Below are positions 1 to 64,000 of a stretch of 64,000 bases of DNA, piece by piece; position 1 is the first letter of the stretch; every line of letters starts with the position of its first letter. The stretch covers positions 1-64,000 of the forward strand of contig NZ_JASHIK010000025.1 of the NCBI RefSeq assembly GCF_030733745.1, written 5' to 3'. The stretch comes from Stappia sp. MMSF_3263. Lineage in GTDB: Bacteria; Pseudomonadota; Alphaproteobacteria; Rhizobiales; Stappiaceae. Position numbers and translations under genes: made by a program. The notes below the pieces were generated by a model. That model was not told the DNA's origin and ran no database searches. It saw only the letters and a program-made list of their open reading frames with translations.

Positions 1-19
1 GCGCCCCGGCCGCCCCGTC

Positions 20-1417
20 TCAGTTCGTCTTCTGGCCGCGCATGCCGCCGGAGATTTCCTCCGTCTGCTCGGCGACGATCTCGTCCGGCAGCACCAGGTT
101 GAGGATGATGGCAAGCCCCGCCGCCGGCAGCAGGCCGGAGGTCAGGAGCACCTTCACCGTTGCCGGCAGGTGTTGCAGGGCGCCAGGCTCAAGTTGCAAC
201 CCGAGCCCGACCGACAGCGACACGGCAAAGATCACCATGTTGCGGCGGTTCCAGTTGACGTCGGCGAGCATGCTGACGCCAGCCGCCGCGACCATGCCGA
301 ACATGACGATGACGCCGCCGCCGAGCACCTCGATCGGCACGGTCGAGATGATCGCCCCGACCTTCGGCACCAGGCCGCAGACGATCAGGAAGATCGCGCC
401 GATGGTGACCACATGCCGGCTCATCACGCCGGTCATGGCGATCAGGCCGACATTCTGGCTGAAGGACGTGTTCGGCAAACCGCCGAAAATGCCGGCGGCG
501 GCCGTGCCCAGACCGTCGGCATAGGTGGCGCCGGCGATTTCCTTGTCGCTCGCCTCGCGCCCGGCGCCGCCCTTGGCGATGCCCGACACGTCACCCACCG
601 TCTCGATCGCCGAGACGATACCCATCAGACCGAAGCCGATCACCGCCGCCCAGTCGAAGGCGAAGCCGAAGTGGAACGGATCGGGCAGCGAGAACCAGCC
701 GGCGCGGCCGACATTGGCGAAGCTCACCATGCCGAGCGCGAAGGCGACCGCATAGCCGACGATCAGGCCGGCCAGCACGGCCGCCACCGACCACATGCCC
801 CTTGTGAAGAATTTCAGCCCCAGCGTCACGGCGACGACGACAAGCGCCACGCCCCAGTTCTGCAGGCTGCCATAGTCCGGCGTGCCGATCGCCGGCACCC
901 CGCCGGCGGCATACTGGATGCCGACTTTGACCAGCGCCAGGCCGATCATCAGCACCACCAGCCCGGTCACCAGCGACGGCAGGGCGAAGCGGATGCGGCC
1001 GATCACCGTGCCGAGCGTTGCATGGAAGAGCCCGCCGATGACGACGCCGCCCATCAGGGCCGCCATCGCGTCGACGCCCTTGCCCGCCACCAGCGGGATC
1101 ATGATCGGCAGAAAGGCGAAGCTGGTCCCCTGCACCACCGGCAGGCGGGCGCCGACCGGGCCCATGCCGATGGTCTGGAACAGGGTGGCGATGCCGGCAA
1201 AGAGCAGCGACATCTGGATCATGTAGATGAGATCGACGACGCCCGGCGTGCCGAAGCCGAAGCCGGCGGCGCCTGCGACGATGATCGCCGGCGTGATGTT
1301 GCTGACGAACATCGCCAGCACGTGCTGGATGCCCAGCGGCACCGCCTTGGCAAGCGGCGGAGTGTAGTCCGGATCGCGCAATTGCTCCGGGGTTCCGATC
1401 GATTGATCGACGGCCAT
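20..1417 (-). CDS. NCS2 family purine (urate/xanthine) permease
   Basis: A 465-residue polytopic membrane protein of the nucleobase:cation symporter-2 family, which imports xanthine, urate or uracil with a proton or sodium ion. About twelve to fourteen hydrophobic segments fill residues 20-455. The family signature is seen as SFSQNVGLIAMTG around residue 318, and a second motif, GLMGIVSAIETVGD, carries the conserved substrate-binding Glu region near 270. The family alone does not fix the substrate; the neighbouring allantoicase, uraD and uraH genes favour urate or xanthine. It is the most downstream gene of the minus-strand ureide block, 149 bases after allantoicase. The ATG is preceded by a purine-rich stretch (AGGGA). 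Confidence 0.88.
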   Translation of the reverse strand: MAVDQSIGTPEQLRDPDYTPPLAKAVPLGIQHVLAMFVSNITPAIIVAGAAGFGFGTPGVVDLIYMIQMSLLFAGIATLFQTIGMGPVGARLPVVQGTSFAFLPIMIPLVAGKGVDAMAALMGGVVIGGLFHATLGTVIGRIRFALPSLVTGLVVLMIGLALVKVGIQYAAGGVPAIGTPDYGSLQNWGVALVVVAVTLGLKFFTRGMWSVAAVLAGLIVGYAVAFALGMVSFANVGRAGWFSLPDPFHFGFAFDWAAVIGFGLMGIVSAIETVGDVSGIAKGGAGREASDKEIAGATYADGLGTAAAGIFGGLPNTSFSQNVGLIAMTGVMSRHVVTIGAIFLIVCGLVPKVGAIISTVPIEVLGGGVIVMFGMVAAAGVSMLADVNWNRRNMVIFAVSLSVGLGLQLEPGALQHLPATVKVLLTSGLLPAAGLAIILNLVLPDEIVAEQTEEISGGMRGQKTN

Positions 1418-1566
1418 TCCCTCAGTCTCCTTCTGGAAGGTCGCGCGTTTTCGCGCCGTTCTCGTTGTCTCCTTGGAATGACCGGAGCCGGCTTTTTGTC
1501 CGCTTCCTCATACGGACGCCGGTTCTCCGGTCGGATTCAAACCATGTGTGAGCTGGCCCGTCCGCC

Positions 1567-2580
1567 TCAGGCGAGCCTGCCGAAAAGCCGCAGCCGGCTG
1601 ATGCCGCCGTCGGGATGGATGTTGAGCCGCACATGCGTAACCGGCCCGAGCGGCCTGATCGCATCCGTGCCGATGTCGTGGATCGCGTCGGCGGAGAGCT
1701 TCGTGCGCCCGACGAGCTCTTCCCAGAACATCGACGAGGTGACGATGGCCTGGTCGAGATCGCCGGTCATGGCGCCCAGATCCGCCGCCTGCATCGAGCA
1801 GCTTTCCGGGAAATTGCCCTTGTAGAAGGCCGTGTCGACGCTGGCCCGCGCGATCGTGCCGCGCGCGCCCAGCTCGACGATGATCCAGTCGTGACCCGGC
1901 TCGCGGCGACGTCGTGTCTCCCACCCGTCGCCCATGTTGAGACCGCGCCCCGGGGCCAGCATCCTGTGATAGGCGCCGTAATGGGCATCGGAAAAGGCAA
2001 CGATCCGCGCCCCGTTGAGCGCCGAGGCAAGATCGAGTTCCGCCCCGCCGGCGGCCGCCCGGTCGAGTTCGGGCCGGCCGTAGACGCGAAAGCGACCGAC
2101 GCCGCCGTCGGGATGGATGTGCAGCCGCACATGGGTCCATACGCCGGCATTGGCGCAGGCGAAATAGTGGTGGGCACTGGGGCCGAGCGGCGACATCGGC
2201 AGCAGCTCGGTCCACTGGGTCGACCCGTCCGGATCGCCGGCGCAGGAGGCCGCCTCGATGCGGCAGGCCGGCGGGTAGTTGCCGGTGAAATGCGCCGTGT
2301 CGACATCGAAGCCGGTGATCCGGCCACGCGCGGCAAGCCGCACCACGGCCATGTCATGGCCCGGTCCCCGGCGGCGGCGCGATTCCCACCCGTCCATCCA
2401 CTTGCCATTGTCGTCGTAGCGGTCCGGATAGAACACCGCCGCATCGTCCGCGAGCATCCGCGAAACCTCGGCGAAGAAGTCGTCGGTCACCGAGACCGCC
2501 ACGGCGCCGAGACCGGCGGAGGCGAGGTTGATGTCCTTGCGGGCGAAATCCGGACGCTCGTCCGGCTGGTGAGACGTCAT
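1567..2580 (-). CDS. alc: Allantoicase
   Basis: Allantoicase hydrolyses allantoate to ureidoglycolate and urea in the cytoplasm. The 337-residue protein has the family's two similar jelly-roll repeats: residues about 20-165 and 185-335, each with the W(E)SRRRR/WETRRRR-x-PGHD signature (WESRRRRGPGHD near 68, WETRRRREPGHD near 221) and a matching VDTA-F-x-GN-P motif. Length is normal for bacterial allantoicases. It sits 56 bases downstream of uraD on the same strand and upstream of the purine permease. Presence of allantoicase (rather than allantoate amidohydrolase) means the cell makes urea from ureides, which fits the urease operon 47 kb away. Confidence 0.95.
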   Translation of the reverse strand: MTSHQPDERPDFARKDINLASAGLGAVAVSVTDDFFAEVSRMLADDAAVFYPDRYDDNGKWMDGWESRRRRGPGHDMAVVRLAARGRITGFDVDTAHFTGNYPPACRIEAASCAGDPDGSTQWTELLPMSPLGPSAHHYFACANAGVWTHVRLHIHPDGGVGRFRVYGRPELDRAAAGGAELDLASALNGARIVAFSDAHYGAYHRMLAPGRGLNMGDGWETRRRREPGHDWIIVELGARGTIARASVDTAFYKGNFPESCSMQAADLGAMTGDLDQAIVTSSMFWEELVGRTKLSADAIHDIGTDAIRPLGPVTHVRLNIHPDGGISRLRLFGRLA

Positions 2581-2636
2581 GTCGTCGGTCCTCGTGTAAT
2601 ACGGCGCGGTTTCGGGCGCTCGAGTGGGGTCCGGCC

Positions 2637-3185
2637 TCAGCCGGGAAGCATGTCCTTGAGCCGCAGCAGCGCGATCCGCTCCACCTGGGCGCAGGCGGTG
2701 GCGAATTCGCTCTCGCGGTCGTTGCCGATTCGCGCCTCGAAATTTTCCAGGATCTCGGCCTTGCCGCGCCCCTTCACCGCCAGGATGAACGGAAAGCCGA
2801 AGCGGGCGGTGTAGCGCTCGTTGAGCTCGGTAAAGCGGGCGCGTTCAGCATCTGTCAGCGCATCGAGCCCGGCCGAGGCCTGCTCGCCAGTGGATTCGGC
2901 CGTCAGCCGCCTTGCCGCCGCAAGCTTGCCGGCAAGGTCGGGATGGGCCTTGAGCACGCCGAGCCGCTCGGCCTCGCTTGCCGTACGGAACTGCGCCACC
3001 AGCCGCGCATGCAGCCCGTCAGCACTGTCGGCATCCGGTCCCAGGCCTGCCGCATGAACCCGCTCGGCGATCCAGGGCGAATGCTCGAAGACGCCGCCAA
3101 AGCGAACGACGAAGGCATCGCGCTCCATGCGCGAAGGCGCAGGTGCGGACGACGGCGACGACGGCGGATGCGTGCTCGAACTCAC
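2637..3185 (-). CDS. uraD: OHCU decarboxylase
   Basis: 2-oxo-4-hydroxy-4-carboxy-5-ureidoimidazoline decarboxylase, the last step giving S-allantoin from urate oxidation. The 182-residue sequence shows the family motif HPDLAGKL with the catalytic His near residue 81, followed by an Asp/Glu-rich helix with LNERYTARFGFPFILAVKGR and a C-terminal EARIGND segment. The start used is GTG with GGGAG about 11 bases upstream; an in-frame ATG at residue 20 (MERDAFV) begins the conserved part and is an alternative, since the first 19 residues are Ser/Pro-rich and unconserved-looking. Divergent from uraH across a palindrome. Confidence 0.93.
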   Translation of the reverse strand: MSSSTHPPSSPSSAPAPSRMERDAFVVRFGGVFEHSPWIAERVHAAGLGPDADSADGLHARLVAQFRTASEAERLGVLKAHPDLAGKLAAARRLTAESTGEQASAGLDALTDAERARFTELNERYTARFGFPFILAVKGRGKAEILENFEARIGNDRESEFATACAQVERIALLRLKDMLPG

Positions 3186-3251
3186 CGGGCTCTCCCGTTT
3201 CAGGGTCGCAGGAACAGCGTTCGTCTATTGGTAATGCAAAACAATCACCGC

Positions 3252-3276
3252 CTCTTTCAAAATTTTCTTGAAAGAG
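3252..3276. promoter_or_regulatory. Palindromic operator between uraD and uraH
   Basis: A perfect 9-bp inverted repeat, CTCTTTCAA and TTGAAAGAG, separated by seven bases (AATTTTC), lies in the 174-base gap between two divergent ureide genes. The gap is clearly AT-richer than its surroundings. The size and symmetry fit a dimeric transcription factor site controlling both genes. The regulator is not in the window and the family cannot be told from the site. A role as RNA hairpin is less likely because it is followed by neither T tract nor start codon at close range. Confidence 0.6.
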
Positions 3277-3359
3277 ATATCCGCCCGCCCCCGGCTTGGC
3301 CGCGCATGCCCCGGCAGTCAGGATCGCCGCCGACGGATCGGCGGCAGGAGATCGACGCG

Positions 3360-3767
3360 ATGGCAGGACAAGACATGGCACCGGCGGAGGGAGGATATCT
3401 CACCACCCACGTGCTCGACACGGCGCGCGGTATCCCCGCCCGGGGCATCCCGGTCACGGTCGACCGGCTTGCTCCCGACGGGGCTCGCATCCGTCTGGCG
3501 GAGGCCGTCACCAACGCCGACGGACGCACCGACGCACCGCTCCTGGCGAAAGGCGAACTTGTCCCCGGTTGCTACGAAATTGTCTTCGATTGCGTGCAAT
3601 ATCTGCAAAACTCAGCAAAAATTCGCAAAAATGACGCAGAAATAGGCCCGTTTCTGCGCGAAATTCCGGTCCGTTTCGTGTTTTCCGGGGCAAACGGGGA
3701 CAAGTCGCACCTGCATGTGCCGCTGCTGCTGTCGCCCTTCGGCTACGCGACCTATCGCGGCAGCTAG
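3360..3767 (+). CDS. uraH: 5-hydroxyisourate hydrolase (transthyretin-like)
   Basis: HIU hydrolase converts 5-hydroxyisourate, the product of urate oxidase, to OHCU, the substrate of UraD. The 135-residue protein has the N-terminal LTTHVLDTARGIPA motif with the active-site His near residue 16, the SHLHVPLLLSPFGY motif, and the diagnostic C-terminal tetrapeptide YRGS that separates true HIUases from transthyretins. The ATG is preceded by AGGAG at about 10 bases; longer in-frame extensions upstream lack family similarity. Its stop codon and that of the convergent acyl-CoA synthetase share the tetranucleotide CTAG. Confidence 0.95.
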   Translation: MAGQDMAPAEGGYLTTHVLDTARGIPARGIPVTVDRLAPDGARIRLAEAVTNADGRTDAPLLAKGELVPGCYEIVFDCVQYLQNSAKIRKNDAEIGPFLREIPVRFVFSGANGDKSHLHVPLLLSPFGYATYRGS

Positions 3768-5392
3768 CCCTCTTCGCGCAGCAGCCGGCGGATGACCTTG
3801 CCGGTCGTCGTCATCGGCAGCGCGTCGACAAAGGCGACCTCGCGCGGATATTCGTGGGCCGAAAGCCGGGTCCTGACAAAGCCCCGGATCTCCTCGGCCA
3901 GCGCCTCGTCCGGCACGACGCCGTCGGCCGGCACGATGAAGGCCTTGACGATCTCGGTGCGCAGCGGATCCGGCTTGCCGACGGCCGCGGCCAGCCGCAC
4001 CGCCGGATGGGCGAGCAGGCAGTCCTCGATCTCGCTCGGGCCGATCCGATAGCCGGCCGAAGTGATGATGTCGTCGTCACGGCCGATGAAATGGACATAG
4101 CCATCTTCGTCGATGACGCCCTGGTCGCCCGTCGTCATCCAGTCGCCGATGAACTTCGCCGCCGTCGCGGCGGGATCGTTCCAGTAGCCGAGGAACATCA
4201 CCGGATCGGGTCGGCGCACGGCAATCTGCCCCTGCACGCCGGCGGAGAGCACCGCGCCGTCCTCGCCAAGGACCGCCACCTCGTGGCCCGGAACGGCTTT
4301 GCCGATGGCCCCTGCCCGGCTGACGCCAATGGCGGCGCAGGAGCCGATGACGGCGTTGCATTCGGTCTGGCCGTAGAACTCGTTGACCGTGATCCCCAAC
4401 TCGTCCCGCGTCCAGTCATAGGCCTCGCGGCCGAGCGCCTCCCCGGCCGAGCCGAGGCTGCGCAATGCCAGCTCGAAGCGCTCGCGCGGCCGCGACACGG
4501 CGCGCATCATCTTCAGCGCCGTCGGCGGGATGAAGGCGTTGCGCACGCCGTGATCCCGCATCAGGGCGAAGGCCCGTTCGGGATCGAACTTCTCGAACCG
4601 GTGGGAGACCACCGGCACGCCGAGGCTGAGAGCGGGAAACAGCGCGTTGAGAAGACCGCCGGCCCAGGCCCAGTCGGCCGGCGTCCACAGGATGTCGCCC
4701 GGCTGCGGCATGAAATCCTGCGACATCTGGATGCCCGGCATGTGACCGGGCAGCACCCGGTGACCGTGCAGCGCACCCTTCGGCTGGCCGGTCGTGCCGG
4801 ATGTATAGATCATCAGCGCCGGATCGTCGGGACCGGTCGCCAGTGTCTCGAAATCCTCGCGGGCTGCCGCAAGGAGCGCGTCGAAGCCAGACGTGCCTTC
4901 CGGCAGCGCGCCCGCCACCTCACCCGTGACGATGCGCAGGCGCAGCTCCGGCAAGGCATCGCCCAGCGCCTCGAGCTTGGCAAGCCCGGCCGCGTCGGTG
5001 ACGATCGCCGCCGCGCCCGAATGCTCCAGCCGGTAGCGCAGCGCCTCGGCGCCGAAGAGGCTGGCCAATGGCACCGCGATGGCGCCCATCCGGTAGATGG
5101 CAAGATGCGCGATCAGCGTCTCGGGAGCTTGCGGCAGCAGCAGCGCCACCCGCTCGCCCCGGGTCACGCCCTTGGCCGCCAGCGCATTGGCGAAGCGGCC
5201 GGAGGCCGCCTGCAGCGCGCCGTAGCTCCAGCGCTCCGTCTCCCCGTCCGCCCGCCGGTGCAGCAGCGCGATCCGCTCCGGCTCGCGCACCGCGAAACGG
5301 CCGCAGGCAAGCTCGGCAATGTTGCAGGTGGCAGGCACCTGCCAGCGGAAGCGGTCGGTCAGCTCGGAAAAGGACGCTGCAGGCTCAAGCAC
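3764..5392 (-). CDS. AMP-dependent acyl-CoA synthetase
   Basis: A 542-residue adenylate-forming enzyme (ANL superfamily) that activates a carboxylic acid with ATP and CoA. Motifs in order: the phosphate loop YTSGTTGQPKG near 192, EFYGQTECNAVIG near 338, TGDQGVIDEDGYVHFIGR near 417 and the C-terminal catalytic Lys in MTTTGKVIRRLL near 532. The overall shape resembles acetyl/medium-chain acyl-CoA synthetases, but the acid substrate cannot be named from sequence. Its location next to ureide genes does not obviously explain its job. Convergent with uraH, sharing 4 bases; 11 bases downstream of the CAP-domain lipoprotein gene. Confidence 0.85.
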   Translation of the reverse strand: MLEPAASFSELTDRFRWQVPATCNIAELACGRFAVREPERIALLHRRADGETERWSYGALQAASGRFANALAAKGVTRGERVALLLPQAPETLIAHLAIYRMGAIAVPLASLFGAEALRYRLEHSGAAAIVTDAAGLAKLEALGDALPELRLRIVTGEVAGALPEGTSGFDALLAAAREDFETLATGPDDPALMIYTSGTTGQPKGALHGHRVLPGHMPGIQMSQDFMPQPGDILWTPADWAWAGGLLNALFPALSLGVPVVSHRFEKFDPERAFALMRDHGVRNAFIPPTALKMMRAVSRPRERFELALRSLGSAGEALGREAYDWTRDELGITVNEFYGQTECNAVIGSCAAIGVSRAGAIGKAVPGHEVAVLGEDGAVLSAGVQGQIAVRRPDPVMFLGYWNDPAATAAKFIGDWMTTGDQGVIDEDGYVHFIGRDDDIITSAGYRIGPSEIEDCLLAHPAVRLAAAVGKPDPLRTEIVKAFIVPADGVVPDEALAEEIRGFVRTRLSAHEYPREVAFVDALPMTTTGKVIRRLLREEG

Positions 5393-5403
5393 GATGCCGC
5401 CCC

Positions 5404-5922
5404 TCAGCGGGCCGTGGGCGGGGCGGCCAGCACCAGCGACCAGAACACCTTGTGCTTGGAGCCCGATGCATAGGCCGTGGCGATGCCCATTCGCGTCGCC
5501 CTGTCGTCGAGCATGACGGCGTTGTGCTTGGGCGAATCGCGCCAGCCGGAAAAGGCCTCGGCCAACGTCCGGTAGCCGGCGCTGACATTTTCCACCGCAT
5601 AGGTGTTGGTTTCGCCGACGGCCCCGAGCCGGGCGGCAAGGCCGTTTCCGGCGGACAGCGACGCCTTCACGTCGCCGGCCCGGGCCATGGCGGCGGCCTG
5701 CGCCTGCGCGGCGCGCATCAGGGCCGGATCGATGGTCAGCGATCCCGCGCCGTTCGACTGGCGGTAGCTGGAAATCATCTGCTGCGCGGACGGTGCGTCG
5801 ACGGCGGCGTCGACCCGCGCCATGTCCTTGTAGTAGGGCGGCACGACGCTGCGCTCGGGCATGCAGGCGGCCACGAGCAGCCCGGTCAGGGCAAGACAGG
5901 CAAGACTGAGACGAGAGGTCAT
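5404..5922 (-). CDS. CAP-domain (SCP/PR1-like) lipoprotein
   Basis: A 172-residue predicted lipoprotein: hydrophobic signal with lipobox LLVAAC near residue 20, then a CAP (cysteine-rich secretory/antigen 5/PR-1) domain from about residue 45 to 165. Recognisable pieces are the helical QAQAAAMAR stretch, ENVSAGYRTLAEAFSGWRDSPKHNAVML (the conserved W-x-x-SPxHxxxML motif, here with the second metal-ligand-type His retained) and GIATAYASGSKHKVFW. Bacterial CAP proteins are exported and of mostly unknown function. It ends 11 bases before the acyl-CoA synthetase on the same strand. Confidence 0.82.
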   Translation of the reverse strand: MTSRLSLACLALTGLLVAACMPERSVVPPYYKDMARVDAAVDAPSAQQMISSYRQSNGAGSLTIDPALMRAAQAQAAAMARAGDVKASLSAGNGLAARLGAVGETNTYAVENVSAGYRTLAEAFSGWRDSPKHNAVMLDDRATRMGIATAYASGSKHKVFWSLVLAAPPTAR

Positions 5923-6060
5923 GATGCCCTCATAATGCCCCGCACGCCGCGGGGCGAGGAAAAAGGGAGGCCGGACCGCGCACCGGCATCTTCCGGCCGG
6001 GCGTCCGGCGCGCGGCCCGCGTCGCGGCCACGCGCCCTATCCCTTAAGCCCTCGCGATTG

Positions 6061-6109
6061 AAAAAGCGTTGACGGCAGAGCCCGGCCGCCGGCGCGGCCG
6101 GGCTCTGCC
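6061..6109 (-). terminator. Rho-independent terminator of ccr
   Basis: A perfect 16-bp inverted repeat (GGCAGAGCCCGGCCGC against GCGGCCGGGCTCTGCC, positions 6074-6089 and 6094-6109, 4-base loop) lies just after the ccr stop codon on the minus strand and is followed, after eight bases, by a run of five T on that strand (6061-6065). Confidence 0.85.
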
Positions 6110-6135
6110 TGTCGCGGGATGCTTCGCGGGAGGCG

Positions 6136-7431
6136 CTACTTCGCGCCCGCCGCCAGCACGTCGTCAAACGTACGCAGGCCCGTCGTGGGTGCATTGACCA
6201 GCACCGCCATGTTGCCCGGCGCATGCTGGTTCTTCCACATCTTGGTATGCGCGCGCGGGATGTCCTCCCATGGGAAGACCTCGCTCATGCACGGGTCGAT
6301 GCGCCGGTCCATCACCGCCTTGTTGGCCTCCGAGGCCTGCTTCAGATGGGCGAAATGCGAACCCTGGATGCGCTTCTGCCGCATCCACACGTAGCGGGCG
6401 TCGAAGGTCAGGTTGAAGCCGGTCGTGCCGGCGCAGAACACCACCATGCCGCCGCGCTTGACCACAAGGCAGGAGACCGGGAAGGTCGCCTCTCCGGGAT
6501 GCTCGAACACCATGTCGACATCGTTGCCCTTGCCGGTGATCTCCCAGATCGCCTTGCCGAAGCGCCGTGCCTCCTTCAGCCAGTCATTGTATTCGGGCGA
6601 GTTGACCGTCGGCATCTGGCCCCAGCAGTTGAAGTCCTTGCGGTTGATCACGCCCTTGGCCCCGAGCGAGAGCACGTAGTCGCGCTTGTCCTCGTCGGAA
6701 ATCACGCCGATGGCATTGGCGCCGGCCGCCGCCGCGAGCTGGATGCCGAAGACGCCGAGGCCGCCCGAGGCGCCCCACACGAGCACGTTCTGACCCGGCC
6801 GCAACTGGTGCGGTGAATGGCCGAACAGCATGCGGTAGGCGGTCGCCAGCGTCAGCGTGTAGCAGGCGGCCTCCTCCCAGGTCAGGTGCTGCGGCCGCGG
6901 CATCAGCTGCTGCGACTGCACCCGGCAGAACTGCGAGAACGACCCGTCCGGCGTCTCGTAACCCCAGATCCGCTGGGAGGAGGAGAACATCGGATCGCCG
7001 CCATTGCACTCCTCGTCGTCGCCGTCGTCCTGGTTGCAGTGGATGACGACCTCGTCGCCGACCTTCCAGCGCTTCACCTTGGAACCGACGGCCCAGACGA
7101 TGCCCGAGGCATCCGATCCGGCGATGTGGAAGGGCGTGTCGTGCACCTTGAACACCGAGATCGGCTCACCGAGGCCGGCCCAGATGCCGTTGTAGTTGAC
7201 GCCGGCGGCCATCACCAGGACCAGCACCTCGTTGCTGTCCAGCTCCCAGGTCGGCACCACCTCGAGCTTCATCGCCTCCTCCGGCGGCCCGTGCCGGTCT
7301 GGCCGGATGGTCCAGGCATACATGGTCTTCGGCACATGGCCGAGCGGCGGGATCTCGCCGATCTCGTAAAGGTCCTTCACCGGGCGATCCTCCGCCTCGC
7401 GATTGTCGTTTGCCTGCTGAGCATTGCCCAT
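6136..7431 (-). CDS. ccrA: Crotonyl-CoA carboxylase/reductase
   Basis: Ccr reductively carboxylates crotonyl-CoA to (2S)-ethylmalonyl-CoA with NADPH and CO2, the key step of the ethylmalonyl-CoA pathway for acetate assimilation without isocitrate lyase. The 431-residue sequence is a medium-chain dehydrogenase: family start KDLYEIGEIPPLGHVPKTMYAW, VNYNGIWAGLGEP, HIAGSDASGIVWAVG, an acidic insert with CNQDDGDDEECNGGDP, and the NADPH loop GASGGLGVFG. The start chosen (MGNAQQAND) gives the usual length with GGGAGG about 12 bases upstream; a longer frame of 43 residues upstream is low-complexity and lacks a better site. Divergent from ecm, the next but two enzyme of the pathway. Confidence 0.96.
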   Translation of the reverse strand: MGNAQQANDNREAEDRPVKDLYEIGEIPPLGHVPKTMYAWTIRPDRHGPPEEAMKLEVVPTWELDSNEVLVLVMAAGVNYNGIWAGLGEPISVFKVHDTPFHIAGSDASGIVWAVGSKVKRWKVGDEVVIHCNQDDGDDEECNGGDPMFSSSQRIWGYETPDGSFSQFCRVQSQQLMPRPQHLTWEEAACYTLTLATAYRMLFGHSPHQLRPGQNVLVWGASGGLGVFGIQLAAAAGANAIGVISDEDKRDYVLSLGAKGVINRKDFNCWGQMPTVNSPEYNDWLKEARRFGKAIWEITGKGNDVDMVFEHPGEATFPVSCLVVKRGGMVVFCAGTTGFNLTFDARYVWMRQKRIQGSHFAHLKQASEANKAVMDRRIDPCMSEVFPWEDIPRAHTKMWKNQHAPGNMAVLVNAPTTGLRTFDDVLAAGAK

Positions 7432-7801
7432 TCCAGCATGTCCTCCCGTTTTTTCAACTCGTCCTGGATGCGGTGACCGCACATCCCGTTCGCAACGCCG
7501 TCTCTCGTTACCTTCATGCTGCAACGCATCATGCCAAAGCCGTCCGATGCGCCCATCCACGAAACTATCGTGCGAAAAAATGGTGTTGCGCTATTGGACT
7601 ATTGCTTAATTGGCGCATTTGCCCAAGAGTGTTTTTGCATTGCACCTAGAAATAGTGCGAGTGCGAGCGCCCCAGGCGGCGTGATTTCGGGAGGATGGCT
7701 CACCCGGCGGGAGACGGGGAGCCAAGAAAAATCAGCAAGATGCCCGGTCCTGCGGCCCCTCATGGCCGCCGCCACGGGCACGATGGCGCGAGGAGTGTTC
7801 C
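7432..7801. promoter_or_regulatory. Divergent ccr-ecm control region with 12-base direct repeats
   Basis: 370 bases with no gene separate the divergent ccr and ecm starts. The middle, about 7560-7660, is AT-rich relative to the window. It holds an imperfect direct repeat TTGCGCTATTGG (7586-7597) and TTGCTTAATTGG (7602-7613), 16 bases apart start to start, followed by TTTGCCCAA and TTTTTGCATTGCACC. These TTGC-centred elements look like operator or promoter sequence, but I cannot assign a regulator or exact -35/-10. GAGGAG before the ecm ATG is its ribosome site. I see no cobalamin riboswitch features. Confidence 0.5.
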
Positions 7802-9847
7802 ATGGGCGAAAAAACCACCCCCACCCCCACCAAGGCCGCCCCGGAAGCCGCAACGGCACCGGCCGCCGGCACGGTCCGGCGCGACAAGCCGTGGATCTTC
7901 CGCACCTATGCCGGCCACTCGAGCGCGCGCGATTCCAACCGCCTCTACCGGAACAATCTCGCCAAGGGCCAGACGGGCCTTTCGGTCGCCTTCGACCTGC
8001 CGACCCAGACCGGCTACGACCCGGACCACGCGCTGGCGCGCGGCGAGGTCGGCAAGGTCGGCGTGCCGATCGCCCATCTCGGCGACATGCGGGCGCTGTT
8101 TGCCGAGATTCCGCTGGAGCGAATGAACACCTCGATGACGATCAACGCCACCGCCCCCTGGCTGCTGGCGCTCTATGTGGCGGCCGCCGACGAACAGGGC
8201 GCCGACCGGACGCTGCTTTCCGGCACGACGCAGAACGACATCGTCAAGGAATACCTGTCGCGCGGCACCTATGTGTTTCCGCCCGCACCCTCGCTGCGCC
8301 TGACCCGCGACGTCATCGCCTGGACCTACGGCGCCATGCCGAAGTGGAACCCGATGAACGTGTGCTCCTACCACCTGCAGGAGGCCGGCGCGACGCCGGT
8401 GCAGGAGCTGTCCTTCGCGCTGGCGACCGCGATCGCCATTCTCGACGAGGTGAAGGCATCCGGCGCCATTCCCGCCAGCGACTTCCCGCAGGCGGTCGGC
8501 CGCATCTCCTTCTTCGTCAATGCCGGCATGCGCTTCATCACCGAGATCTGCAAGATGCGCGCCTTTGCCGAGCTGTGGGACGAAATCTGCCTCGCCCGCT
8601 ACGGCGTTGCGGACGAGCGCTACCGCCGCTTCCGCTACGGCGTGCAGGTCAACTCGCTCGGGCTGACCGAGCAGCAGCCGGAAAACAACGTCTACCGCAT
8701 CCTGATCGAGGCGCTGGCCGTGGTGCTGTCGAAGAACGCCCGTGCAAGGGCCGTGCAGCTGCCCGCCTGGAACGAGGCGCTCGGCCTGCCGCGCCCCTTC
8801 GACCAGCAATGGTCGCTGCGCGTCCAGCAGATCCTCGCCTACGAGACCGACCTGCTCGAATTCGGCGACATTTTCGACGGCTCCTCGGTGATCGGCGAGA
8901 AGGTCGAGGCGTTGAAAACGGAAGCCCGCGAGGAGCTTGCCCGCATCGAGGAGATGGGCGGGGCGATCGCGGCGGTGGAATCGAGCTACATGAAGCAGGC
9001 GCTGGTCGCCTCGAACGCCGCCCGCCTTGCCGCCATCGAGGCCGGCGAACAGGTGGTGGTCGGCGTCAACCGCTTCACCGAGAGCGAACCCTCGCCGCTC
9101 GCCACCGGCGAGGACGGCGGCATCCTGACCGTGCCCGAACATGTGGAGGCGGAGGCCGTCGCGGCGCTCAAGACCTGGCGCGAGGCGCGCGACGAGGGCG
9201 CCGTGGCCGGAGCCGTCGCCGAGCTGAAACGCGCGGCGGGCGAGGGCGCCAACATCATGGAGCCGTCGATCGCGGCGGCCAAGGCCGGCGTCACCACCGG
9301 CGAATGGGGCGCGGCGCTGCGCGAGGTGTTCGGCGAATACCGGGCCCCGACCGGCGTCGGCAAGGCGGCGCGTGCCGATGCGCAGGACCTTGCCCCGGTG
9401 CGCGCGGCGGTGGAGGGCGTGTCGGCCAGGCTCGGCCGGCGGCTGAAGTTCCTGGTCGGCAAGCCCGGCCTCGACGGCCATTCCAACGGCGCCGAGCAGA
9501 TTGCCGTGCGGGCCCGCGACTGCGGCATGGAGGTCGTCTACGAGGGTATCCGCCTGACCCCGGCACAGATCGTCAACGCGGCGCTGGAGGAGGACGTCCA
9601 TGTCATCGGCCTGTCGATCCTCTCCGGCTCGCACCTGGCCCTGGTGCGCGACGTGATGGAGCGGCTGCGCGCCGCCGGCATCGATGACATTCCGCTGGTC
9701 GTCGGCGGCATCATCCCGGAAGAAGACGCCGCCAGCCTGCGCGCGATGGGCGTTGCCGCCGTCTACACGCCGAAGAACTTCCAGCTCACCGACATCATGA
9801 CGGAAGTGGTGGAGATCGTCGGCGCGCGGGCGGAAGCGGCGGCGTGA
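7802..9847 (+). CDS. ecm: Ethylmalonyl-CoA mutase (coenzyme B12 dependent)
   Basis: Ecm rearranges ethylmalonyl-CoA to methylsuccinyl-CoA with adenosylcobalamin. The 681-residue protein is a single-chain acyl-CoA mutase: a Thr/Pro/Ala-rich tail (1-25), a TIM barrel domain (about 35-530; RTYAGHSSARDSN, GLSVAFDLPTQTGYD, MNTSMTINATAPWLLALY), and a C-terminal B12-binding domain with GLDGHSNGAEQ, containing the D-x-H-x-x-G cobalt-ligand His, near residue 558, plus SILSGSH and VGGIIP. It is shorter than methylmalonyl-CoA mutase large subunits and divergent from ccr, which favours Ecm over Mcm. The adenosyltransferase at 42.4 kb could supply its cofactor. Confidence 0.93.
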   Translation: MGEKTTPTPTKAAPEAATAPAAGTVRRDKPWIFRTYAGHSSARDSNRLYRNNLAKGQTGLSVAFDLPTQTGYDPDHALARGEVGKVGVPIAHLGDMRALFAEIPLERMNTSMTINATAPWLLALYVAAADEQGADRTLLSGTTQNDIVKEYLSRGTYVFPPAPSLRLTRDVIAWTYGAMPKWNPMNVCSYHLQEAGATPVQELSFALATAIAILDEVKASGAIPASDFPQAVGRISFFVNAGMRFITEICKMRAFAELWDEICLARYGVADERYRRFRYGVQVNSLGLTEQQPENNVYRILIEALAVVLSKNARARAVQLPAWNEALGLPRPFDQQWSLRVQQILAYETDLLEFGDIFDGSSVIGEKVEALKTEAREELARIEEMGGAIAAVESSYMKQALVASNAARLAAIEAGEQVVVGVNRFTESEPSPLATGEDGGILTVPEHVEAEAVAALKTWREARDEGAVAGAVAELKRAAGEGANIMEPSIAAAKAGVTTGEWGAALREVFGEYRAPTGVGKAARADAQDLAPVRAAVEGVSARLGRRLKFLVGKPGLDGHSNGAEQIAVRARDCGMEVVYEGIRLTPAQIVNAALEEDVHVIGLSILSGSHLALVRDVMERLRAAGIDDIPLVVGGIIPEEDAASLRAMGVAAVYTPKNFQLTDIMTEVVEIVGARAEAAA

Positions 9848-10004
9848 GGAGGTCGGGGCCGGGGGAACAGATGCCAAAAGGAACCTGCGGTTAAGCCTGT
9901 CCGCGGTTTGAACGACCGCACGCAACGGGTGCAGAAATACACGCCTTGCGCGCATCGCACCGGCAAGGCATGAAGGCAGGAGTTCGCTCCACCGTCAGGC
10001 CGCC

Positions 10005-11210
10005 ATGCCCTTGCAAGACAACCAGAAGACCCGACGCCCGCGCCTCGCTCCGCCGCGCCGCACGGTGGCCGCCCTGAGCCTTGCCGCCCTGCTCCTGGCG
10101 GCAGCATGCGATGATCCGCGATTTCCTGCCTACTTTCGGTATGCAGTGGATGTGAAAGTCGATGGTGTGCCTGTCACCATCGAGCGGGTGGTGAAATGCA
10201 CTGGAACCCGTTCGTGGAGCACGTCTGCAAATCCAGGAGGCTGGACCCACCACAGCTACGTCAATCCTCCCGTATTAGGTGCCAAGGTTCCCGGCAGTGA
10301 TGCCGCGGTCTATGTCCGCGTACCGCTGGCGTGCGCCTGGGCAGCCAGTCCTGAAGGCGCGCAGCAGCGCCCCCCGCCTCTCGTTCCCAGTGACATCGTT
10401 CCGGTGCTGTGGACCGACAATTGGCAGCGGCTGGAGCAGATTGAATACTATTCGACCCGTCCAAGTCTTGCGGGACAGGACAGTCATGTGGAGTTCGTTC
10501 GCGTTCAGCCGCTGGAACGAGCGGACAAAAAGGCATTCGAGCTGTCTGAGGTGCGAGCCGCAAGGGAAAGTCCCGATCTGCGCCCCGTGGCCCGAGTTCG
10601 AGCGAAAGGACACGACGAACCCATCTCCGCCCCCTCGTGGCTGGACCCGGATCGACCGAAGACACCCGCACCCGGTATGACCTGCTTTGCCGCCCTATCC
10701 CTAGACCGTGGCAACTGGGACCAATGGCCGACGTTGGAGCCCTGGGTGGACAGCCTCCCGAATGACGGAAGATTTTACGAAGTCCGCAGCGCGTTGGGAG
10801 ACATCGCCACCAGCCTGAACTTTGAAGGAGGGTTCTTCGCTGCGCAAAGTCTGAACAGGACATCCTTGAGAGCAGAATCTACCTCGGAAGAAGGCGTGCG
10901 ACGGGCACTTCAACTATACAACTCCATGCACCCCATAGTTCCTAGCAGAGGCGGTGCATATATCGACAAGTCAAGGCAAGGGATCTCAAGCTGCTCGTTC
11001 AATTTATGGCACTATGATAGATCCTACGAGCACCATGTGAAACAGCCAGTCGGCGAAAGAAAAAATCGCAAAAAAATTGAAATACACTCAGACGCGAAGA
11101 GATTCGCGCTGATGATTGCGCCTGATAGAGAGTCGGTAATGCTTATTTTTCAATTGGGACCAATTTACTCTACTATGGACGAGCCCGTCGCCATGGACAC
11201 CATCGACTGA
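10005..11210 (+). CDS. Hypothetical lipoprotein, AT-rich, unknown function
   Basis: I do not recognise a family. The 401-residue product starts with a basic stretch (RRPRLAPPRRT), a hydrophobic signal and a lipobox-like LLLAAAC near residue 35, so it is probably a lipoprotein. The mature part has FRYAVDVKVDGVPVTIERVV, a TM-free body, a Trp/Asn-rich centre and two later Cys (CFAAL, SSCSF). Base composition drifts from genome-like at the 5' end to clearly AT-richer in the last 400 bases, with poly-A runs and codons such as ATA, AGA and TTA that neighbours avoid. That pattern suggests an acquired or fast-evolving gene. It converges with the GH25 lysozyme gene. The upstream ribosome site is weak. 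Confidence 0.75.
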   Translation: MPLQDNQKTRRPRLAPPRRTVAALSLAALLLAAACDDPRFPAYFRYAVDVKVDGVPVTIERVVKCTGTRSWSTSANPGGWTHHSYVNPPVLGAKVPGSDAAVYVRVPLACAWAASPEGAQQRPPPLVPSDIVPVLWTDNWQRLEQIEYYSTRPSLAGQDSHVEFVRVQPLERADKKAFELSEVRAARESPDLRPVARVRAKGHDEPISAPSWLDPDRPKTPAPGMTCFAALSLDRGNWDQWPTLEPWVDSLPNDGRFYEVRSALGDIATSLNFEGGFFAAQSLNRTSLRAESTSEEGVRRALQLYNSMHPIVPSRGGAYIDKSRQGISSCSFNLWHYDRSYEHHVKQPVGERKNRKKIEIHSDAKRFALMIAPDRESVMLIFQLGPIYSTMDEPVAMDTID

Positions 11211-11265
11211 TCGCGCGGGTGGAGCAGCCTCTGCCGCCCGCACCGCGCCCAACGTTCGCCCATAC

Positions 11266-11988
11266 CTATTTGTTCAACTCGCCCTTCAGCCACTGGCGCC
11301 ACTGCGAGCGGGTGCCGAAGAAGACGTTGCGGTCGACATTGCCGTTGATGCCGTCGACGCGGCCGGTCGCCGTGTACTGCCAGAACACCCAGTTCTTGCG
11401 CTTCTCGTATTTCCGGTCCGGGTGGCTTGCCACCGAGCGCAGCCAGAAATCGTAGCGGTGCTTGGCATCGACCAGCCGGTCGCGGTGGAAGTCGACGGAG
11501 GAATAGATCACCGGCCGCTTGCCGTAATGCGCCTCGACCGCTTCCAGGAACTTGCGCATGTCGGCGATCACCTGACCGCGCGGCGGCCGCTCGCGGCAGG
11601 TCTTGGAGTGGGCGTTCCACTCCATGTCGAGCACCGGCGGCAGCGCCTGCGGGTCGACCGGCACGTTCTGGATGAACCAGGAGATCTGCTCTTCCACCGG
11701 CCGGCAGAAATAATAGAAGTGATAGGCGCCGCGCGGCACGCCGGCTGCCTTGGCCAGGAGCCAGTTGTCCATGAATTTCGGGTCGACATAGTCGCCGCCC
11801 TCGGTCGCCTTGATCCAGGCGAATTCCGTGCCCGCCCGCTTCACCCGGTTCCAGTCGATATCCCCCTGGTAGCGGGAGACGTCGATGCCATGGATGGCGA
11901 AATCCTCCGGCGTCGGGTCCGGAAAATCGAAAGCCGCGCAGGCGGCGACGAACATCATGCAGATAGCGGACAACACGCGCGCAAACAT
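11266..11988 (-). CDS. GH25 family lysozyme lipoprotein
   Basis: A 240-residue glycoside hydrolase family 25 muramidase, predicted to cleave the MurNAc-GlcNAc bond of peptidoglycan. A signal with lipobox MFVAAC ends near residue 17, so the enzyme is probably membrane-anchored in the periplasm. The catalytic domain covers about 32-235: IHGIDVSRYQGDIDW, WIKATEGGDY, GAYHFYYFCRP, and PVLDMEW, which contain the acidic active-site residues of the family, and WQYTATGRVDGINGNVDRN near the end. GAGAG precedes the ATG. Such chromosomal GH25 proteins occur in other Rhizobiales without phage context; none is seen here. It converges with the orphan lipoprotein. Confidence 0.9.
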   Translation of the reverse strand: MFARVLSAICMMFVAACAAFDFPDPTPEDFAIHGIDVSRYQGDIDWNRVKRAGTEFAWIKATEGGDYVDPKFMDNWLLAKAAGVPRGAYHFYYFCRPVEEQISWFIQNVPVDPQALPPVLDMEWNAHSKTCRERPPRGQVIADMRKFLEAVEAHYGKRPVIYSSVDFHRDRLVDAKHRYDFWLRSVASHPDRKYEKRKNWVFWQYTATGRVDGINGNVDRNVFFGTRSQWRQWLKGELNK

Positions 11989-12087
11989 CGCTCTCTCTTT
12001 GGTCCAAAGCCCCCTTCCAACCAGGGCCGGACCTTATGGCCAAAGAATTAAGGAATCGCTTACCAATCGAGGGCAGCGGAAATGGGA

Positions 12088-12115
12088 TGAGGCCGCGCCT
12101 TTCGGCGCGGCCTCA
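12088..12115 (-). terminator. Hairpin downstream of kbp
   Basis: Perfect 12-bp stem (TGAGGCCGCGCC and GGCGCGGCCTCA) with a TTTC loop, 33 bases after the kbp stop on the minus strand. The following T tract is poor (CCCATTTCC), so it is a likely but weak intrinsic terminator. Confidence 0.65.
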
Positions 12116-12148
12116 CGCAATCGTGATCGAAAGAGCGCCGAGGGCGGC

Positions 12149-12586
12149 TCAGCCGAGCGCGGGGATGCGCAGCACCTGGCCCGGATAGATCTTGTCCGGG
12201 TCGGACAGCATCGGCTTGTTGGCCTCGAAGATCGCCATGTACTTGGAGCCGTCGCCATAGGCCTTCTTGGAGACCGCCCACAAGGTGTCGCCCTTCTCCA
12301 CCGTGTGGAAGCCGGCTTCGGGGGCGGCCTCGGAGACCGCGATCTCTTCTTCCACCTTGGCGATGCCGAGCACGTTGCCGGCCGCCAGGATGAGCTTCTC
12401 GCGCGCTTCCTGCGTCGGCGCGGCACCGGCGATCTTCACCGTGTCGCCGGAGACCTGGACCTTGACGTCGCCGTCGAGGCCGAGCGCCGCCACTTCCTTC
12501 TCGATCGCGGCGGCGGCATCGGCCTCCGGCTCGTCACTGCCCCACAGGGACTTGCCCGCATCCTTCACGAAATCAAAAAAGCCCAT
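12149..12586 (-). CDS. kbp: BON-LysM protein, potassium-binding Kbp (YgaU) type
   Basis: A 145-residue protein with the same start (MGFFDFVKDAGKSLWG), length and order as Escherichia coli Kbp: a short amphipathic N-terminus, a BON domain at about 25-85 (VQVSGDTVKIAGAAPTQEA) and a LysM domain at 93-142 (HTVEKGDTLWAVSKKAYGD ... NKPMLSDPDKIYPGQVLRIP). E. coli Kbp is a cytoplasmic potassium sensor. No signal peptide is visible. AAGGGG precedes the ATG; longer in-frame readings upstream lack similarity. Divergent from xthA across 236 bases in which I see no further gene. Confidence 0.92.
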   Translation of the reverse strand: MGFFDFVKDAGKSLWGSDEPEADAAAAIEKEVAALGLDGDVKVQVSGDTVKIAGAAPTQEAREKLILAAGNVLGIAKVEEEIAVSEAAPEAGFHTVEKGDTLWAVSKKAYGDGSKYMAIFEANKPMLSDPDKIYPGQVLRIPALG

Positions 12587-12822
12587 CTGGTGATTCCCCT
12601 TCTGTCCTGCCACGGCGCGGACAGCCCGCGCCTTTCGACAACCAGTGTCGACCGCAGTCAATACAGGCCGCAAGCGCCAATTCATGTGACGGAGAACACA
12701 GATATCCGCCGCGGCGCGGATACAGGCCACGCATGGGCCGCCGCCGGCCTTGCAAGCCGGGCGCGCAACTGGCAATCAGACGGCAACCGTTTCCTTCTCG
12801 CGCCTCTTTCCGGGACCTGCCC

Positions 12823-13626
12823 ATGACCGACCGCCTGACGATCGCCACCTGGAACATCAACTCGGTGCGCCTGCGCCTGCCGATCGTCGAGAAGTTGATC
12901 CTCGATCATGCGCCGGACGTGATCTGCCTGCAGGAAACCAAGTGCGCCGACGGCAATTTCCCGCTCGCCGCCTTCCGCAAGCTCGGCTACGAACACATCG
13001 CGATCAAGGGCCAGAAGGGCTATCACGGCGTCGCGACGATCTCCCGTCGCCCCTTTCTCGACGAGGAGCGGATCGACTATTGCGCCAAGGGCGACAGCCG
13101 GCACCTTTCGACAGGCATCGCCTTCGGCGGAGGCCGCTTCACGCTGCAGAACTTCTACGTGCCGGCCGGCGGCGACGAGCCGGACCCGGAGATCAACGAC
13201 AAGTTCGCCCACAAGCTCGCCTTTCTCGACGAGATGGGCGAGCGGTTCTCGGCCCTTTCCGGCGACAGCATCATTGTCGGCGACCTCAATGTCGCGCCCT
13301 ACGAGCACGACGTGTGGTCACACAAGCAGCTCCTGAAGATCGTCAGCCACACGCCGATCGAGTGCGAGAAGCTGGAGGCGGTGCGCGGCGCCGCCGGCCT
13401 CACCGACCTCATGCGCCAGTTCGTCCCGGTCGAGGAAAAGCTCTACACATGGTGGAGCTACCGGGCGAAGGACTGGTCGGCCGCCGACAAGGGCCGCCGC
13501 CTCGACCATGTCTGGACGAGTCCGGCGCTCGCCGCCCAGGCGGTCTCCATGCAGGTGCTGCGCGATGCCCGCGGCTGGACGCAGCCCTCCGACCACGCGC
13601 CGGTAATGGTCCGCCTGGAAGCCTGA
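12823..13626 (+). CDS. xthA: Exodeoxyribonuclease III / AP endonuclease
   Basis: A 267-residue exonuclease III family nuclease that repairs abasic sites and removes 3' blocking groups. The endonuclease/exonuclease/phosphatase fold motifs are all present: ATWNINSVRLR at the start, CLQETKC with the metal-binding Glu near 37, VGDLNVAP near 154, RRLDHVW near 227 and SDHAPVMV with the catalytic Asp-His pair near 258. The ATG at MTDRLTIATWN matches the family start although the ribosome site is weak. Divergent from kbp, followed by the convergent quinone oxidoreductase. Confidence 0.95.
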   Translation: MTDRLTIATWNINSVRLRLPIVEKLILDHAPDVICLQETKCADGNFPLAAFRKLGYEHIAIKGQKGYHGVATISRRPFLDEERIDYCAKGDSRHLSTGIAFGGGRFTLQNFYVPAGGDEPDPEINDKFAHKLAFLDEMGERFSALSGDSIIVGDLNVAPYEHDVWSHKQLLKIVSHTPIECEKLEAVRGAAGLTDLMRQFVPVEEKLYTWWSYRAKDWSAADKGRRLDHVWTSPALAAQAVSMQVLRDARGWTQPSDHAPVMVRLEA

Positions 13627-13668
13627 GCCCAGAAAGCCGGAAGCGAAAAACGGCGCGGCCGCCCGCCC

Positions 13669-14643
13669 TCACGGGCGGATGACGACCTTGCCCTGCGCCC
13701 GGCGCTCCGACAGCTCACCCAGGGCCCGCGCCGTCTCGTCGATCGGATAGACCGCATGCACATGCGGCACGATGCGCCCTTCCGCGACCCAGGCGAGCAG
13801 TTGCGCCATGTTGTCCCGATGGTTTTCAGGTTCGCGGATGATGGCATCGCCCCAGAACACGCCGAGCACGTCGCACCCCTTCAGCATGACCAGGTTGAGC
13901 GGCAGTCTCGGGATCTCGCCTGCGGCGAAACCGACGACGAGGTAGCGCCCGCGCCAGCCGGTCGCGCGCAGCGCAGCTTCCGCGTAGGCCCCGCCGACCG
14001 GATCGTAGACCACATCGACACCGCAGCCGTCGGTGAGCGCCTTCAGCCGGGTCTTGAGGTCTTCCTCGGTGTAGTTGACCAGTTCGTCGGCGCCGTGGGC
14101 GCGGGCCAGTTCCAGCTTTTCCGCGCTCGAGGCGCAGGCGATGACCCGCGCGCCCATCGCCCTGGCGACCTCGACGGCGGCAAGCCCGACGCCGCCCGAG
14201 GCGCCGAGCACGGCAACGCTCTCACCGCCTTCGAGCCGCGCCCGGTCGCGAAACCCATGCAGCGCCGTGCCATAGGTGACGGTCAGCCCGGCCGCCACTT
14301 CTTCGCTCACCCCGTCCGGCAGGAGCACGAGGTCGTCCTCCGTGGCGATCACCGCCTCGCGCACCGCGCCCCAGCGGACGTAGCCCATCACCCGGTCACC
14401 GGGCTCAAACAGCTCGACCCCCTCGCCGACGGACATCACCTGGCCGGCGAACTCCGCTCCCGGAGAGAACGGCAGCTCGGGGCGGAACTGGTATTTGCCC
14501 TCGATGATCAGCGTGTCGAAGAAATTGAGCGCCGCCGCCGCAACCCGGACAAGCACCTCGCCCGACCCCGGTTCGGGCATCTCCAGATCGCGCAGGACAA
14601 GGGTCCCGGGCCCGCCGAGACGTTCGCACAGCACAGCTTTCAC
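13669..14643 (-). CDS. NADPH:quinone oxidoreductase-like medium-chain dehydrogenase
   Basis: A 324-residue zinc-free medium-chain reductase of the quinone oxidoreductase group. The N-terminal GroES-like domain (1-120) contains ALNFFDTLIIEGKYQ and SPGAEFAGQVMSVGEGV; the Rossmann domain has the NADPH loop VLGASGGVGLAAVEVARAMG near 146 and GFAAGEIPRLPLN. The catalytic zinc ligands of alcohol dehydrogenases are absent. Substrate unknown; these enzymes reduce quinones or enones. Divergent from the SpoU methyltransferase gene. Confidence 0.85.
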   Translation of the reverse strand: MKAVLCERLGGPGTLVLRDLEMPEPGSGEVLVRVAAAALNFFDTLIIEGKYQFRPELPFSPGAEFAGQVMSVGEGVELFEPGDRVMGYVRWGAVREAVIATEDDLVLLPDGVSEEVAAGLTVTYGTALHGFRDRARLEGGESVAVLGASGGVGLAAVEVARAMGARVIACASSAEKLELARAHGADELVNYTEEDLKTRLKALTDGCGVDVVYDPVGGAYAEAALRATGWRGRYLVVGFAAGEIPRLPLNLVMLKGCDVLGVFWGDAIIREPENHRDNMAQLLAWVAEGRIVPHVHAVYPIDETARALGELSERRAQGKVVIRP

Positions 14644-14831
14644 GTGTTCGTTCCCCCACTTTTCCCCGCCTTCCGGTTAGCACGGCCGGGAAGTGCGTGA
14701 AAGACGACGAGTGGTTGCAATCTTGTCAGGCGCGGCGGAGGCCGCTATGTCCGGGCACCCGGACGACCCTCCCCGACGGGCCGGCGGCCGGAACCGGCCC
14801 ACCGAGCCGGCCCGATGACAAGGACACCCAT

Positions 14832-15383
14832 ATGCGCGGTTACTTCGCCGTTGGCGCGGAAGGCATTTCCAAGCCGATGAATCTCGGCAACCTGATGCGT
14901 TCCGCCCATGCCTTCGGCGCCAGCTTCTTCTTCACCGTCGACGCCGACAGCCGGATCCGCAAGGCGCCGCCCTCCGACACCTCCAAGAGCACCGGCCACC
15001 TGCCGCTGTTCCACTGGGACGCCATCCCGGAGATGGACCTGCCGCAGGGCTGCCAGCTCGTCGGCATCGAGCTGACGGACGACGCCGTCGACCTGCCGAG
15101 CTTCATGCATCCGCTGCAGGCGGCCTATGTGCTCGGCCCCGAGCGCGGCTCCCTCTCGGCGGAGATGCAGGCGGCCTGCGCCCATATCATCAAGATCCCG
15201 ACCAAGTTCTGCCTGAACATCGCGGTTGCCGGCGCCATCGTGCTCTACGACCGGCACCGGGTGCACGGCCAGTATGCCGAACGCCCGCTCACCGCCGGCG
15301 GTCCGAAGACACCGCGCCCGGCGCACAAGCATGGCGGCCCGATCATGCGCACGGGGCGCAAGGTTCCCGGAAACGACGGCTGA
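14832..15383 (+). CDS. SpoU/TrmH family RNA 2'-O-methyltransferase
   Basis: A 183-residue SPOUT methyltransferase, predicted to methylate a ribose in tRNA or rRNA with S-adenosylmethionine. Motif 1 is NLGNLMRSAHAFGA near residue 18, motif 2 is VLGPERGSLS near 99, and motif 3 is IKIPTKFCLNIAVAGAIVLYD near 119-139; motif 3 reads CLNIA where many members have SLNVS. There is no N-terminal substrate-binding extension, so the position modified cannot be stated. The ATG gives the family start MRGYFAVG. The C-terminal 35 residues are basic and probably disordered. Confidence 0.87.
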   Translation: MRGYFAVGAEGISKPMNLGNLMRSAHAFGASFFFTVDADSRIRKAPPSDTSKSTGHLPLFHWDAIPEMDLPQGCQLVGIELTDDAVDLPSFMHPLQAAYVLGPERGSLSAEMQAACAHIIKIPTKFCLNIAVAGAIVLYDRHRVHGQYAERPLTAGGPKTPRPAHKHGGPIMRTGRKVPGNDG

Positions 15384-15395
15384 AGAAAGATCCGG

Positions 15396-16439
15396 TCAGC
15401 GGCGCTGCTGGCGCGCGCGCGCCACGCGCCCCAGCGTCAGCAGCACGTCGCCGACAAGGGCTGTGGCCAGCGCCGGGGCCTTGCGCGCCGAGGCGACCGC
15501 TCCGCCAAGCCGCTCCCCGGCCCTGGCAAGATCCTCGCCCGACCACAGCGACACCTGGCGGATGACCGCGTCGCGTCGCTTGTAGAAGACCGGCGGACGG
15601 GCCTGCTCGATGACCCGCGCCGCCGACAGGCCGCGATCGGCCTCGGCCCTGGCGCGGGCGAGAAACTGGAAATGGCGCAGCGCGGCGGAGGCGATCATGT
15701 CGGCGCGCTGGCCGCCGGCCTCGAGCCGTTCCAGCCCGTGATCGAGCGTTGCCAGGTCGCCCAGCGCCGCGGCATCGATCAACTCGTCGACGGCAAAGGC
15801 GGAGGCATCGCCGATCACCGCCTCGACATCGGCGGTCTCGATCCGCTCCCGCCCGAGCGCGTAAAGGCAGAGCTTGCGCACCTCGCCGCGGCTCGCCAGC
15901 CGGTCGGCGCCAAGCAGCCCCATCAGCACCTGCCGCGCCTCGCGCGTGATGCTCAGCTCCGCCTCGCGCAGCTCCGCGTCGATGACCCGCTCGAGATCGC
16001 GCGCCTCGTCGGCATAGCAGGCAATGGCGACGGCCGAGCGGTCGTTCTCGAACTTCTTGCGCAGGCCGACGCCCTTCTTCAGGTCGCCCGCCTCGATCAC
16101 CACCAGCGCGTTTTCGGCCCGGACCTCGCCGAACAGCGGGTCGACGGCCGGAGACAGGTTCTTGCCCGCCCCGTCACGCAGCCAGACAACGCGGCGGCCG
16201 CCGAACAGCGGCACCGTCGAGGCCTCGTCGATAAGCCGGGCCGGATCGGAAACCACGTCCGCCGCGTCGAGGCGCACCAGGGAGAAGGGATCGTCGACGC
16301 CGCCCGACGCCTTGTCGACCAGCATGCGGGCCCGCTCGGACACAAGGCCGGTGTCCGGCCCGAAGACCAGCACCAGGGCCACGCCGGCCGGCGGTTCGGC
16401 GATGAAACGGTCGACCTCGCCGGCCTTCAGCGCGACCAT
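15396..16439 (-). CDS. holA: DNA polymerase III subunit delta
   Basis: The delta subunit of the clamp loader opens the beta sliding clamp during replication. The 347-residue protein has the family layout: an N-terminal AAA-like domain with FGPDTGLVSERARMLVDK near 25 (degenerate P-loop, as expected for delta), LVRLDAADVVSDPARLIDEAS, the FGGRRVVWLRDG segment, and the C-terminal helical collar. It ends 12 bases after the convergent methyltransferase gene and starts 3 bases after lptE, in the conserved alphaproteobacterial order leuS-lptE-holA, which suggests one transcript. Confidence 0.94.
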   Translation of the reverse strand: MVALKAGEVDRFIAEPPAGVALVLVFGPDTGLVSERARMLVDKASGGVDDPFSLVRLDAADVVSDPARLIDEASTVPLFGGRRVVWLRDGAGKNLSPAVDPLFGEVRAENALVVIEAGDLKKGVGLRKKFENDRSAVAIACYADEARDLERVIDAELREAELSITREARQVLMGLLGADRLASRGEVRKLCLYALGRERIETADVEAVIGDASAFAVDELIDAAALGDLATLDHGLERLEAGGQRADMIASAALRHFQFLARARAEADRGLSAARVIEQARPPVFYKRRDAVIRQVSLWSGEDLARAGERLGGAVASARKAPALATALVGDVLLTLGRVARARQQRR

Positions 16440-16442
16440 GGT

Positions 16443-17015
16443 TCAGCCTTGCGAGGCGAAGAAGCCGGCCAGGCGCGTCTGGATGTTGCCGGCCACCACC
16501 TTCGCCGCCCGATCCTCCGCGTCGCGCTCGGCGCGCAGGTTGGCGAAGCGCTGGCTGGAGAAGTCGAAGGAGGCCGAACCGAAGGCGCGACCGGTGGTCA
16601 CCGTCCGTCCGGTGCCGATCTCGCTGAGCACGTAGCTCGCATTGACCGTCACCGAATAGGCGGAGGGCACGTCCGCGAGCCGTTCGACGCCGACCTCGTT
16701 CAAGGGCCGGTCGATGATGATCTTCAGCCGGTAGCGCGGCGGCGCCGCTTCGCGGCCCCGCCGGAAACCGAAGATCAGCTCGTTGCGCAGCACCTGGCCG
16801 ACACGCTCGAGAGTCTCCGTCGAGGAGGCCTCGACCGTGTCGATGTCGATCGCCGCGAATTCCTGCGCGACGGGAGACGTCCCGGACGGCCCGCCGATCG
16901 AGCCGTAAAGCGGGCGGACCTGGCAGGCGCCGGCGGCAAGCGCCGCACCGAGCGCGAGAACGAGAAGCGCGCGCCGCGTGGCGGGCTGCGATGTCGGATG
17001 ATCAGGCGACGACAT
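16443..17015 (-). CDS. lptE: LPS-assembly lipoprotein LptE
   Basis: LptE is the outer-membrane lipoprotein plug of LptD that inserts lipopolysaccharide in the outer leaflet. The 190-residue sequence has an N-terminal signal with lipobox AAGAC near residue 31 and the family hallmark CQVRPLYG straight after it. The rest shows the usual beta-rich pattern, [23 protein letters not shown], and a C-terminal helix. The 5' end overlaps leuS by 14 bases and holA follows after 3 bases, the standard order, so expression is likely coupled. Confidence 0.92.
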
Positions 17016-19611
17016 TCACGATCCTTTGCGGCACAACGATGATCTTGCGGGCAGGCTTGCCGTCCAGCGCGCGCAGCACGGCCTCGAGCTGGAGCGTAGC
17101 CGCTTCGACCTCTTCTTTGGAAGCCTCGCGTGCGATCGTCAGGTCGGCCCGCTTCTTGCCGTTGACCTGCACCGGCAGGGTCACGGTCGCCTCGACCAGC
17201 AGACCCTCCTCGACCGTCGGCCAGGGTGCGGTGGCAAGCAGGCCCTCGCGGCCAAGCACCGTCCAGCATTCCTCGGCCAGATGCGGCGCCATCGGCGCCA
17301 TCATCTGCACCAGGTAGCCGATGCCCTCGCGCAGGGCGAAGTGCATGTCGTCACCCCCGGCGCCGGCCTGCTGTGCCTTGGACAGCGTGTTGACCAGTTC
17401 GTAGATGCGGGCCACCGCGCGGTTGAAGGAAAGTCCCTCGATGTCGGCGGAAACGCTCGCGCAGGCCTTGTGGGTTGCCCGGCGCAGCGCGGTCGCCGCC
17501 TCGCCGAACGCGTTCGGCCGCGCCGTCTCCGGCACGCCGTCGGCGATATCCCCGACAAGACGCCAGACACGCTGCATGAAGCGCCAGGCGCCCTGCACGC
17601 CATCCTCGGTCCACTGCACGTCGCGCTCCGGCGGGCTGTCGGAGAGCATGAACCAGCGCGCCGTGTCGGCGCCGTAGGTCTCGATGATGTCGGTGGGGTC
17701 GACAGTGTTCTTCTTCGACTTCGACATCTTCTCGATCGAGCCGATCGCGACCTCCGCGCCGCCCTCCAGCAGGAAGGCCTTGCGCGTCTCGCCGTCGCCC
17801 TCGATGCGCACTTCCGCAGGCGAGGCCCAGCCGCCGCCCGGCGCCTTGTAGGTCTCGTGCGTCACCATGCCTTGCGTGAACAGGCCGCGGAATGGCTCCT
17901 TGACGCCCAGATGCCCGGTGACGCTCATCGCCCTTGCGAAGAAGCGCGAATAGAGCAGGTGCAGGATCGCGTGCTCGATACCGCCGATATACTGGTCGAC
18001 CGGCAGCCAGGCATCGGCCACGGCCTTGTCGGTCGGCGTCGCCGCCTTCGGGTCGGTGAAGCGGGCGAAATACCAGGACGAATCGACGAACGTGTCCATC
18101 GTGTCGGTCTCGCGCCGCGCCGGTTTGCCGCAAGCCGGGCAGGCGACGTTGCGCCAGGTCGGATGACGGTCGAGCGGGTTGCCCGGCTTGTCGAAATCGA
18201 TGTCGTCGGGCAACTGCACCGGCAGGTCGGCGACAGGCACCGGCACGACGCCGCAATCCTCGCAATGGATGACCGGGATCGGGCAGCCCCAATAGCGCTG
18301 GCGCGAGATGCCCCAGTCGCGCAGGCGGTAGTTGACCTGCCGCTCGGCCTGCGGGCGCCCGTCGAGCATCGTCGCCTCGAGCCGGGCGGCGACCGCTTCC
18401 TTGGCGTCCGCGATCGACAATCCGTTCATGAAGTCCGAATTGTAGATCGTGCCGTCATCCGTAAAGGCCTCGCCGCGGATCTCGAACGTGTCCGGATCGG
18501 CGCCCGCCGGCAGCACCACCGGGCGCACCGGCAGATGGTACTTGCGGGCGAAGTCTAGGTCGCGCTGGTCATGGGCCGGACAGGCGAAGATCGCGCCCGT
18601 GCCGTAGTCCATCAGGATGAAATTCGCGACGTAGACCGGCAGCGTGATCGAGGGGTCGAGCGGATGCGTCACCGTCAGGCCGGTGTCGACACCGACCTTC
18701 TCCGCCGTCTCGATGGCTTCCGCCGAGGTGCCCTTGCGCCGGCACTCCTCGATGAAGGCGGCAAGCTTCGGGTTGCTTTCGGCAAGCTTCAGCGAGATCG
18801 GGTGATCCGGCGACAGGCCCATGAAGGAGGCGCCAAACAGCGTGTCGGGCCGCGTCGTGAAGATCTCCAGCGCCGTGTCGCCGGTCGGTGCCGGGGTGGA
18901 GAAGGCGAAGCGCAGGCGCAGGCCCTCGGACCGGCCGATCCAGTTCTTCTGCATCAGCCGGACCTTGTCCGGCCAGCGGTCGAGCGTGTCGATGGCGGTG
19001 AGCAGTTCCTCCGACCAGTCGGAGATCTTGAAGAACCACTGGGTGAGCTCGCGCTGCTCGACCGGCGCGCCGGACCGCCAGCCGCGGCCGTCGATGACCT
19101 GCTCGTTGGCGAGCACGGTCATGTCGACCGGATCCCAGTTGACCTTGGAGTTCTTGCGATAGGCCAGGCCCGCCTGCAGGAAGTCGAGGAACAGGTGCTG
19201 CTGCTGGGTGTAATATTCGACGTCGCAGGTCGCGAACTCGCGCGCCCAGTCGAGCGACAGGCCCATGATCTTCAGCTGGCCGCGCATCGTCGCGATGTTC
19301 TGGTAGGTCCAGTCGCGCGGATGCACCTTGTTCTGCATGGCCGCGTTCTCCGCCGGCATGCCGAAGGCGTCCCAGCCCATCGGATGCAGTACGTTGAAGC
19401 CGCGGGCGCGCTTGTAGCGCGCAACGACATCGCCCATCGCGTAGTTGCGCACGTGACCCATGTGGATGCGGCCCGAAGGATAGGGAAACATCTCGAGCAC
19501 ATAGTATTTCGGCCGGGGGTCCTCGTTGCGTGTCGCAAAGACGTCCGTCTCGTCCCAGACCTTCTGCCAGCGGCTTTCCGCCTCGCGGGCGTTGTAGCGC
19601 TCCGTCGCCAT
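17002..19611 (-). CDS. leuS: Leucyl-tRNA synthetase
   Basis: A class I aminoacyl-tRNA synthetase charging tRNA-Leu in the cytoplasm. The 869-residue protein has the HIGH-type motif [12 protein letters not shown] near residue 43, a large editing (CP1) domain about 220-420 with [17 protein letters not shown], a zinc-like Cys pair segment (HCEDCG, ACPACG), [12 protein letters not shown] near 627 with catalytic Lys, and the anticodon and C-terminal domains. I chose the ATG at [13 protein letters not shown]; an ATG nine codons upstream is also in frame and neither has a strong ribosome site. Head of the leuS-lptE-holA transcript. Confidence 0.97.
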
Positions 19612-19807
19612 GATTGTGATTGCTTTTCTCGTGACCATTGCAGGAATAACGTGGCGCGACTGTCACCAGAAATCCGCCTTGCGGTCAACCTGCAAGGCAT
19701 CCCGCCCGCGCCATTGCAGCCGGCACGGGGACCTCATGGCCCCCTTGCCCCCGCGCCCGGGAAAAGGCTATCGGGAAGGACCGCAGCACAAGCCCCCGAG
19801 GAACCCC

Positions 19808-20521
19808 ATGTCCGCGACCGACAACGCCCCCTCCCCGGCGGCGGCGAACCAAAGCGATGCCGCCGCGCGTCTTGCCGACATCCGCGAGACGGTCACCCGG
19901 GCCGGGAAGGACGCCGGCCGGCCGGCCGGCTCGACCACCCTTGTCGCGGTCTCCAAGACGTTTGACGCCGAGGAAATCCGCCCGGTGCTTTGCGCCGGCC
20001 AGCGGGTCTTCGGCGAGAACCGCGTACAGGAGGCGCAGGGCAAGTGGCCGGGCTTGCGCACGGAATTTCCCGATGTCGAGCTTCACCTGATCGGGCCGCT
20101 GCAATCGAACAAGGCGAAGGATGCGGTGGCCCTGTTCGACGTTATCCACACGCTCGACCGGGAAAAGATCGCCCGGGCGCTGGCCGCCGAATGCCTGGCG
20201 CAGGACCGCGCGCTGCGCTTCTTCGTCCAGGTCAACACCGGCGAGGAACCGCAAAAGGCCGGCATCGCGCCGCATGAGGCCGACGATTTCATCGCCCTTT
20301 GCCGGGACGAGCTCGGCCTCGACGTGGCCGGCCTGATGTGCATCCCCCCGGCCGAAGACACCCCCGCCCCGCATTTCGCGCTGCTGGCGAAGATCGCCGC
20401 GCGAAATGGTCTTGCCGGTCTGTCGATGGGCATGTCCGCGGATTTCGAAAGCGCCGTCCGCCTCGGCGCGACCCATGTGCGCGTCGGCTCGGCGATCTTC
20501 GGCTCCCGCCCGCGTCCCTGA
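19808..20521 (+). CDS. Pyridoxal phosphate homeostasis protein (YggS/PLPBP)
   Basis: A 237-residue YggS/PROSC family protein: an alanine-racemase-like TIM barrel that binds pyridoxal phosphate without known enzyme activity and helps keep cofactor balance. The PLP lysine lies in LVAVSKTFDAEEI near 47; other motifs are FGENRVQEAQGKW near 70, LHLIGPLQSNKAK near 92, SMGMSADFESAVRLGATHVRVGSAIFG near the C-terminus (given in part). The N-terminal 18 residues are a low-complexity Ala/Ser stretch. The 196-base gap to leuS holds no evident gene. Convergent with trkH. Confidence 0.92.
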   Translation: MSATDNAPSPAAANQSDAAARLADIRETVTRAGKDAGRPAGSTTLVAVSKTFDAEEIRPVLCAGQRVFGENRVQEAQGKWPGLRTEFPDVELHLIGPLQSNKAKDAVALFDVIHTLDREKIARALAAECLAQDRALRFFVQVNTGEEPQKAGIAPHEADDFIALCRDELGLDVAGLMCIPPAEDTPAPHFALLAKIAARNGLAGLSMGMSADFESAVRLGATHVRVGSAIFGSRPRP

Positions 20522-20536
20522 CGCCTGAGGCCGAGA

Positions 20537-21979
20537 CTAGCGCTCGCTCCAGAAGTCCGGGGTCAGCAGGATGATCCCCGCCAGGATCTCCAGCCGGCCG
20601 AGCACCATCTGCACGGACAGCAGCGCCTTCACAAGCTCGGGCAGCGACTGGAACGTGCCGGACGGGCCGATGACGTCGCCGACGCCCGGACCGACATTGG
20701 CAAGCGCGGTGATCGAGGCGCTCAGCGCCGTCTCGATGTCGAGACCGGCAAGCGCATAGACGAGCGCGAAGCCGACGAACGTCATCGTGTAGAGCAGGGC
20801 GAAGATCAGCACGCCCTCGATCACCGAGGCGCTCACCGCCGTGCCGCCATAACGTGCCTCCGCCACCCGGTGCGGGCGCACCATGCCCTTCAGGAGCACC
20901 CGGATATAGGAGATCAGCAGCAGCATCCGGAAAGCCTTGAAGCCGCCGGAGGTCGAGCCGCTGCAGCCGCCCAGGAACGTCAGCAGGAAGAACAGGACGA
21001 TCGCCAGGTTGCCCCATTGCAGGTAGTCGTCGGCGGCATAGCCGGTCGTCGTCACTACCGAGACAACGTGGAACACCGACAAGGTGAGGTGGTGGAAGGG
21101 CATGCCGGTGTCGTGCAGGTGCAGCGCGACAAAGGCGCACAGGCTGAAGGCGATGACGAGGCGCAGGAAGAAGAACACCTGCTGGGCATCGCGCCACACC
21201 CGCCGTTCGACCAGGGTGATGAGGAACAGGAAGGGCAGGCTCGACAGCATCATGAAGACGATGGCGATCCAGTAGATCGCAAGGTCGTCGAACTGTCCGA
21301 GCGAGCTGTCGGAGGTCGAGAAGCCGCCGGTCGAGACGGTGGTGAGGGAATGGTTCACCGCCTGGAAGAAGGTCATCCCGGCCAGATAGTAGAGCAGCGT
21401 GCTGGCGCAGGTCAGCACCCCGTAGAGCAGCAGCAGCCGCACCATGAAGGGTTCGAACCGGCCATAGGGCTTCGACGAGGTCTCCGAGGATTCGATCGAG
21501 AAGAGCTGCGAGCCGCCGGCCCTCAGCCCCGGCAGCAGCCAGATGCCGAGCACGACGATGCCGATGCCGCCGATCCATTGCAGCAGCGATCGCCACAGCA
21601 GGATGCCGGGCGGCATCGCGTCGAGCCCGGTGAGCACCGTCGCGCCGGTCGTCGTCAGGCCGGAAATCGCCTCGAACACGGCATCGACGAAGGAAATCTT
21701 CAACCCGCTCAGCCACAGCGGCAACGCGCCGGCCAGCCCGAAGACGATCCAGGCCGCATTGACGAAGACAAGCGTCTCGCGCGTGTTGAACCGGCTGGCG
21801 GAGCGCAGGAATGCGGCGGTCGCCACGCAGCCGATGCACCCCGTGACAAGGGCCGAGGCGAGAAAGACGATCCAGTCCGGATTGCCGGCGACCAGGTCGA
21901 CGGCGGCTGGAATGGTCATGAACAGCGAGATCAGGATCAGCAGGCGGCCGATCGGCAGCGCAACGGCTCGGAGGTCCAT
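20537..21979 (-). CDS. trkH: TrkH family potassium uptake protein
   Basis: The pore subunit of a Trk/Ktr potassium transporter in the inner membrane. The 480-residue protein has about ten to twelve membrane segments in four M1-P-M2 repeats. The four filter loops can be seen: SGLTTTGATV, LTTVSTGGFSTSD, VVSVVTTTGYAADD and LANVGPGVGDV, each with the conserved Gly. The C-terminal LGRLEILAGIILLTPDFW is typical. The ATG at MDLRAVALPIG is chosen since the frame upstream is Pro/Arg-rich without a transporter pattern. TrkA is not in the window. Confidence 0.93.
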   Translation of the reverse strand: MDLRAVALPIGRLLILISLFMTIPAAVDLVAGNPDWIVFLASALVTGCIGCVATAAFLRSASRFNTRETLVFVNAAWIVFGLAGALPLWLSGLKISFVDAVFEAISGLTTTGATVLTGLDAMPPGILLWRSLLQWIGGIGIVVLGIWLLPGLRAGGSQLFSIESSETSSKPYGRFEPFMVRLLLLYGVLTCASTLLYYLAGMTFFQAVNHSLTTVSTGGFSTSDSSLGQFDDLAIYWIAIVFMMLSSLPFLFLITLVERRVWRDAQQVFFFLRLVIAFSLCAFVALHLHDTGMPFHHLTLSVFHVVSVVTTTGYAADDYLQWGNLAIVLFFLLTFLGGCSGSTSGGFKAFRMLLLISYIRVLLKGMVRPHRVAEARYGGTAVSASVIEGVLIFALLYTMTFVGFALVYALAGLDIETALSASITALANVGPGVGDVIGPSGTFQSLPELVKALLSVQMVLGRLEILAGIILLTPDFWSER

Positions 21980-22412
21980 GTCACGGCGTCCTGGTTCCGG
22001 CGTGTTGGAATGTCCCTTGTCGGGAAGGGCGGGGGCGCACCCGTGCCGCCACGGGCCTTCGCAAGGGCGCGGCCGGCTTGCCGGAGGCCGCATCTTCTCC
22101 CTTTTGCGCTCGATTTCAAGGGCCTGATATGCCGGGCAGGGTTTCCCGCCGCGCGCATCAGGCGAAAGACGGCGGGCGATCCTTGACTTTGTGCACCGTT
22201 TTCGACTATGCCGCTGGCAACTCCGAAAGAGTTACGAAACGACCATCCGCCGACCGGGACCCGTAAAGGTGTAAAGAGATCCCGGAGGTTCACACCCGAC
22301 AGCGCGTTGCGCCCTCGGGTGCAAAACCGCTTTGCGCGATCGCGTTCCGGCACCATTTCAGGGGAAACGGCATCGCCATGGCGGCGGTGTCCAGGGATCA
22401 AGGGACCACGGC
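21980..22412. other. 433-base gap between trkH and ffh
   Basis: No gene seen. The half next to ffh carries a likely sigma-70 promoter (22183-22212) and about 200 bases of leader before the ffh start; the trkH half is GC-rich without clear elements. I looked for a 4.5S RNA fold and did not find a convincing one. Confidence 0.5.
22183..22212 (+). promoter_or_regulatory. Sigma-70-type promoter of ffh
   Basis: TTGACT (22183-22188) and TATGCC (22207-22212) with an 18-base spacer in an AT-richer patch about 200 bases upstream of ffh. The -35 box matches the consensus at five of six positions; the -10 is weaker. Confidence 0.5.
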
Positions 22413-23951
22413 ATGTTCGAAAGTCTGTCAGATCGCCTCAGTGGCATTCTCGACAAGCTGACGCGGCGCGGCGCGCTGTCGGAGGCTGACGTCTCCGAAG
22501 CTCTGCGCGAGGTGCGCCGGGCCCTGATCGAGGCCGACGTGGCGCTTCCCGTCGTCAAGTCCTTCACCGACAAGGTGCGCAACCGCGCCGTCGGTCAGGA
22601 AGTGCTGAAGTCGGTCACCCCCGGCCAGCAGGTCGTCAAGATCGTTCACGACCAGCTTGTCGAGATGCTCGGCAGCGAAGCGGAACCGATCGACCTCAAC
22701 GCGCCCGCCCCGGTCGCCATCATGATGGTCGGCCTGCAGGGTTCGGGCAAGACGACCTCGACCGGCAAGATCGCCCTGCGACTGACCAGGAACGACAAGC
22801 GCAAGGTCCTGATGGCCTCGCTCGACACCCGTCGTCCGGCCGCCCAGGAACAGCTCAAGGTGCTCGGCGAGCAGACCGGCATCGACACGCTGCCGATCGT
22901 CGCCGGCCAGACGCCGGTGCAGATCGCCAGCCGCGCGATGACCGCGGCGCGGCTCGGTGGCTACGACGTGGTGATGCTCGACACCGCCGGCCGCACCCAT
23001 ATCGACGAGCCCTTGATGGTCGAGATGGCGGAGATCAGGTCGGCGGCTACGCCGCACGAGATCCTGCTCGTCGCCGACAGTCTCACCGGCCAGGACGCGG
23101 TCAACCTCGCCACCTCCTTCGACGAGCGTGTCGGCATCACCGGCATCGTGCTGACACGAATGGACGGCGACGGGCGCGGCGGCGCCGCCCTGTCGATGCG
23201 CGCCGTCACCGGCAAGCCGGTCAAGCTGGTGGGCACCGGCGAGAAGGCCGACGCGCTCGAGGAATTCCACCCCTCGCGTATCGCCGACCGCATCCTGGGC
23301 ATGGGCGACATCGTCTCGCTGGTCGAGAAGGCCGCCCGCGAGATCGACCAGGAAAAGGCGGCCAAGATGGCCGCCCGCATGCAGAAGGGCAATTTCGACC
23401 TGGAGGATCTGGCCGAACAGCTCCGCCAGATGGAAAAGCTCGGCGGCATGTCCGGAATCATGGGCATGATGCCCGGCGTCGGCAAGCTCAAGAAGCAGCT
23501 CGACGGCGCCAATATCGACGACCGGGTGATCAAGCGACAGGTCGCCATCATCCAGTCGATGACACCGCAGGAGCGGCGCAAGCCCGACCTGCTCAAGGCC
23601 AGCCGCAAGAAGCGCATCGCCACGGGCTCCGGCGTCGATGTCGCCGACGTCAACAAGCTGCTCAAGATGCACCGGCAGATGGCCGACATGATGAAGCAGA
23701 TGGGCAAGGGCAAGGGCATGCTCGGCAAGATGATGGGCGGCCTCGGCATGCCCGGCGCCGGCGGCGGCATGCCGAACATCGACCCGAAGGAACTCGAGCG
23801 CATGGCCCAGTCGGGTCAGTTGCCCGGCGGCCTGCCGGGCCAGATGCCGGGGCAGATGCCCGGCCTGCCGGGCGGGCTTGGCGGACTGGGCGGCCCGCGC
23901 CTTCCGGGCCTCGGCGGCATGCCGGGCATGGGACGGGGGAAAAAGAAGTGA
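22413..23951 (+). CDS. ffh: Signal recognition particle protein
   Basis: Ffh binds 4.5S RNA and signal sequences of nascent chains and docks with FtsY, which is also in this window. The 512-residue protein has the N domain (1-90), the GTPase G domain with GLQGSGKTTSTGK near 107, DTRRPAAQEQL, DTAGR near 190 and TRMDGDGRGG near 247, then the Met-rich M domain (about 300-435). A Gly/Met/Pro-rich tail from about 450 contains repeated LPGQMPGQ-like units, longer than in E. coli. Its stop overlaps the GTG start of the chorismate mutase gene by four bases, so they are co-translated. Confidence 0.97.
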   Translation: MFESLSDRLSGILDKLTRRGALSEADVSEALREVRRALIEADVALPVVKSFTDKVRNRAVGQEVLKSVTPGQQVVKIVHDQLVEMLGSEAEPIDLNAPAPVAIMMVGLQGSGKTTSTGKIALRLTRNDKRKVLMASLDTRRPAAQEQLKVLGEQTGIDTLPIVAGQTPVQIASRAMTAARLGGYDVVMLDTAGRTHIDEPLMVEMAEIRSAATPHEILLVADSLTGQDAVNLATSFDERVGITGIVLTRMDGDGRGGAALSMRAVTGKPVKLVGTGEKADALEEFHPSRIADRILGMGDIVSLVEKAAREIDQEKAAKMAARMQKGNFDLEDLAEQLRQMEKLGGMSGIMGMMPGVGKLKKQLDGANIDDRVIKRQVAIIQSMTPQERRKPDLLKASRKKRIATGSGVDVADVNKLLKMHRQMADMMKQMGKGKGMLGKMMGGLGMPGAGGGMPNIDPKELERMAQSGQLPGGLPGQMPGQMPGLPGGLGGLGGPRLPGLGGMPGMGRGKKK

Positions 23952-24265
23952 CCGACAGCGCCGACCAGATCCTCGGCCCGGCCTCGGCCGCAATGGACGA
24001 GCTCATCCGCCTGCGCGGCTCCATCGACAATATCGACGCGGCGCTGGTCCATATGCTCGCCGAACGGTTCAAGTGCACCCAGAAAGTCGGTGTGCTGAAG
24101 GCCCAACACGATCTTCCGCCCGCCGATCCGGCGCGCGAGGAACGGCAGATCGCGCGCCTGCGCGCACTTGCCAGGGACGCAAACCTTGATCCCGATTTCG
24201 CGGAAAAGTTCCTGAACTTCATCGTCAGGGAAGTGATCCGCCACCATGAAGCCATTCGCCGCTGA
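23948..24265 (+). CDS. Chorismate mutase, AroQ type
   Basis: A 105-residue all-helical monofunctional chorismate mutase that turns chorismate to prephenate for phenylalanine and tyrosine synthesis. The AroQ pattern is present: LRGSIDNIDAALVHMLAERF with the first active-site Arg near residue 23, KVGVLKAQHDLPPADPAREE with Lys/Arg of the active site near 47, and a last helix NFIVREVIRHHEAI. It begins at GTG in a GTGA overlap with the ffh stop and is followed after 30 bases by rpsP; the same order occurs in other alphaproteobacteria. Confidence 0.92.
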   Translation: MTDSADQILGPASAAMDELIRLRGSIDNIDAALVHMLAERFKCTQKVGVLKAQHDLPPADPAREERQIARLRALARDANLDPDFAEKFLNFIVREVIRHHEAIRR

Positions 24266-24295
24266 ACGCGGCGCGCAGTACAGGAGACCATAGAC

Positions 24296-24706
24296 ATGGC
24301 TTTGAAAATTCGTCTTGCCCGCGGTGGCGCCAAGAAGCGTCCGTTCTACCGGATCGTCGTCGCCGACGTGCGCTCGCCGCGCGACGGCCGCTTCGTCGAG
24401 AAGGTCGGCAGCTACAACCCGATGCTGCCGAAGGACAATGCCGATCGCGTCGTGCTCGATGCCGAGCGCATCCAGCATTGGCTCAGCCACGGCGCCAAGC
24501 CGAGCGATCGCGTCCTGCGCTTCCTCGATGCCGCCGGCCTGATGACCCGCGAAGCCCGCAACAACCCGAACAAGGCCGAGCCCGGCCAGAAGGCCAAGGA
24601 GCGTCTCGCCGAGAAGCTCCAGGCTGCCGAGGACGCCGCCGCCGCTGCCGCCGAGGCAGCTTCCGCCGGTGCCGAGGCTCCCGCCGAGGAAGCTTCGGCC
24701 GAGTAA
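24296..24706 (+). CDS. rpsP: 30S ribosomal protein S16
   Basis: S16 is a small-subunit assembly protein. The conserved domain is residues 1-80: [38 protein letters not shown] and the C-terminal [13 protein letters not shown]. At 136 residues it is longer than the E. coli protein because of an Ala/Glu-rich tail (from about 105) common in alphaproteobacteria. AGGAG precedes the ATG. It is followed by rimM after a strong hairpin. Confidence 0.98.
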
Positions 24707-24757
24707 GCCGACACCGGTGGAATGCCTCCGGGCGACACCCGGGTTGAGTGACTGACA

Positions 24758-24784
24758 GGGACCCGCGCGAACCGCGCGGGTCCC
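24758..24784 (+). terminator. Perfect hairpin between rpsP and rimM
   Basis: GGGACCCGCGCG and CGCGCGGGTCCC form a perfect 12-bp stem with a 3-base AAC loop, 51 bases after the rpsP stop. No proper T tract follows (GCATTGCTTTGC), so it may be an attenuator, a partial terminator or an RNA stability element that lowers rimM-trmD expression relative to rpsP. Confidence 0.6.
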
Positions 24785-24846
24785 GCATTGCTTTGCAGCC
24801 ACCGATACCGCGGTTGCGGGCAAGGCAAAACGCCAGGAGGTCGCGC

Positions 24847-25380
24847 GTGACGACAGATCGCATCCTCATCGCCCGTATCGGCGCCGCCCACGGCATTCGC
24901 GGCGAGGTCCGGGTCAAGCCCTTCGGCGACGATCCCCTATCCTTCGCCGATTACGGCCCGCTGCAGACGGCGGACGGCAAGCGCGAACTCACCGTTGCCT
25001 CCGCCAGGCTGCAGAAGTCGATGGTGGTGACGCGGTTCGAGGGCGTGAACGACCGCAACGCCGCCGAGGCGCTGAACGGAACCGACCTCTATGTCGCCCG
25101 CCAGGCGCTTCCCGAACTCGATGACGATGACGAGTTCTACCATGCCGACCTGCTTGGCCTGAAGGCGGTGGCGAGCGACGGTGAGCTGCTTGGAACGATC
25201 GTGGCGCTGCCCGATTTCGGTGCCGGCACACTGGTCGAGATCCGCCCCGCCGGGGCGTCCTCCTTCTACGTGCCCTTCACCCGCGAGGCGGTGCCGCGGA
25301 TCGACATTAGCTCAGGCGAGGTGACAATCGTGCCGCCGGAGGATCACGCCGACGAGGAGTCCGGCGAGGCCGGGGCCTGA
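24847..25380 (+). CDS. rimM: 16S rRNA processing factor RimM
   Basis: RimM assists maturation of the 30S head and binds ribosomal protein S19. The 177-residue protein has the N-terminal RimM domain (IARIGAAHGIRGEVRVKPF) and a C-terminal PRC barrel with DDDEFYHADLLGLKAVA and the FYVPFTREAVPRID motif. The start is GTG, preceded by AGGAGG at about 6 bases, the strongest ribosome site nearby; an ATG-type reading further up lacks it. The 3' end overlaps the convergent VanZ-like gene by 37 bases. Confidence 0.95.
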   Translation: MTTDRILIARIGAAHGIRGEVRVKPFGDDPLSFADYGPLQTADGKRELTVASARLQKSMVVTRFEGVNDRNAAEALNGTDLYVARQALPELDDDDEFYHADLLGLKAVASDGELLGTIVALPDFGAGTLVEIRPAGASSFYVPFTREAVPRIDISSGEVTIVPPEDHADEESGEAGA

Positions 25381-25883
25381 TCCCGCCCGGAGACCGAAAC
25401 AGGGAGCGGCAAGGGCGCGGGCACGGCCGAGGACAGGAAATCGTCACCCTCGATTGCCTTCTCCGCGAGTGCCGCGCGCGTTTCGGAGCGGATCAGCACG
25501 ATGGCGGCGACGACCAGAGCGACGCCGATCGTGTTGGCGGCGACATCGCCGAGCGAGGCATGGTGATGCGGCGTCAGGGCCTGGACCGCCTCCCCGCCGA
25601 TGCCGGCAAGGCTGGCGACGCCGGCGGAAATGCGCAAGCGGCAACAGAAGAACGCATGGACCGCCAGGGTCAGCAGCCCGAAGAACACCAGATGCTGCAG
25701 CTTGTCCCAGGGGTGATCGATGCCGGTGTTGAACACCAGGCCGACGGCGATGCCATAGGCAAGCAGCAAGGCCAGCGGCGCGACCCGGCTGAAAGACAGG
25801 TCGAGATAGTGCCGCTCCACGGTCTGGCGCAGCGCCTCGACCAGTCGCGACAGGGATCCGGACATGGAGGGTTTCAGTGACAT
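25344..25883 (-). CDS. VanZ-like membrane protein
   Basis: A 179-residue membrane protein with a VanZ-like pattern: four hydrophobic segments between about 30 and 130, with TGIDHPWDKLQHLVFFGLLTL near 53 (part) and ALTPHHHASLGDVAANTIGV near 103, matching the D-K-x-x-H and R/H-x-x-x-x-D-x-x-x-N motifs of the family. Function unknown; not evidence of glycopeptide resistance by itself. The C-terminal tail is Pro/Ser-rich and its last 12 codons overlap rimM on the other strand. Divergent from trmD. Confidence 0.8.
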   Translation of the reverse strand: MSLKPSMSGSLSRLVEALRQTVERHYLDLSFSRVAPLALLLAYGIAVGLVFNTGIDHPWDKLQHLVFFGLLTLAVHAFFCCRLRISAGVASLAGIGGEAVQALTPHHHASLGDVAANTIGVALVVAAIVLIRSETRAALAEKAIEGDDFLSSAVPAPLPLPVSVSGRDQAPASPDSSSA

Positions 25884-25971
25884 ACGTCCTTTCTAGAAGG
25901 CAAACCGTTAAGCAAGGCTTGCGGCGAACGCCGAGCCGCGCGCCCTGCCGCCATCCAGGACCGGACCTGCC

Positions 25972-26679
25972 ATGAGCTTTGCCGCCACCATTCTCAGCCT
26001 CTATCCGGACATGTTTCCCGGGCCGCTCGGCGCCTCGCTCGCCGGGCGGGCGCTGGAACGCGGCGACTGGTCGCTCGAGGCCCGCCAGATCCGCGACCAC
26101 GCCACGGACAGGCATCGTTCGGTCGACGACACGCCCGCCGGCGGCGGTGCCGGCATGGTGCTGCGCGCCGACATCCTGGCGAGCGCCATCGACGCGGCCA
26201 CGCCCGAAGGCGACACGCGCCCGCGACTGTTGATGAGCCCGCGCGGACGCCCGCTCGACCAGGCCCGCGTGCGCACGCTTGCCGGCGGGCCCGGCGCCAT
26301 CATCGTCTGCGGCCGCTTCGAGGGCGTCGACCAGCGGGTGATCGAGACCCGGAACCTGGAAGAGGTTTCGGTCGGCGACTACGTCCTATCCGGCGGGGAA
26401 CTCGCCGCAATGGTCCTACTCGACGCCGTTGTGCGGCTGCTGCCCGGCGTCATGGGCAATGTCGAGAGCGGCGCCTTCGAAAGCTTCGAGACCGGTCTCC
26501 TGGAACATCCGCACTATACCCGCCCCCGGGACTTCGAGGGACTGTCGATCCCCGAAATCCTGACCTCCGGCGACCATGCCCGCATCGACCGCTGGCGCCG
26601 GGCCGAGGCCGAGGAGCTGACAAGGCAACGACGCCCCGATCTTTGGCGACGCCATCTCACCGGGGAGGACGACGCCTGA
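25972..26679 (+). CDS. trmD: tRNA (guanine37-N1)-methyltransferase
   Basis: TrmD methylates G37 next to the anticodon of tRNAs that read CNN codons and prevents frameshifting. The 235-residue protein carries the SPOUT trefoil-knot signatures: [16 protein letters not shown] near 51, [12 protein letters not shown] near 87, [13 protein letters not shown] near 111, and [21 protein letters not shown] near 131 (part). The order rpsP-rimM-trmD-rplS is the conserved one, although here the VanZ-like gene is inserted on the other strand between rimM and trmD. Confidence 0.97.
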
Positions 26680-26723
26680 GCCCCGGATGCGCGCAAAATC
26701 GGGCGTTTTAACGCGAAAAGGGC

Positions 26724-26752
26724 ATGACAAACCCGGCAGCTTGCGCTATGCA
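26724..26752 (+). promoter_or_regulatory. Possible promoter upstream of rplS
   Basis: ATGACA (26724-26729) and TATGCA (26747-26752) separated by 17 bases, in the 298-base gap between trmD and rplS, which has no other evident gene. Match to consensus is moderate, so this is tentative; the long gap does suggest rplS has its own promoter. Confidence 0.35.
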
Positions 26753-26977
26753 GCGGCCACTCGGGTGCCGAATTGGCGCCGCGTGCCGTTTTTCCTTTGC
26801 ACAGACGTGCCACATGCCCTGCCGGGCGAAGCAGGAAAACGGACGGGCGACACCGGTGCACGAACCGGATTTCCACGACCGGACACGTTCCGGACTGGCC
26901 AAAAACGCGGTGAATTCGCCCCTGCGGCTCGACCGTTAGCGGACGCTCTGACCGACACGAACCAAAAAGGCAGTGCC

Positions 26978-27451
26978 ATGAACATCATCGAACAGCTGAA
27001 CGCCGAGGAAATGGCGAAGATCGAAGCCGCGCGCAAGCTGCCGAGCTTCTCTCCCGGCGACACGATCCGCGTCAACGTGCGCGTGACGGAAGGCAACCGG
27101 ACCCGTACGCAGGCCTACGAGGGCGTGTGCATCGCCCGCGCCGGCGGCGGCATCAACGAGAGCTTCACCGTCCGCAAGATCTCCTACGGCGAAGGCGTCG
27201 AGCGTGTGTTCCCGGTCTACTCGCCGATGCTTGAAGGCGTCGACGTGATCCGCCGCGGCAAGGTCCGTCGCGCCAAGCTCTACTATCTGCGCACGCGTCG
27301 CGGCAAGTCGGCCCGTATCGTCGAGGCCACCAATGTCCGCGCCCGTCGCCTGAACGACGAGATCAAGTCGGACCTGGCCGCCGTCAAGGCCGCCAAGGAA
27401 GCCGAGCGCGCCGAGGCCAAGGCCGCCGCCGACGCCGCTTCCGCCGAATAA
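26978..27451 (+). CDS. rplS: 50S ribosomal protein L19
   Basis: L19 sits at the subunit interface of the ribosome. The 157-residue protein has the family core (1-115): [50 protein letters not shown] (within), [11 protein letters not shown] and [22 protein letters not shown]. It ends in a Lys/Ala/Glu-rich tail of about 30 residues, an alphaproteobacterial addition. A strong terminator follows. The long gap upstream suggests separate transcription from trmD. Confidence 0.98.
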
Positions 27452-27493
27452 GATTGCAAGGCGCCGCCGCACGGCAGCGCCAGGTGTCAACGA

Positions 27494-27532
27494 AACGGCC
27501 CCGGACATCGCGTCCGGGGCCGTTTTCGTTTC
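27494..27532 (+). terminator. Rho-independent terminator of rplS
   Basis: A 13-bp perfect stem, AACGGCCCCGGAC (27494-27506) and GTCCGGGGCCGTT (27512-27524), with a 5-base loop and a T-rich tail TTCGTTTC. It lies 42 bases after the rplS stop and 60 bases before the end of the convergent ftsX. Confidence 0.9.
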
Positions 27533-27593
27533 TAGGCTGCCTGTTTCGGTTTCACGGCGGGGATGTCGCGGCCAGGAGCCAGCCGGCCGGCGC

Positions 27594-28688
27594 CTATTCG
27601 ATCCGGCGCAGATGGGCCCGCACGGCAAGGCGCGACGTTGCCGCGGTCAGCACCGTGACCAGGAAGATCACCGCCAGCACGCCGAGATAGCCGGCGACGC
27701 CGACCGACACGCCGCCGAACATGTCCATCGCCCGGGCAAGCCCCTGCAGGCCGGTGCGGTCGTCGGCGAGAAAGCCGAGCACGACGAAGACGAGGCAGGC
27801 GCCCACCCCGCCAGCAAGGCCGCCCTGCAGGCCGAGCAGCAGGAAGTGGCGCTGGAACTCGCGGGCGACGAAACTGTCCTCGGCACCGACGAAATGCAGC
27901 ACCTCCACAACGTCCCGGTTGCCCGCCATCGCGGCGCGGGTGGCGAAGACCACCGACAGCACCATAGACCCGAGCACCAGCGACAGGATCGCCAGGCCGC
28001 CGAAAACAACGGCGCCGGCCATCGCCGCGAGCCGGTCGGTCCACGATCCGTGATCGTCGATGCTGGCGCCGCGCACCACGGCGGAAACCGCCGCCCGCAG
28101 GTCGCCGAGTTCGAACCGTGACGGCTCGTCGATCTCGACCTGGATCAGGCGTGGAACGGGCAGGGTCGCAAGATCCAGTCCCTCACCCAGCCAGGGCTGA
28201 AGCAGGCCGCGGGTTTCCTCGTCCGACAGCGCCCGTACGGCACCGATCCCCGGTTGTTCCCGCGCCACGGCGATCGCCTTCTCGATCTCGCGCAGCATGT
28301 CGACGCCCTCGGCCGGGCGGATCTGGATCGTCACCTCGCGCTGCAGGTCGTTCGACCAGGCGTTCGCCGCCTCGTGGATGATGGCAACGCCGCCAACGGT
28401 GAGGCAGGCAAGGAAGCTCATGATCGCGACGACAAGCGTCAACGCGCGCCCGGCAACCGCCTGCGAGGGCACGATCGGCGCCGGCGAGCGCAGGCCCGAC
28501 ATCCCGCCGCGCGCCTTCGCCTTGCCGCGCAGCCGTGCCCGCATGGCACTGCCGGCACCGCCCGCCTTGCCGCTTCCGGCGCTGGCTCCCGGCCTGCCGC
28601 CACGCCCCTCGCGCTGCGGGCGCGGACCCTGCTTCGCGCCACCGCCGGGCCGCGCCGGACGATCCTTTCCGCTCCTGCCGTCAGTCAT
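27594..28688 (-). CDS. ftsX: Cell division protein FtsX
   Basis: FtsX is the membrane subunit of the FtsEX ABC-type complex that activates peptidoglycan hydrolases at the division site. The 364-residue protein has four membrane segments (about 85, 235, 290 and 335) and a periplasmic loop between the first two, with QREVTIQIRPAEG. Unusually, the first 70 or so residues form a Gly/Arg/Pro-rich, highly basic, probably disordered cytoplasmic extension (RPGGGAKQGPRPQREGRGG). The start codon overlaps the ftsE end by 8 bases, so both are co-translated. Confidence 0.92.
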   Translation of the reverse strand: MTDGRSGKDRPARPGGGAKQGPRPQREGRGGRPGASAGSGKAGGAGSAMRARLRGKAKARGGMSGLRSPAPIVPSQAVAGRALTLVVAIMSFLACLTVGGVAIIHEAANAWSNDLQREVTIQIRPAEGVDMLREIEKAIAVAREQPGIGAVRALSDEETRGLLQPWLGEGLDLATLPVPRLIQVEIDEPSRFELGDLRAAVSAVVRGASIDDHGSWTDRLAAMAGAVVFGGLAILSLVLGSMVLSVVFATRAAMAGNRDVVEVLHFVGAEDSFVAREFQRHFLLLGLQGGLAGGVGACLVFVVLGFLADDRTGLQGLARAMDMFGGVSVGVAGYLGVLAVIFLVTVLTAATSRLAVRAHLRRIE

Positions 28689-29340
28689 GGATGTGCAACC
28701 GTCCTTCGCCGAGTTCCATGCGCCGCGCGTCGACCTGGTCCATCAGGGCAAGATCATGCGTCGCGATGACCACCGAGGTCCCCAGCCGGTTGAGTTCGAT
28801 GAACAGGCGCAGCAGCCGGCGCGCCAGCGGCGGATCGACATTGCCCGTCGGCTCGTCGGCAAGCAGCAGTTCCGGCCGGGTGATCAGCGCGCGCGCGATG
28901 GCCGCGCGCTGCTTCTCCCCGCCCGACAGCACCGGCGGCAGGACATGCATGCGCTCGCCAAGGCCCACCCACTTGAGCAGCTCCACCACATCGGAACGAT
29001 ACTGGCTTTCCTCCTGGCCGACGACCCTGAGCGGCAGCGCGACATTCTCGTAGGTGGTCAGATGGTCCAGCAGGCGGAAATCCTGGAAGACGATGCCGAT
29101 CCGCCGGCGCAAGGCAGGGATCTGGCTCTTCTTCAGCGCCGACGTGTCCTTGCCGAACGCCCGGACGAGCCCGCGCGTCGGCGCCAGCGACAGGAACAGG
29201 AGACGCATCAGGCTGGTCTTGCCTGCGCCCGACGGGCCGGTCAGGAACTGGAAGGACTGCGGCCTGATCTCGAAGGTCAGGTCGCGCAGGACCTCCGGGC
29301 CCATGCCGTAGCGCAGACCGACATTTTCGAATCGGATCAC
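28681..29340 (-). CDS. ftsE: Cell division ATP-binding protein FtsE
   Basis: The 219-residue ATPase partner of FtsX. All ABC motifs are intact: Walker A GPSGAGKTSLMR near 37, Q-loop FQDFRLLDHLTTYENVALPL, signature LSGGEKQRAAIARAL near 141, Walker B LLLADEPTGNVD near 161 and switch His in IATHD near 196. The start is GTG (MIRFENVGLRYG), with GAGAGG about 10 bases upstream. A consensus CtrA box lies 46-60 bases upstream, suggesting cell-cycle control of ftsEX. Confidence 0.95.
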   Translation of the reverse strand: MIRFENVGLRYGMGPEVLRDLTFEIRPQSFQFLTGPSGAGKTSLMRLLFLSLAPTRGLVRAFGKDTSALKKSQIPALRRRIGIVFQDFRLLDHLTTYENVALPLRVVGQEESQYRSDVVELLKWVGLGERMHVLPPVLSGGEKQRAAIARALITRPELLLADEPTGNVDPPLARRLLRLFIELNRLGTSVVIATHDLALMDQVDARRMELGEGRLHIHD

Positions 29341-29385
29341 GGCAACCTCTCGTTAACACATTGTCCCGACACTATCGCCTCGCCA

Positions 29386-29401
29386 TTAACGCTTCATTAA
29401 C
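29386..29401. promoter_or_regulatory. Consensus CtrA box between ftsE and the zinc-ribbon-hpt-cpdR operon
   Basis: Two TTAA half-sites, 29386-29389 and 29397-29400, are separated by exactly seven bases (CGCTTCA) and followed by C, matching the CtrA full site TTAA-N7-TTAAC. A further TTAA occurs at 29353. The box is about 46 bases upstream of the ftsE start (minus strand) and about 186 bases upstream of the zinc-ribbon gene (plus strand). TTAA is scarce elsewhere in this GC-rich window. No binding data are available from sequence. Confidence 0.7.
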
Positions 29402-29586
29402 GATATCGGGGCGTGATGAGGTCGTGACGATCCGTGTGCGGTCGGCGACGCGGGAAACGCGCCGCCGTTTGCAGCATGTTTACGGACCATGGCCAATACT
29501 TGACCCTTTCCCGGTCCGGTATCCATGGCGGCAAGCATGCCACGCCAAGCCGGAGGTTTTGTGGGCAAGACGAGGCCTCTTCCACA

Positions 29587-30564
29587 ATGATGATAACCTG
29601 TCCGGACTGTTCGACTGCCTACCGGGTCAGCGCCGCCGCGCTGGGACCGGACGGGCGTAGCGTGAAATGCGCCCGCTGCGGCACGCGCTGGCATGCCAGT
29701 GCCGAGCCGGACACGACTTCCATCGAGACCGAAGTGCCCGACGAAGCGGAAGCCGAGGCGGAGGTCGAGGTTCTCGCCGCCCAGAGCGTTGGCGCCATGG
29801 CGACCGCCGGCGACGACGACCTTGACGGTTTTGCCGGCGACGAGGCGATGGATGAGGACGGTGGCGGGGACGCGGATGCAGGCGCGGTCGGCAGTGCGGA
29901 AGACACCGACACGCAGGGCGCCGACGAGACTTTCGGCCAGGACCTGATGCCCTTCGACGAGGCGGCGGACGAGCGCGACGCCGAGACCAAGAAAACCCCT
30001 GTCGATATTGAAAGTCTGGCCCGCAAACCCAAGATCCAGGTGAAAACCAAGCCGCCCGAGCCGGTGCTGAGGCGGGTCCTTGACAAGCTCGGCCAGCGGG
30101 CGCGGCGCGTCCGTCCGCAACGCGTCGTTGGCGCGATGATGTTTTTTGGCGCGATCGCGCTTTGCGCCTTCGCGGTGACGTTTCGAACGCCGATCGTGGC
30201 GCGGATGCCCGACCTCGCCGGCCTTTTCACGCTGGCCGGGCTCGACGTGAACCTGCGCGGCCTGGAGTTCCGCGACCTGCGCACCTTCCGCGAGATCGAG
30301 GACGGCACCATCGTTCTCGTGATCGAGGGCACGATCGAGAATATCAGCCGCCAGCCGATGCATGTGCCGGCGGTCAGGCTGGCGCTGCGCAGCGAGGACG
30401 CCCAGGAAATCTATGCCTGGATCATGGAGCCGCGCTTGCGCCGGCTCGATGTCGGTGGCACGACACGGTTCCGAACCCGCCTGTCGGCTCCGCCCGACCC
30501 GGCGGCCGACATCCAGGTGCGCTTTGTCGAGCGCGGAGAACAGCAGGCCAGAGTGAATGAGTGA
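29587..30564 (+). CDS. Zinc-ribbon (MJ0042) and DUF3426 membrane protein
   Basis: A 325-residue protein starting with an MJ0042-type zinc ribbon, ITCPDCSTAYRV ... VKCARCGTRWHA, whose two C-x-x-C pairs probably bind one zinc. A very acidic Asp/Glu/Ala-rich linker fills about 50-150, a membrane segment VVGAMMFFGAIALCAFAVTF lies near 190, and the rest is a DUF3426-like extracytoplasmic domain (IVLVIEGTIENISRQPMHVPAV). Function unknown. Two ATG codons are adjacent (29587 and 29590). It overlaps hpt by 8 bases, so the three plus-strand genes form one operon behind the CtrA box. The 246-base gap upstream has no gene. Confidence 0.85.
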   Translation: MMITCPDCSTAYRVSAAALGPDGRSVKCARCGTRWHASAEPDTTSIETEVPDEAEAEAEVEVLAAQSVGAMATAGDDDLDGFAGDEAMDEDGGGDADAGAVGSAEDTDTQGADETFGQDLMPFDEAADERDAETKKTPVDIESLARKPKIQVKTKPPEPVLRRVLDKLGQRARRVRPQRVVGAMMFFGAIALCAFAVTFRTPIVARMPDLAGLFTLAGLDVNLRGLEFRDLRTFREIEDGTIVLVIEGTIENISRQPMHVPAVRLALRSEDAQEIYAWIMEPRLRRLDVGGTTRFRTRLSAPPDPAADIQVRFVERGEQQARVNE

Positions 30565-31111
30565 CGACGCCGAAATCCGCACCCTGATCGACGAAGAGGC
30601 GATTGCCGCAAGGGTCGGCGAGATCGCCCGCGAAATCGCCGGGTCGAGCCCGCAGCGCCTGCTTGTCGTCGCGGTGCTGAAGGGCAGCTTCATGTTCGCC
30701 GCCGACCTGGTGCGCGCCATGCACAGGGTCGGCCTGCGCCCGGAGATGGAGTTCATCCATCTGTCCAGCTACGGCTCCGGCACGGAGTCAAGGGAAATCC
30801 GGGTTCTGCGCGATGTGGAGAGCGATGTCGCGGGACGGGATGTGATTCTCGTGGATGACATACTGGAAAGTGGCAGAACGTTAGCTTTCGCACGAGACCG
30901 ACTCACTGAGCGCGGCGCAGGATCGGTGCGCATCGCGGCCTTGCTCGACAAGCCGATGCGCCGCAAATCCGCCATTTCGGCGGACTATGTCGGATTCGAC
31001 TGTCCGGACAAGTTCGTGGTCGGATACGGGATGGACATGGGCCACAAATGGCGCCAGCTCCCGTATATCGGCTACGTCGTCCAGGATGCGCCGGCCCCGG
31101 CGACTGTTTGA
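30557..31111 (+). CDS. hpt: Hypoxanthine phosphoribosyltransferase
   Basis: Purine salvage enzyme joining hypoxanthine or guanine to PRPP. The 184-residue protein shows LLVVAVLKGSFMFAADLVRAM (within, near 34), the EFIHLSSYGSGTES flexible loop, and the PRPP-binding motif VILVDDILESGRTL near 98, where the Asp pair binds magnesium-pyrophosphate. C-terminal GYGMDMGHKWRQLPYIG holds the Asp that contacts the purine. Overlaps the zinc-ribbon gene by 8 bases and is 15 bases from cpdR. Confidence 0.95.
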   Translation: MSDDAEIRTLIDEEAIAARVGEIAREIAGSSPQRLLVVAVLKGSFMFAADLVRAMHRVGLRPEMEFIHLSSYGSGTESREIRVLRDVESDVAGRDVILVDDILESGRTLAFARDRLTERGAGSVRIAALLDKPMRRKSAISADYVGFDCPDKFVVGYGMDMGHKWRQLPYIGYVVQDAPAPATV

Positions 31112-31126
31112 AAAACGGAGTGGGAC

Positions 31127-31525
31127 ATGGCCCATATTCTGATTGCCGAGGACGATGAGGCGGTTCGCAGCTTCGTCAAGCGTGCCCTGGAACTGGACGG
31201 CCACACGGTGGTCGCCCAGGAGGACGGCGCCGCGGCCGCGGAAACGCTCGTCCAGGAAAAGGGGGCCTTCGACCTCATCCTGTCGGACATCAAGATGCCC
31301 GTCATGGACGGCATCGCCTTCGCCCTGATCGCCGCGCGGGACTATCCGCAGGTGCCGATCCTGCTGATGACGGGCTTTGCCGACCAGCGCGAACGCGCCA
31401 ACGGGCTCGACGCGCTGATCCACGACGTCGTGACCAAGCCATTCTCGCTGGCCGAGATCCGCAGGGCGGTCAGCGATGCGCTGCTCGGCATCTGCCGCGA
31501 GGAAACCCGCCGGCGCTACGCCTGA
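31127..31525 (+). CDS. cpdR: CpdR-type single-domain response regulator
   Basis: A 132-residue stand-alone receiver domain. Acidic pocket EDD near residue 8, phospho-acceptor Asp in LILSDIKMPVMDG near 50, Thr in LLMTGFADQRERA near 80 and Lys in VTKPFSLAEIRRAV near 104. The small insertion and MTGFA motif resemble CpdR of Caulobacter and rhizobia, which in its unphosphorylated form primes ClpXP to degrade CtrA and other cell-cycle proteins. It is the last gene of the zinc-ribbon-hpt operon, ends before a good terminator, and lies behind a CtrA box. Assignment to CpdR rather than a generic receiver is by similarity. Confidence 0.82.
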   Translation: MAHILIAEDDEAVRSFVKRALELDGHTVVAQEDGAAAAETLVQEKGAFDLILSDIKMPVMDGIAFALIAARDYPQVPILLMTGFADQRERANGLDALIHDVVTKPFSLAEIRRAVSDALLGICREETRRRYA

Positions 31526-31619
31526 CGGCGGCCGGCATTGGTGCGCAGGCGGGCGACCGCGCCCCGGCGCGACGCACGATCTTCCATATTCCGGCTGATC
31601 GTTACAGCTGTCGTCAAGA

Positions 31620-31651
31620 CCCGGCCTTCGCACAGGCCGGGTTTTGCTTTT
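31620..31651 (+). terminator. Rho-independent terminator after cpdR
   Basis: CCCGGCCT (31620-31627) and AGGCCGGG (31634-31641) with a 6-base loop, followed by TTTTGCTTTT. It lies 94 bases after the cpdR stop. Confidence 0.88.
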
Positions 31652-31715
31652 GCGGGCCCGGCAACGGCACTAAGCCCGCCCCTTGCATCAATAGTGGTGC
31701 ATCCGCACCCGCGCA

Positions 31716-34322
31716 TCAGTAGCGGCGCAGAAGCCGCTCCAGATAGTCCAGCTCTATCATCGGCCGGCTCGGGTCGGAGAAACGGCGGCGCAGCTCCTCG
31801 AGAATGCGGCGGGCCCGCTGCACGTCGATCTCGTCCGGCACGCGCACCCGCTCGCCGAAGTCCGGGCCTTCCGTGCGGCGCGGACGTCCGAGCGGGTCCT
31901 CGTCCATGGGATTACCCTGGCGTCCGGCCATGCCCGGCCCCTCGCCCTGTCCCTGCCCGAGCATCTGCTCGGCAAGCCCCTGCGCGCCCTGCCTGAGCGC
32001 GTCGAGCGCATTGCCCTGCTGACCGACCGCGTCGCCCGACTGGCCCTGGCCAAGACTGTCGCGGGCATTGCCCATCTCCTCGCCCGCGCGGCCGAGCTGA
32101 TCGTTTTGCGGAACACCGTTGCGCGCCAGCTGGTCCATCAGCTCCTGCAGACGTTCGCCGAGCTGGCCTTGCCCCTCCTGCAACTGGCGCAGGGCCTCGG
32201 CCAGTTGCTCGGGCGTCATCTGCCCGCCCTCGCCCTGCTGCTGGCCCTGCGAGCCGCCCTGTTCACCCTGCTCGCCCTGTTGGCCGTTGCGCTGCTGGTC
32301 CAGCCGGTTGGTCTGGTCCATCAGCTCCTGCTGCCGCTGGATCATCTGGCCAAGCTCGTTCAGCGCCTGCATCATCTCCTGGGTCATGCCGTCCGGCATC
32401 TGCTGCGGCCGGCCGGCCTGCAGGTTCTCCAGCATCCGCTGCATCTGCGCCAGAAGCTCGCGCGCGGCATCGCGCGAACCGTTCTTCGCCAGCTCCTCAA
32501 TGCGCGACAGCATCTCGTCGAGGTCCTGGGGTCGCAGGTTCTGCGCGTTGGGATCCATCGGCTGCATCGCCTGCGGGTTCTGCCGCATCTGTTCGGCCAG
32601 CGCCTGCATGTAGTCGCCCAGCGCCTTGCGCAACTCCTCCGTCAGCCGGGCGATCTCCTCGTCGGACGCACCCTCCTCGAGCGCCTTGCGCAGCGCCTCC
32701 TGGGCATCGCGCAGGGCACGCTCCGCCATCGACAGGTCGCCATCCTCGATGGTCAACGCCAGCTCCCACAGGAGATCCACGACACCGCGCAACTGCTCGT
32801 CGTCCTGTGCCGCGACCAACTGGCCGCGCGCGAAATGCATGCCGAGATAAGTTCGGGCGTTGTCGATGAAGGTTTCGGGCGCCAGCATCAGCGCATCGAA
32901 CGCGTCGAGCACCCGCACCTGCGCATTGGCATCCAGCGCCAGGTCGCGGCGCTGCTCGACGATGGCCCGGGCAAGGGGCTTGGCGAAGCGCCGCTGGGGC
33001 AGCGTGAAGCGGTGCGGCTCGGAACGGCCGGTCTGCCCCGCATGATCGCCGGCGCTGAGCACAAGCTCGACCTCGGAACCGGCCCAGGGATGACTGGTCA
33101 GGTCGCGGATCGTCTCGCCCGCCCCGGTCTTGCGCTCGCCGCCGGCCAGCGACAGGGGAAAGCTCGGCGCCTCGACCAGAGGCCGCGCCGCCCGATCGCT
33201 GTCGAGCCCCCTCACCTGGACGGGGCTGATATCCGCCTTGGCCGAGACCACCCCGTGATCGTCCTCCACCAGATAGGTGAATTTCACCGCGCCGCTGAGT
33301 TGCTCCTCCGGATCGTTCAGCAGGCGGATCGTCGGCGGATCATCGGCCTCGATGGCGATGCGCCAGCTGTTGACGAGCTCCTCGCCATTACGGATCTCGA
33401 GGGTCGCGGATGTCTCCAGCCGGCTGCGCAGGCTGCCGGCGCCGTCCGTGGCGCCCGCCTCGGCAACAAGGTCGGTGGCGGCATCGGCACCGACAAGCTG
33501 CACGCCAAGATCGGGAACGCCCTGCGCCCGCACGATCAGTTCGCTGCCTTCCGGCACGCTCAGGGGCTGGTCGGGGTCGCGCAGCTCCGCGGCCTCCCCC
33601 GTCAGGAAAAGCGGCGCGCGGCCGGTATAGACGGGGGGCGTGATCCAGGCATCGATCCGCAGCGGCGCGGCAACCGCCTCGCCGCCCGCCCCGGACATCG
33701 GCGAGAGACGCTGCAGATGCATGCCCTCGGCAACGAAATATCCGACAAGCAGAAGCATCGCCGCCAGGACGCGCAGCGCGAACGGATCGCGGCGGAAGGC
33801 CTGCGGGCTCGGCGCATCGGTTCTCACCGATGCAAGCGCCGTACGCGCCCGGCGTCGGTGCAGCTCCCACAAGGCGCGGGTTGCCGGCGTGTCGCCGGCG
33901 TCGAAGAGCGCGTCATCGAGGGCGGCGAGCGGCCGATGGCTCAGTCCGGACACCCGCTCGATGCGCGCCAGCGCAGCGGCGCGCGATGGCAGGCGCACGG
34001 CCGCGAGCGGCCAGCAAAGGCGGCAGGCGACAGCCAGAAAGGCGAGCGCGACAAGGGCGGAAAGCCAGACCGGCAGCAGCGTCCACAGGCCTGTCCAGGA
34101 CAGGCCGACATAGAGCGCCAGCACGATCAGGACATTGTGCAGCGGCGGCCATATCCGTTCCCAGAAGATGGCAAGGCGGGTTTCCACCACCGCGCGTTCG
34201 AGCCGGCGATAGGGGTTCCGCGGCAAGGTCGCATGCCGCGCCCGTGCCTCGTCCTGCCTTGCCTCTTGGGGATCGCTGCCGGGGGAGCGGCCCGCACCCT
34301 CCGGTGTCGTCGCGTCGTTCAC
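31716..34322 (-). CDS. TIGR02302/DUF4175 family membrane protein
   Basis: An 868-residue protein of a family found mainly in Rhizobiales and relatives, of unknown function. Two membrane segments lie near 60-110 and a third near 185. The middle (about 220-470) is beta-rich, and the last 400 residues are a long Gln/Glu/Met-rich helical region with low-complexity stretches (GQQGEQGEQGGSQGQQQ). I prefer a GTG start (VNDATTPEG) at 34322, with GGAGG 9-13 bases upstream, over an in-frame TTG 27 codons upstream that has no ribosome site. It lies 105 bases downstream of lysA. Confidence 0.85.
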   Translation of the reverse strand: MNDATTPEGAGRSPGSDPQEARQDEARARHATLPRNPYRRLERAVVETRLAIFWERIWPPLHNVLIVLALYVGLSWTGLWTLLPVWLSALVALAFLAVACRLCWPLAAVRLPSRAAALARIERVSGLSHRPLAALDDALFDAGDTPATRALWELHRRRARTALASVRTDAPSPQAFRRDPFALRVLAAMLLLVGYFVAEGMHLQRLSPMSGAGGEAVAAPLRIDAWITPPVYTGRAPLFLTGEAAELRDPDQPLSVPEGSELIVRAQGVPDLGVQLVGADAATDLVAEAGATDGAGSLRSRLETSATLEIRNGEELVNSWRIAIEADDPPTIRLLNDPEEQLSGAVKFTYLVEDDHGVVSAKADISPVQVRGLDSDRAARPLVEAPSFPLSLAGGERKTGAGETIRDLTSHPWAGSEVELVLSAGDHAGQTGRSEPHRFTLPQRRFAKPLARAIVEQRRDLALDANAQVRVLDAFDALMLAPETFIDNARTYLGMHFARGQLVAAQDDEQLRGVVDLLWELALTIEDGDLSMAERALRDAQEALRKALEEGASDEEIARLTEELRKALGDYMQALAEQMRQNPQAMQPMDPNAQNLRPQDLDEMLSRIEELAKNGSRDAARELLAQMQRMLENLQAGRPQQMPDGMTQEMMQALNELGQMIQRQQELMDQTNRLDQQRNGQQGEQGEQGGSQGQQQGEGGQMTPEQLAEALRQLQEGQGQLGERLQELMDQLARNGVPQNDQLGRAGEEMGNARDSLGQGQSGDAVGQQGNALDALRQGAQGLAEQMLGQGQGEGPGMAGRQGNPMDEDPLGRPRRTEGPDFGERVRVPDEIDVQRARRILEELRRRFSDPSRPMIELDYLERLLRRY

Positions 34323-34427
34323 CTGTCCTGCCTCCGCGGCCCGGCCCGTCCGGTCAAACTGCCCCCGAACAGGTAGGGTGGGGCGTTTCGACCACTTTGG
34401 CAAGGGCGGACGCGGTTCGCCGGAGGC

Positions 34428-35702
34428 TCACTGGTCGGTGAGCCAGTCCGGCAGGCGGTCGGCGGAAATCAGGTCCTCATAGGTGGGACGCGGTCGCACC
34501 ACGGCGTAGCGGTCGCCATTGACCAGTACCTCCGGCACGAGCAGGCGGCTGTTGTAGCTGCCGGCCTGCACCGCCCCATAGGCGCCGGCGGAATGCACGG
34601 CGAGCAGGTCGCCGGCGGCGACCGCCGGAATGTCCCGGTCCTGGCCAAGATAGTCGCCGGTCTCGCAGACCGGCCCGACGATGTCCGCATGCATGCGCGG
34701 GTGCTCCGGCCCAGGACGCTGCACCGGGCGGATCTCGTGATAGGCATCGTAAAGCGTCGGCCGGATCAGGTCGTTCATCGCGGCATCGACGACGACGAAG
34801 GTCTTGGCGGCGCCCTCCTTCACGTAGAGAACCTGCGTGACGAGAATGCCCGCATTGCCGGCGATCATCCGGCCCGGCTCGAAAACCACCGTGCAGTCGA
34901 GGTTCTCGACATGCTTGCGCACCACCTGCGCATAGGCATCGGGATGCGGGGGAGGCTCGTTGTTGTCCTGATAGGGGATCCCCAGCCCGCCGCCGAGATC
35001 GACATGGTCGATCGCATGGCCGTCGCCGCGCAATGCGGCGATCAGCCCGCCAAGGCGGGAGAAGGCGGCATCGAACGGCTCAAGCTCGGTGATCTGCGAG
35101 CCGATATGCATGTCGATGCCGGACACCTCGATCCCCGGCAGGCTGGCGGCCAGCGCATAGACCTCGCGGGCCCGCCCCCAGGGAATGCCGAACTTGTTCT
35201 CAGCCTTGCCGGTCGCGATCTTCGCGTGGGTGCGGGCATCGACATCCGGATTGATGCGCACCGAGACCCGGGCGGTTCGTCCCTTGCCGCTTGCCACCTG
35301 CGAAAGCTGCACAAGTTCCGGCTCGCTTTCCACGTTGAAGCACAAAATATCCTGGTCGAGAGCGAAGGCCTGCTCTGCCGCCGTCTTGCCGACGCCGGAG
35401 AACATGATCCGCTCGCCGGGGACCCCCGCGGCCCGGGCCCGGCGCAATTCGCCTTCCGAGACGACGTCCATGCCCGCGCCAAGCCGTGCCAGCGTCGTCA
35501 GCACCGCCTGGTTGGAATTGGCCTTCATCGCGTAGCAGACAAGCGTCGGGATGCCTGCGAAGGCCTCCTTGAACACCTTGTAGTGCCGCTCGAGCGTGGC
35601 GGTGGAATAGCAGTAGAACGGTGTTCCGACCTCCGCCGCGATCCGCGCAACCGGCACATCCTCGGCCCTTAGCCGGTCGTCGACATAGTGAAAGTGATGC
35701 AA
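34428..35702 (-). CDS. lysA: Diaminopimelate decarboxylase
   Basis: Last step of lysine synthesis: meso-diaminopimelate to L-lysine, PLP dependent. The 424-residue fold type III enzyme has the PLP Lys in CYAMKANSNQAVL near 60, HIGSQITELEPF near 200, the phosphate loop GGGLGIPY near 236, EPGRMIAGNAG near 279, and the second-subunit motif CETGDYLGQDRDIP near 348 with the active-site Cys. Length is normal. It follows lptM and argH on the same strand, as in other alphaproteobacteria. Confidence 0.96.
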   Translation of the reverse strand: MHHFHYVDDRLRAEDVPVARIAAEVGTPFYCYSTATLERHYKVFKEAFAGIPTLVCYAMKANSNQAVLTTLARLGAGMDVVSEGELRRARAAGVPGERIMFSGVGKTAAEQAFALDQDILCFNVESEPELVQLSQVASGKGRTARVSVRINPDVDARTHAKIATGKAENKFGIPWGRAREVYALAASLPGIEVSGIDMHIGSQITELEPFDAAFSRLGGLIAALRGDGHAIDHVDLGGGLGIPYQDNNEPPPHPDAYAQVVRKHVENLDCTVVFEPGRMIAGNAGILVTQVLYVKEGAAKTFVVVDAAMNDLIRPTLYDAYHEIRPVQRPGPEHPRMHADIVGPVCETGDYLGQDRDIPAVAAGDLLAVHSAGAYGAVQAGSYNSRLLVPEVLVNGDRYAVVRPRPTYEDLISADRLPDWLTDQ

Positions 35703-35834
35703 GATCGTGGTCCCGGCTAGGATCCCGGCCGGCGCCGACCCGCAAGGGCCTTGCCGGAACCAGGAAGGAACGAATGGGCCGGTTCGCGCTACGCCGCGCC
35801 GCCGGCCCGTGCCCGATGTCGATAGTGCCCGATA

Positions 35835-36047
35835 TCAGATGATCGCGTCGAGAACGAAGGGGCGATCCGGTTTCGCCGGCGCGGGCTCCGCGTCCGGCGT
35901 GCGATAAGTGCCGCCCTTGACCGCCGGATCGACGGCATCGGGCCGGTCGAGCGCCCCGCGCCGGCCGCAGGCGCCGACAGCAAGCGCCAGCACGACAGCC
36001 GCAAGCACGCCGCCGCGCAGAAACGGGGAGATGACACCCTTCGCCAT
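35835..36047 (-). CDS. lptM: LptM (YifL)-type small lipoprotein
   Basis: A 70-residue lipoprotein between argH and lysA. The signal MAKGVISPFLRGG ... LALAVGAC places the lipid-modified Cys near 26, followed by the family hallmark CGRRGALDRPD. The short mature part is Pro/Asp-rich. E. coli LptM (YifL) is a lipoprotein that helps LptD fold and form its disulfides; I infer the same role from the CG(Q/R)xGxL motif and the position next to lysA. Longer in-frame reading upstream is Arg/Ala-rich and unlikely. Confidence 0.85.
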   Translation of the reverse strand: MAKGVISPFLRGGVLAAVVLALAVGACGRRGALDRPDAVDPAVKGGTYRTPDAEPAPAKPDRPFVLDAII

Positions 36048-36167
36048 GTTCAGCGGAACTCCTCTCGCCAGCCCGGGCGCGCGATCGCCCGCGCGGCCCC
36101 TTGCCGTTTCCTCGCATGCGGCGCGGCCCGCCGCAACCCTTTCGGCGCGGCGGCGCGACACCTATCG

Positions 36168-37565
36168 TCAGTCGCGCGCGGCCTCGCGCTCGAGCGCCTT
36201 CAGCCAGCGCCGCGCCTGCTTGCGCACGTTGACCGGCGATGTTCCGCCATAGCTCGTGCGCGAGCGCACCGACTTGTCGACCGACAGCACCGTGTAGATG
36301 TCCTGGGTGATGCGCGGTTCGATCGCCTGCAGCTCGGCGAGCGGCAGCTTGTGCAGCACGACGCCCCTCTCGACCGCGACGGCGACCGCGCGCCCGGTGA
36401 CGTGATGCGCCTCGCGGAACGGCATGCCGAGCACTCGCACCAGCCAGTCGGCAAGATCCGTCGCGGTGGAATAGCCCGACCCGGCCGCCGCCTTCATCGC
36501 CTTGGTGTTGGGGGTCAGGTCGCGCACCATGCCGGTCATCGCGGCAAGCGCCAGAGACAGGCTCGGCAGCCCGTCAAAGGCCTGTTCCTTGTCTTCCTGC
36601 ATGTCCTTGGAATAGGCCAGCGGCAACCCCTTCATCATGACCAGAAGCGCCGTGAGCGAACCGTAGATGCGGCCCGTCTTGGCGCGGACAAGCTCGGCCG
36701 CGTCGGGGTTCTTCTTCTGCGGCATGATCGAGGAGCCGGTGGAGAACTTGTCCGACAAGGTGACGAAGCCGAACTGGGCCGAGCACCAGATGACGATCTC
36801 CTCAGCCATCCGCGACAGGTGCATCGATGCGATGGAGGCCGCGCCCAGCGCCTCGATGATGAAGTCGCGATCCGAGACCGCGTCGAGCGAGTTGGCCGTC
36901 GGCCGGTCGAAGCCGAGCGCCGCCGCTGTCATCTCGCGGTCGATCGGAAAGGACGTGCCGGCGAGCGCCGCCGAGCCGAGCGGGCATTCGTTCATCCGCT
37001 TGCGGGCATCGCGCATGCGCGAGCGGTCGCGGGCGAACATCTCGACATAGGCCATCAGGTGGTGGCCGAAGGTCACCGGCTGTGCCGATTGCAGGTGGGT
37101 GAAGCCGGGCATCACGTCGCCTGCATGCTGTTCGGCGCGCTCGGCGAGCGCACCGATCAGGTCGGCGAACTGGGCATCGAGCGTGTCCAGCGTGTCGCGC
37201 ACCCAGATGCGGAAATCGGTCGCCACCTGGTCGTTGCGCGAGCGGGCGGTGTGCAGACGGCCTGCCGCCGGACCGATCAGTTCCGCCAGGCGCGATTCCA
37301 CGTTCATGTGGATGTCCTCGAGCGCCCGCGAGAAGGTGAACTCGCCCGCCTCGATTTCTGACCGGATCGTGTCTAGACCGTGAGCGATCTTCTCCGCATC
37401 CTCGACGGCGACAATTTCGCGCGCCGCCAGCATGCGGACATGAGCCTTCGAACCCTCTATATCCTGCCGGTAGAGCTTGCGATCGTAGTCGATGGAGGCG
37501 TTGATCTCCTCCATGATGGCGTCCGGCCCTTCGGCAAACCGGCCTCCCCACATGCGATTGCTCAT
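36168..37565 (-). CDS. argH: Argininosuccinate lyase
   Basis: Cleaves argininosuccinate to arginine and fumarate, final step of arginine synthesis. The 465-residue fumarase-superfamily enzyme shows [11 protein letters not shown] at the start, [16 protein letters not shown] near 107, [16 protein letters not shown] near 155 and the superfamily signature [15 protein letters not shown] near 278 with the catalytic Ser. 120 bases separate it from lptM. Divergent from tlpA across 43 bases. Confidence 0.97.
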
Positions 37566-37608
37566 GAACGTGCCTTTCTGGCGCCCTCAACGGACGGATG
37601 ATGGATCT

Positions 37609-38268
37609 ATGACCAACGGAACGCAGCCACGTCGACGCGGCCCGGTGTTTTTCGGACTGGCCGCCGCGGCCCTTCTGGCGGGACTGGCGGGGATATACGT
37701 GATCGGCGGGGCAGATGGCAACCGGCAGGAGGCCGGCGCCTGCTCGGGCGCCCTGGCGCGCGCGCCCTCGATCGGCTCCGCCGCCCAGGGCGAGGTCGCC
37801 GCCTTCCTGCCGGCGACCAAGGCGCAGTCCCTCTCCGATCTCGCTTTTCTGGCACCTGACGGCAGCCAGACAACGCTTGCCGATTTCCGCGGGCGCACCG
37901 TGCTGCTCAACCTTTGGGCCACGTGGTGCGCGCCCTGCCGCAAGGAGATGCCGGCGCTCGACCGGCTGCAGGCTGAACTTGGCGGCGAGGCTTTCGAGGT
38001 GGTCACGGTCAGCGTCGACCAGGGCAGCCCGGACAAGCCGAAGGCGTTCCTTTCGGAGATCGGCGTGACGAGCCTTGCCTTCTATTCCGATCCGACGATG
38101 GGGATCTTCCACAAGGTGCGGTCCTACGGCCGCGCACCGGGCCTGCCGACCACGCTGCTGGTCGATGGCGAGGGCTGTGAGATCGGCGCGCTGATGGGAC
38201 CGGCCGAGTGGGATTCGCCCGATGCACTGGCGCTTGTTCGCGCCGCGATGGAAAACGGGGAAAGATAA
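37609..38268 (+). CDS. tlpA: TlpA-like membrane-anchored thioredoxin
   Basis: A 219-residue thiol-disulfide oxidoreductase: a cytoplasmic Arg-rich start, one membrane anchor (VFFGLAAAALLAGLAGIYVI) near 15-34, then a periplasmic thioredoxin fold with the active site LWATWCAPCRKEMPAL near 104 and the cis-Pro loop GLPTTLLVDGEG near 184. Bradyrhizobium TlpA, a reductant in cytochrome oxidase copper-centre assembly, has the same layout and a position beside argH. Ends 24 bases from the convergent small protein gene. Confidence 0.88.
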   Translation: MTNGTQPRRRGPVFFGLAAAALLAGLAGIYVIGGADGNRQEAGACSGALARAPSIGSAAQGEVAAFLPATKAQSLSDLAFLAPDGSQTTLADFRGRTVLLNLWATWCAPCRKEMPALDRLQAELGGEAFEVVTVSVDQGSPDKPKAFLSEIGVTSLAFYSDPTMGIFHKVRSYGRAPGLPTTLLVDGEGCEIGALMGPAEWDSPDALALVRAAMENGER

Positions 38269-38292
38269 AGGGCGGAAGCCCGCGCCGGCCGC

Positions 38293-38490
38293 TCAGACCG
38301 TGATGTCGACAGCTCCACCGAGACCGGCGGGCGGCGCCTTGGCGGCCGCCGTCGCGCTTTGCGCGTTCTCTTCCAGCAGGGCCGCGATCCCCGCTTCCGC
38401 ACTGGCGTTCTGTTTCATGAACGTCGTGGCGAGAGCGGTCTGGGTCTGGCTCTGGGAAAAACCGACCATTGCGGCGGCGACACTGGACAT
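38293..38490 (-). CDS. YjfB-like putative motility small protein
   Basis: A 65-residue protein resembling the YjfB motility family (Pfam PF14070): N-terminal helix with VAAAMVGFSQSQTQTALATT, central MKQNASAEAGIAALLEEN and a C-terminal GLGGAVDITV, which fits the family's final G-x-x-(V/I)D(I/V) pattern. Some family members are linked to motility genes; the molecular role is unknown. GGAG precedes the ATG. A consensus CtrA box ends about 57 bases upstream, the kind of spacing expected of a CtrA-activated promoter. The family assignment is tentative because of the short length. Confidence 0.65.
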   Translation of the reverse strand: MSSVAAAMVGFSQSQTQTALATTFMKQNASAEAGIAALLEENAQSATAAAKAPPAGLGGAVDITV

Positions 38491-38546
38491 GACAGGCTCC
38501 GGTGGCGGGTCAGGGACATCGTGACCCGGACCTTGCCACCGGCAAC

Positions 38547-38562
38547 GTTAAGACGGGGTTAA
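38547..38562 (-). promoter_or_regulatory. Consensus CtrA box upstream of the YjfB-like gene
   Basis: On the minus strand the sequence reads TTAACCCCGTCTTAAC: two TTAA half-sites with exactly seven bases between and a trailing C, the full CtrA consensus including the preferred CC after the first half. It lies 57-72 bases upstream of the small protein start. It is the only other full match I found in the window. Confidence 0.7.
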
Positions 38563-38585
38563 GCTTTGACGGTGCGTGCCGCTGC

Positions 38586-39467
38586 TCAGCGGGTAGGAAC
38601 CGGAACCTCGCCGCGATAGTCGTAGAAGCCGCGCTGCGTCTTGCGGCCGAGCCAGCCGGCCTCGACATATTTCACCAGGAGCGGGCACGGCCGGTACTTG
38701 GTGTCGGCAAGGCCCTCGTAGAGCACCTGCATGATCGACAGACAGGTGTCGAGGCCGATGAAATCGGCCAGCTGCAGCGGTCCCATCGGGTGGTTGGCAC
38801 CCAGCTTCATCGCCGTATCGATCGCCTCGACCGAGCCGACGCCCTCGTAGAGCGTGTAGATCGCCTCGTTGATCATCGGCAGCAGGATGCGGTTGACCAT
38901 GAAGGCCGGGAAATCCTCGGCGACCGCGATGGTCTTGCCGAGCGTGCGGGTGAACTTCTTGGCCGCCTCGAAGGTCTCGTCCTCGGTGGCGATGCCGCGC
39001 ACCAGTTCGACGAGTTCCATCAGGGGCACCGGGTTCATGAAATGAATGCCGATGAACCGCTCGGGACGATCCGTGGTCGCCGCAAGGCGCGTGATCGAGA
39101 TCGACGAGGTGTTGGTGGCGAGGATCGCCTCCGGCTTCAGCAGCGGACAGAGCTGGGCGAAGATCTTGCGCTTGATCTGCTCATTCTCGACCGCGGACTC
39201 GATCACCAGATCGACGTCGGCGAGCTCGTCCATGCTGTCGGCGGCGACGATGCGGCCAAGCGCCGTGGCGCGCTCCTCCTCGGTGATCTGTCCCTTCGAG
39301 ACCTGGCGGGCCATGTTGCCGTTGATCGAGGCGAGGCCGGACTGGATCCGGTCGCGGGAGATGTCGCTGAGCGCGACGTCGAAGCCGGCAACCGCGCAGA
39401 CATGAGCGATCCCGCTGCCCATCTGGCCCGAGCCGATCACACCGACCTTCTTGATATCGACCACCAT
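38586..39467 (-). CDS. hbd: 3-hydroxybutyryl-CoA dehydrogenase
   Basis: A 293-residue NAD-dependent 3-hydroxyacyl-CoA dehydrogenase, reversibly oxidising 3-hydroxybutyryl-CoA. The Rossmann loop VGVIGSGQMGSGIAHV is near 9, followed by TNTSSISITRLAATTDRPERFIGIHFMNPVP (conserved Ser and the catalytic His in GIHFMNP near 138), and the C-terminal dimer domain with GANHPMGPLQLADFIGLD. Length is that of the single-function enzyme. Downstream of etfBA on the same strand, an arrangement common in Rhizobiales; 213 bases with a hairpin separate it from etfA. Confidence 0.94.
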   Translation of the reverse strand: MVVDIKKVGVIGSGQMGSGIAHVCAVAGFDVALSDISRDRIQSGLASINGNMARQVSKGQITEEERATALGRIVAADSMDELADVDLVIESAVENEQIKRKIFAQLCPLLKPEAILATNTSSISITRLAATTDRPERFIGIHFMNPVPLMELVELVRGIATEDETFEAAKKFTRTLGKTIAVAEDFPAFMVNRILLPMINEAIYTLYEGVGSVEAIDTAMKLGANHPMGPLQLADFIGLDTCLSIMQVLYEGLADTKYRPCPLLVKYVEAGWLGRKTQRGFYDYRGEVPVPTR

Positions 39468-39615
39468 CGTCCGTTCCGATTTCGTTACGGCGCGCCGGTG
39501 CGCGCCATGGGGAAGTGAGGGCTATTCATCGCAACTTCGCGGGCCTACCGCAAGAACCCGCGGACGCTTTTTCGGCCATCCGCCGTCGCAGATGCCGGGC
39601 GCCGCGCCCAACGCA

Positions 39616-39643
39616 GGAGGGCCCGCCACACGGCAGGCCCTCC
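39616..39643 (-). terminator. Hairpin between etfA and hbd
   Basis: GGAGGGCCCGCC and GGCAGGCCCTCC pair over 12 bp with one mismatch and an ACAC loop, 37 bases after the etfA stop. No clear T tract, so termination may be partial. Confidence 0.5.
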
Positions 39644-39680
39644 CGGAGTTTCGCACTCGGTCCGCCGGGGACCGGAAGGC

Positions 39681-40622
39681 TCAGCCCTTGGCCGCCTCGA
39701 CAGCCGCCTTGAACTCCGGCAGGACCTCGAAGAGATCCGCCACCAGCCCGTAGTCGGCGACCTGGAAGATCGGCGCTTCCTCGTCCTTGTTGATCGCCAC
39801 GATCACCTTGCTGTCCTTCATGCCGGCGAGATGCTGGATCGCGCCGGAAATGCCGCAGGCGATGTAGAGATCGGGGGCGACCACCTTGCCGGTCTGGCCG
39901 ACCTGCCAGTCGTTCGGGGCATAGCCCGCATCGACGGCGGCGCGCGAGGCGCCGACGGCAGCGCCGAGCGCGTCGGCGACCGGCAGCATCACCTCCTCGA
40001 ACTTCTCCTTGGAGCCGAGGGCCCGGCCGCCGGAGATGATCACCTTGGCCGAGGTCAACTCCGGGCGGTCCGACTTGGACAGTTCCTGGCCGACGAAGCT
40101 GGACAGGTCCGAAGCGGTGGCGGCGACGTCCTCGATCGGAGCCGAACCGCCCTCTTCGGCGGCTGCGAAGGTCGCCGTGCGCACCGTCACGACCTTCTTG
40201 GCGTCGTTCGACTTCACCGTCTGGATGGCGTTGCCGGCATAGATCGGCCGCTCGAAGGTCGACCCGTCGATGACGGCGGTCACGTCGGAAAGCTGCATCA
40301 CGTCGAGCAGCGCGGCGACACGCGGCAGGATGTTCTTGCCGTTCGCGGTGGCCGGCGCGACGATCGCGTCATACCCCTCCGCGAGCGACAGGACGAGCTC
40401 CGCCATCGGCTCGGCAAGCTGCTGGGCAAGGCCCTCGCCCTCGGCGAGCAGCACCTTTGCGGCACCGGAAATCTTCGCCGCCTGCTCGGCCGCCGCCCGG
40501 CATCCCTGCCCGGCGACCAGCACATGGACGTCGCCGCCCATGGCGATGGCCGCGGTCATCGCCTTGTGGGTCGCGTCGTTGATCGCGTCGTTGCTGTGTT
40601 CGGCAACAAGAAGGATGGTCAT
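39681..40622 (-). CDS. etfA: Electron transfer flavoprotein alpha subunit
   Basis: ETF carries electrons from acyl-CoA dehydrogenases to ETF-ubiquinone oxidoreductase. The 313-residue alpha subunit has the C-terminal FAD-binding signature: [17 protein letters not shown] near 192, [24 protein letters not shown] (within) near 225 and [31 protein letters not shown] (given only by key part: [12 protein letters not shown]) near 260. It begins 25 bases after etfB, so the two subunits are co-expressed. Confidence 0.97.
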
Positions 40623-40647
40623 CGTGTCGTTCTCCCTGTCGGTCCGA

Positions 40648-41397
40648 TCAAAGCACGCCGGCTTCGTTCTTGAGCTTGGCGATCAGTTCGGCGACATCGG
40701 CCACCTTGACACCGGCCTGGCGTGCCGGCGGTTCGACGGTCTTCAGCACCTCGAGGCGCGGCGCGACATCGACGCCGTAATCCTCGGGCGACTTCTCGTC
40801 GATCGGCTTCTTCTTCGCCTTCATGATGTTGGGAAGCGAAGCGTAGCGCGGCTCGTTGAGGCGCAGGTCCGTGGTCACCACCGCCGGCATCTTCAGCTTG
40901 ATCGTCTGCAGGCCGCCATCGACCTCGCGGGTGACGTCGACCGTCCCCTCGCCGAGATCGACATTGGAGGCGAAGGTGCCCTGGGCCCAGCCGAGCAGCG
41001 CGGCAAGCATCTGGCCGGTCTGGTTGCAGTCGTCGTCGATCGCCTGCTTGCCGAGGATGACAAGGCCGGGGGCCTCTTCCTCGACGATCTTCTTCAGGAT
41101 CTTGGCGACGGCGAGCGGCTCCGTGGTCGCGTCGGTCTTCACCAGGATGCCGCGGTCGGCGCCCATGGCAAGGCCCGTACGCAGCGTCTCCTGCGCCTGC
41201 TGCGGACCGACCGAGACGACGATGATCTCTTCCGCCTTGCCGGCCTCGCGCAGACGGATCGCCTCCTCGACGGCAATCTCGTCGAACGGGTTCATCGACA
41301 TCTTGACGTTGGCGAGGTCGACACCCGACCCGTCCGCCTTGACGCGCACCTTGACGTTGTAGTCGATCACCCGCTTCACGGGGACAAGGATCTTCAT
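40648..41397 (-). CDS. etfB: Electron transfer flavoprotein beta subunit
   Basis: The 249-residue beta subunit, which holds AMP. Family features are [19 protein letters not shown] at the start, [17 protein letters not shown] near 33, [20 protein letters not shown] near 119 and the recognition loop [20 protein letters not shown] (near 178), which docks acyl-CoA dehydrogenases. Head of the etfB-etfA pair. The 201 bases upstream, up to the rhomboid gene, hold no evident gene. Confidence 0.97.
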
Positions 41398-41598
41398 GGG
41401 TTTTTCAACCTCCCGCTCAAGCAGCCACGTTGTGCGCCGCCGGTCGTCTTGTGTATCCGCATCGTGTCAGGACACCCGATAACCGCTGAAATCCGCCGGT
41501 TTCGTTCGTCGGGCCGGGACCGTACTGATGCACTCCGGGACTGTCAACGCCACGTAAGGTCACCCTGGCGTCGCGAAACCGGCACGCATAGGCTTCCC

Positions 41599-42291
41599 TT
41601 ATACCCCCCGGTCGAACAACGGCACGCCGCGCCGCCGCATCGGCACGACCAGCAGCGCACCGGCGAGCGCGCCCGCGACATGCGCCCACCAGGCAACCTG
41701 CGTGTCGCCGAAACCGAAGGCCATCGCCAGCTGGAAGGCGATCCAGGCGCCCAGGACCCAGGCGGCGGGAAGGCGCAACGGCAGCCGGCCGAAGGCCAGC
41801 ACCCACACCCGCACCTTCGGATGCAGCACCAGATAGGCACCGATCACGCCGGCGACGGCCCCCGATGCGCCGATCAGCGGCGCGATCGACACGGGCTCGG
41901 TCAAGGCGTGCCCGTAGCCCGCGGCGGCGGCGCAAAGCAGGTAGAAGACGAGAAAGCGGAAATGTCCCAGCGCGTCCTCGACATTGTCGCCGAACACCCA
42001 CAGGAACAGCATGTTGCCGCCCAGATGCATCCAGCTTCCGTGCAGGAACGCATAGGTCACGAGCGATGCCATTTCCGGCAGCACCGCAAGTTCGGCGGCC
42101 AGGTCGCGATGGTCGAAAAGAACCGCCGGAACCAGGCCGAACGAGAGGCTCGAGGCCTGCATCGCCGGGTCCGAAAGCCCGCCCCGCTGCAGCAGCGCGA
42201 AGACCGCCACATTGGCGAGGATCAGACCCCATGTGACATATTGTCGCCGCAGGTGGACGAGCGGCTTGTGGTCATAGAGCGGAATGAACAT
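41599..42291 (-). CDS. Rhomboid family intramembrane serine protease
   Basis: A 230-residue protein with six or seven membrane segments. The catalytic dyad is intact: Ser in GASGAVAGVIGAYL near 140 (GxSx) and His in WWAHVAGALAGALL near 205. The first loop motif WMHLGGNMLFLWVFGDNVED near 86 matches the His-x-x-x-Asn pair that shapes the oxyanion site. Substrates unknown. Next upstream on the strand is the cobalamin adenosyltransferase gene, 93 bases away. Confidence 0.93.
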   Translation of the reverse strand: MFIPLYDHKPLVHLRRQYVTWGLILANVAVFALLQRGGLSDPAMQASSLSFGLVPAVLFDHRDLAAELAVLPEMASLVTYAFLHGSWMHLGGNMLFLWVFGDNVEDALGHFRFLVFYLLCAAAAGYGHALTEPVSIAPLIGASGAVAGVIGAYLVLHPKVRVWVLAFGRLPLRLPAAWVLGAWIAFQLAMAFGFGDTQVAWWAHVAGALAGALLVVPMRRRGVPLFDRGV

Positions 42292-42384
42292 GCGCGAGAG
42301 CCTGTCCTGTTGCCACGCGGCAGCTTTCGCCGCCCCCGCGCCTGCGTCAAGTCGCGTGGGGCGTGACGAACTCCGCGACCCTTG

Positions 42385-42960
42385 TCAGCGATTCTTGCCC
42401 GGAACCCAGAGAACGTCGCCCTCCCCCCGCGCATTCGCCCAGCGGGCGGCGACGAAGAAGAAATCCGACAGGCGGTTCATGTAGACGACCGCGTCGCGGT
42501 TGACCGGCTCGCGCTCGGCCAGTTCCGTCATCAGCCGTTCCGCCCGGCGCGAGACCGTGCGCGCCATGTGCAGATGCGCCGCGGCGGCCGATCCTCCCGG
42601 CAGCACGAAGGAACGCAAGGGCTGCAAATCGGCATTGAACCGGTCGATCTCCGCCTCGATCGCGGCGACCTGCGGCCCCGTCACGCGCAAGGGCGGATAG
42701 GCCGGCGGCTCGTCGCTCTCGGGCGTCGCAAGGTCGGCGCCCAGGTCAAACAGGTCGTTCTGGATCCGGGCAAGCACCGCATCGAGATCGGGATGGGCCT
42801 CGCCCGTCACCAGCCGCACCAGGCCGAGCACCGCGTTGGTCTCGTCGACCGTGCCGTAGGCCTCGACGCGCAGGTCGTGCTTGGGGCGGCGTTCACCGGA
42901 GGCGAGCGCCGTCGTGCCGCCATCGCCCGTCTTCGTGTAGATCTTGTTCAGCACTACCAT
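42385..42960 (-). CDS. Cob(I)alamin adenosyltransferase, PduO type
   Basis: Makes adenosylcobalamin from cobalamin and ATP. The 191-residue PduO-type enzyme has the N-terminal ATP motif IYTKTGDGGTTALASGERRPK, RVEAYGTVDETNAVLGLVR near 34, and the C-terminal AAAHLHMARTVSRRAERLM with the conserved Arg pair near 139, then NRDAVVYMNRLSDFFFVAARW. It could charge the B12 cofactor of the ethylmalonyl-CoA mutase at 7.8 kb. It lies 31 bases downstream of the small twin-TM gene. Confidence 0.95.
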   Translation of the reverse strand: MVVLNKIYTKTGDGGTTALASGERRPKHDLRVEAYGTVDETNAVLGLVRLVTGEAHPDLDAVLARIQNDLFDLGADLATPESDEPPAYPPLRVTGPQVAAIEAEIDRFNADLQPLRSFVLPGGSAAAAHLHMARTVSRRAERLMTELAEREPVNRDAVVYMNRLSDFFFVAARWANARGEGDVLWVPGKNR

Positions 42961-42991
42961 TGTCCTGCCTCCCGGAGCCTGTGCGGCATGG

Positions 42992-43189
42992 TCACGGTGT
43001 CGTACCCGACAGATAGAGCACCGCCATCACGATGAGGATGGCGAGGAACTGCAGGCCGACACGCCAGCGCATCAGCAGTTGCGAGCGCGAGGACGAGCCG
43101 CCGCGCATCATGTTCCACAGGCCAAGCAGCAGCACGATCGCCACCGCGCCCACAGCGAAGGGCACCACCATGCGAAGGAATTCAGCCAT
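42992..43189 (-). CDS. Small twin-transmembrane protein (HIG1-like)
   Basis: A 65-residue protein with two hydrophobic helices, about 8-28 and 45-62, joined by a basic loop (GGSSSRSQLLMRWRVG). This is the twin-transmembrane, HIG1-like small protein often encoded beside the PduO-type adenosyltransferase in alphaproteobacteria. HIG1 proteins in mitochondria and relatives are linked to respiratory supercomplexes; a role here is inference only. Confidence 0.8.
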   Translation of the reverse strand: MAEFLRMVVPFAVGAVAIVLLLGLWNMMRGGSSSRSQLLMRWRVGLQFLAILIVMAVLYLSGTTP

Positions 43190-43230
43190 CCAACGTCCTT
43201 TCGGGCCGGCGGCAGGCCTGCCGCCGGCAA

Positions 43231-44109
43231 CTATTCCTCTGATTTCGCCGCCCTGCCCAGAACGCGGTCCAGCCCGCGCGAGGTCAGAAGCCGCTTGGCG
43301 ATCGCCATCACCGTCGTCGGCACGGTGACGCGGTAGCGCGCCTTCGGCCGCGGCTGCTCGACCGCATGAACCAGATGCTTCACCACCGCGCGCGCCGGCA
43401 GCTTGAAGGGCGAGGGTTCGCCCGCCCGCATGCGCGCCAGCCGTTTCTCGTAGACATCCCGATACGGCGAGGCTGCCACGCCCGCCTCGCCGATCACCCT
43501 GTCGAAATTGGACAGGGCGTTCTCGGTGAAACGCGTGGCGATCGGGCCCGGCTCGATGAGCGAGACATGGATCCCCGTGCCCGCAAGTTCCAGGCGCAAA
43601 GTGTCGCTGTAACCTTCAAGCGCGAATTTCGAGGCATTGTAGGCGCCGCGAAAGGGCATGCCGATGAAGCCGAGGATGGACGAGCACTGGACGATGCGGC
43701 CATGGCCCTGTCGGCGCATATGCGGCAGCACGGCCCGCGTCAGCGTATGCCAGCCGAGGAAGTTGGCCTCGAACAGCCCGCGCATCGCATCGGAGGGAAT
43801 GTCCTCCAGCGCGCCGGGAACGGCATAGGCCCCGTTGTTGAAAAGCGCGTCGAGGCGACCGCCGGTGCGCTCCAGGATCGCCTCTGCCGCGGCAAGGATG
43901 CTGGCCTCGTCCTGATAGTCGAGACGGAAGCTCTCGAAGCCCGCGTCCTTGAGGCGCTCAACGTCATCCTGGTTGCGCGCCGTCGCGAAAACCCGCCAGT
44001 CGCGCCCCCGCAAGGTGTGCGCGGCGGCCGCGCCGATCCCGGACGAACAGCCGGTGATCAGGATGATCCTTTGCGGCCGATCCCCTTTGGCGGCCTGTGA
44101 TCCGTCCAT
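43231..44109 (-). CDS. Short-chain dehydrogenase/reductase
   Basis: A 292-residue classical SDR. Cofactor loop ITGCSSGIGAAAAHTL near 18, LFNNGAYAVPGALED near 90, catalytic Ser in VQCSSILGFIG near 142 and Tyr-Lys in YNASKFALEGYSDTLRLEL near 155. The Ala-Arg after the second strand (FATARNQDD) suggests a preference for NADP. Substrate unknown. Minus strand between the small twin-TM gene (41 bases) and the UbiH-type hydroxylase. Confidence 0.87.
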   Translation of the reverse strand: MDGSQAAKGDRPQRIILITGCSSGIGAAAAHTLRGRDWRVFATARNQDDVERLKDAGFESFRLDYQDEASILAAAEAILERTGGRLDALFNNGAYAVPGALEDIPSDAMRGLFEANFLGWHTLTRAVLPHMRRQGHGRIVQCSSILGFIGMPFRGAYNASKFALEGYSDTLRLELAGTGIHVSLIEPGPIATRFTENALSNFDRVIGEAGVAASPYRDVYEKRLARMRAGEPSPFKLPARAVVKHLVHAVEQPRPKARYRVTVPTTVMAIAKRLLTSRGLDRVLGRAAKSEE

Positions 44110-44161
44110 GTCTCCGGTCTTCTCCCGCGTTCCGTCGTTTGGATCGGATCTCCGCCAATCC

Positions 44162-45391
44162 TCAAATCGGATCGCCGACGAGCAGGCGTGGAACGGTTCC
44201 CTCCAGACCGGCCGCCTGCCGGATGAAGAACCGCTTCAGCGACGGCAACCGGTCGACGAACCCGAGACCGACGTCGCGCACTGCGCGCACCACATCCATA
44301 TCGTTGGAAAACAGGCGGTTCAAGACGTCGGTGACAACACCCATCTGGAACGTGTCGAAGCGGCGCCAGCGTTCATAACGCTCCAGCACGTCGAGCGCGC
44401 CGATATCCTCGCCCAGGCGCCGGGCCTCGACCAGCACCTCGGCCAGGGCCGCGACATCCTTGAAGCCGAGATTGAGCCCCTGGCCGGCGATCGGATGAAT
44501 GCCGTGGGCCGCGTCTCCGGCAAGCGCCAGGCGCGGTTTGACGAACCCGCGCGCCAGCGTCAGCCCGAGCGGAAACGCATGGCGCGGGCCGTCGAGCTCG
44601 ATCTTGCCCAGGTGATGGCCGAAACGGCGTTCAAGTTCCAGCTCGAAGGTAAACGCGTCGCCCTTGACGAGACGCTCGGCCTCCAGCCGCTTCTCCGACC
44701 AGACCAGCGAGGAGCGGTTGCCCTTCAACGGCAGGATGGCGAAGGGGCCGGAGGGCAGGAAATGCTCCTCGGCACGCCCGTTGTGCGGGCGCTCGTGGCG
44801 CACCGTCGTGACGATGCCCGACTGGTCGTAATCCCAGCGAACGGTGCCGATGCCGGCCAGCTCGCGCAGCTTCGAGCGCACCCCGTCGGCGGCCACCAGC
44901 AGCCGCGCCCGCCGGATATCGCCCGATCCCAGCCGGATCTCGACATCCGAGGCGCCGCTTGAAAAGCCCTGGACCGTGTCGGGCGCGATCAGTTCCACGC
45001 CGAGTTCCACGGCACGGTCCGCAAGGGCGGCCACCATCCGCCCGTTGGGCACCATGTGGGCAAAGGCCTCGCCCGGTTCGACCTCGCCGTCGAACGTGAG
45101 GAACACCGGCCGCACCGCATCGCGCAGGCGCGAATCGGTGACGATCATCTCCGTCATCGGCTGCGCCTCCGGCGCGATCTCGTCCCACACGCCAAGCCGC
45201 GCCAGCATGCGGCTGGCGGCGGCGGCCACCGCCGAGGCGCGCGGATCGTTCTCCAGCGCGGCGCGCGGCCGCATGTCGACGACCGCGACCTTCATCCCCG
45301 GATCAGCCTGCTTCAGGGCAACGCCGAGCGACAGGCCGACATAACCGCCGCCGCCAACCAGCACGTCCAGAAGTTCGCCGCGCTCCGCCAT
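44162..45391 (-). CDS. UbiH/UbiF-type FAD hydroxylase (ubiquinone synthesis)
   Basis: A 409-residue class A flavin monooxygenase that hydroxylates the ubiquinone ring. GxGxxG-like FAD loop VGGGGYVGLSLGVALKQ near 11, DG motif LLVAADGVRSKLRELAG near 157 and the second FAD motif LALAGDAAHGIHPIAGQGLNLG near 282 (given in part) are intact. Which ring position is modified cannot be told; alphaproteobacteria use one or more such enzymes (UbiH, UbiF, UbiL). The ATG at MAERGELLDV fits the family; upstream frame is Arg-rich. Divergent from tesB. Confidence 0.87.
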   Translation of the reverse strand: MAERGELLDVLVGGGGYVGLSLGVALKQADPGMKVAVVDMRPRAALENDPRASAVAAAASRMLARLGVWDEIAPEAQPMTEMIVTDSRLRDAVRPVFLTFDGEVEPGEAFAHMVPNGRMVAALADRAVELGVELIAPDTVQGFSSGASDVEIRLGSGDIRRARLLVAADGVRSKLRELAGIGTVRWDYDQSGIVTTVRHERPHNGRAEEHFLPSGPFAILPLKGNRSSLVWSEKRLEAERLVKGDAFTFELELERRFGHHLGKIELDGPRHAFPLGLTLARGFVKPRLALAGDAAHGIHPIAGQGLNLGFKDVAALAEVLVEARRLGEDIGALDVLERYERWRRFDTFQMGVVTDVLNRLFSNDMDVVRAVRDVGLGFVDRLPSLKRFFIRQAAGLEGTVPRLLVGDPI

Positions 45392-45531
45392 CGTCCCACT
45401 CCGCTTGCAGTTTCGTCCGGCGCGGCCGATCGGGCGCACCGCATGACCTTGGGTCAATCTTGACTTTGCCGCCCGCCGGCCGGAAGGCTCGCTGGCGACC
45501 CTATCCCTTTTCTCCGCGAACAGGTGCCCTG

Positions 45532-46410
45532 ATGCGCTCAGCCGTCGACGACCTTCTCTCGATACTCGATCTCGAGCCGCTGGAACACAACCTCTTCCGC
45601 GGCATGAGCCCGCAGGTCGGCTGGCAGCGGGTATTCGGCGGCCAGGTGATCGGCCAGTCGCTCGTCGCTGCCTCGCGCACCGTGCCGGAAGACCGCTTCG
45701 TACACTCCCTGCACGCCTATTTCCTGCGGCCCGGCGATCCTGCCGTGCCGATCATCTACGAGGTCGACCGCATCCGCGACGGCGGCAGCTTCACCACGCG
45801 GCGCGTCGTCGCCATCCAGCACGGCCGCGCGATCTTCTCCATGTCGGCCTCCTTCCAGAGCTTCGAGGACGGCTTGGCCCACCAGGCGGAGATGCCCGTG
45901 GTCGCCGCGCCCGAGGACCTGCCGAGCGAGGCGGAGCTGAAGGAAAAATTCCTGGCGAACGCCCCCGAACCGGTGCGTCGCTACTGGCAGCGCGACCGGC
46001 CGATCGAGCTGCGCCCGGTCGACATGACGCATTACTTCAGCCGCAAGAAGCTGACGCCCTCGCAAAACGTCTGGGTTCGCGCCAGCGCAGCCCTGCCCGA
46101 CGACCCGCGCATCCATTCCTGCGTGCTGGCCTATGCCTCCGACATGACGCTGCTCGACACTTCGCTCTTCGCTCACGGCACCAGCGTCTTCGACCCGGAC
46201 CTGCAGGTGGCGAGCCTCGACCACGCCATGTGGTTCCACCGCCCCTTCCGCGCCGACGACTGGCTGCTCTATGCCGAGGACAGCCCGTCCGCTTCGGGCG
46301 GGCGCGGCTTCACCCGCGGATCCCTGTTTTCCCGGGACGGCGCATTGGTCGCCTCGGTGGCGCAGGAGGGGCTGATTCGCGTCCGCAAGGAGCGCGGCGA
46401 CGCCTCCTGA
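45532..46410 (+). CDS. tesB: Acyl-CoA thioesterase II
   Basis: A 292-residue double-hotdog thioesterase that hydrolyses medium- and long-chain acyl-CoA. LDLEPLEHNLFRGMSP, RVFGGQVIGQSLVAASRTV near 37 and HSLHAYFLRPGD near 60 start the first hotdog; the second has ACVLAYASDMTLLDTS-like CVLAYASDMTLLDTSL near 203 with the catalytic Asp, and SLDHAMWFHRPFRADDWLLY near 233 (Thr/Gln positions follow). Its TGA and the stop of the convergent cobW gene abut without a base between, in the palindrome TGATCA. Confidence 0.94.
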   Translation: MRSAVDDLLSILDLEPLEHNLFRGMSPQVGWQRVFGGQVIGQSLVAASRTVPEDRFVHSLHAYFLRPGDPAVPIIYEVDRIRDGGSFTTRRVVAIQHGRAIFSMSASFQSFEDGLAHQAEMPVVAAPEDLPSEAELKEKFLANAPEPVRRYWQRDRPIELRPVDMTHYFSRKKLTPSQNVWVRASAALPDDPRIHSCVLAYASDMTLLDTSLFAHGTSVFDPDLQVASLDHAMWFHRPFRADDWLLYAEDSPSASGGRGFTRGSLFSRDGALVASVAQEGLIRVRKERGDAS

Positions 46411-47634
46411 TCAGCGGAAGCTGCCGCGGAAGCCGGTGATCGCCAGCGGATTGTCTGTCATCGCGGCCGCATCCGGCGTGTCCGTCGCCGGCGTTCCGGT
46501 AAAGGCGTCGAAGAGCCGGCGGACGAACCCCTCCGGCAGGTCGCGGGTGATGAACACGAGACGCGTGCGCCGGTCCGCATCGGGCCAGGCGGCAAGCGTT
46601 GCCGGCGGATGGAACACGTGTTGCACCCCGTGCAGCACCACCGGCCGCTCCGGATCCTCGGCGATCCGCACGATCCCCTTCATGCGCAGCAGCTTGGGCC
46701 CGTGCGCCGAGCGCAGCAGGTCGAGAAACATCTCCAGCGCGCCGGCCGGGATGGGCCTGTCGGTCGATAGCGAGAAAGCACGGATATCGTCGCCGTGCCG
46801 GTTCACGTCGTGGCCGTGCCCGTGATGATGGTGGTCGTGGTGATGGTCATCGTGCCCATGACTGTGATGATGACCGTGATCGTGCCCGTGTTGATGATCG
46901 TCGCGATAGGCCTCCTCGTTGAGCCATCGCGCCACGTCGGCGGTCTTCGTGGCCGGATCGTAGAGGCCCGTGCCGATCAGCGCCGCCGCGCCGGCCTCGC
47001 CTTCGGCGGCAATCAGCACCTGCGCTCCCGGGTTGAGCCGGGCAATGCGCTTGCGCAGCGCGCTGCCGGCATCGCGCGACGCAGCACCCTGAGGCAGGTC
47101 GGTCTTGGTCAGCACGATGCGATCGGCCATCGCCACCTGCTTGACCGCCTCCTCCTGGGCGTCGAGCGTCGCCAGCCCGTTGGCCGCGTCGACCAGGGTG
47201 ACGACACCGTCGAGCTGGTAGCGCATCACCAGGTAGGGATGCTGCATGATCGTGTGCAGCACGGGCGCGGGGTCGGCCAGTCCGGTGGTCTCGATCACCA
47301 CCCGCGAAAGGCGCTCGCTGCGGCCATTGTCGAGCCGGCGCAACAGGTCTTCCAGCGTCGTCACCAGGTCGCCGCGAATGGTGCAGCACAGGCAACCCGA
47401 GGAGAGCTCGACGATGCCCTCCTCGCTCCCCTCGACGAACAGGTGATCGAGCCCGACCTCGCCGAACTCGTTGATGATCACCGCCGCGTCCGACAATGCC
47501 GGGTCCTTCAGCAGGGCGTTGAGCAGCGTCGTCTTGCCGGCGCCGAGAAAGCCGGTGATCACGGTCAGCGGGATCGGCGGCTTCGGGCCGCGCGGCCGCG
47601 CCGGAGCAACGGCGGCATCTACGGTATCTGTCAC
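46411..47634 (-). CDS. CobW/ZNG1-family GTPase with His-rich loop
   Basis: A 407-residue G3E GTPase, probably a zinc metallochaperone. P-loop GFLGAGKTTLLNALL near 28, the metal motif SSGCLCCTIRGD with C-x-C-C near 79, ETTGLADPAP near 114 and TKTDLP near 178. Between the GTPase domain and the C-terminal CobW domain lies a His-rich loop near 245-285 with 19 His residues in about 40. No cobalamin gene is adjacent, which favours a metal role over cobalt insertion. Adjacent to tesB (zero gap), 46 bases downstream of the carboxypeptidase gene. Confidence 0.9.
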   Translation of the reverse strand: MTDTVDAAVAPARPRGPKPPIPLTVITGFLGAGKTTLLNALLKDPALSDAAVIINEFGEVGLDHLFVEGSEEGIVELSSGCLCCTIRGDLVTTLEDLLRRLDNGRSERLSRVVIETTGLADPAPVLHTIMQHPYLVMRYQLDGVVTLVDAANGLATLDAQEEAVKQVAMADRIVLTKTDLPQGAASRDAGSALRKRIARLNPGAQVLIAAEGEAGAAALIGTGLYDPATKTADVARWLNEEAYRDDHQHGHDHGHHHSHGHDDHHHDHHHHGHGHDVNRHGDDIRAFSLSTDRPIPAGALEMFLDLLRSAHGPKLLRMKGIVRIAEDPERPVVLHGVQHVFHPPATLAAWPDADRRTRLVFITRDLPEGFVRRLFDAFTGTPATDTPDAAAMTDNPLAITGFRGSFR

Positions 47635-47680
47635 GGCTGCGTTCCTCGTGCGTCGGCCGCCCGGGTCGACGGCGGCGGCG

Positions 47681-49063
47681 TCATGGACGGGGATTTGGGG
47701 GCGGCAGCGGCGCGATCAAGAGCGGCTTGCCGCGAAAGATCGCGCCCGGCAGCGGCTGGACGGCCTCCACCGCCTCCGCCGCCGCGCCGGAGGCCGGCAG
47801 CAGCGAGGCGTTTGCCGCGACCGGCTTGTCGCGTGGCAGCGGTGCATTGGCGATGGCGGCAACGGCGGCAGCCGTGCCGACCTTGCCCTTCGGCATGCCG
47901 AGACTGACCTGGACGGCCTCGATGCCGCGCTGGCGCGGACCGATGATCTCGTCCATCACCTTACCCCAGTCGGTCTTGCCGTCGTCGCGGGTCGGCACGT
48001 CGTCGTCCCCGTCGGCCTCGACAGTCGGGGTCTGCATCACGATCGGGCGGCGCACGCCGCCGGATGCGAGATCGCCCTGGGCGAAGGACAACGCGGAAGA
48101 GGGCCTCAACTGCGGCCCGGCGAAGGTCGCCATCAACTCCTCCGCGCTTGGCCGCGTATTGCGCTTGCAATAGCCGTCGGCCGGCGGACCGCCGGCCGTG
48201 CCGGTCAACGCGTCGATGTTGCGGCCCGAGCGCTTGCGGAAGCCATCGTCGATCAGCTTGCGGGCCTTGGCGGCGCGCTCCACACCGGAGGCCGAGCCCA
48301 GGATAACGGCCATCACCGTGCGACCGCCGCGCGTGGCGGAGACGACCACGTTGAGGCCCGAATTGCAGATATAGCCGGTCTTCATGCCGTTGGCGCCGCG
48401 CACCCGCGCCAGGAATTCGCGGTTGGCCGAGCGCAGCGTCTTCTTGCCGACGCGGATCGCGCTCAAGCCGAAATAGCTGCGATACTGCGGAAATTCCCGC
48501 CACAGGGTGCGGCCGAGCACGGCGAGATCCCGGGCCGAGGAAACCTGGCGGTTGTCGGGCAGCCCGTGCGGGTTGACGAAACGCGTGGCGCTCATGCCGA
48601 GCCGGCGGGCCTCCGCGTTCATCATCTCGATGAACGCGGGTTCGGAACCGCCGATGGTTTCAGCCACCGCGACGGCGATATCGTTTGCCGACTTGACGAT
48701 CAGCATCTTCAGCGCGCTGTCGAGCGTCATCTGCGTGCCCGGCTTGAAGCCCATCTTGCTTGGCGGCTGGGCCCGCGCATTGACGCTGATGGCGACGGCA
48801 CTGTCGAGCGTCGCGCGGCCGTCGCGGATCGCCTTGAAGGCCAGGTAGGCGGTCATCAGTTTGGTGATCGAGGCGGGATACCATTGCCGGCGGGCATCCT
48901 TCTGCTCCAGCACCGCACCGGTCTCCGCGTCGATAACGATCCAGGACGCCACATCGGCCCGGGCGCCGGTGCTGCCTCCCGCGCTGCCGAGGGCGGCGAG
49001 AAACGCGGCCGTCGCGATCCACCGCGCGATGCGCGATGGCCTGCCTGCGGAAGAAAACAGCAC
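47681..49063 (-). CDS. dac: D-alanyl-D-alanine carboxypeptidase (S11)
   Basis: A 460-residue penicillin-binding protein of the DacA/C type that trims D-Ala from peptidoglycan pentapeptides. Signal peptide at 1-35 (IARWIATAAFLAALGSAG), catalytic Ser-x-x-Lys in YPASITKLM near 67, Ser-x-Asn in VKSANDIAV near 127 and Lys-Thr-Gly in NGMKTGYICNSG near 230. After about 300 the protein has an extra 160-residue Pro/Ala-rich tail ending in APLPPPNPRP, longer than E. coli DacA. Start is GTG, with GGAGG 8 bases upstream; earlier in-frame starts lack a site. Confidence 0.92.
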   Translation of the reverse strand: MLFSSAGRPSRIARWIATAAFLAALGSAGGSTGARADVASWIVIDAETGAVLEQKDARRQWYPASITKLMTAYLAFKAIRDGRATLDSAVAISVNARAQPPSKMGFKPGTQMTLDSALKMLIVKSANDIAVAVAETIGGSEPAFIEMMNAEARRLGMSATRFVNPHGLPDNRQVSSARDLAVLGRTLWREFPQYRSYFGLSAIRVGKKTLRSANREFLARVRGANGMKTGYICNSGLNVVVSATRGGRTVMAVILGSASGVERAAKARKLIDDGFRKRSGRNIDALTGTAGGPPADGYCKRNTRPSAEELMATFAGPQLRPSSALSFAQGDLASGGVRRPIVMQTPTVEADGDDDVPTRDDGKTDWGKVMDEIIGPRQRGIEAVQVSLGMPKGKVGTAAAVAAIANAPLPRDKPVAANASLLPASGAAAEAVEAVQPLPGAIFRGKPLLIAPLPPPNPRP

Positions 49064-49551
49064 GTTCCAGCCTCCGGTTCTTCGCCGCCATCGCAGGTGG
49101 CGCATCCTCGTTGCAATGCACCCGCATTCGCGGCGGCTGCTCTCAACACGCCCGCGTGTCGCAGCGCCCCCGTGTTCCGGCACAGGCCGTTTTCATGCGG
49201 GGCGTTCCGCACATATGTAGCCGATCCGGGGGGCGGAATGCAAAAATCCGCAAGGGTGAAGACAACAGGCCGGCTTCTTCGCAAGACCCGCGCCCGCGCG
49301 ACTGCCTGCCGTTTCGGCATTTGCGCAAGAATGAGGCAATCGCGCGCCGGGCGGTTCGGTTCCCGGCTGGCAGTGGCGGCCCCGCCGGGCTTCCGTCCGG
49401 CTGCGCGGGGCAACTGGCCCCGCTCTTGCTTTGCTCGCAGTCACGGCCGCGACCGCCGAACGGAGGGGTCGCCCCGCACCGTCAACCGGCTTAGGCTGGA
49501 ACACGCGCCTGTCTCCAGATGGCGCTGGAATACAACCGGAAAAGGCCTCGC
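49064..49551. promoter_or_regulatory. 488-base divergent gap between dac and the urease operon
   Basis: I see no gene here. The gap must hold promoters for both dac and ureD; the centre (49220-49280) is AT-richer. There is an 8-base palindrome TTGCGCAA (within ATTTGCGCAAGAATG, near 49323) but no clear -35/-10 pair, and nothing resembling a NtrC-dependent GG-N10-GC element that I can support. Confidence 0.35.
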
Positions 49552-50403
49552 ATGACCCTCGATTCCGCTGTGCCGGCCCATCCGCCGCCCCCGGCCCTGC
49601 AGCGTGTTCGGGGCAAGGCCCGTGTGCGCTTCGCCCTCGGCGGGGGCATTACCCGGCTGGCGGATCTGGAACAAAGCGGATCGGCCAAGATCCGTCTGCC
49701 GAAGACCCATGGCGGCGCGCCCGTCGCCGTCTTCCTCAACACCGCCGGGGGGCTGACCGGCGGCGACCGGCTGGATTTCGACGCCGCCGCCGGATCCGGC
49801 ACCCATGCGATCCTGACGACCCAGGCAGCCGAACGCATCTATCGCAGCGCCGACGGGCCGGCGGAGGTGGCGAGCGCCCTCGCGGCGGCGGAAGACGCGC
49901 GCCTTGAATGGCTGCCGCAGGAAACGATCCTCTTCGACCGCGCCTCGCTCACCCGCTCGCTGAGCGTGGATCTTGCCCCGGGGGCAAGACTGCTCGCCGT
50001 TGAAAGCGTCGTGCTCGGCCGCCAGGCAATGGGCGAGGACGTCCATGCGCTGGCCTTCCGCGACCGCTGGCGGATCCGCCGGGACGGTCGTCTCGTCTTC
50101 GCCGACGAGGCCCGCATCGACGGCGACGCGACCGACATACTCGCCGGCTCGGCGACGGCGGCCGGGGCGCGCGCCTTCGCCACCCTGGTCGACTGCCGCG
50201 AGGATGCCGGCGGCATGATCGCCGCCGCGCGCGACCTCGTCGAGGCGCTGCGCGGCGAAAAGTTTCGCGGCGGCGTCAGCGCCCTTCCCGGCCTGCTCGT
50301 CTTCCGTTTTCTCGCCGATACCGGGCAGGACCTGCGGGCAGGGCTTGTCGAGCTACTGGAACGCTGGCGCGGCGCGGTGCTGCCGCGAACATGGTATTGC
50401 TGA
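49552..50403 (+). CDS. ureD: Urease accessory protein UreD
   Basis: UreD forms, with UreF and UreG, the scaffold that delivers nickel to urease. The 283-residue sequence has [34 protein letters not shown] (key part GSAKIRLPK near 43), [17 protein letters not shown] near 63, [11 protein letters not shown] near 88, [13 protein letters not shown] near 124, and GRQAMGEDV near 153, all conserved. The ATG at MTLDSA has AAGG upstream; an ATG 11 codons earlier is possible. First gene of the operon. Confidence 0.95.
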
Positions 50404-50435
50404 CGAATGAATGTCGATCACATGAGGATTGCCGG

Positions 50436-50738
50436 ATGAAACTCACGCCCCGGGAAAAGGACAAGCTGCTCGTCTCGATGGCCGCCGAAGTCGCCCGCCG
50501 CCGGCTCGCCCGCGGCGTCAGGCTCAATCATCCGGAGGCCGTCGCGCTGATAACCGACTTTGTTGTCGAGGGCGCTCGCGACGGGCGCACCGTCGCCGAC
50601 CTGATGAGCGCCGGCGCCCATGTGGTGACCCGCGACCAGGTGATGCAGGGCGTTGCCGAGATGATCCACGACGTACAGATCGAGGCGACCTTTCCCGACG
50701 GCACGAAGCTCGTCACCGTCCATCAACCGATCCGCTGA
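50436..50738 (+). CDS. ureA: Urease gamma subunit
   Basis: The 100-residue gamma subunit, unfused as in most bacteria. [20 protein letters not shown] at the start, [24 protein letters not shown] near 30 (given in part) and [20 protein letters not shown] at the end are near-invariant. 32 bases after ureD, 7 bases before ureB. Confidence 0.98.
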
Positions 50739-50745
50739 GGCTGCC

Positions 50746-51051
50746 ATGATTCCTGGAGAAATCATCCCCGCCGACGGCGACATCGAGCTCAATGCCGGGC
50801 GCCGCTCGGTCGAGATCGAGGTTGCCAACACCGGCGACCGGCCGGTGCAGGTCGGCTCTCACTATCATTTCGCCGAGACCAATCCGGCGCTGTCCTTCGA
50901 CCGTGCGGCCGCCCGGGGCCTCCGTCTCGACATCCCCGCCGGCACCGCCATCCGCTTCGAACCGGGACAGACCCGCAAGGTCTCCCTCGTTGCCTATGTG
51001 GGGGATCGCGCGGTCTACGGATTCAATGGCAACGTAATGGGTACGCTGTGA
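50746..51051 (+). CDS. ureB: Urease beta subunit
   Basis: The 101-residue beta subunit. [38 protein letters not shown] near 27, [18 protein letters not shown] and [19 protein letters not shown] are the conserved stretches. Followed 19 bases later by an LprI-like gene rather than directly by ureC. Confidence 0.98.
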
Positions 51052-51070
51052 ACCGTCAGGAGGGCTTCGC

Positions 51071-51502
51071 ATGATCCGCTTTACCACCGCCATGATGCTG
51101 ATCCCCGCTCTCGTCGTCGGCGCCCTGTACGTATCGACCACTCCCCTTCGGGCCCAGCAGGCCGTCGACTGCGACGCACCGCAGGTACAGATGGAGATGA
51201 CCTATTGCGCCGAGCTTGCCTGGCAGGCGGCCGACAAGGATCTCAATGCCGCCTACGCGAAGGCGGTCGCCGCCATGCGCCGGATCGATGCAGACCTGCC
51301 GGCGGACATGAAGGGCGCCGTCGAAACGCTGCGCGAGGCCCAGCGCACCTGGATTGCCTATCGCGACAAGGCCTGTGCCGCCTACGGCTTCCTGGCCCGC
51401 GGCGGATCGATGGAGCCGATGCTGATCTATGGCTGCTACGCCGACCTGACGACGAACCGCACCGGCGAGTTGGAACAACTGGCCACCGAACTGGGAAACT
51501 GA
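51071..51502 (+). CDS. LprI/DUF1311-like exported protein in the urease operon
   Basis: A 143-residue secreted protein: signal peptide at about 1-29 ([15 protein letters not shown]), then an LprI/DUF1311 domain with four Cys, seen as [53 protein letters not shown] and [19 protein letters not shown]. Mycobacterial LprI inhibits lysozyme; the domain is otherwise of unknown function and urease does not need an exported protein. It is on the same strand, 19 bases after ureB and 34 before ureC, so it is transcribed with the structural genes. Similar small insertions occur in some rhizobial urease operons. Confidence 0.88.
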
Positions 51503-51536
51503 TCCCGCCCAAGACGCGCAAACGCCGGAGACGAGC

Positions 51537-53249
51537 ATGCCGTTCAAGATGCCCCGCGCCGCCTATGCGGACATGTTCGGACCGACCACGGGAGACCGGG
51601 TGCGCCTCGCCGACACGGAGCTTTTCATCGAAATCGAGAAGGATTTCACCCTCTATGGCGAGGAGGTGAAGTTCGGCGGCGGCAAGGTCATCCGCGACGG
51701 CATGGGCCAGTCGCAGCGCACCCGGGCGCAAGGCGCCGTCGACACGGTGATCACCAACGCAGTCATCGTCGATCACACCGGCATCTACAAGGCCGATATC
51801 GGCCTGAAGGACGGCCGCATCGCCGCCATCGGCAAGGCCGGAAACCCGGACATCCAGCCTGGCGTCGACATTATCATCGGCCCCGGCACGGAGGCCATCG
51901 CCGGCGAGGGCAAGATCGTCACCGCCGGCGCGCTCGACGTGCATATCCATTTCATCTGCCCGCAGCAGATCGACGAGGCGCTGACCTCGGGGGTCACCAC
52001 CATGCTCGGCGGCGGCACGGGGCCGGCCACCGGCACCAACGCCACCACCTGCACGCCCGGGCCCTGGCATATCGAGCGCATGCTGCAGGCGGCCGAGGCC
52101 TTTCCGATGAACCTTGCCTTTGCCGGCAAGGGCAACGCCGCGCTGCCAGCGGCGCTGGAGGAACAGGTCCTGGCCGGCGCCTGCGCGCTCAAGCTGCACG
52201 AGGACTGGGGAACAACGCCGGCGGCGATCGACTGCTGCCTGGCGGTTGCCGACGCGCATGACATCCAGGTGATGATCCACACCGACACGCTCAACGAAAG
52301 CGGCTTCGTGGAGAACACCACCGCCGCCTTCAAGGGCCGCACCATCCACGCCTTCCACACGGAAGGGGCGGGCGGCGGCCATGCGCCCGACATCATCAAG
52401 TTGTGCGGCGAGGCGAATGTCATTCCCTCCTCGACCAACCCGACGCGTCCCTACACGGTGAACACGATTGACGAGCATCTCGACATGCTGATGGTCTGTC
52501 ACCATCTCGACGGCTCGATCCCCGAGGATGTGGCCTTTGCCGAAAGCCGCATCCGCAAGGAGACGATCGCGGCCGAGGACATCCTCCACGACATGGGCGC
52601 CTTTTCCATCATCGCCTCCGACAGCCAGGCCATGGGCCGCGTCGGCGAAGTGCTGATCCGCACGTTCCAGACCGCCCACAAGATGAAGGTGCAGCGCGGC
52701 CGCCTTGCCGGCGAGAGCGGCGAAAACGACAATCTGCGCGTCCGCCGCTACATTGCCAAGGTGACAATCAACCCGGCCATCGCCCATGGCCTTGCCGAGC
52801 ATATCGGCTCCGTCGAGGTCGGCAAACTCGCCGATCTCGTCCTGTGGGACCCCGCCTTCTTCGGCGTCAAGCCGGACCTCGTGCTCAAGCTCGGCACCAT
52901 CGCCACCGCCCCGATGGGCGACCCCAATGCCTCGATCCCGACACCCCAGCCGGTGCATTACCGACCGATGTTCGGCGCCTATGGCCGCTCGATGACCGCC
53001 TCCAGCGTCACGTTCGTCTCGCAGGCCGCCCATGAGGCCGGCATCAAGGACAGGCTCGGCCTCGACCGGCTGGTGCTGCCCGTCGCCAACACCCGGTCGG
53101 GTATCTCGAAAGCCTCCATGGTGCTCAACGACGCGACACCGGTGATCGAGGTCGATCCGGAGACCTACGAAGTGCGCGCTGACGGAGAGTTGCTGACCTG
53201 CGAGCCCGCCCAGACCCTGCCCATGGCCCAGCGCTACTTCCTGTTCTAG
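51537..53249 (+). CDS. ureC: Urease alpha (catalytic) subunit
   Basis: The 570-residue nickel enzyme that hydrolyses urea to ammonia and carbamate. All active-site pieces are present: His pair in [12 protein letters not shown] near 138, the carbamylated Lys in [13 protein letters not shown] near 219, His in [12 protein letters not shown] near 248, [18 protein letters not shown] near 272, the flap Cys in [20 protein letters not shown] near 322, and nickel Asp in [11 protein letters not shown] near 362. No missing residue. Substrate could come from allantoicase at 1.6 kb. Confidence 0.98.
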
Positions 53250-53280
53250 GGTCGGGAGAACGGAACAGGGAGGAACGTGC

Positions 53281-53889
53281 ATGTACACAGTTGTCGGCGA
53301 TCCCGCCACCCGGGCCATGCGTGTGATGTGGATGCTGGAGGAGCTGGGCGAGCCCTACGATCTCGTACCGGCCGCCCCGCACAGTCCGGAAGTGACGGCC
53401 CTCACCCCGTCGGGAAAGGTTCCCGTGCTGAAGGTCGGCGACCGAGTGCTGACGGAGTCCGTCGCCATATGCCAGTTTCTCGCCGACCGGCACGGCAAAC
53501 TGACCTTTCCCGCCGGCACCGTGGAGCGCGCCCGCCAGGACGGCTTCACGCAGTTTTCGGTCGATGTGCTTGAAGGCGCGCTCTGGACCGCGGCCAAGAA
53601 CAGTTTCATCCACCCGAAGGACTTGCGGGTTCCGGCCGTGAAGCCGGTTTGCGCGGCGGAATTCGAAAGCGGGCTGGCATACCTGGCGAAGATCCTCGGC
53701 GACGGACCTTTCGTCATGGGAGAGACCTTCACCGTGCCGGATCTCCTGCTCGGCCATTGCAGCAGATGGGCGCGGGCGGCCAAGTTCGCGCTGCCGTCCG
53801 AAGGGAAGCTTGCCGACTATTTCGCGCGTGTCACAAGCCGTCCGGCGCTTCTGGCGGCACAGAAACGGGGGGCGGACGCCGCTTCATGA
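53281..53889 (+). CDS. Glutathione S-transferase family protein in the urease operon
   Basis: A 202-residue GST: N-terminal thioredoxin-like domain with LEELGEPYDLVPAAPH, the cis-Pro in PSGKVPVLKVGD near 43 and the Glu-Ser glutathione motif in LTESVAICQFLADRHG near 60; C-terminal helical domain with the folding motif GETFTVPDLLLGHC near 150. It begins 31 bases after ureC and its stop overlaps the ureE start (ATGA), which implies translational coupling. No GST has an established place in urease maturation, so the reason for co-expression is unknown. Confidence 0.88.
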   Translation: MYTVVGDPATRAMRVMWMLEELGEPYDLVPAAPHSPEVTALTPSGKVPVLKVGDRVLTESVAICQFLADRHGKLTFPAGTVERARQDGFTQFSVDVLEGALWTAAKNSFIHPKDLRVPAVKPVCAAEFESGLAYLAKILGDGPFVMGETFTVPDLLLGHCSRWARAAKFALPSEGKLADYFARVTSRPALLAAQKRGADAAS

Positions 53890-54431
53890 TGAGAGTGCGG
53901 GAAATTCTCGCGGCCGGAACCTGGGAAGGCGCGCCGGCCGACAGCGTCGTGCTCGACCGGGAGGACCGGCATCGCCGGCGCGCGGTGCTCGACTGCGCCG
54001 GCGGCACGAACGTCCTGCTCGACATGCCAAGGGCGGTCCACCTGCACCATGGCGATGCACTGGTGCTCGAGGACGGGCGGCTGGTCGCCATTCTCGCCGC
54101 GGCCGAGGATCTGGTCGAGATCGAGGCGGCAAGCGCCGACGACCTGCTGCGGATCGCCTGGCATCTGGGCAACCGGCACCTGCCGACGCAACTCGTCCCC
54201 GGTGCACTGCGCATCCGCCACGATCACGTCATCGAGGACATGATCGCGCGTCTCGGCGGCCGCATGACGCCGCTCGTCGCGCCGTTCGACCCGGAAGGCG
54301 GCGCCTATGGTCACGGCACCGTCGAGGGACACGACCACGCGCATTCGCACGATCACGACCATTCGCACGGGCACGCACATGATCATGCACACGCACACGA
54401 CCATGACCCGTCCTCCCTGCATGACACCTGA
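53886..54431 (+). CDS. ureE: Urease accessory protein UreE, His-rich nickel chaperone
   Basis: UreE brings nickel to the UreDFG complex. The 181-residue protein has an N-terminal domain (1-70), a metal-binding domain with DDLLRIAWHLGNRHLPTQ near 88 (conserved HxxGNRHxP) and HDHVIEDMI, and a C-terminal tail from about 145 with 15 His, many as HDHAH repeats. Two ATG codons (53886 and 53889) are possible starts. Overlaps gst by 4 bases and ureF by 11 bases. Confidence 0.95.
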   Translation: MMRVREILAAGTWEGAPADSVVLDREDRHRRRAVLDCAGGTNVLLDMPRAVHLHHGDALVLEDGRLVAILAAAEDLVEIEAASADDLLRIAWHLGNRHLPTQLVPGALRIRHDHVIEDMIARLGGRMTPLVAPFDPEGGAYGHGTVEGHDHAHSHDHDHSHGHAHDHAHAHDHDPSSLHDT

Positions 54432-55167
54432 TGGCGGGCCGGCGGGCGGCGGTCTCCCGACGGGCGGGCTGCACGCACTGCTGGCCTGGATGTCTCCTTC
54501 CTTCCCCGTTGGCGCTTACACCTACAGCCACGGTCTCGAGCGCGTCATCGAGGACGGAACCGTCTTCGACGCCGCCACCCTTTACGCCTGGCTCGACGGC
54601 GTGCTGCGCCACGGAGCGGGACGAAGCGATGCGGTGCTGCTGGTCCACGCCATGTCCGCCGCTACGCTGGGCGACGAGAAGGCGTTTCGCGAGTTGCTGG
54701 AGCTCTCGCTGGCGTTGCAGCCCTCGAGCGAACGCCGGCTCGAGGCCGGCGCACAGGGCGATGCCTTCGCCTCCGCCGTCGCCGCCGCCTGGGCTCCGCC
54801 CTTGGAGACGGCCGCCAGCCGGCTCTTCGCCCGGCTGACAACGGGCCCGGACGCGGTCCCGCGCGGTGGCTGGACCTATTGCGCGGCCCTTGCCGCGTCC
54901 GCGGCCGCCTGGGGCCTGCCGGCCGGCACGGTCGTCTCCGCCGGCCTGCATGCCTTCGCCGCCAATCTCGTGTCGGCGGCCGTGCGCGCCGTGCCGCTCG
55001 GCCAGACCGACGGCCAGCGCGTTCTCAGCCGGCTTGGAACCACCATTCGCATCGTCGCCGGGGAAGCTCTTCTCGCGCCCCTTTCCGACATTGGCGGCTG
55101 CGCCTTTGCCGCCGACATCGCCTCGATGAACCACGAGACCCAGTACACCCGCCTGTTCCGGTCATGA
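54421..55167 (+). CDS. ureF: Urease accessory protein UreF
   Basis: UreF, a helical GTPase-activating-like regulator of UreG. The 248-residue protein has [21 protein letters not shown] (key part [13 protein letters not shown] near 35), [18 protein letters not shown] near 57, and C-terminal [12 protein letters not shown] near 196, all conserved. It starts within the ureE end (11 bases overlap). The C-terminal [10 protein letters not shown] is typical. 40 bases before ureG. Confidence 0.95.
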
Positions 55168-55207
55168 GCCACCGGCAGCCCCGCACCGGACAACGAAGGA
55201 GCACTGC

Positions 55208-55831
55208 ATGACATCCCTGAACGGCCCCTTGCGCGTCGGCATCGGCGGTCCCGTCGGGTCCGGCAAGACGGCGCTGATGGACGCGCTGTGCAAGCGCCTG
55301 CGCGCAAGCTACGACATCGCCGCCATCACCAACGACATCTATACCAAGGAGGACGCCGAGTTCCTGACCCGCTCCGGCGCGCTGGCGCCCGAGCGCATTC
55401 GCGGCGTGGAGACCGGCGGTTGCCCGCACACGGCGATCCGCGAGGATGCCTCGATCAACCTGGCCGCCATCGCCGATCTGGAGGCAGCCTTTCCCGGTCT
55501 CGACCTGATCCTGATCGAGTCCGGCGGCGACAATCTCGCGGCGACATTCTCCCCGGAGCTTGCCGACCTGACGATCTACGTCATCGACGTCTCGGCCGGC
55601 GACAAGATCCCGCGCAAGGGCGGGCCCGGCATCACCCGCTCCGACCTGCTGGTCATCAACAAGACCGACCTTGCGCCGCTGGTCGGCGCCTCGCTCGAGG
55701 TGATGGACCGCGACTCCCGCTTGATGCGCAAGGAACGCCCCTTCGTCTTCACCAATGTCAAGGACGGCAAGGGTGTCGACGAGGTGCTGGCCTTCATCGT
55801 CGCGCGCGGCGGCCTTGCCGCCGCCGCCTGA
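55208..55831 (+). CDS. ureG: Urease accessory GTPase UreG
   Basis: The SIMIBI GTPase that powers nickel insertion. The 207-residue protein shows [18 protein letters not shown] near 12, [15 protein letters not shown] near 38, [16 protein letters not shown] near 66 (Cys-Pro-His nickel site), [19 protein letters not shown] near 96 and [11 protein letters not shown] near 148. Last gene of the operon; the convergent chaC begins to read 5 bases away and no terminator hairpin is visible. Confidence 0.97.
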
Positions 55832-55836
55832 TCCTG

Positions 55837-56382
55837 TCAGCCGGCGGCTGCCGGCGCGGGCTGGCGCAGAAGCCGTCCCAGTTCCTCGAGGCCCCGGTCG
55901 CGGATGCCGAGTTCCGAAAGGTGGTCGACGGTGTTGAGCACGTAGTCGGGATTGGCCCCCGACTGGCCGACGCCGCCCCGAACCAGCTCGAGCTGGCGCT
56001 CCAGCGACAGGACGCCGGCATACTGCGGATGGGCGCGGTCGACAAGATAGGTGAGCGCGGTGACCGGTTCGGCCGGCCCGCCGGCCAGGCGCACCCGCCG
56101 ATGCGCCTCCAGATAGACCATGGTCGCCTGCTCGCGCTCGCGCAGATAGGCCACTACGGAATCGCGGTTGCGACCGGCGACACGGAACGCCATGCCCCGG
56201 CAGGCTCCGCCCCGATCGAGCCCGAGGACGAGGCCCGGCCGCGTCTGCGTGCCCCGATGAACCCAGGAAAAGATGCAGAGCGAGCGATGCGCGCCATTGA
56301 GCAGCGCCGGCACCGCCTCCTCGAACTCGAAACCCGGCCGCCACATCAGCGAGCCGTAGCCGAACACCCACAGATCCTGCAT
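55837..56382 (-). CDS. Gamma-glutamylcyclotransferase ChaC-like
   Basis: A 181-residue ChaC family enzyme, which breaks glutathione to 5-oxoproline and Cys-Gly. WVFGYGSLMWRPGFEFEEAV holds the substrate loop YGSLMWRPG near 10; CIFSWVHRGTQTRPGLVLGLDRGG near 35 (part), and the catalytic Glu in VAYLREREQATMVY near 88 is at the expected place. AAGGG lies about 8 bases before the ATG; ATG codons further upstream are possible but add nonconserved residues. Convergent with ureG. Confidence 0.88.
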   Translation of the reverse strand: MQDLWVFGYGSLMWRPGFEFEEAVPALLNGAHRSLCIFSWVHRGTQTRPGLVLGLDRGGACRGMAFRVAGRNRDSVVAYLREREQATMVYLEAHRRVRLAGGPAEPVTALTYLVDRAHPQYAGVLSLERQLELVRGGVGQSGANPDYVLNTVDHLSELGIRDRGLEELGRLLRQPAPAAAG

Positions 56383-56547
56383 CCCAGTCCCTTGCGGCTT
56401 CATTGCAATCGACAGCAAACGCCCTAGCAAGCCGTCTCGCCCATGGCAACCGCCACCGCGACAGGGTCGGCCCGCGGCTTCCGCCTTGAATTCACCGCCA
56501 CGCCATGCTTACAGGCATGCAATCGTCCATCCAGCGAAAGACCGTCC

Positions 56548-57594
56548 ATGCCCGACACGCCGGCCAGTACCGAATCCGCCGCCCCGCAAGCGCCCAGGCG
56601 CAAGGGCTCGCGGCGTGGCTACATTTGGCTCATCGCCCTCGTGGTGCTGGGTATCGCCTTGTGGAGCGCCTACTGGACCGTTGCCCGCGGCATGGCGGTG
56701 GATGTCCTGCGCAATGTCACCGAGGCGGCCCGCATCGAAGGGGGAGAGATCGCCTGCGGCGGCCAGCGCCTCGGCGGATTCCCGTTCCACCTGCAGCTCG
56801 ATTGCGCGCCGCTCTCGCTCCGTTCGCCGCGCGGCGAAAGCGCCGGCTTCGACGCCTTCCGCGCCGTGGCCCTGGCCTACAATCCCTGGCATGTGATCCT
56901 TGAGGCGGAGAGCCCGGCGGCCATGGAGTTCGCCCCGGCAAGCCGGCTCGCCGGCACCTGGGAGACGGCACGGGCGAGCTTTCGCGTCGGCACCTCTTCG
57001 GTCGAACGTGCCGATATCGAGCTGACCGCGCCGGACCTGGCGCTTGCGCTTCCGGGACTGGACGCAGAGCTCGCCGCCTCGAGCGCCAGCCTTCACCTTC
57101 GCCAGACGCCGCAACGGGTGAGCGATGCGGACATCGCCGTCGCGCTGAGCGGCGCGGCCCTGCCTGGTGCGGCGCTTGTCCTGGATGCCCGGGCAAGCCT
57201 CACGCTGAAGGGCGGCGCCGTGTTGCTCTCTGGGCGCGGTGCCGACCTGATCGCCTTGCTGAAAAACGAGGAGGCGGTCGAGGTGAGCGAGGTGCGCGTT
57301 TCCTCCGGCGAGGTGACCGTGGCCGCCGCCGGCACCTTGTGGATCGATCCGGCCGGCCGCCTCAACGGCTCCCTGCCGCTGACCATTGCCGGCGCCGACA
57401 AGCTGCCGGCGCTGCTCGCGCCCTATTTCCCCGAAGGCTCGAACGTACCGGCAAGCCTTGCCGGGGCGGTGATGGGTTTCGGCAAGCCGGCCGAACTCGA
57501 CGGCGCGCCGGCGGTTACCGTGCCCCTCGCCTTTGACGCGGGCAACGCCCGCATCGGCATCATTCCCCTTGGAGCGGTTCCGCCCTTGCGCTGA
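56548..57594 (+). CDS. DUF2125 domain protein
   Basis: A 348-residue protein of the alphaproteobacterial DUF2125 family: N-terminal membrane anchor at about 22-45 (GYIWLIALVVLGIALWSAYW), then an extracytoplasmic beta-rich domain (CGGQRLGGFPFHLQLDCAPLSL within, near 70-90, with a Cys pair). The end is a repeated beta pattern. Function unknown. The ATG at MPDTPASTES is preferred; a longer reading exists. Convergent with the GNAT gene. Confidence 0.88.
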   Translation: MPDTPASTESAAPQAPRRKGSRRGYIWLIALVVLGIALWSAYWTVARGMAVDVLRNVTEAARIEGGEIACGGQRLGGFPFHLQLDCAPLSLRSPRGESAGFDAFRAVALAYNPWHVILEAESPAAMEFAPASRLAGTWETARASFRVGTSSVERADIELTAPDLALALPGLDAELAASSASLHLRQTPQRVSDADIAVALSGAALPGAALVLDARASLTLKGGAVLLSGRGADLIALLKNEEAVEVSEVRVSSGEVTVAAAGTLWIDPAGRLNGSLPLTIAGADKLPALLAPYFPEGSNVPASLAGAVMGFGKPAELDGAPAVTVPLAFDAGNARIGIIPLGAVPPLR

Positions 57595-57618
57595 GGTGCG
57601 CGGGGACGGGCGATCGGA

Positions 57619-58080
57619 TCACTCGGCGCCGCCGCGCTCGATCGCCAGCACGTAGCCCTTCCAGTCGGCCGGTTCGGCGATCTGGTCGTAGAGCGCCACG
57701 GCCGGCACGTTCTTGCCGGGAACGATCCAGCGCAATTCGTACCAGCCGCGCTTGCCGCCCTCGCTGACCAGCCACTCGATCATCCGCCGGGCGAGCCCCT
57801 TGTTGCGGGCGTCCGGATGAACGTAGATCTCGTCGAGCTGTCCCGTGCGCAGCCCCGAGACGATCTCGGGCAGGTCGAAATAGATGGCGAAGCCGACAAG
57901 CCGTCCGTCCGTCTCCACGCCGATCACCTCGGCGGTGCGGTCGCCCAGGATGCGCTCGGCGTAGAACTGGTCGGGACGGCGCGGCGCGCCGCGCTTCAGC
58001 GCCTGCGCATATTCCGCGATGAGCGGGGCGAGCGACAGGGCATCGTCGGGGCCGAGCTGCTTGATGGCGATCTTGCTCAT
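57619..58080 (-). CDS. GNAT family N-acetyltransferase
   Basis: A 153-residue GNAT domain. Acetyl-CoA binding pattern is VHPDARNKGLARRMIEWLVSEG, with the core R/N-x-x-G-x-G/A seen as DARNKGLARRM near 96, preceded by GQLDEIYV and followed by WKGYVLAIE. The acceptor cannot be named. 88 bases downstream of the HD-GYP gene on the same strand, so they may share a transcript. Confidence 0.88.
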   Translation of the reverse strand: MSKIAIKQLGPDDALSLAPLIAEYAQALKRGAPRRPDQFYAERILGDRTAEVIGVETDGRLVGFAIYFDLPEIVSGLRTGQLDEIYVHPDARNKGLARRMIEWLVSEGGKRGWYELRWIVPGKNVPAVALYDQIAEPADWKGYVLAIERGGAE

Positions 58081-58168
58081 GAAATCTCCGAGAAAGGATG
58101 ACAGCCCCGCGAAGGGCCGAACCGGGTCGACACCTTCCCCGAATGGCACGGAGATTTCAACTGCCCGC

Positions 58169-59557
58169 TTACGCCGCGACTGCGGCATCCAGGCGCGCGA
58201 GCCCCGCCTTGAGCGCGGCGACGCAACCGGCATCGAAGGCGATGCCAGTATCCTTGTCGAGAATGGCCAGCGCCTGCGCGATCGGCATCGCCGCCCGGTA
58301 GGGTCGTTCCGCCGACAGGGCGTCGAAGACATCGGCCACCGTCAGGATGCGCGCTTCCAGGCAGATCTCCTCGCCCTTCAGGCCGTAAGGGTAGCCCTTG
58401 CCGTCGAGGCGTTCGTGATGAGCGCCCGCCACCGGGGCAATGTCGGCGAAGGCCGAGACCCGCTCCAGAATGCGTTCGCTGTGATAGGAATGGCTGCGGA
58501 TCGCCGCCCATTCCGCCTCGTCCAGCTTTCCGGGCTTGTCGAGCACCTGGTTGCTGACGCCGAGCTTGCCGAGATCGTGCAGCAATGCCGCCCGGCGCAA
58601 CCAGCGGCGATGATCGTCGGACAGCCCGAGTTCCTCGGCGATCAGGTCCGTGTAGAGCGTCACCCGGTTGGAATGGTCGGCCGTATAGGGGCTCTTTGCG
58701 TCGACGACATCGGAAAAGGCCTCCGCCACCTCGTCGAGATAGTCCTCGTCGACCAACTGGACCTGCATCGCGGGGGCCATGGCGAACACCTCGCCGGCCA
58801 GGTCCCGCGATCCGAGCCGCTCCCAGAATTTCGGCCGCTCCGCCACCGCCAGAAACGCCGCGACAAGGTCCGGAGCGAACCAGCCGCCGGCACGTGCCGC
58901 GATCTCGGCCGTGGCCGCCTCCCGGCCATGTTCCTGGAAGAAGACGTCGGCGACCTGGGAAAGCAATGCGATGCTTGCCACAAGCGGGATCGCCTCGCCG
59001 GAAAGCCCTTGCGGCTTTCCCGATCCGTCCCAATGCTCGTCCAGCGACCTGATCCCGTCCTGGACAGCTTCGGAAAAGCGCATCTTGGCGGCGATGTCGG
59101 CGCCGCGATGGCAGCGCGTCTCGATCAGGTCGCGGGAGATTTCGCCGCCGTTCTGGAGAATGTGCACGATGGCGCGAATGCGCTCGCTGAGACCGGATTT
59201 CATCCCGGTTTTCCTGAAGACGAAGCGAAGGGCGGCACTCAGCGAGCCGTCGATCGTCTTGAAATCGCGCTTGAAGGTGATGTCGTCGGCGATATAGAGC
59301 TCGCAGATGCGCGCCGCATTGCTGCTGCAGCCCAGATCCTTCAGAAGCAGCGTGTAGTAGAGATCGGCCCGCGCCTGCGCCTCAAGGCCGAGTTCCGCGC
59401 CCACGGCCGAACCGATCCAGCAACAGCGGATGCAATGTCCCTCGGGCTGTCCCTCCGTCATGTCGAGCGCATAACTGAGAGAGCCGAGCAGCTCGGCCAG
59501 ATCAAGCTTCCGGCCTGCCCGCTGGCGGGCGCTGTCCAGATAGTGACTGCGAACCAT
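58169..59557 (-). CDS. HD-GYP phosphohydrolase with degenerate N-terminal copy
   Basis: A 462-residue protein with two HD-GYP-like halves. The C-terminal half (275-455) is intact: HDLGK at 327-331, a His pair at 380-381 (HHERLDGKGYP) with the GYP motif at 388-390, so it may hydrolyse cyclic di-GMP. The N-terminal half has EGH at 39-41 but KDLG in place of HDLG near 73, and HWDGSGKPQG (175-184) in place of HxRxDGxGYP, so it probably lacks activity and may bind regulation ligands. No LuxR-type DNA-binding domain is present at the end, though related two-copy proteins sometimes carry one. Confidence 0.87.
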   Translation of the reverse strand: MVRSHYLDSARQRAGRKLDLAELLGSLSYALDMTEGQPEGHCIRCCWIGSAVGAELGLEAQARADLYYTLLLKDLGCSSNAARICELYIADDITFKRDFKTIDGSLSAALRFVFRKTGMKSGLSERIRAIVHILQNGGEISRDLIETRCHRGADIAAKMRFSEAVQDGIRSLDEHWDGSGKPQGLSGEAIPLVASIALLSQVADVFFQEHGREAATAEIAARAGGWFAPDLVAAFLAVAERPKFWERLGSRDLAGEVFAMAPAMQVQLVDEDYLDEVAEAFSDVVDAKSPYTADHSNRVTLYTDLIAEELGLSDDHRRWLRRAALLHDLGKLGVSNQVLDKPGKLDEAEWAAIRSHSYHSERILERVSAFADIAPVAGAHHERLDGKGYPYGLKGEEICLEARILTVADVFDALSAERPYRAAMPIAQALAILDKDTGIAFDAGCVAALKAGLARLDAAVAA

Positions 59558-59728
59558 GCCGCCTCCCTAGCCTTTCCGCCGGATATCGACGACGGGTGAA
59601 GATAGTTCGAACAAGCTAATGTTCTGTAACGCAGGCCGGGCGCGTGGCGCGTCCTGCAATTGACGGGCACGGGCGCGCCGGACATAGTCGCGCTCCCGCA
59701 TCTTCCCGTCGCCAAGCCGGAACCCGCC

Positions 59729-60646
59729 ATGTCCACTCCCGCAACCCGCCTGCGTGCCACGATGATCGGCCTGACGGCCGTTCTCATGTGGTCGACGCTC
59801 GGCCTGTTCGGAGCGGCATCCGGCAACGTGCCACCGTTCCTGCTCAATGCCCTGTGCTTCGGCATGTCCGGCGTTGCGGCAGCCGCCTGGCTCGCGGCGC
59901 GCGGCCGCCTCGCCCTGATGCGGCAACCGCCGGGTGTCCTGGCCTTCGGCATTCTCGGACTGTTCGGCTTCCACTTCTTCTATTTCACCGCGATCCGCAA
60001 CGCCCCGCCCGTTGACGCCAACCTGATCAACTACACCTGGCCGCTGCTGATCGTCGTGTTCTCCGCCTTCCTGCCGGGTGAAAGGCTGAAGGCGCATCAC
60101 ATCCTCGGCACGCTTCTCGGGCTTGTCGGCGCTGCCCTTCTCGTCACCCGCGGCAAGGGACTGGCGCTCGACGCAGCCCAGGTGCCGGGCTATCTCGCCG
60201 CCTGCGCATCGGCGCTCTTCTGGTCGAGCTATTCCGTTCTCTCGCGACGTCTGGGCGCCGTGCCGACCGAGGCTGTCGCCGGCTTCTGCCTCGGCACATC
60301 GCTTCTCTCGCTTGCCGCTCATTTCGCCTTCGAGACGACGGTCTGGCCGCAGGGCGCGGGCGAATGGGGCGCCGTCGTCGCACTGGCCGCCTTTCCAGTC
60401 GGGCTTGCCTTCTTCGTCTGGGACCACGGGGTCAAGCGCGGCGATATCCAGGTGCTGGGCGCCGGGGCCTATGCCGCGCCGCTGCTCTCCACGCTCCTGC
60501 TCATCGCCTTCGGGTTCGGCGAGTTCACGCTCGTTGTCGGGCTTGCCTGCGGCCTCGTCACGGGCGGCGCGCTCATCGCCGCGCGCGACATGTTTTTCCC
60601 CGGCTCGACGAAAAGACGACTGGCCGAAGACGGAACCAGCCCTTAG
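59729..60646 (+). CDS. EamA/DMT superfamily transporter
   Basis: A 305-residue membrane protein with ten hydrophobic segments in two EamA repeats (about 8-140 and 160-285). Motifs such as VLMWSTLGLFGAASGNVPP and LINYTWPLLIVVFSAFLPGERL are those of drug/metabolite transporters. Substrate unknown. The ATG at MSTPATRLRA is preceded by weak AAGCCGGAA. The 171-base gap to the divergent HD-GYP gene holds no gene. Confidence 0.88.
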   Translation: MSTPATRLRATMIGLTAVLMWSTLGLFGAASGNVPPFLLNALCFGMSGVAAAAWLAARGRLALMRQPPGVLAFGILGLFGFHFFYFTAIRNAPPVDANLINYTWPLLIVVFSAFLPGERLKAHHILGTLLGLVGAALLVTRGKGLALDAAQVPGYLAACASALFWSSYSVLSRRLGAVPTEAVAGFCLGTSLLSLAAHFAFETTVWPQGAGEWGAVVALAAFPVGLAFFVWDHGVKRGDIQVLGAGAYAAPLLSTLLLIAFGFGEFTLVVGLACGLVTGGALIAARDMFFPGSTKRRLAEDGTSP

Positions 60647-60760
60647 ACGGAAACAAAAGGCGCGGCGCGCGGCGCTCCGGCAAGCCGTGACGGCGCCGCG
60701 AGACGGGCAACGCAGGACAGCCCTGACAGCGCCGGACAAAAGCGAAGGAGCCGAGGCCGA

Positions 60761-61654
60761 ATGACACGAGAAGCCACCATCCGCCCCCGCCGCAGCGTGC
60801 TCTACATGCCGGGTTCCAACGCCCGTGCCCTGGAAAAGGCGAAGACGCTCGATGTCGATGCGCTGATCCTCGATCTCGAGGACGCTGTTGCCCCCGATGC
60901 GAAGGACATCGCCCGCGATCAGGTCCGCGACGCACTCGCCGGTGGCGGCTACGGATCGCGTGAACTCGTCATTCGCGTCAACGGGCCCGCCACGCCCTGG
61001 GGAGCCGCAGATCTCGACATGGCGATCGCCGCGAGGCCGGATGCGATCCTGCTGCCCAAAGTGTCATCGCCCGCGGATCTGGAACGCGTCGCCCACAAGC
61101 TCAATGCCGCCCGCATACCCGCGCGCACCGCGCTCTGGGCGATGATGGAAACGCCGCTCGCCATGCTCAATGCCGCCGCGATCGCCGCCTCCGCCGCCAA
61201 TCCGGAGACGCGGCTTTCCTGCTTCGTCATGGGCACCAACGATCTCGCCAAGGAAACGCGCGCCGCGCTCGTGCCGGGCCGCGCGCCGATGCGTCCCTGG
61301 CTGATGACCTGTGTCGCCGCGGCCCGCGCCTACGGCATCGACATTGTCGACGGCGTCTACAACACGCTCGACGACGAGGCGGGTTTTGCCGCCGAGTGCC
61401 GCGAGGGCGTGGAGATGGGCATGGACGGCAAGACGCTGATCCATCCCAGGCAAGTCGCCCCCTGCAATGCCGCCTTCTCGCCGGCGGACGAGGACATCTC
61501 CTGGGCGCGGCGCATCATCGCCGAATTCGCAAAACCGGAGAACGCCGCCAAGGGCGCCCTCCAGGTCGAGGGCCGGATGGTCGAGCGACTGCACGCGCAG
61601 ATGGGCGCAAGGCTCGTCGCCATCGCCGATGCGATCGCCGCCCGGGGCCAGTGA
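60761..61654 (+). CDS. HpcH/HpaI family CoA-ester lyase (malyl/citramalyl-CoA type)
   Basis: A 297-residue member of the CitE-like group of HpcH/HpaI aldolases, acting on beta-hydroxyacyl-CoA such as malyl-, beta-methylmalyl- or citramalyl-CoA. RSVLYMPGSNARALEKA with the CoA-binding Arg near 11, LDLEDAVAPDAK near 37 with metal Asp/Glu, LPKVSSPADLE, MMETPLAML with catalytic Glu and MGTNDLAKETRAAL with the metal Asp near 163 are present. It may serve the ethylmalonyl-CoA pathway, or act as malyl-CoA thioesterase (Mcl2-like), since length fits the latter. GAGGC-type site precedes the ATG. Confidence 0.85.
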   Translation: MTREATIRPRRSVLYMPGSNARALEKAKTLDVDALILDLEDAVAPDAKDIARDQVRDALAGGGYGSRELVIRVNGPATPWGAADLDMAIAARPDAILLPKVSSPADLERVAHKLNAARIPARTALWAMMETPLAMLNAAAIAASAANPETRLSCFVMGTNDLAKETRAALVPGRAPMRPWLMTCVAAARAYGIDIVDGVYNTLDDEAGFAAECREGVEMGMDGKTLIHPRQVAPCNAAFSPADEDISWARRIIAEFAKPENAAKGALQVEGRMVERLHAQMGARLVAIADAIAARGQ

Positions 61655-61689
61655 CACCACACCCGAACAATCGAACGGAAGATCAGATC

Positions 61690-61896
61690 ATGAAACTCTA
61701 CCGCTTCATCACCGGCCCCGACGACAGCGCCTTCTGCCACCGGGTCACCGCCGCGCTCAACAAGGGCTGGATGTTGCAGGGCTCGCCGCAGCTGTCCTTC
61801 GACGCCGTGCGCGGCGTCACGATTTGCGGCCAGGCGGTCGTCAAGGAGGTCGAGGGCGTCGACTACACGCCCGACATCAAGCTCGGCGACTACTGA
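61690..61896 (+). CDS. DUF1737 small protein
   Basis: A 68-residue protein of the DUF1737 family: MKLYRFITGPDDSAFCHRVTAALNKGW, FDAVRGVTICGQAVVKEV and a C-terminal DYTPDIKLGDY (given in short pieces). Function unknown; widespread in alphaproteobacteria. It follows the CoA-ester lyase gene after 35 bases and converges with yciB. Confidence 0.83.
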   Translation: MKLYRFITGPDDSAFCHRVTAALNKGWMLQGSPQLSFDAVRGVTICGQAVVKEVEGVDYTPDIKLGDY

Positions 61897-61900
61897 GGCG

Positions 61901-62560
61901 CTACTGGCGGGGGTCTTTCCCGCCCGCGTCGCGCTCGCCGTCCAGCGTGTGGCGCTGGATCAGCGGCAGTTGCGACAAGGTGAAGGCGATGGTGATCGGC
62001 ATCACGCCGAACACCTTGAACGACACCCAGAAATCGGTCGAGAAGCTGCGCCAGACCACTTCGTTGACAAGCGCCAGGAAGAAGAAGAAGACGCCCCATC
62101 GGAATGTCAGCTTGCGCCAACCCTCGTCGTCGAGCCGGAAGACGCTGTCGAAGACATAGCCAAGCAGCGATTTCCCGAAGAAAAGCCCCCCGAGCAGCAC
62201 CGTCCCGAACAGGACGTTGACGATGGTCGGCTTCAGCTTGATGAACAGCTCGTCATGCAGCCACAGCGTCAGCGCGCCGAAGACCAGCACCACGACGCCG
62301 GAAACGACCGGCATCACCGGCAGCCGGCGCGTCAAGGCGTAGGAAACGATCAGCGATGCGCTGATCGCCACCATGAAGACGGCGGTGGCCAGGAAGATCG
62401 GGTCGCCGATCGAGGCCAGCAGCGGAAACCGTTCGGCCAGCGCCTCGCCCCGCGCGTTGGCGAAGAAGAACAGGACGAGAGGCCCCAGCTCCAGCACCAG
62501 TTTCAAAAGCGGCGCCAGTTCCTTGCGGTCGGCAGCGTTGGGACCGTGCTCGAATTCCAT
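61901..62560 (-). CDS. yciB: Septation protein A (YciB/IspZ)
   Basis: A 219-residue inner membrane protein of the intracellular septation protein A family, with five or six membrane segments ([57 protein letters not shown] in parts). The family motif [14 protein letters not shown] near 106 is clear. It contributes to envelope and division integrity. Its ATG overlaps the ftsY stop by one base (TGATG), a translational coupling. Confidence 0.92.
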
Positions 62561-63837
62561 CAGCTGCCCGCTCCCTTGCCGGCGATTGCGTTGGCGAAGT
62601 CCTCGGCGGTGAATGGCTCGAGATCCTCGACCCCCTCGCCCACGCCGATGAAGTGAACCGGCAGCTTGTGCCGGGCCGCGATGGCCACAAGGATGCCGCC
62701 GCGCGCGGTGCCGTCCAGCTTGGTCATGACGAGACCCGTGACGCCGGCCGTGCGGCCGAAGATCTCGACCTGGTTCATGGCATTCTGCCCGGTCGTCGCG
62801 TCCAGCGTCAAAAGCACGCTGTGCGGGGCGGACGGATCGTGCTTGCGGATCACGCGCACGACCTTTTCCAGCTCCGCCATCAGCTCGGCCCGGTTCTGCA
62901 GCCGTCCGGCCGTATCGATCATAAGCACGTCGCACTTCGCCTCGCGCGCCGCCTGCATCGCGTCGAAAACGAGGCCCGCGGCATCCGCGCCGGTGTCGCG
63001 CGCGATCACATCGGCGCCGGTCCTCGCGCCCCAGATCTTCAACTGCTCGACGGCGGCCGCGCGGAACGTGTCGCCGGCGGCCAGCATCACCTTGCGCCCC
63101 TCCGCCGCGAACTTGGCGGACAGCTTGCCGATGGTCGTTGTCTTGCCGGTGCCGTTGACGCCGACGACAAGCACCACATGCGGCGACAGCGAGGCATCGA
63201 TCGTCAGCGGCAGGGCGACGGGTGCCAGCACCTTGGCAACTTCCTCCGCCAGGATCCGCCTGACCTCGTCCGGCGCGATCTGCTTGTCGAAACGGCCCTC
63301 GGCGATCCGCTCGGTGATCGTCATCGCGGTCTCGACGCCCAGATCAGACTGGATCAAAAGGTCCTCGAGCTCCTCCAGCGTCGCGGCATCGAGCTTGCGC
63401 TTGGTGAACAGCGAGGTGATGCCGCCGGTCAGCGAGGACGAGGACCGCGACAGGCCGGCGGTCAGGCGCGACAGCCAGGAGCCGCGCGGCGCGGCTCCCG
63501 CATCCGCGGCGACAGCGACAGCGTCCGCCGGCACTTCCGCGCTCTCCCGGTCCGGTTCCGTCTCTGTCGGCACGTCCTGCAAGACGGCTGCGGCCGATGC
63601 CGCTTCCTCTTGCAGGCCGCTTGCCGGGGAGGCGTCCCGCCCGTCCGGCAGCCCGTCGCCGGAGTTCTCGTTACCCGTCTCGTTGCCGGGTGCGTCGATC
63701 GCCTCATCCGGTGCGGCGACAGGCGCCTCCCCCGCGTCCGGAGCCGTCTTCGCGGCCTCGTCCTGCGTTTCGGGGCGCGAGGGCTCGTCCCGTCCGCCGA
63801 AGAGGCGTCCGAGGAAGCCGCGCTTTTGCTCGCTCAT
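62560..63837 (-). CDS. ftsY: Signal recognition particle receptor FtsY
   Basis: FtsY is the membrane receptor for SRP. The 425-residue protein has an acidic N-terminal A region (1-110, Glu/Asp/Ala-rich), the N domain with [12 protein letters not shown] near 160 and the G domain: [15 protein letters not shown] near 227, [13 protein letters not shown] near 257, [16 protein letters not shown] near 307 and [10 protein letters not shown] near 372. The ATG at [15 protein letters not shown] is the family start. It is followed by yciB and starts 4 bases after mtaB; ffh is 39 kb away. Confidence 0.96.
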
Positions 63838-63841
63838 GCCG

Positions 63842-64000
63842 TCATGCCGCCTGTCGATTGGTGATTTCGCCCAAGAGATGCCGCCCGGTATGACCGGCAA
63901 TGCGCAGCGTGACAAGGTCGCCCGCGCCCTTGTCAGGGAACCGCTCGGCGGCGAACTCGACCTGGGTGAACTGTTCGCTGCGCCCCAGCCCGTCGCGCTC
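63842..64000 (-). CDS. mtaB: MtaB tRNA methylthiotransferase, C-terminal end
   Basis: Partial gene running off the window edge. The visible 52 codons read ERDGLGRSEQFTQVEF and RIAGHTGRHLLGEI, typical of the end (TRAM domain) of the radical SAM enzyme MtaB, which adds a methylthio group to t6A37 of tRNAs. The start lies beyond the window. It ends with TGA 4 bases before ftsY, the same mtaB-ftsY arrangement as in other alphaproteobacteria. Confidence 0.85.
   Translation of the reverse strand, partial: ERDGLGRSEQFTQVEFAAERFPDKGAGDLVTLRIAGHTGRHLLGEITNRQAA

Follow-up and report, generated by a model that had tools for sequence, protein, structure and literature searches.

Does a single CtrA site serve both the division genes ftsEX and the operon that diverges from them in Stappia sp. 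MMSF_3263, and does CtrA thereby control a factor of its own degradation? An earlier note on this DNA had proposed both, reading the gap upstream of ftsE as a promoter region shared by ftsEX and an operon of a zinc-ribbon gene, hpt and cpdR. The window analysed here is the whole stretch of 64,000 nucleotides that contains this locus.

The ftsE intergenic region

The division genes, the gap and the elements within it are as follows:

27594..28688, − strand: ftsX, permease-like division protein, assigned by best match and by position after ftsE; overlaps the end of ftsE by 8 bp
28681..29340, − strand: ftsE, cell-division ATPase (TIGR02673, 283.1 bits; cut-off 264.85)
29341..29586, no strand: intergenic region separating ftsE from the divergent zinc-ribbon gene
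29352..29357, no strand: extra palindromic half-site GTTAAC, 12–17 bp upstream of the GTG of ftsE
29372..29374, − strand: CTA (TAG on the ftsE strand), which may be part of an ftsE −10
29386..29401, + strand: putative CtrA full box TTAA-N7-TTAAC, TTAACGCTTCATTAAC, an exact pattern match

The best model match of ftsX, TIGR00439, scores 62.7 bits and is below its cut-off of 255. A pattern match confirmed the exact full site that the earlier note had placed here. Exactly 7 bases separate its two TTAA half-sites, and the box starts 46 bp upstream of the GTG of ftsE (first base 29340, − strand). CtrA half-sites have the form TTAAC with a TTAACCAT-like extension. The second half-site of the box, TTAACGAT, is directed toward the zinc-ribbon gene and carries the C after TTAA, as in the CtrA half-site.

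TTAA is scarce in the window, as had been noted before, with 11 copies against 20.4 expected, and five of the 11 are accounted for by the two full boxes together with the extra half-site. There are two exact TTAA-N7-TTAAC matches (29386–29401, + strand; 38547–38562, − strand), compared with none in 100 dinucleotide shuffles. The second of these boxes lies between the ends of two convergent genes, ~24 bp downstream of the stop codon of a 3-hydroxyacyl-CoA dehydrogenase-like gene (38586–39467, − strand, named by eye), and has no obvious promoter role. All four same-genus relatives have the extra GTTAAC at the ftsE-proximal position. The 10 further family members examined lack it there, one of which (G230) has a GTTAAC 28 bp upstream of ftsE instead.

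Conservation and loss of the box

Of 297 genomes of the order that were searched, 292 have ftsE, and 140 of these relatives were used. They consist of 30 loci, 80 among the further matches listed (ranked by FtsE score), and 30 added genomes chosen mainly for families otherwise missing. Some listed ftsE places, several of them close to contig ends, were left out of the sample, and two upstream stretches within it are short (L143, 406 bp; L135, 492 bp). Together with the window the comparison set comprises 141 genomes in 48 families, of which 22 are represented by one genome each.

An exact TTAA-N7-TTAA lies no more than 250 bp from the start codon of ftsE in 71 of the 141 genomes and 25 of the 48 families. 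Other spacings from 0 to 25 occur in at most five genomes over the same distance, and 200 dinucleotide shuffles of the ftsE upstream regions produced the box in 0.6 genomes on average and never in more than four. No exact box was found farther upstream, either in the next 250 bp (0/139) or in the following 900 bp (0/139). Three families (f1, f32, f22) contribute 36 of the 71 boxes, and without them 35 of 100 genomes still carry one. The position is also conserved, with the first box starting 40–85 bp from ftsE in 56 of the 71 box-bearing genomes.

The family-weighted profile of these 71 boxes from 25 families reads TTAAC-N4-C-N-TTAAC(C/G)-N-T. At the unfixed positions, C follows the first TTAA at 72% and the second at 65%, and the second TTAAC is followed by C (52%) or G (32%), then any base, then T (69%). 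Most flanking positions carry less than 0.3 bits. As the bases left free by the search match the CtrA half-site, they count in favour of a CtrA box.

It could still be asked whether the site is a chance AT-rich sequence. Across the genome the exact pattern has 16 matches (12 places after merging palindromic doubles) against 14 for the reversed control, which is no enrichment and counts in favour of chance. The reality of the box instead follows from its conservation across genomes and families, and given conservation that is specific to one spacing in 25 families, a chance origin is scarcely credible. The box, its spacing-specific conservation and its profile together support the proposal of a CtrA full box in the divergent promoter region. 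On these sequence grounds the site is very probably a functional CtrA box, at which a CtrA dimer on two TTAA half-sites would directly control the promoter region of ftsEX and of the divergent zitP-like gene, hpt and receiver gene.

The earlier note had named absence of the half-sites in close relatives that keep ftsE and cpdR as a refutation. All 14 relatives in the window's family have the box, and in the alignment of the 15 family sequences 16 of the 19 invariant columns belong either to the box (12) or to the ATAT directly after it (4). Farther out the box is often absent although ftsE is kept. The exact box is absent from 70 of the 141 genomes and from 23 of the 48 families, ftsE being kept. 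Of the 36 named loci with ftsE among the matches of the receiver search described below, nine have the exact box and 27 do not; it is absent from the fetched named loci of Bradyrhizobium, Methylobacterium, Devosia and Bosea. When up to one mismatch is allowed, N7 pairs occur in 17 of the 70 box-less genomes compared with 0–12 for other spacings from 2 to 15. This is a weak excess of decayed boxes, and one-mismatch boxes add little.

Some of these gaps contain other elements. In family f25 (L024, L097, L105) a variant TTGA-N7-TTAAC lies upstream of ftsE in three of five genomes. Six Rhizobium-type ftsE gaps (L057, L189, L191, L196, L198, L199) share a second block on the hpt side, which consists of GCGAAGCATTAACCA, then a TTTACGACT-like stretch and GATTC (GANTC). 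Three of them (L196, L198, L199) have an additional one-mismatch box nearer ftsE.

CtrA in the genome and its candidate regulon

The earlier note had called for a search for ctrA, and the gene was found at G000:C49:146693–147367, its product having 95% identity to the CtrA query sequence. The 500 bp upstream of ctrA contain half-sites only and no N7 box with at most one mismatch. CtrA was matched in 59 of the 60 genomes searched across the comparison set, G008 being the one without a match. Loss of CtrA was considered as an explanation for loss of the box and was rejected, as 38 of the 39 box-less genomes searched encode CtrA. In one genome of family f34 (G033, locus L109, contig C46) the ftsE gap has an exact box, and ctrA itself (10611–11282, + strand) is located on its zinc-ribbon side, at ~1.9 kb from the start of ftsE.

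The surroundings of all 12 exact-box places in the genome were inspected, with gene family searches at seven besides ftsE. One box lies upstream of rpoD. Others are near the Grx4 glutaredoxin gene (grx4), pepA, the hemE/ppsR gap, a fliO-like gene (model score below cut-off) and a sensor kinase gene that matches the DivJ model best, though with a score far under its cut-off, and one is in the gap between a porin-like gene and glmM. The remaining places are three on contig C15 and the one at 38547 past a gene end. The box loci on contigs C24, C4, C3, C9, C7 and C49 of this genome (L129, L123, L124, L122, L126, L125, L130) form a candidate CtrA regulon. For both rpoD and ftsE, CtrA binding in Brucella abortus and CtrA motifs in Sinorhizobium meliloti have been reported (PMC3616915, PMC2877005).

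The divergent genes

On the far side of the gap three genes follow in the same direction:

29587..30564, + strand: ZitP-like protein of 325 residues, with an N-terminal MJ0042 zinc ribbon and a DUF3426-like C-terminus
30557..31111, + strand: hpt, hypoxanthine phosphoribosyltransferase (TIGR01203, 171.6 bits; cut-off 150)
31127..31525, + strand: single-domain response regulator of 132 residues, of an ftsE-linked family; not a CpdR orthologue

Since hpt overlaps the zinc-ribbon gene by 8 bp and the receiver gene starts 15 bp after hpt, the three are likely to form one operon. The genes and layout are thus as described in the earlier note, except that the last gene encodes a receiver that is not CpdR.

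The first gene had been described as an unknown zinc-ribbon membrane protein. The ribbon stands, with a match to TIGR02098 at 56.1 bits (cut-off 20.9) that is the sole match of this model in the genome. One hydrophobic stretch after a linker was seen by eye, and at the C-terminus DUF3426 (PF11906) scores 18.2 bits, below its cut-off of 27.7. The best solved structure is 2nb9 (E 4.7e-10), a 49-residue chain labelled 'Uncharacterized protein', which we take to be the zinc ribbon of Caulobacter ZitP. The ZitP zinc ligands are C5, C8, C28 and C31, W35 is needed for binding to PopZ, and a basic patch is formed by K18, R24, R27 and R34 (PMC5182065). The window protein has C5, C8, R24, K27, C28, C31, R34 and W35 at the same residue numbers; R27 is replaced by K and K18 by A, so with A at residue 18 the basic patch is kept at three of four places. 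These residues, together with 2nb9 and the MJ0042 match, sharpen the description to a ZitP-like protein, which looks like a polarity factor of the PopZ-binding type. The genome also has a gene matching PF10691, presumably the PopZ family, at 96.9 bits (G000:C48:154313–154516).

Zinc-ribbon genes are not found beside ftsE in every relative. Among 30 searched genomes without zitP at ftsE, MJ0042 matches were found in three, and away from ftsE in G060 only; the 3.1-kb MJ0042 locus of G060 has no exact box. The MJ0042 search misses weak ribbons, as G051 has no MJ0042 match, yet its gene has a weak Zn_ribbon_4. In families f22 and f15 the genes examined at the place of zitP (for example L013:688–1320, −; L057:2637–3341, −; L079:295–822, +) keep the DUF3426-like part, whose score is under the cut-off in the two f22 genes and exceeds it in the f15 gene. 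In these genes a zinc ribbon was not detected, and MJ0042 matched in none of the 10 genomes searched of the two families. Outside the order, Emcibacter sp. (L180) has ftsE, a zinc-ribbon match and a receiver of the linked type together without an exact box, and the gene neighbourhood may therefore be older than the order.

A receiver distinct from CpdR

The earlier note had proposed that CtrA drives cpdR from this divergent promoter and hence its own degradation. The receiver is covered by PF00072 over residues 4–115 of 132. Residue D54, which we take to be the phospho-acceptor aspartate, is invariant in 12 aligned linked receivers. The best NCBIfam match of the protein is indeed the CpdR equivalog model NF046022, at 91.6 bits against a cut-off of 180. 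The only gene of the genome above this cut-off is at C33:228006–228362 (204.9 bits), and no N7 box, even with one mismatch allowed, lies in the 500 bp upstream of this cpdR.

A search with the linked receivers as query gave 80 named loci among the matches listed. Of these, 37 (L165–L201) have 50–74% identity, and 36 of the 37 have ftsE in the fetched flank, the one exception (L169) lying on a 7-kb contig. Among the other 43 (L202–L244) ftsE is found in none; 42 have 36–46% identity, and the last one, L223, is a fragment of the linked type located at the end of a contig. Rhizobium sp. SL86 holds both kinds, one beside ftsE (L189, 107.6 bits) and one at 200.2 bits (L240). In a tree of 104 rows and 125 columns, from which the L223 fragment was dropped, 59 linked receivers including that of the window are split with 99/96 support from the other 45, among which are the CpdR-type rows and the genome's own CpdR. 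Inner forks of this tree are unsure owing to the few columns, and many are unresolved.

The candidate identity of the receiver as CpdR was rejected on its score, on the presence of the genome's own CpdR elsewhere and on the separate clades. By sequence, the ftsE-linked receivers are a family separate from CpdR, and the literature searched held no description of such a CpdR-related family; a search for CpdR2 returned nothing useful. As the receiver is not CpdR, the proposed feedback loop has no basis in the sequence. It has a counterpart in Caulobacter crescentus, where cpdR is directly activated by CtrA (PMC4433202). Against the score, the clades, the two paralogues of SL86 and the split of ftsE linkage (36/37 versus 0/43 listed named loci), however, such a loop at this promoter is very unlikely. 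Reports on cpdR in other species differ. Hyphomonas neptunium cpdR is reported as not CtrA-regulated (PMC7200025). In S. meliloti, CtrA bound the promoters of cpdR1 and rcdA, yet its depletion had no effect on their expression according to PMC4433202, the main text of which mentions ftsE 0 times. A box therefore need not mean regulation.

Which side is served, and how

The core link between CtrA and ftsE is already known from earlier papers. Bellefontaine et al. are said to have given the original report on CtrA at the B. abortus ftsE promoter in 2002. Later sources describe CtrA binding at B. abortus ftsE (PMC2877005; also cited in PMC3616915) and a CtrA motif at S. meliloti ftsE (PMC3616915), and list Agrobacterium tumefaciens ftsE (Atu3606) with a CtrA box (PMC7003649). 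This binding and these motifs support CtrA control of ftsE in the window. The likeness to B. abortus is a CtrA target upstream of ftsE; the window box is known from sequence alone, and its analysis adds an operon with a zitP-like gene on the divergent side and shows how broadly the box is conserved. S. meliloti shares the CtrA motif upstream of ftsE. Family f22, which is set beside S. meliloti and probably comprises the Rhizobiaceae and kin, has a divergent gene without a detected zinc ribbon and a box directed toward ftsE, unlike the window.

The evidence from the genomes bears on both sides of the gap. The distance from box to ftsE has a median of 48.5 bp (sd 35), compared with 100.5 bp (sd 88) to the zinc-ribbon start (54 genomes). 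This nearer and steadier placement would suit a box that serves ftsEX only, with the divergent operon as a bystander that has its own promoter. The box is moreover kept at ftsE in G046, in G017 and in eight f22 genomes with a neighbour lacking the ribbon, and the earlier published evidence found concerns ftsE. However, the box goes with a ZitP-like neighbour, being present in 61 of 102 genomes with one versus 10 of 39 without (kinship ignored), and the asymmetric flanking bases face the operon in 18 families and ftsE in three, with four tied. The same orientation score per box gives 47 toward the operon, 10 toward ftsE and 16 tied (73 boxes). Service to ftsEX alone is a serious possibility, with somewhat over one chance in three.

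The same orientation and association could also fit a box that acts on the zitP-like operon alone and leaves ftsE unregulated. Families that lack both the ZitP-like gene and the box fit this: none of nine f2 and none of three f42 genomes has the box, hpt or the receiver gene being beside ftsE and no ZitP-like gene detected, and none of three f16 genomes, in which none of zitP-like, hpt and receiver genes was detected beside ftsE. Against it stand the binding at ftsE in B. abortus and the motifs in S. meliloti and A. tumefaciens from the sources above, and family f22, which keeps the box in 8 of 13 genomes, directed toward ftsE, although the ribbon is missing. This alternative is distinctly unlikely.

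Control of both sides remains the preferred reading. CtrA would occupy the box as a dimer on the two TTAA half-sites, and both sides would respond, the dimer determining how active one or both of the divergent promoters are. No sigma-70 consensus turned up in a promoter scan of 29250–29650. The alignment of the 15 family genomes has A29374 invariant and T29373 at least 90% conserved. If this conserved TA (29374–29373, − strand), ~17 bases from the far half-site, is taken as a −10, the box would cover the ftsE −35. Phosphorylated CtrA would then sit over the presumed ftsE −35 region and upstream of the zitP-like gene. In this way the timing of FtsEX, which acts late in division, and a ZitP-like pole-organising protein would be tied to the CtrA phase of the cell cycle.

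Whether CtrA raises or lowers ftsE can be approached from A. tumefaciens, the only species for which such expression data were found. According to PMC7003649, a pdhS2 mutant has ftsE up by log2 1.63, the C. crescentus ctrA and pilA reporters down to 82–85% and the ccrM reporter unchanged; dgcB and Atu3318 are also up, and both are derepressed by mutation of their CtrA motif. Atu3606 resembles the window in its predicted CtrA box, and the shift in its expression with PdhS2 fits CtrA lowering ftsE. These data agree with repression of ftsE by CtrA but are no direct test, and repression is slightly favoured, at little better than an even chance.

C. crescentus provides a different comparison. It shares the ZitP zinc ribbon, and both zitP and ftsE are cell-cycle regulated there. 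The gene zitP is activated by GcrA (PMC5182063), and ftsE, which has a GANTC motif, falls without CcrM methylation (PMC3973325). Whereas control in C. crescentus runs via GcrA/CcrM, GANTC is missing from the gap in the window. Across the 141 genomes, base composition alone predicts a GANTC within the first 250 bp upstream of ftsE in 81, and 78 have one, which gives no sign of enrichment. GcrA/CcrM control as in Caulobacter was rejected for the window on these counts.

Significance for the order

A partial literature search, with supplements outside its scope, found no published description of the ftsEX/zitP-like/hpt/receiver arrangement. Other species had already provided the ftsE half of the finding; what is added here is the zitP-like half and a receiver family in its own right. 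The conservation of one particular spacing in 25 of the 48 families sampled shows that the CtrA–ftsE link is old and widespread in the order, with a ZitP-like polarity gene added on the far side of the same box. The tempting cpdR feedback loop is corrected, as the ftsE-linked receiver belongs to its own family.

A broader picture, speculative and rather unlikely as a whole, is that one CtrA box co-regulates cytokinesis through FtsEX and a polarity module made up of a ZitP-like PopZ partner and ftsE-linked, CpdR-related receivers. The receiver may be a pole-localised signalling protein or a ClpXP-type adaptor beside CpdR, and lineages would have rewired the switch by losing or inverting the box and retaining ftsE and ctrA. 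CtrA-encoding families that have the box and others that lack it offer natural pairs in which the rewiring of a core cell-cycle regulon may be followed.
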